The translations under genes and the position numbers were made by a program. Positions 1-21,194 of a stretch of 21,194 bases of DNA are shown here, in pieces (the stretch's first letter is position 1; the number at the start of each line of letters is the position of its first letter). The DNA lies in contig JAQIWT010000400.1 of assembly GCA_034696485.1 (NCBI GenBank), positions 1 through 21,194 on the forward strand. Direction: 5' to 3'. The notes under the pieces are model-generated. The model had not been told where the DNA came from and ran no database searches. It was given only the letters and a program-made list of their open reading frames with translations. Source of the DNA: Isohypsibius dastychi (Eukaryota; Tardigrada; Eutardigrada; Parachela; Isohypsibiidae).

Positions 1-7
1 GTCCCCG

Positions 8-35
8 CCCCCCCCCCCCCCCCCCCCCCCCCCCC
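8..35. repeat. poly-C tract (28 C)
   Basis: An uninterrupted run of 28 C residues, preceded by a short C-rich stretch, lies at the left edge. On the opposite strand it is poly-G and could form G-quadruplex structures. Homopolymers of this length are often mis-sized in assemblies, so the exact count is uncertain. Confidence 0.95.
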
Positions 36-396
36 GTCCTTCCCCTTAGTGTATTCCATAACGCCTTTTCAAGAAACATGTGTTTCTAAAGAAGTCAACA
101 ATATTGGTACTAGAGAATCGCTTACCGTTTGCTAACCAATCTTCGTAGGCTTTACGCATGTGTTGCTTGGAAGGCTTATTTCACGATCTATCTGCTGGCT
201 GAACAAACTTTGTACAACCTTTGGACGACCTGAAACGCGTTGATGGGATGCCCTTGTCATAACCCGACTTGACCAGAAAAACATTGGATCGTACATCTCA
301 TGGAACATGAATGAATACACAGAGTGCAAGTATTCCGTGAAAATAGTTTGTACGACTTCTCATGGAGTTCCTAGTCCGAATTTTGTTTTTTGAAGA

Positions 397-2673
397 ATGT
401 GCAAAGAAGCTCAGAAAACTCCGGGCAAAGACGCTGTTTGCCATCGAAGCTTGCAGCCGGATGGACAAACTTTTTGTTCTTCCGAAAACCTATTTTTCAT
501 GCGTGAAGGCGAGAGCGTTGATCCGGCTGCAACGCACTGCTTATGGATTGATGAACGACTGGTGAAAGTCAAACCACTTAAGATTTGCGTGGAAAACAGC
601 GAACTTAATGACTCCGAGGTCATTAGAGAGAAGCTCAAACGTGGTGGAATGCCAGAAAAGTTTACGAACTTCCTGATAATTTGCGGTAAGGTTATCGCAG
701 TGATTCTATCGAATCACAAGATATGATTTCACAAACATTTTTTGCCAATCTAGTGAGTGTTTGTTATTTCGTCCTGATAACGCGTTGGTCAAGAATGAGA
801 TAGTAATGAAATTTAATTTCTCGATAGATCACACTTGCATCCTGGACTTACATTATGACACAATTAAGTGTTTGTTCGGGCATATTTCTTCCCTGATCGT
901 TACGGGCCCGAAAAATACCGGCGAAACCTTATCTACTAACTTGTCACTAAGTTCCTTCGGCGAGCATGCTGAAGAAATTTGTATCTTGAACGACGTGATC
1001 TTACCGCGTTGCGACAGCGGTACACCTGGGACCATCTGCCGGTGATTATCCATGATAAAAACATACTTCAATCCTGATCACGGTCATTAACGAGGTCTTC
1101 GAAGGGTATGAAGAACATGAATGTCTGCTACAAAGCTGGTGCAACTCTTACTGTTACATGCAATGAACGGCCAATGAAAGTGATATCTTCAAAGTAAGCG
1201 AGGAAATCGAACTGATCAGAGAATAATCACTGACTCTAGAAATTTTGCAGGCTTGAAACTGTCTCTCGAGCCATCGTCGTGCCAATGTTGACAGAAATGA
1301 CGCCTCTAGAAGGAGATGAATTCCAGACCTTGCTAATGGCCAAGACAACTCGGTCGCGCTATTTCCCAACTCTTCTCAACTTCACAACCTCATATGAGAA
1401 AACATTCTACCGTAGAGTGAATGAAGTCCGAGCATAGGTGACTGTAGCACTCAGAAATATCGACTGTATTCATCGCATAGCCGATAACTATTGCATGGCA
1501 ATCGCTTCAACTGAAATTGCAAGTCATGAAATTTCAAACCTACTTTTGCCTGCATCTCACTAACAGGGACAATTTTCTCTACTTGTAAATCCCCAGCAAG
1601 ACTTTCATGATAGTATGGACGGGAAAAATCGAGCCTTTTGTTTTACGACACATTCCACCAGAAGCTATTCAGCACTATTGTCTTTCACAAGGAAAAGTTT
1701 CGCACCAAGAGGTGACGCGGTTACTAAGGTTTTCTTGATTGCAATTACTGATTGATTTCAGTCACTCTCGGAAAACGCTGGAACATTGGATGTCTCAGTT
1801 TTGCGGCGCTGTTGCATCGGTTCGTGAAAGAAATGAAAGTGATGTCAGTCAAGACTATCAAGTCTCTACTTTGCGCGAAATTTGAAATGTATTTAAGCAG
1901 GAGTCGGACGACGGCAAACTTGATGGCTGCTTTCGAATCTGCCCTCAAATAGCGAGACGAAGATTTCATGGCCTTGCCAAAGTCCGTGGAACCAATGACA
2001 ATTTTCGATTTCAACACAACGAGAAACGAACTCAAGTTAAAGGTGGCCTTTTGCGAAAAAACATTGCGTCAGTTAATACTGATATTTTTCAGGGTTGGAA
2101 AAATCCAATCAAATTCATCGATGGTTCTCAGAATTGTGCAACCGTTATTCCAACCTCCTTATTCACTGCAACACAACTCGGTCATCACGATGGTGATGGG
2201 GAGTCACTCGACGCATCAGGTACATTTAATTTCAATTGCGCGAGGGTCTTGAACATAACAAATCATTCAATGTTAGGTACTTATTTCGGAAGAGAATCCA
2301 AATTGGTCGGATCTTTGGGTCCGGAGCCATTGTCACCGTTCAAATCGTGAGATCGATCAAAACCTCTCAGCTCTAAGGGAATTAGAACTTCAGACCCTTT
2401 GGCCACATCAACTGAAATAGATCTGTAAGCTCCCGTGAATAATGGCAGTTCTCAGAATCAGGTTGTGTCTATTGCAAGGCTGCGAACAGCCTGGATGCGG
2501 GTTTCAAAACACTAGATAATCCGAGTCTCGAGATTTCACGTAAACGTGGCTTACCTGTAACACCAACTAAATCTGCTGGCTTGAATGCCAGCTTCGATGA
2601 CTGCGGAACAGGTCAGTTTGTGAGCGAGTTATTCGGCTTACCAGACAAATTTTGAGTTTCAGCTACTCCTTAA
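397..2673 (+). pseudogene. decayed multi-exon gene, family not recognised
   Basis: A chain of coding-like exons can be read on the + strand: about 397-685, 754-1041, 1095-1193, 1251-1437, 1567-1711, 1762-2219, 2277-2424, 2456-2611 and 2663-2673. The joints 1041/1095, 1193/1251, 2219/2277 and 2611/2663 keep the reading frame, with introns of 51-57 bp; the last joint gives a natural stop TAA at 2671. Breaks are also visible. The joint 685/754 does not keep phase, a stop TAG occurs at 1435, the frame changes around 1711-1830, and the best frame of the long exon is interrupted by TGA at 1883 and again at 2348, with coding-like sequence continuing past both. Residues near 900 read VTGPKNTGET, like a Walker A loop (GxxxxGKT) whose Lys became Glu; this is a weak hint of an ancestral nucleotide-binding domain. 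I do not recognise the family. It is most likely a pseudogene, or a gene damaged by sequence errors. Confidence 0.5.
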
Positions 2674-4087
2674 GTAGATGGAATTCCACCAACAAAATGG
2701 AAATGGTAACACATCCTCTTCTCGAAAATATAATCCGCGCAGGAGCTATTGAAACGATAAAACCCAACAAATAACCTCGCCTTAAACATTGAGGTCCCAT
2801 GGCTCACTATCAGCGATTTGGATGGATCTCATCTCGCAAAAGTCGATTTTCGATGATCTGATCCATTCGGACTCATTCGGATTCATGGACCAAGACATGG
2901 TCGATTTGGAATTGGGCGTGTGATGGCTAGGTATACATCTCCTCTCCTCTTCCTCCTCCTCCGACATATCTCCTCCCCCTCAGTACGATATCTCCTCCTC
3001 CTCATAGACATATATCCTCTAACCATATCTCCTCAGGAGTTCTCCGCGCGAAAGATCGAGAGCAGTGACTGTGATATACCCGGTGGCTCACTATTTTTTA
3101 CTGTAAACTTTGGGGTAGTGTACCTTGCCCCCTTTTGCCCCCAAAACTTATGGTTCCTAGCACAATCAGTGAACAATTCATTTCTCCATTGAATATGAGA
3201 AGTTATTCATCTCTTTCAAATTCTATCTGAGTGAGAGCTGTGAAACTGGGGTACGGTCAAGAAGCTCCGTGGCTTTTTGACGTTTTTTTCTGTTTTGGCA
3301 AAGTTCTCATTACTTCAGCTATTGCGTGGAAGATAGATCTCCATGCCTCTGATATCAATGCATACTCAAAGGACTACGTTTAACAGTTGCAATTCGTTTC
3401 AAGTGAAAACTGATGTCAACATTGGAGAAATCAGGCCAAAACCAGAAGGGGCAGTTTCCGGTGAAATTTTCGTGGTTTTATGAAGGGTGACAGCTGAGAA
3501 GTGCAAAATTCGATACAATATACATATCAGTTTGTTCGTTGTTCTTTTGGCTACCAAAGAAGCCACATAAACCCACTGCATGGTTAAGGAGTACACCAGC
3601 ACCGTAAAACCAAAGTGATGAATTACGTGGCCGCGAAAACCAGTGCGCGCAAGAGTGACTTTGGGAAATCCCAAAATTTCTATGAATTTGGTTCCCCGTC
3701 GAAACTCTTCTCATAGCTCCTTTCAGTTTAACTTTTTAAACTACTTCATCACGACAATATAACACTCATCAACCCATTCCATAACCGGCAAATCGTGGGT
3801 TCGGGATGTCCTCCGAAATCTTCCGCAGCAGAATTTTTGGCACTAGGCATTTGCTCTCGGGATGAGATGCCTCTTCTCTTTCTTCTTGACAATTATTTAT
3901 TACGTTTTTAGAATCCTCCCAGCTGTGCTTCTGCTCAGTCCATAAGACTTAGCGACTTCACTCATCGTCCAGATAATTCTTCAAACTGTCAGCTTGTTGA
4001 CGGTCCGTTTTTTCTGGTTCGCGTCAACCTTCGATATCCGGTCCCGTTTTTCACTTCTCTTCAGCTAATCATCAGATCCCGTGAAAC
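2674..4087. other. gene-poor stretch
   Basis: No convincing gene was seen. A short open frame at 2822-2920 (+ strand, 32 codons from ATG, acidic) could be an exon remnant but has no clear splice context. The only structured part is the CTCCT-rich block listed separately. Confidence 0.5.
2935..3035. repeat. CTCCT-rich low-complexity block
   Basis: Irregular repetition of TCTCCTCC and CATATCTCCTC units. The glutamate-run reading frame on the - strand here is a by-product of the repeat. Confidence 0.7.
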
Positions 4088-4099
4088 ACAACATACTCT

Positions 4100-4244
4100 G
4101 TCCTCTCGTGTAACTGGACACCCTTTTCGCTGTCTCGATCGGCTCACCACACACACAATGCGTGAGCCCCGGGTGTACCCTCTGGCTGCGCACTTGGTGA
4201 GCCAATCGATACAGCAAAAAGGGTGTCCAATTACACAAGAGGAC
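4100..4244. repeat. foldback hairpin with 50-bp arms
   Basis: Arm 4100-4149 and arm 4195-4244 are inverted copies matching at 45 of 50 positions, separated by a 45-bp loop that itself contains the palindrome GGTGTACC. Weaker complementarity continues a few bases outward on both sides. Four of the five mismatches would be G-U pairs in a transcript of the - strand, so such an RNA would pair at 49 of 50 positions. It may be a small foldback element or MITE remnant. No target-site duplication was found. Confidence 0.85.
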
Positions 4245-4931
4245 GAAGTATTGTCGAACTTGAACGAAAATTCCGGGCAAGACGGCAGATTTCAGTCCCG
4301 GTTTTGCCTTGTTGTTTGTAAGACACGGTCAGTTTTCTTCCATGGGAGGAAAGTTTTTTTCAACAAAAGGGAAATGCATCTAAATTTTTTCGCTATAATG
4401 AGTTGGAAAGGAAATTGAATTCTGTATCGGACAATGAGTATCCGTGTTGATTATACTCCAATCGTGATGACGAGGATCAAAGACAAAAGTACAGTCAAAA
4501 ATAGTGGGCCACCCGGTATTTAGTACACAATATTGTACCTTGTTTTTTTAGCTGATTTTCTGACCTTTATAAAATGGCGAAAGTTTAAGTGAGCTCAGAG
4601 GAAATAACGAAGAGGGATTAATGAAGTAAATCATACTTATTTCTTCAAGAACAAGATGGTTTCTTGCGGAATGAATAATGAGTTAGTGGACATTGGTTTG
4701 ACGATAAAAGGGAGGGAGCTAAAGGGCCAAGCTGAGCCGCCCTAGCTACCTTAGTATTTAGAATCCGACCCAGACCGATTTGAAATAATTCTCGATGCAA
4801 AGTAGACGTTTTTGACATTTCGTGCATTATGGTACGATAAACGTGTATTGCAAGTCGTTCCAAAGCAGTGGTGGACCGTATACCGAACTTAAAACGGTTT
4901 TCTTGAGAATTTTCGGAACGAAACCGCGCTT

Positions 4932-5458
4932 TCACGAAACATCGGTTTGCGAATGATCGCCTACGATAGGCTTGACCCAAAAAGCTGGGCGTGCAGGGTA
5001 ACGTGGTCGCGAGGCTGGCGGGGTAGACTGAACAAAGCCAAAGCGAAAATCGGCTACGAGAAGAGTTCCGCTCCCCCACGAAATAGCCTGATACGAAATA
5101 CTCAAATCACTATTCCTCCAACTACGGAACCTCATGACCACGACTATTGTGTAATCCAAAAGGTACTGCGGTTCGAGGTTTACGATGAGATCTTTAACGT
5201 CATGAGCCATCCACATGTTCGATACAGGCACCAATGAGAGTAAGCTATTCTGTCCACCGATCCGCGTCAGCAGGAATAACATCGCTGTGGTTGAAACCAA
5301 ATTTCGTTGGTTAGCGTGATTCTTCTATCGACGTCATACGACCGACCATTAAATTGTGGGACCGCTGTACCTTCTGGATTGCACCGTATGAAACCTAGGA
5401 GCAACGATTGCCCTACGACGAAAAGTGACACGACGAAAAGTAGTCTACGAAAGGTCAT
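4932..5458 (-). pseudogene. broken ORF, possible Cys-loop channel ectodomain remnant
   Basis: On the - strand an ATG at 5458 opens a frame with basic residues followed by a long hydrophobic stretch (MTFRRLLFVVSLFVVG), typical of a signal peptide. It continues to RRITLTNEIW and stops at 5267. A second overlapping frame (5300 down to 4932) then carries GGQNSLLSLVPVSNMWMAHD. Both blocks resemble the ordered elements of Cys-loop ligand-gated channels (the L-x-x-N-x-x-W strand, then the V-P-x-x-x-x-W loop), but no invariant cysteine loop or membrane segment can be seen. The two frames are not joined by a usable intron, which implies a frameshift. The distance from signal peptide to first block is shorter than usual. 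This is a weak family suggestion; the frame could also be a chance ORF. Confidence 0.3.
5415..5444. repeat. short tandem duplication
   Basis: Two adjacent copies of a 15-bp unit beginning CGACGAAAAGT. They lie just downstream of the putative - strand start region. Confidence 0.6.
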
Positions 5459-5671
5459 GGCACGCTCGCACGGTTACGGTAAAGCGTGAATGAGCTCATC
5501 CAGTTTTTTTCGATGTTATTGACTGTGGACCATCTTTCCCGAAGTCTGGTCCACGTCACACGGACTAACAGGTTTTTCCACGCTCAGCGGGGTAGAAATA
5601 AACAGAAAAAAAGTAAACAACTTCGAAACACGGGTCACTTCCAACGCTATTTGGCACCACTTAACGTTTTC

Positions 5672-5821
5672 CAGGTCATATCGGACCCAAATGAGACAAG
5701 TACGCTATGTGCCCGTAGAATTCGTCAAATCTCGGTGTCGCCGAATGTATCGTCAATCAGATGTAATTGCGATGTAGGGCTTACTTCTGCATCTCTCGGT
5801 TCTACCGGGTCTTGCCTCTAA
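5672..5821 (+). CDS. possible terminal exon, Cys-rich (EGF-like end?)
   Basis: After a polypyrimidine stretch and AG (GTTTTCCAG) the + strand stays open for 50 codons to TAA at 5819. It includes the cysteine pattern C-N-C-D-V-G followed by G-S-C, as at the end of EGF-like modules. The same frame is open upstream to 5486, so the splice acceptor is not required. No other exon of the gene was found. Low confidence; it may be chance. Confidence 0.2.
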   Translation, partial: QVISDPNETSTLCARRIRQISVSPNVSSIRCNCDVGLTSASLGSTGSCL

Positions 5822-6537
5822 GTCGGCTGCAATAGTCTGTTCTAGCCAACCAGATCGACGTCTGCGCCAAGATTAAGAGCTCGTCTGCGCCCTATCGATT
5901 GATTGAGTGAACAGGCCGAAGTGAACTCTCTCATTTGGCGAAGACGTATACTACCTAAATCCCCGCCCGTTGTCACATGGTCGAGTCAGTTCAGTTAGGC
6001 GTCATGACACAGTTCTCAAGCTAGTAAACTGTTGCTGTTGTACGTTGAAACGCCGTTGACTGCGTCCTATCGTCACATCGTTTTTCTTTCTCTGTCTTCA
6101 ATATTTCGCTTTCAAAATGGCAGATTCTTTTGATTAATCCAAACCGACTTCCACTGGCAAAGATGATAAAGGATTGATACACAGGAACCCTCCAGTTGAC
6201 GAGATGGAAACGAGCGGGTTGCCCACGATAGAGTTCACATTGAACTAAATTGCATGGGAGTATGAAGGTCTTGTGTGAGAATCAGGTCTCTTAACCAGCG
6301 ACAAAAGCTTTGAGGCGGGATGCGATGCGCAGTTGAACTCGGAATGGCACCACTAGCTCTACCGTAATCATGCAACCATATATATATATGCATATTTCGA
6401 GTCAAACAGAAATATTGTCGCACAGGATCTTGTCGTTAGCGAGCGAAGGCAAACTTTGTTAGGGCCTCGGAGTGAGAGCATACGCCTCTGTTATTGCATA
6501 TGCCTTCGTAAACTCTTTGGGTGTTATATCAACCTCT
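5822..6537. other. no recognisable gene
   Basis: About 700 bp without a supported exon. It holds only a short (AT)n stretch near 6378-6392. Confidence 0.5.
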
Positions 6538-6547
6538 AGCTCACAAG

Positions 6548-6961
6548 CAAACCTCGCGAAGCCGATAGTTCGGAAAAAATAACCAAAGAGTGCAAAAGAT
6601 AGGTGTTTTTTCGCTGAGAATTACCTCACCAATCACTCGGTTGATTTCGGGCGCTGGAGCGGACAAAAAAGGGAAGGAAGGACAGAGGGTTCACCAACGT
6701 AAACTGACAGGGCCAATGCTTTCGAAACTGCTATTCGAACTCGTGCAAATGCGAAGTCCAATGTCGTACATTTCGAAGGCATTAGCCCCTTCAGTTCACA
6801 TTGGTGAACCCCGAGTCTTTTCTTCCCCCTTTACTCTCCCTTTTTTGTCCGCTCCAGCACGCGAAATTAACCGAGTGATTGGCGAGGTAATTATCAGCAA
6901 AAAAACCTATCGTTTGCACTCTTTGGTTACTTTTTTCGAATTATCGGGGTCGCGAGGTTTG
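6548..6961. mobile_element. 414-bp foldback (MITE-like) element
   Basis: The segment is almost entirely one inverted repeat. The left arm (about 6548-6730) matches the reverse complement of the right arm (about 6771-6961), leaving a short central loop. The termini are CAAACCTCGCGA and TCGCGAGGTTTG, and weaker matching extends to about 6538 on the left and 6971 on the right. Long blocks match between arms, for example CCAAAGAGTGCAAA and GCTGGAGCGGACAAAAAAGG. There is no transposase, so it would be non-autonomous. The open frame 6590-6976 is a consequence of the repeat and is not called as a gene. No clear target-site duplication. Confidence 0.85.
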
Positions 6962-7000
6962 GTTGTCAGTTCGTAACGATCGCCTGGTTTGAAACAGCCA

Positions 7001-7226
7001 GTCTCGTTCCGGAACATCCAGGTGCTCCTGTTCCGGGCTCGTCTGCTGACGGACGACTTCTAATTGTGGGCAGTGAAGAACCCATGAAATCTTCTTGCGA
7101 ACCTGGAGACCGCGCCAACGTGTTAGCTCGGGGAAGCGTCCAATACCGCGAAACCGATAGCTGTTCGAAACATTTTCATTATACCCCTGGGGCTATCGAA
7201 TATGTGTCCCGCACGCTCTTTTGTAG
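7001..7226 (+). CDS. possible exon, product unknown
   Basis: An open + strand frame with balanced codon content starts near an AG at 6998-7000 (AAACAG) and runs through residues such as LIVGSEEPMK into the pentamer repeat region. The frame stays open to 7530 only because the CCTTA array contains no stop codons. No splice donor or domain supports it firmly. It may equally be chance sequence beside the foldback element. Confidence 0.2.
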
Positions 7227-7404
7227 TGGTTTCTCGCATGTCCATCACATTAATTATCTACCATGCCCTCTATCCGGACTGCCTCACCATCGAGCGTATC
7301 CTCAGATTCTTCAGGTTCCTCGTGCACTATGTGTCACAGTTCATTTTCAAGGTACTGTGGACAAAACTGGGACGACCTGTTCCGATGCACAAAACCTTCC
7401 CTGG

Positions 7405-7650
7405 CCCCACCTCACCATACCTTACCTTTGCTTATTTTACCTTACCTTACCTTACCTTACCTTGTCTGGTCTTACCTTACCTTACCTTACCTTATCTTAC
7501 CACACCTTACCTTACCTTATCTTACTTTAACTTATTCAGCTTGACTCAGATTACTTTACTTCACCCTACCTTACCTTACCTCATCTAACCTCACACTATA
7601 TTACTTTACCTCACCTTATTATTTCTTACTATACCTTATTACACCTTTCG
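7405..7650. repeat. degenerate (CCTTA)n pentamer array
   Basis: Repeated CTTAC/CCTTA units, clean near 7436-7500 and increasingly degenerate to about 7650. All three + strand frames stay open through it and encode Leu-Pro-Tyr-Leu-Thr repeats, which is why large apparent ORFs occur here. These are not regarded as genes. Confidence 0.9.
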
Positions 7651-7820
7651 TTTCCTCAATTTATTTGATTGCTTTGCCTCACCTCATCGAACCTGGGCTA
7701 CCTTAGATACATTAGGCTATATCGAAACGTATATCCCATTTTTCCTCATCTGACCAGAAAACCAGTGTTGAAGCTGGAGTAGGAAGAATTCTTCTTTTCC
7801 AATGAACTTGAACGACAGTA

Positions 7821-8339
7821 CGAGGTAAAAGTCCAGATGTGCCTGGTCGGTTTTAAAGCGCCTGGCACAAACACTCGCATAGTGCTTCACTCAGCACCCG
7901 CTCAGCTCATAACGGCTACTTTTCACTTTCGCAATGTTTCATATTATACCCATTATATATATATATTATACCCACTGCAGGCTCTGAATTCCATGTCAGA
8001 CACCGGACCTAAAATTCCAGCGCAATTTTCCAGAATGTAAAAACAAATCTGTTTTTTCAAATCTTAGAAGAAACAAAAATTTGTGCTACCGTACGTTATT
8101 TTCCAGTTGTTTGAGTATCTTGGGTTTCATTCGGTTTCTTCGACAGACATGATTGCTTTTTCTTAAAATAAACAACGATCACAGTTTTTTCATTTTGCTA
8201 TCTAAACTCTAGTCATCGCAGATTTTACATCCTGCTTTCTAAACAAAGCCTTTGTCTGATTGAAACTTGACTACTTTGAGTTGCTTATTCTGTGCCAGGC
8301 GCTTTAAAACCGACCAGGCACATTTGGACTTTTACCTCG
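7821..8339. mobile_element. 519-bp MITE with TA target duplication
   Basis: The terminal inverted repeats begin CGAGGTAAAAGTCC and are 49/50 identical when the flanking base is counted (7820-7869 versus 8291-8340). The element is bounded by TA on both sides (7819-7820 and 8340-8341), as expected for Tc1/mariner-type insertion. Removing the element and one TA gives CGACAGTAATGTGAAC, which is exactly what is present in the neighbouring duplicated segment near 8412-8427. That copy therefore preserves the empty site. The interior is AT-rich and has no transposase, so the element is non-autonomous. Confidence 0.9.
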
Positions 8340-8341
8340 TA

Positions 8342-8500
8342 ATGTGAACTGATGTTCTTTTTCCTTATTTCAACTTGAAAGCAATCGTAACCAGCTCCTC
8401 CTTCTGGTTCACGACAGTAATGTGAACCAATGTTCTTTTTCCTCATTTCAACTTGAAAGCAATCATAACGGCTCCTTCTTCTGGATAACCACTGTTGCCT
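8342..8500. repeat. tandem duplication flanking the MITE
   Basis: A unit of roughly 78 bp beginning ATGTGAAC and containing ATGTTCTTTTTCC and TTTCAACTTGAAAGCAATC occurs at 8342 and again at 8420. A diverged partial third copy covers the end (CTCCTTCTTCTGG, ACCACTGTTG). The MITE at 7821-8339 sits inside the first copy. Confidence 0.8.
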
Positions 8501-9380
8501 TACGAAGGTGGAGCTTCAGTCTGAAGTTAGGGGGTTCTCAAGTGTACCTCGTAGGCGTTAGGGTTACTTGGTCGTGATACATTATAGAAATATGAAGGGA
8601 AGCAGGGTGACTCGCTCTGGGATAAAACGAATAAACGTCGCTGAAATACTTCATTCACGAATCTTGGTGAATCTGAAAATTTATCATAACCGGAGTTTCG
8701 GATTTCGGCCTGAAACTCCGAAACTTCAACAACTTTTTTGTTATTTTAAGGGTAGTTGATTTGATACTTTTCTTGATATGAAATGCAATGAGGGCCATGG
8801 TGGCTCTTCATTTGCTGGTAAAATCAGTACACCTTTGAATTTTGGGTTTTTTCGTCGCTTCCCACTCAAAAATAAAGATGAGTGTATCTGTCAGAAAGAT
8901 AAAACAGAATCCGCTGCCAACGTTGTTTGCACAGCAAATCGGTTCTATTTATCAATCAAATTTATTTATGAGCCATCGAACTTCAGGGATTGTTCTGACG
9001 TGTGTCCGTTCTCGTACTCAAAACAGTTCTTGCAAATAAACACGTTGTTTCATGTGAAGCGGGAGTATTTTTTGTTCTCTTATCGAAGATACGACGTCTC
9101 GAGAGAGCGTACAAGCGATCATCCTGGCTGAATAAATTTTAAGACTGTTATCCATCATTGACGATTGTCATCTATGGTGGGGTTGGTTGAATCTCTGGTA
9201 AGGAGTTGACATGTGGATCCATGGGTGAATCATACTTGTAATTCGATTGTGTTTTTCTTCTTCTCGTTCAATTTTCATTTCAATCAATTTTAGTTTCCTT
9301 TCATTTTTATACGCTGTCGAGCTTTGAACTGCAATTCGTATTGTAATTTTCTTCATTGACGTTGACTCAATTTCCTTTCA
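8501..9380. other. no recognisable gene
   Basis: Several short open frames lack splice support and domain features. A small hairpin lies at about 8692-8722 (GGAGTTTC paired with GAAACTCC). Nothing else was seen. Confidence 0.45.
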
Positions 9381-9469
9381 GGCCAGATGACTGCGCACGC
9401 CACTGTCGGGAAAAGCACAGAAACGAATCCCGGATAGTCTGCCATTTTGTTCAGCTGTCGTGCTCAAGT
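9381..9469 (+). CDS. possible Cys-rich exon (PAN/apple-like spacing)
   Basis: It follows a good acceptor (TTTCCTTTCAG) and ends at a consensus-like donor (A|GTGAGT). It encodes about 29 residues with the cysteine pattern C-x3-C-x11-C-x7-C, starting PDDCARHC. The spacing recalls part of a PAN/apple module, but the piece is too short for assignment. No neighbouring exon was identified. Confidence 0.25.
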
Positions 9470-9675
9470 GAGTTCTGTTTCGTCATCAACATGCGGCAGG
9501 TTCAACTGGGTCTCAGGAGATGTAATTTTGTTTCACAAAAGAAATTTGAAGTTGTTATTCATGTTTTTCAACACTTTGGATATGAGGATCTGTCTAGGAC
9601 CATTTCTGCTTCCTTTTCGGTCTATTTAGTGAAGCGTTATTGCTTAAATTCCACCCATCACTGACCGCCGGAGGA

Positions 9676-9688
9676 GGGGGGGGGGGGG
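9676..9688. repeat. poly-G tract (13 G)
   Basis: Uninterrupted run of 13 G. Confidence 0.95.
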
Positions 9689-10423
9689 ATCGATATCCGT
9701 GAAGATAGCCAGGTTATTCTTAATTGTTCATGATACCACCTCATGGTATCACTTTCGAAAACCGTAGAGAAACATGTTATCGTTCATTCCTAATTTTTGG
9801 GGACAAACCTGACGAAAAACATGGTACTAGCAAAAACTAGCGCAAGTTGTACCCCTTACGGGGTTACAAGACTCCACACACGTTTTACGTGGTGCAGAGC
9901 AGGAGTGACGAACACGATGTTCATTTTTGGTTTCTTCGATCAATTTTCCTTCATATTTTGTCAACAACCTATTCTTCCCCACTTTTCTAGTAGTTTTTTG
10001 TGAGATCTCTCCACTGGAGCTGATTCTGGTCCGTTCTTCCCTCGCTTATGATCAGAATTTACGTTGTAACGTTGGTCGACTTATCTGCTTTTTCCAGTCG
10101 TCTTACTCTTCTTCCGTGTTGTCTATCTCGAGTTTTCTAATCTTAAAATATCGTTTTAGGTGAGCAGTTTTGGTTTATATGTTTTGCAGAGCCAGGTTGG
10201 GATGACTTCCGATATGCGAGACCAGGAAAGATCGTCTTCATTGTTGTTGTTTTTCTGCTTAAATCTCCCTTTTTGCTCGTCTTCTGGCCAATTCACCGTC
10301 TTATTCTCAGGGAATTATGTTGTTTTATAGTTTTCCTCCCTGGGCGACCAAGAAAGCGTGGATCTGAGTGCTGGACTGACTACGAAAGTCCTTTTGCAAT
10401 TCAGTTGCCCGTAAATTTTTTGT

Positions 10424-10433
10424 CCCCCCCCCC
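10424..10433. repeat. poly-C tract (10 C)
   Basis: Run of 10 C directly after ATTTTTTGT and followed by TCGTAAGGGGGTGGG. The flanking C and G runs could form a hairpin. Confidence 0.9.
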
Positions 10434-10617
10434 TCGTAAGGGGGTGGGCATTTGGAGTAAATCTGGCGTCAATCTGAGATTGTACCTTCACGTGATTTTC
10501 AAATCCCCTGAAATTTCTGATGCAGCTCAGCTTTCAAATCAAGAAAAACTTTTTCTCACGCAATAAGGACTTCCGGCGGAAGTAAGTTTTGCTTGACTTG
10601 GGGAAGTGTCCGGCTGT

Positions 10618-10695
10618 TGGGGGGATTACACTAGATCGAGGAACCTTGGTGGGATAGCAGGGGGTTGGTGGAAGGATGGGGTAGGGGGGGGGGGG
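10618..10695 (+). other. G-rich block with G-quadruplex potential
   Basis: The + strand carries successive G runs (GGGGGG, GGG, GGGGG, GGGG and a 12-G run at 10684-10695) separated by short loops. This fits the general pattern of a G-quadruplex-forming sequence. Function unknown. Confidence 0.7.
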
Positions 10696-10699
10696 CTTG

Positions 10700-11320
10700 C
10701 GTGCAGTTCATACATGGTTGAAACTCTTAGGGTCGGGCTGGGTTTTAGGGTTTAAGAACTTTTTGTTCCGCACTACCAGCAAAATCGACTCCCGCAGGAG
10801 GTCTTACTACCCGGTAAAAAATATTTGCTCGAATCAGAAAAATTGAGCTGAGATATACGAACATCTCAGGCGTAGTTTCGTTCTCGTTGTTTTGCTTTTT
10901 TAATATTGCACGTTGTGAGAGTTTGATAGGGCGAATACTCAAAACTAATGCCTACGCAAACAAAATGTGGCCAGGACAATGATAGAAGGATAAGTCGGGC
11001 ACTTGAGAGGATGGAACTTATACGATTTCTGGTCTCCGTATTCCCCTCCTTGTACATGTGTTCATGTGTTGGGGGAGGGGGACAATATACATAGTCGGAC
11101 GATAGTATAAAAAAATTTCATGTTTTCACCGGGTTTCTTTAAAAGCAGGGACACAGGTCTTCCGATAGACTTTCAGCAAACTTGTTATAACCGAGTTGTA
11201 AAACTTTTAATTCTCTACAAAATACGTCGCCTCACATCAGTGAGATCAAATCGGAAGTACTCGGAAATAAAATCCAAACACAATTTTCCCTTTGAACTCT
11301 CTCTGAACGCTCACTCCTAG
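10700..11320. other. no recognisable gene
   Basis: Only short unsupported frames on both strands; no repeat or motif stands out. Confidence 0.45.
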
Positions 11321-11323
11321 TTT

Positions 11324-11360
11324 GTCACGTGGTACATGTCACGTGGTACATGTCACGTGG
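11324..11360. repeat. 14-bp tandem repeat carrying CACGTG
   Basis: The unit GTCACGTGGTACAT occurs at 11324 and 11338, and its first nine bases again at 11352. This places three perfect E-box palindromes (CACGTG) at 14-bp spacing. It could be a transcription-factor binding array or a chance microsatellite. Confidence 0.85.
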
Positions 11361-11369
11361 ATTATTAGT

Positions 11370-12400
11370 GAGGGGATTCGTTGTGCCTGACACAGCTTTG
11401 TTCTGCCCAGCTAACTGGAAAACAGGACGAAAGTAGGGTTTCTGTAGTGAGACCGCATGAATTATAGAATCCAACTCCCCCCCCCCTCACCAGTGACATG
11501 CTGAGGTGATTCCATATTTTTAAGTTTCGTGAGTTAGAAGAAGCATTACGGATCATCACATTCTGAGAAACATCAGCTCTCTTGAAACGGGTTTTGCTCA
11601 CGGTGGCGTGAATAAGATTTTGATTGTTGTCCATTGTGATTCCGTATACTGTGCTATCCCACTAGTTTAATTACTCTCCAGTTTAATATCGTGGAATTGG
11701 TTGCGTCTTTTGCGCGGTAGACGTAGGGGACTGGTTAGTTCACTGCGAGAGTTCCATCTTCAAAAAAGTCACATATTCGTCTTGGCTCACTATATCCTGT
11801 ATGCTTGGAGCATTGGACGTAAGTTCAGAGGTTTCCCCCAGATTCAAATCTCGTCATTTGCGATATTTATAAAGCAAGCCGACAAAAACAAAACCATGCC
11901 TGAGATGGTTTGATGATTCAGTTCAATTTTTCCGGTTCAGAGAACATGCTTTGTTCCCCGGGGTGGAGTCTTCCTGCGGGGGAAAGTTTGCTAGTTGTGC
12001 GAAAAAAGTATAGGATTCCCTGAAACTCAAACCTCCCGCCCCGTGACCCCCTGTACACAGGGCCTGGAACCAAGAGAACTCAAATCCAGAGTAGCCCTTA
12101 GAACTGCCACATCTTTCCCAAGAAAAACTTAATTGCTTGGCTCGACCGTTCTTCACCAGTGTGTGTAGTTTGCGCAAAGAAAAACCATTCCGCACGCCAA
12201 TCCTTTGTGTTGGCGTTGATTCGGCTTCTTGCCCAAAACAATTCCGCAACAACGTGGAAAAATATCGCGTAGTTTCATCGTCACGTTAATGGTAAAACCT
12301 CTTACCCTTATGACCTTTAGAGCGCTTAGCTTCCAGTAGCTAATCTTGAAGTTTGACGGTAACAAGCTGGAGAGAAGGGGTGCTAATTAACCAGAGGACT
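11370..12400. other. no recognisable gene
   Basis: Overlapping - strand frames between 11,923 and 12,365 have no domain or splice support. A 10-C run lies at 11477-11486. Nothing else was supported. Confidence 0.45.
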
Positions 12401-12403
12401 CAC

Positions 12404-12839
12404 AAGCTAGACCAGCGTCACTAATTAATTGCCTCTCAAATTGAAATATAGAGGCGCGACTCTAATCGTCAGGTCGACCAATAAAAATAGATAACGAATC
12501 TTATTTCAAAGAATAGCTTTGAGAGTTCCAGATTTGTACCTTATCCATATTTCGCTAAAATTTGAAAATTCCACAATTTTCGTGATTCGGTTCGGGATTC
12601 TTTGCTGAAATGATATACTGGATGGATAAGAAAAATAAACTAAGTCTGCGATAATTAATCTGTTGATCTAACCCGGATTAAAGACGTCACTATTCTCAAT
12701 ACGGACCTCTTTCTATCCTTTTCCAAAATAGTGGACTGGCTTTAATTCAGTCCATCTCTAATCGACGCGAGTGCTGACTTAATTAGAGTGCCTCCCAGTT
12801 TTCAAATTAGAGAGGCAATTAGTGACGCTGGTCTAGCTT
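12404..12839. mobile_element. 436-bp MITE-like element
   Basis: The terminal inverted repeats start AAGCTAGACCAGCGTCACTA on the left and are mirrored at 12,839 on the right. After about 23 matching bases the left arm has an extra AATT, then pairing resumes (GCCTCTC) and continues more loosely through GAGG and CTCTAAT to about 12,473 and 12,773. A small internal hairpin (TGGACTG/CAGTCCA, 12732-12754) is present. A TA dinucleotide follows AAGC at each end, so a TA-flanked element beginning GACCAGCG is also possible. No coding capacity. Confidence 0.8.
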
Positions 12840-13140
12840 TGTAGACCCTTAATATCTCGAAATTAGCGGCGGGATCCATTCTCTGTAAGCTGACATTTAA
12901 AGAATGTTGGTCGAGACATGCATATACGTGTAGATGACACCCCCGCGGAAGTTTAATCGGTCCGTGCTGGAAAGTGACTTTGTCCTGATAGTAAGTTTCC
13001 CGAGGGGTACTTTCTGGTTATTCAAGTGGTTCAAAAACCCCATTCCCATTCCAAAGATGTCAAGTTAATATCCACTCATACAGTCTGCCTTTTTGACTGT
13101 TCTGACCTTGCACGTTTTCAAATTTGGTATTGATTCGTAG
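12840..13140. other. no recognisable gene
   Basis: About 300 bp upstream of the next exon set. No TATA-like promoter stands out. Confidence 0.4.
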
Positions 13141-13254
13141 CACTGGGTGATCCCACAGGCAGTGCCAGCCATTAAAACTGACCGCAGTTCTCAGGTTCGA
13201 ATTTTGTTGTCAGCAACACATGTCTCTACGAAGCATACTACCCTAACCTGCTAG
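13141..13254 (+). CDS. possible upstream exon remnant
   Basis: After an acceptor-like GATTCGTAG the frame is open for 37 codons, beginning HWVIPQAVPA, to a TAG that overlaps a donor-like TAG|GTTCTC. The phase does not fit the next exon, so it is either not part of that gene or has been damaged. Confidence 0.2.
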   Translation, partial: HWVIPQAVPAIKTDRSSQVRILLSATHVSTKHTTLTC

Positions 13255-13282
13255 GTTCTCCCGTATAGAATTTTTGTTTCAG

Positions 13283-14823
13283 GGGCCGTGCTTGGTGGCC
13301 GGCTATGCGTAATTGTGGCAAGAGAAGGGGGTTGTGAGATTGAATGTCTGAACATTACAACCGCAACAATGGAATTCAACGCGAAACTCCATGATTATTA
13401 CGATTCAGCAGTCAGTGTTGCTTCATGTTTAATCTATATCATCCATCGGCATGGATCATTGTCTCGGTTTGACCCAAAGGACCGCACTATTGTTAATGTC
13501 CAAAAACTGACATATCTGGAAGAGAGATTGGCAATATGAGAACAAAAGGCGGTCTTGCTGCTTGTGAAGGTACGTTCCGATGAATTTTTTGAAAAGAAGT
13601 AGACCTCCGTTCGTCTAGTATTTTTTGTCCCCCGCCCATAAACACTCCTCGAACGGCGGTAGAACGCGTGTCACAAAAGTTAAAAAAAACTATAAAATTG
13701 ATTTGTTCTCAAAAGTACGAAGAAGGAATTTAAAATGTTGATGAGATCACTTTTACATATATGCCCCTCTCATCCAATGCTCTTCAACCATGCAGGTGGC
13801 CTCTTCTGTGTGGACTCCGGGAGAGTTATTCGGTGCCCCGAATATGATATAAATGGAAAGATGTGCTTGCTCAACCGCACCATACTGCACTGCGAAGGTG
13901 ATCGAACGATCAAATTGTCACGGGATAGAGCTGACTTTGCGGGATGGAGTACGATAGGCACATTCCACTTGCCTAAAAAGATTTTGGACTATAGGTCCTG
14001 CCATTTTGCGAGGGGTACACCATTTCTGTCTCTAGCATAAAAAACATGCCTAACCTCGAACCTTTGTTGTGTTTAGCCGTCTCTGAAGCGCTGCCCGTGT
14101 TGAGTGGACTCTGAAAAGCACTTGATATTTGAGGTAAGGAAACTTTGATGATCTAAGAATCCTCAGAACAATCTGGTTTTTCAGCGAAATCCAGTAGCTA
14201 GAAAAAGTAGTGGAGGCAAAAATATCAAACCTGGAGCGGTACATTGTATCTGTAATACAATATAATTTCATCTTTTTTTTATTCATTCACATCTGTTCGT
14301 AACAGTGTCTTTAATTCTGTAAACTATTTGTTTTTTTAGTTTTTCTATTTGCATATTTGGTTCATTTGTATACAGGTAGTTTCAGTTGCGTTTTTATGTT
14401 TGCGCATTTATGTCTTCCTTGTATGTATTATTTCCATGCACATCACGAAGGCTTACTCTCCATCGTGAATCTCGAATACGATTGTCTATCACCTTTTGAA
14501 GAATAAAATCACAATGACAGAGGCCAGCCGTCAAGTAAACCGATGAAGTGTCGATTAAATACAGAATTTCAAGATCAACACGTAAAATGAAGGCTTTATA
14601 CTCAGCGGGTGAATCCTTTTCTTACTTTCATACCCACAGGTCCGGGAAAATACGCGTACGAATGCACTGTTCCCGATATGTCCGTCCCATTCGGGCGTAA
14701 GGGCATGCTTTCCCCCAAAACTTCTCTTCAGGTCACTTACGGGTATGTCAGACATGGAAGACTCCCTTCGTTCCGATATTTCAGGGAAGTTCAGAGTCCC
14801 GGGCTTATTCGAGCTTAGCTTGA
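13283..14823 (+). pseudogene. multi-exon gene with one frameshift, possibly propeller-like
   Basis: The proposed exons are 13283-13570, 13796-14014, 14640-14731 and 14785-14823, with stop TGA at 14821. The acceptors are good (TTTGTTTCAG, ATGCAG, CCCACAG, TATTTCAG), and the joints 13570/13796, 14014/14640 and 14731/14785 keep phase when the first exon is read in its shifted end frame. The first exon opens in one frame (VLGGRLCVIVAREGGCEIEC, later RFDPKDRTIVNVQKL) but meets TGA at 13537. The frame that fits its donor is displaced by one base, so a single indel near 13,500-13,535 is implied. The rhythm of beta strands, with Gly-rich turns and FDPKD, recalls kelch-type propeller blades, but no canonical double-glycine motif is present. 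The C-terminal GPGKYAYE segment weakly recalls SHIPPO-type PGP repeats. Family uncertain. The joint 14014/14640 is the least certain; the frame otherwise stops at 14038. Confidence 0.45.
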
Positions 14824-15064
14824 ACGACCCAAAGAATTTTTTCTGGGAAAAAAACAAAACAAGTTCTTGAATAAGGAGATGGAAGTTTGTGTTTGGAAAA
14901 TCCTCATTGGTTTTGGCCGTAGATTCGAAATTGGTACTACCTGCTTTGAACTACGTAAGTTTGACGGTGTTTGTTTTGCGTTTAGTCACTTTAGAATCAG
15001 ATAGTATCGGACTGTTCCTCTCTTTATAACTTTACCTTTTTTGTTTTACACGAGAGATCTGTCT
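14824..15064. other. intergenic, nothing seen
   Basis: No exon, repeat or motif could be supported. Confidence 0.4.
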
Positions 15065-15092
15065 CCTATGCGAGGGGACCTATGCGAGGGGA
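15065..15092. repeat. 14-bp tandem duplication
   Basis: Two exact copies of CCTATGCGAGGGGA. The second runs into GGGGACAAAAAAT, a 13-mer that occurs inverted at 13620 and 10415. Confidence 0.9.
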
Positions 15093-15117
15093 CAAAAAAT
15101 CACCTATAGTGATGACC

Positions 15118-15175
15118 TCACTTCCGGTTGTGACGTACTTCCGGTGATGACGTCATCCTGAGTTGTGACGTCATC
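15118..15175. promoter_or_regulatory. cluster of CRE palindromes and ACTTCCGGT motifs
   Basis: TGACGTCA occurs at 15148-15155 and 15166-15173, and the related TGACGTA at 15131. ACTTCCGGT, which resembles an ETS site, occurs at 15120-15128 and 15137-15145. TGACGTCA is the consensus of CREB/ATF-type bZIP factors. No clear promoter sits next to the cluster. It may be a regulatory block or part of a repeat. Confidence 0.45.
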
Positions 15176-15186
15176 AATTTTGATGT

Positions 15187-15239
15187 GAGTAGGAGTAGGC
15201 TTCAAAACCTCAGATGAAGTAGGCGTAGGCTTTAAAACC
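15187..15239. repeat. imperfect direct repeat
   Basis: GAGTAGGAGTAGGCTTCAAAACC is followed about 29 bp later by GAAGTAGGCGTAGGCTTTAAAACC. An AT-rich TTTTAAA-containing stretch continues to about 15,290. Confidence 0.75.
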
Positions 15240-15573
15240 GTTTTAAACCCTTTTTAAATACTCTAAAAGGTTTTAAAAAAGGTTTTTCTAGGCGCGAATT
15301 ATTGCTCAGGTATTAAGGTGACCTTGTCCATTCGTTTGACCGTGCGCGCTTTTCAGTAAAGCTTCCGACTGCTGGCAAGGCAGTCACACTAAAGTTTTAT
15401 TTCATATGCTAATTATTTTACTATAAATAGTTATGAAAACAGTGAACGCGCGCAGTTGACCGTTAGTCTGCCAGGCGGCAAAAAAGATTATTTCTTCGAG
15501 AAAATCCCTGTCGAGATAGACTTACTCTATTCGAGAAAATCGAACTTGTAAATGTTTGTATTCGTACCTAGGT

Positions 15574-15694
15574 CATTCTGTCATCGATTTTCTTTTTTAA
15601 AATGAAGACTTTTAGAGCAAAATGGGTGACAAAATTTTAAAGTCGAATATCTTTTGAACCAGCAAACACAGAAGAAAAATTCGATGACAGAATG
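15574..15694. mobile_element. 121-bp inverted-repeat element
   Basis: The ends CATTCTGTCATCGA (15574) and TCGATGACAGAATG (ending 15694) are perfect inverted copies, and the pairing continues inward through the T-rich/A-rich stretch for about 23 bp. No target-site duplication was found. It is probably a very short MITE or a remnant; a stem-loop of other origin is possible. Confidence 0.65.
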
Positions 15695-15699
15695 AGCGC

Positions 15700-16380
15700 A
15701 GATGTACTACACACTAGAATCTGTTAAAACATTTCACCCGCTGGCTTCCCAACTCGATCAGCATTTTCTGGAAGGTTTCGGAAGTAATTCAATAAAAGCT
15801 GCTGCTGCCTGCTGCCACTGGATTGAGTGAGCGGCATATTGCCTGTCGCGCCCTCTGATATCCAGACTGCTGTATGCTGACCGTTGACATCCAGCTCCCT
15901 TTGTGAAAAAGGTGTTAATAAGTTCGATTGTTTGCATGGGGGCAAATGAAGGGGAAAAGTAATGTTAGGTAAAAGAAGGCTAGAAAGTTGTTGCAAAGGT
16001 AATTGTTTCTGTCTGTTGTTCTGCAAAGAAGAAGATCTATCGCGAGATCAGTTTTATGATTTTGTAATTATTTGTCTCTATGTCAATCATACATAAAGTG
16101 AAGCAGTGGGGCAGGAGGAGTGGTGGCGCTCTGGTCGGTGGTCAGGAGGAAATCAGCAAGAGCTCTTATCAATAAACGATTTTTACCGCTTAAAGAAAGA
16201 ATTGACAAAAACTTCTTTTTGTACTGTAATATACAGAAAACTTTGTTAGCAGCAAACCCGTCTGTATGAGGCAACAAAGGAATTTGGCGGGAGAATTAAA
16301 TATTAAATAATTAAATTAAATAAATTCAGGGGGTATCGATGTGGCAGGGTGGGGGCTAGGGCTTACACATTATGTCCCGA
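15700..16380. other. no recognisable gene
   Basis: Two - strand frames (15724-16026 and 16083-16277) have no supporting features. An AT-rich stretch made of TTAAA/TAAAT units lies at about 16295-16330. Confidence 0.45.
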
Positions 16381-16391
16381 GGTCAACCCCG

Positions 16392-16417
16392 ACACTGGCT
16401 TTGTACGACGCCAGTGT
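16392..16417. other. small perfect stem-loop
   Basis: ACACTGGC and GCCAGTGT form an 8-bp stem with a 10-base loop about 140 bp upstream of the next gene. Function unknown. Confidence 0.6.
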
Positions 16418-16559
16418 TGTGCTTTTTCCACAACGGCTGAGATTCTGCCATTTCATTCTGCATAGCAAACGAGCGCTTGTAATGCATGCAGTCGTTTCTT
16501 CCTATTGAATATATCATCCCAATGGAATTGATGGAAGTTAGCTGAATATCAAGTCTATC

Positions 16560-17390
16560 ATGAAAGCCAATCTATCGTTCGCTTCTGAGAAGACGCTTGA
16601 AGAGGTGAGTTCTAGTTTTCTCCTCATTCCATTCTTCTGAACTCCTGTTTGTATCCTTTTTAAGACACAAGAGGAAATCATGCGTTCTAATTCGCGATAT
16701 GATGAAATGCTGGCCATTTTGTGGTCCTGTGGACAAGCTGGGTTATCCGATTTCGCTCATGGATTCCAAGGTACGTTCATTTATAATGGAGAGAGTAAAG
16801 GGGATTTTATTCTCAGCCGAAGATGAAGTTTTTGCATTTTTTTGTTTTGTTATCCAGACCAGAGGTTGAAGTTCGAGATGGGAATTGCCTTGCTTATTCA
16901 GCATTTCGGAAAGAAATATCATTTCCTTAAAACTCCCTTTCTGATATTTCCGTCCTCGTGAATTCTTGTTTCGTCCAAATAAATGATGTGATGATTTTTT
17001 AATTCTTTGTTATCATGTTTCTGATGATAATTTATCATATTTTGGTTCGCAGTTTGGTACAAGCTGATGTTTCCATTGATGAACGGTCGAGGATATACTG
17101 GATTTTGTTTGGCATACCTTCTAGCTTTACTTCAGTAAGATTCACAAATTGTTGCATTGCATGCGAATGTGATTCACTTTTCGGCTGTCTTAGGTGTTTC
17201 ATGGTGCGAATTCGGATTTTCAGTGGCTTCAGCGCGATTTGGGGATTTTGTGGTGAATATGTTTGATACGCAGCTCGAGCGCTCGACTTCTCCCAATATT
17301 CGCTCGCATTTTTTGCCGAAGGTATTTGGGTCGAGCCATGGAGAAAACTCATCAGACTTTCGACTGGAGATTGAGGTGAAATTAGTTTAG
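16560..17390 (+). pseudogene. RRP6/EXOSC10-like 3'-5' exonuclease, truncated and frameshifted
   Basis: The exons are 16560-16604, 16665-16770, 16858-16957, 17054-17134 (with one leading base at 17053) and 17194-17390. All joints keep phase. An in-frame TAG lies just upstream of the ATG at 16560, which supports that start. The last exon begins VFHGANSDFQWLQRD and, one frame over, continues FGDFVVNMFDTQ. Together this is the signature of the DEDD exonuclease core of RRP6 (nuclear exosome subunit EXOSC10), around the ExoII motif. RRP6 trims structured and processed RNAs in the nucleus. One T appears to be missing near 17240 (GATTTGGGG where GATTTTGGGG would keep frame), so the intact reading frame ends at TGA about 17254. 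The frame after the break runs to TAG at 17388. The total is far shorter than the usual 650-900 residues, and the N-terminal exons have no recognised relative. It may be a host pseudogene fragment or decayed Maverick cargo. Confidence 0.6.
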
Positions 17391-17411
17391 TGCTGCTTTC
17401 GGTTCAATTTG

Positions 17412-17417
17412 AATAAA
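17412..17417 (+). terminator. polyadenylation signal AATAAA
   Basis: AATAAA lies 22 bases after the downstream stop of the RRP6-like gene, a spacing compatible with a short nematode-type 3' UTR. Another AATAAA occurs at about 16979 but lies inside the inferred intron. Confidence 0.45.
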
Positions 17418-17521
17418 TCATTGATAAGAAACGTCATGCACCACGCAGATATCAACTTGTTGATAACCATCCTGGTATTTGGACGAATATCTTGTCCACC
17501 CTCACTTTTAGCCAAACCGTA

Positions 17522-17973
17522 CAGGGGACTAACATATTTTATTCCAGGGGGACTTATAAATTTTAGTTCAGGGGGCTTCACATGTTTTATTTCAGGGGGG
17601 CTTTACATGTGTTAACTCAGGGGGTCTAATCTATCTATCCTAGGGGGTTTCACATATTTTTTATCAGGGGGTTTCATGTATTCTGATCTAGGGGGTTTCA
17701 CATATTTTAGTTCAGGGGGCTTCAGACATTATCTTTCAGGGGGCTTCAGACATTTTCTTCCAGGGGGCTTCACATGTTTCATTTCAGGGGGCTTTCCATG
17801 TTTTAATATAGGGGGTTTAATATATTTTATCCTAAGGGGGTTTCACATATTTTTAATTAGGGATTTCATATTTCCTATTCCAGGGGGTTTCTTTTGTTTA
17901 TTCTAGGGGTTTCATATATTTCAGTTCAGGGAGCTTCACATATTTTACTTCAAAGAGCTTCACATGCTTGTTT
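17522..17973. repeat. 24-bp minisatellite, about 19 units
   Basis: The unit is approximately CAGGGGGCTTCACATATTTTA plus three bases, and length varies from 23 to 26 bp. Its GGGGG core is conserved in most units and degrades toward the right. Because 24 is a multiple of three, long stretches stay open and encode an 8-residue repeat of the form GGF-x-x-F-x-S. This explains the frames at 17409-17615 and 17676-17906, which I do not call as genes. Many units carry TTTCAGG, which resembles a nematode splice acceptor. Confidence 0.9.
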
Positions 17974-18082
17974 TGAGAGAGGCAAAAATTACTCGATTTC
18001 GTACCGTGTGCATAATCGTTGGAGACGCGATCACGAGCGTTATGACATGGATTATTTATCTGAAGTCTGCAAAAGTGATGTG

Positions 18083-18090
18083 TGACGTCA
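18083..18090. promoter_or_regulatory. CRE palindrome TGACGTCA
   Basis: Perfect TGACGTCA upstream of the polymerase gene. Identical sites lie at 15148, 15166, 18288 and 20679. Confidence 0.4.
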
Positions 18091-18287
18091 CTTACCTGAA
18101 AATAAAGATGGCCGTCAGCTGTGATATTGCATTATTTTCTGCAACGTAATCCTTCTAGAGGCTTCAGTGTCTTACTCAGTGTTAAGTAAACTAGCACGTT
18201 TACGGTAAAATCCGATTGAATCCTTCGCAAAATGTCTTCACATCATGACTCTGCAGATTTTATTGCTGACTGTTGGTGTCAGCTGGC

Positions 18288-18295
18288 TGACGTCA
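18288..18295. promoter_or_regulatory. CRE palindrome TGACGTCA
   Basis: Perfect TGACGTCA about 110 bp upstream of the putative TATA box of the polymerase gene, a position where a bZIP factor could act. Binding is inferred only. Confidence 0.45.
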
Positions 18296-18315
18296 CATAC
18301 TGTAAATCGTATTCA

Positions 18316-18387
18316 AATCTTCCAAAACACAGTAAAACCTTGAAAAATCTTCCAAAACACGGTAAAACCTCGAAAAATCTTCCAAGA
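18316..18387. repeat. 30-bp direct repeats just upstream of the polymerase promoter
   Basis: Units at 18316-18345 and 18346-18375 begin AATCTTCCAAAACAC and differ at only two positions. A partial third unit follows. They lie directly before the TATA-like element and could be a promoter-proximal regulatory array. Confidence 0.85.
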
Positions 18388-18396
18388 TGGAAAATG

Positions 18397-18404
18397 TATA
18401 TAAA
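18397..18404 (+). promoter_or_regulatory. TATA-like box of the polymerase gene
   Basis: TATATAAA lies 47 bases before the ATG at 18451. A transcript starting about 30 bp downstream would have a very short leader. This supports the 18451 start over the in-frame ATG at 18232, which lies upstream of the TATA box. Confidence 0.45.
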
Positions 18405-18450
18405 CTATGAGCTTTACTATCATACAAGTCTTTTCTTTACGTTTTCAAAA

Positions 18451-21194
18451 ATGTATTCCGATGATGAGTTCGAGGAGATGCTTGCTTACCATGATAATTT
18501 GGATGACTTGTATGATGAGATGTTGGGTGATCCATTTCCGGGTGAACCACTTCCGGTCCAGTCTGGAGGCTCACGTCATGAATCCATCGACGGGAAGCTG
18601 ACCATAACTGATGACGGACGTCACAACTCGGTCAAGTACGGCTGTTCCTTCCGTCGCTTCAAGGTAGCCCTGAATGACCTCGGCCATGTTGAGTTCAAGG
18701 ATATTCCATATTTCATCCATAAAATTTTGGACGAAGTTATCAGACGAATTACCACCGGAATTCCAGACCACCACCGTGTTCGTATTATTATGAGTTTGAA
18801 AAGTTTGGCTTTTCCGATCTGGACACCGCTTATTGCCAAAAGTGAGCTCACCGTCGAACGATGGATGCTTGAGGTAAGTCACATGGTAATCCCATGCTTA
18901 ATAAAATAACGTTATGATCAATTATTTCGCCAACATTATATTGAATTTGCGTTTCATTGTGATGAGGCAAGCTTTCACCTAATAAGCTTCATGTTCTCGT
19001 CAAGTTTTCGTGGACTTCTAGTCAGGTTTTGGGAGGCCTTTAAAATTAGCACAGTATTCAGATGTGTGTTAACCGATTTACATGATTTTGGTACTGTATT
19101 GTGATTTGTGTATAATTTTTGCTAATTATCTATCGCAGCAAAGTACCTGAGGTCTCCTCCAGAGTTATAAGTTCGCTGAGGATATCGTCAAATTTTGTTA
19201 AATTTGGAAGGTTTGGCAGGCTGTGAAATTTACGTATCTGATTTATGAGTTTGTCAAGATACACTGTGGTTCTGCTCATTTATCTTAACGATTATTTTTA
19301 TCAATATTTATTGATTTCTCGATTATTTTGGTCATAGGTCATCAGATTGTTTTTTACTGTTGTTCTGGGAACATTTGATTTGAATTAACTCAAAATAACA
19401 TCTGTATGATAGGTTGAAAAGGTTCTGAATTCCAATGAACAAGTCAAGCTGGATGAGGGACTCAGTCTTTTGGTCCAAGTTTATGAAGTTCCTGGAGGCT
19501 CTTGCAATCACAAACTTCCGGAACGTATTCTCGCAAAACTCAAGAAGATGAGGAGTGTCATCCAAGTTCGAAATGAAAGAGACCAAATGTGCCTTGCTCG
19601 CTGTTTCATCGTTGCTCAGGCCCTCATTCAGTATGGCACCGGTTCTCCAGAGCAAAAGAAAGCCGCTCAGGATCGGAGGTATCAACGTGAATCTGCTGCG
19701 AAGCTTTTGGTGGAAATGAATTTGCCAGACAGAGAGATGACCCTTGAAGACCTCCCACATTTTACGAAAGTAAGCACTCCAAATTAATCTGGAATTTCGC
19801 TATTTGGAATTGACTGACCAAAAAACAGTATTGTCGAATATTTCTAAATCCCAAAATATCTTTCAGAAATTCCCAAATTATCGAATAAAGATTTATGGAC
19901 TTGATCAGCGATGTGCCACTATTTACGACAACAAGGTTGATAGCCAGCAAGTGGTTAACCTCCTCAATTATTCCCATCACTTTGCCGTTCTGAAAAGCCT
20001 TCCCGGATTCTTTGGCAAGTCTTACTGGTGCTTGAAGTGCGATAGGGGTTACGATCATCGCCTGGAACATCACTGTGGTCGGATTTGCGAGGATTGCCAT
20101 ACCACTGAATGTCCGCAGACCAAAGATCTTCGGCTAGAGTGTTCTGACTGCCAGCGGACCTTCGGAAGCCACATCTGTTTTAGCAAGCATCAGTCCAGTA
20201 TGAGAACCGCCGGAAAGAAACAAGTGCCCATTTGCCACCGAGTTCGTCGTTGTTTGACCTGTTCGTCTCATTATCGTGCGGATCGACGTGAAAACGACCA
20301 GCCACATCGCTGCGGGGAACAGCTCTGCCAAGTCTGCCATCTTCATGTCCTTCCGGATCACAAGTGCTACATCAAACCTCTCAAGTTCAGTGACGAAAAA
20401 GAAGAGGAGCATTCGGCTGCCAGATTTCTTTTCTTCGATTACGAGACCTACGTACGGGAAGACGGACAGTTGGTTCCAAATTTAGCCGTCGTTCAGGATG
20501 ACCAGGGGAACGAACATGTTTTTCCGGAAGATGGAATTATCGGACCGGATGTCACCAACGCCCTCTGTGAGTTTTTATTCCAGGATGTCCACAAGGGATT
20601 CTACGTCATCGCTCACAATTTCCAGTCCTTTGACGGTATGTTCATTCTCCGGTGGCTCCTCAATAACAGTGTCAAGTGTGACGTCATCATCGCCGGAGGA
20701 AAGATCAAGAATATCAGCGTGCCAGAATACAAGATGCTTTTTCGGGATTCCCTTGCTTATGTTCCCACCACCTTGGCCAAATTTCCCGCCCTCGTGGGAA
20801 TTCAAGATCTGCGAAAAGGTGACTTTGGACATCGTTTTAACCGGCCTGAGAACTGGAATAAGGTCGTCGCCTTCCCCACCAAAGAAGATTTCGACTTTAA
20901 CCGGAAGAGTGACAAGGACAAGCTCGTATTCGACCAATGGTATGAGCAAGATAAAGTCAAAAAGAATGGACAGTATGACTTTAATCAAGAATTTATCGCC
21001 TACTGCAATCAGGTAAATGGTGAATAAATCGGGATTTATCTGTTTTATTTCAACTCTGGACATTTCTAGGATGTTACGGTCCTTCGCCAGTGCTGTCTGA
21101 AATTTCGAGAACTCTACATGGAAGTCAGTACCGGAATTTGCCCCTTTGTTTCCGGAATCACCATTGCCAATATCGTCACCAACCTCTGGCGGAC
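18451..21194 (+). CDS. Maverick/Polinton-type protein-primed DNA polymerase B, 5' part
   Basis: The exons are 18451-18873, 19413-19769, 19867-21012 and 21070 to the window edge. All introns are phase 0 with consensus donors (GTAAG, GTAAA) and AG acceptors, and they are 539, 97 and 57 bp long. The product is the polymerase that replicates these large self-synthesising elements by protein priming. About 683 residues are visible. The start is acidic (MYSDDEFEEML). Residues about 315-427 form a Cys/His-rich block with repeated C-x2-C pairs, probably zinc binding. ExoI is FFDYETY (D451, E453). ExoII is HNFQSFDG (N511, D516). ExoIII is Y639-x3-D643 and is split by the third intron. All proofreading residues are therefore present and no stop or frameshift is seen. 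The catalytic polymerase motifs (the region ending in YxDTD) lie beyond the window. This fits the viral/organellar family B polymerases of Mavericks and adintoviruses. An in-frame ATG at 18232 is the alternative start but lies above the TATA box. Confidence 0.88.
18874..19412 (+). other. first intron of the polymerase gene
   Basis: 539 bp, donor GAG|GTAAGT, acceptor ATGATAG|GTTG, phase 0. It is much longer than the other introns of the window. No gene, inverted repeat or tandem repeat was recognised in it. Confidence 0.75.

Follow-up and report, generated by a model that had tools for sequence, protein, structure and literature searches.

Maverick elements are approximately 15-25 kb long, with terminal inverted repeats that start with 5′-AG, and some giant viruses carry general transcription factors. 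Mavericks (Polintons) and Adintoviridae, in the excerpts of PMC8363768, are characterized by a PolB, an rve integrase, an A32/FtsK-type ATPase and an adenovirus-type protease, and in these genes they resemble contig C131 of the assembly analysed here. TATA-binding proteins (TBPs) occur sporadically in alga elements of putative mirusvirus origin (excerpts of PMC10675990), and the term TATA-binding protein occurs in papers on Mimiviridae and mirusviruses. The excerpts found by a literature search with Maverick-type words plus TATA contained no TBP of a Maverick or adintovirus, a result that applies to these excerpts and does not establish absence from print. The terms TATA and TBP gave no match in the main texts of PMC11071296, PMC11071308, PMC8363768, PMC10675110 and PMC10120064, and both matches of 'tata' in PMC12220804 were parts of an author name. 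The methods excerpt of PMC10120064 describes endogenous viruses as lacking introns; the polymerase gene described below is contrary to this in having them.

The window, by which we mean the whole stretch of DNA analysed (21194 bp), is the complete contig C400 of an assembly comprising 30.4 Mb in 1648 contigs. Its right end carries a spliced polymerase gene (pol), for which the nearest copy found was on contig C1246. The features of the gene are as follows:

18451..18873, + strand: pol exon 1, 423 bp, open frame, donor GAG/GTAAGT; 340/421 bases identical to C1246
18874..19412, + strand: intron 1, 539 bp, phase 0, GT..AG
19413..19769, + strand: pol exon 2, 357 bp, open; 77/119 residues identical to C1246
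19770..19866, + strand: intron 2, 97 bp, phase 0, GT..AG
19867..21012, + strand: pol exon 3, 1146 bp, open; PF03175 over residues 245-382
20029-20367, + strand: Cys/His block in exon 3, read from the sequence
20434-20448, + strand: putative ExoI motif FDYET, exon 3
20617-20634, + strand: putative ExoII motif NFQSFD, exon 3
21001-21012 and 21070-21072, + strand: putative ExoIII motif YCNQ/D, split by intron 3
21013..21069, + strand: intron 3, 57 bp, phase 0, GT..AG, inside ExoIII
21070..21194, + strand: pol exon 4 (DVTVLRQC...), cut by the contig end; 106/125 bases identical to C1246

The lengths of exons 1 to 3 are all multiples of 3, and these exons contain no stops. Exon 3 matched PF03175 (DNA_pol_B_2) with E=6.9e-17 and 61.9 bits (cut-off 25.8), and Pfam detected nothing above a cut-off in exons 1, 2 and 4. 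The names and roles of the three Exo motifs are those that we presume for this polymerase. An annotated protein of the tardigrade Paramacrobiotus metropolitanus (LOC129600792), inspected by eye, runs on across all three exon joints of the window. This PolB and LOC129591156, both annotated as 'uncharacterized', were 49% identical to the C131 polymerase used as query, over 97% of its length; other proteins of the same species showed 39-51% over parts of it. Judged by these nearest named relatives of the C131 polymerase, the host may be a tardigrade or close to one. Neither profile A2 nor exon 3 found a relative in IMG/VR. Thus the preliminary description was correct in reporting a spliced PolB of the Maverick type, whose open exon chain has three proofreading motifs, three phase-0 introns, a Cys/His-rich block preceding the exonuclease and an ExoIII motif split by an intron. 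Its view that so clean a polymerase is exceptional did not hold, because 58 of the 77 PF03175 stretches listed for the assembly are free of internal stops. The three introns of the window polymerase, together with the TBP and PC4 genes of its relatives (see below), distinguish the lineage from the described Mavericks and Adintoviridae.

An intron at the ExoIII site of the window is also present in C1246 and C157. In C101, C394, C447 and C1594 the intron lies approximately 4 codons earlier, as judged from the breaks between tblastn pieces, and in the other 15 of the 22 matched loci, including C131, C432, C439, C801 and C124, the region is unbroken. C1178, the 23rd locus compared, had no match. 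Because C131 is nearer to the window than C157, the intron was either lost in C131 or gained twice. Introns at two neighbouring ExoIII sites indicate shifts in intron content inside one lineage. The pol tree was built from 16 of 17 prepared rows (C154 was short and was dropped; C801, C907, C147, with its exon-3 stop, and shorter matches were absent). In this tree the window and C1246 form a group (100/100) that is joined by C131 (100/98), whose exon 3 is 58% identical to that of the window, and the window polymerase and the six included TBP-bearing contigs lie on the same side of a 100/100 branch. Contigs C276, C1522, C450, C693, C265 and C824 carry a second group of Maverick-type polymerases, without ExoIII intron and without TBP matches.

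The region to the left of pol was examined for the border of the element. It contains these features:

15900..16245, + strand: dispersed genomic repeat abutting the left border of the element; 15900 is only the start of the query
16248..21194, + strand: visible left part of the probable Maverick element, 4947 bp, running off the contig; homology with C1246 from 16248
16248..16264, + strand: element terminus, 5′-AGCAGCAAACCCGTCTG, common to C400 and C1246
17482..17952, + strand: 24-bp tandem array in the element leader (TRF 17532-17952, 17.6 copies); C1246 and C289 have similar arrays
18299..18388, + strand: three 30-bp putative promoter repeats; similar ones precede pol in C1246 and a small gene in C1246/C1494
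18397..18403, + strand: TATA box TATATAA, 54 bp upstream of the pol ATG

The dispersed repeat is 92% identical to C328:16427-16769 and 68-75% identical to stretches of C259, C119, C990, C1610 and C1220; none of these six matches extends beyond window position 16245. Homology to the sister element on C1246 begins at A16248, where both copies have the left terminus AGCAGCA. The terminal 17-mer AGCAGCAAACCCGTCTG occurs exactly only in C400 and C1246 within the assembly, and in C289 with one mismatch; when up to 2 mismatches were allowed, there were 8 matches versus 5 for the reversed control. A similar end, weak and judged by eye, lies near position 3219 of C1494 in the opposite sense relative to pol. 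To the left of 16248 the window had no long match to the twelve stretches of relatives' contigs that were compared. We consider it likely that an integrated Maverick (Polinton, adintovirus-like), lying beside or inside the dispersed repeat, accounts for window 16248-21194, which would be its pol-side end. The border at 16248 and the start of pol together define a leader of approximately 2.2 kb ahead of the gene, so the position given earlier was right for pol, which starts at 18451, and wrong for the element, which starts about 2.2 kb further left. The pol gene of C1246 and the small gene of C1246 and C1494 (MEFPELF...) are likewise preceded by a TATA box and by repeats resembling the 30-bp ones.

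In the rest of the window, the contig starts with a run of C (3-35), the 5-bp repeat ACCTT is present in 42 copies at 7409-7618, and two frames in 13255-14037 look kelch-like by eye and have no Pfam match. None of the ten window ORFs outside pol that were compared with Pfam gave a match.

Comparison with C1246 was informative about selection and age. In exon 3 the two copies share 329 of 381 residues, with dN 0.069, dS 0.895 and dN/dS 0.077; in exon 2 pN was 0.208 and pS 0.779. DNA identity is 67-85% in the exons and 48-50% in introns 1 and 2; intron 3 has 71% over 56 bases. The difference in conservation between exons and introns and the dN/dS value are what selection on a protein produces. 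With C131 as outgroup, 19 replacing and 49 silent changes in exon 3 were assigned to the window branch, and 28 and 40 to the C1246 branch. The two copies split long ago, and the 30.4 Mb assembly showed no sign of recent copying. The suggestion that the element is young is therefore not supported, the nearest copy found having a dS of about 0.9 in exon 3. As to a still functional element, exons 1 to 4 are open, and the polymerase domain and all further genes would lie past the contig end.

Because the contig ends within exon 4, it does not reach the palm domain, the right terminus or any further genes, and the identity of the element has to be taken from its relatives. The window itself showed neither a TBP nor an integrase, a protease, a capsid gene or a second terminus, and its visible part of the element had no match with E<0.1 to 15 proteins or pieces of C131, the C-terminal part of pol included. 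C131 encodes a PolB, an rve integrase (E=2.9e-12) with a chromodomain-like end that scored below its cut-off, an A32-like ATPase (Pox_A32, E=6.2e-6) and an adenovirus-type protease (Peptidase_C5, E=2.4e-5). Pol, with the motif YCDTD, has a convergent TBP gene just behind it, and C131 also has a small gene and PC4; on the other strand lie the genes of the protease, the integrase and the ATPase and of two proteins that are putatively a capsid protein and a penton. The capsid and penton names are our presumptive ones, the conserved 444-aa protein beside the protease being what we take to resemble a double jelly-roll capsid. This protein had no Pfam, PHROG, PDB-profile or phage-record match, and its single-sequence fold model had a pLDDT of 30. 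Judged by its gene content, C131 is a Maverick. YCDTD is also present in the C1246 polymerase, and the diverged pol relatives on C101, C432 and C439 are accompanied by several further Maverick genes, as in C131. From these kin, i.e. C131, C1246, C1494, C101, C432 and C439, we infer that the window polymerase belongs to a Maverick. Of the original assignment to a Maverick element, the PolB type was thus found directly, through PF03175 in exon 3, and the membership comes from the gene content of the relatives.

Some further features were observed on these contigs. From L039:6254 to L040:2165 the protease, capsid candidates, integrase and ATPase frames of C131 lie head to tail on a single strand with near-zero spacing, some of them overlapping. 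Near the edge of C131 a BIR-like frame (L040:3016-3405, + strand) matched PF00653 with E=0.03, below the cut-off, and a BIR domain is also present in a Paramacrobiotus polymerase protein (P0149). Frames resembling ABCG transporters by eye (L038:5668-7360) lie beside the element remnant of C1494.

The visible part might also be all that is left, i.e. a terminus and part of pol, with the contig end hiding a truncated, dead Maverick copy. Two relatives are in such a state: C1494 is decayed or truncated, and in C1246 exon 1 has a frame shift and a stop, the ExoI Glu is replaced, the site aligned with the intron 2 acceptor lacks AG, and of the TBP only a remnant of 45 residues (73%) is left directly behind pol, most of the gene being missing. 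Unlike in C1246, the four visible exons of the window are open, their introns have GT..AG ends and the exo motifs are present, and we regard a dead fragment as possible but doubtful.

A TBP gene is a recurrent companion of these polymerases. PF00352 matched at least 28 stretches on at least 18 contigs of the assembly, and 9 of the 18 also carry pol, which is present on at least 42 of the 1648 contigs; the probability of this by chance is 8e-11 in a hypergeometric test that counts contigs as equal in length and takes both lists as lower bounds. The nine contigs with a Maverick-type polymerase and a TBP gene are C131, C101, C157, C394, C432, C439, C801, C163 and C491. The TBP gene of C131 is as follows:

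L039:3716-4264, - strand: C131 TBP, PF00352 in two stretches, E=5.1e-31

The PF00352 lobes were also confirmed in four more element TBPs. In addition to the nine, a TBP with frame breaks adjoins a pol end in C1494. The TBP gene is convergent with pol and lies just behind it in C131, C1494 and C157, as does the C1246 remnant. C198 and C134 carry TBP together with a capsid candidate, and on C27, C135, C274, C360 and C784 neither pol nor a capsid candidate was found in our lists. C792 encodes the host TBP, an open frame of 194 aa with two lobes. In the window's own copy a TBP gene would lie beyond the contig end.

The element TBPs are of two kinds. In the first, the start of the gene is overlapped by a second frame (C131, C1494, C101, C394, C432 and, by tblastn coordinates, C157); in the second, TBP lies directly before the ATPase gene (C801, C439 and C198). 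C163 is mixed, having a stretch like the overlapping frame and a stop-bearing TBP that is followed by an ATPase-like frame. In metagenomes, 34 proteins related to the first kind were found, 40-62% identical to the C131 TBP, and one related to the second (C801) among 43 candidates. Like cellular TBPs, the element proteins have two Pfam lobes. They branch apart from them: the TBP tree separated element and metagenome proteins from the human, Encephalitozoon and host TBPs (100/99), in a sample of 26 rows with three cellular sequences and 16 of 35 metagenome proteins, and with long branches meeting. Among known TBP structures, those of eukaryotes were better matches to the element and metagenome TBPs than those of archaea. 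Between C101 and C394 the TBP genes had pN 0.135 and pS 0.794, and by this measure the element TBPs look constrained.

The conservation of contact residues was examined in 21 element and metagenome TBPs, using what we take to be the yeast numbering and the TATA- and TFIIB-contact positions. Of the TATA-contact aromatics, F99 and F207 are present in all 21 rows and F190 in 20; position F116 has Tyr in 17 rows and Phe in 4. At the presumed TFIIB-contact positions E188 is present in 21/21, L189 in 11/21 and E186 in 10/21 rows.

The protein encoded by the frame ahead of TBP (preTBP) gave no Pfam match in five rows. Its model, built from the 5 rows, had a pLDDT of 70.5 and resembled RNase T, a DnaQ-fold exonuclease, with a best E of 8e-4 (TM-scores 0.3-0.4, rmsd approximately 10). 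A second resemblance was to a protein without a name in Drosophila-associated adintovirus 2 (E=5e-5; TM-scores around 0.5). In C1494 (L038:9113-9125) the start codon of TBP overlaps, out of frame, the stop of the preceding frame, and similar overlaps are found in C131, C101, C394 and C432. The overlap suggests coupled translation, in which TBP would be made by re-initiation on the same message, or else production from a spliced message. A PC4 domain scored above the Pfam cut-off on C131 (E=1.7e-9), C432 and C1246, and similarity to the C131 protein revealed PC4 also on C101, C1494 and C157.

We then looked for TATA boxes at element genes. The motif TATAWAD was found within 130 bp of 9 of the 14 gene starts tested, including that of the window polymerase, 44-66 bp before the ATG. 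Of 1163 background stretches from the same sequences, each 130 bases long, 75 contained the motif, which gives a binomial probability of 3e-8 for gene starts that were chosen by us, partly homologous and hence not independent (the C157 start, on the other strand, was not among them). No TATA box was found at the other five starts, namely those of the C131 ATPase, preTBP in C101, C394 and C432, and pol in C1178, so TBP cannot explain all promoters.

These results bear on what the element TBP does. It could be a decoy or a DNA-bending protein, acting for example in packaging or replication, instead of a promoter factor; its gene adjoins that of a packaging-type ATPase in C801, C439 and C198, and the presumed TFIIB contacts at E186 and L189 are only partly kept. 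The TATA boxes at 9 of the 14 element promoters tested and the retained TATA-contact aromatics argue against such a role, which we consider unlikely. In the working model that we consider most likely, the element TBP recognizes the TATA boxes of its own element and recruits host RNA polymerase II. That the window polymerase is instead a host-domesticated gene kept for a host function, as its introns and low dN/dS might suggest, is highly improbable, given that it is preceded, over 2.2 kb, by a terminus and leader common to C1246, that its diverged relatives on C131, C101, C432 and C439 are accompanied by several Maverick genes, and that the flank left of 16248 had no long match in the relatives' stretches compared.

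In the model of a TBP-encoding Maverick, the element would insert by its integrase, and host RNA polymerase II would transcribe pol from the TATA promoter behind the 30-bp repeats, which the family seems to reuse ahead of a second gene. Host splicing would yield the polymerase message. By analogy, the PolB, with its Zn-finger-like block and 3′-5′ exonuclease, would replicate the linear element by protein priming. The TBP of the lineage, perhaps together with PC4, would bind the TATA boxes of the element and bring in host RNA polymerase II.

From the observed gene content, TATA boxes and conservation, we think it fairly probable that an animal Maverick lineage including the element of the window has its own promoter kit, consisting of TBP, mostly with a Tyr at one of the intercalating positions, a DnaQ-fold-like partner, a PC4-like factor and TATA/30-bp repeats, with which it directs host RNA polymerase II. 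If this is true, Mavericks too, as small integrating elements of animals, are able to redirect host transcription at its first step, a point of relevance to Maverick expression in animal chromosomes.
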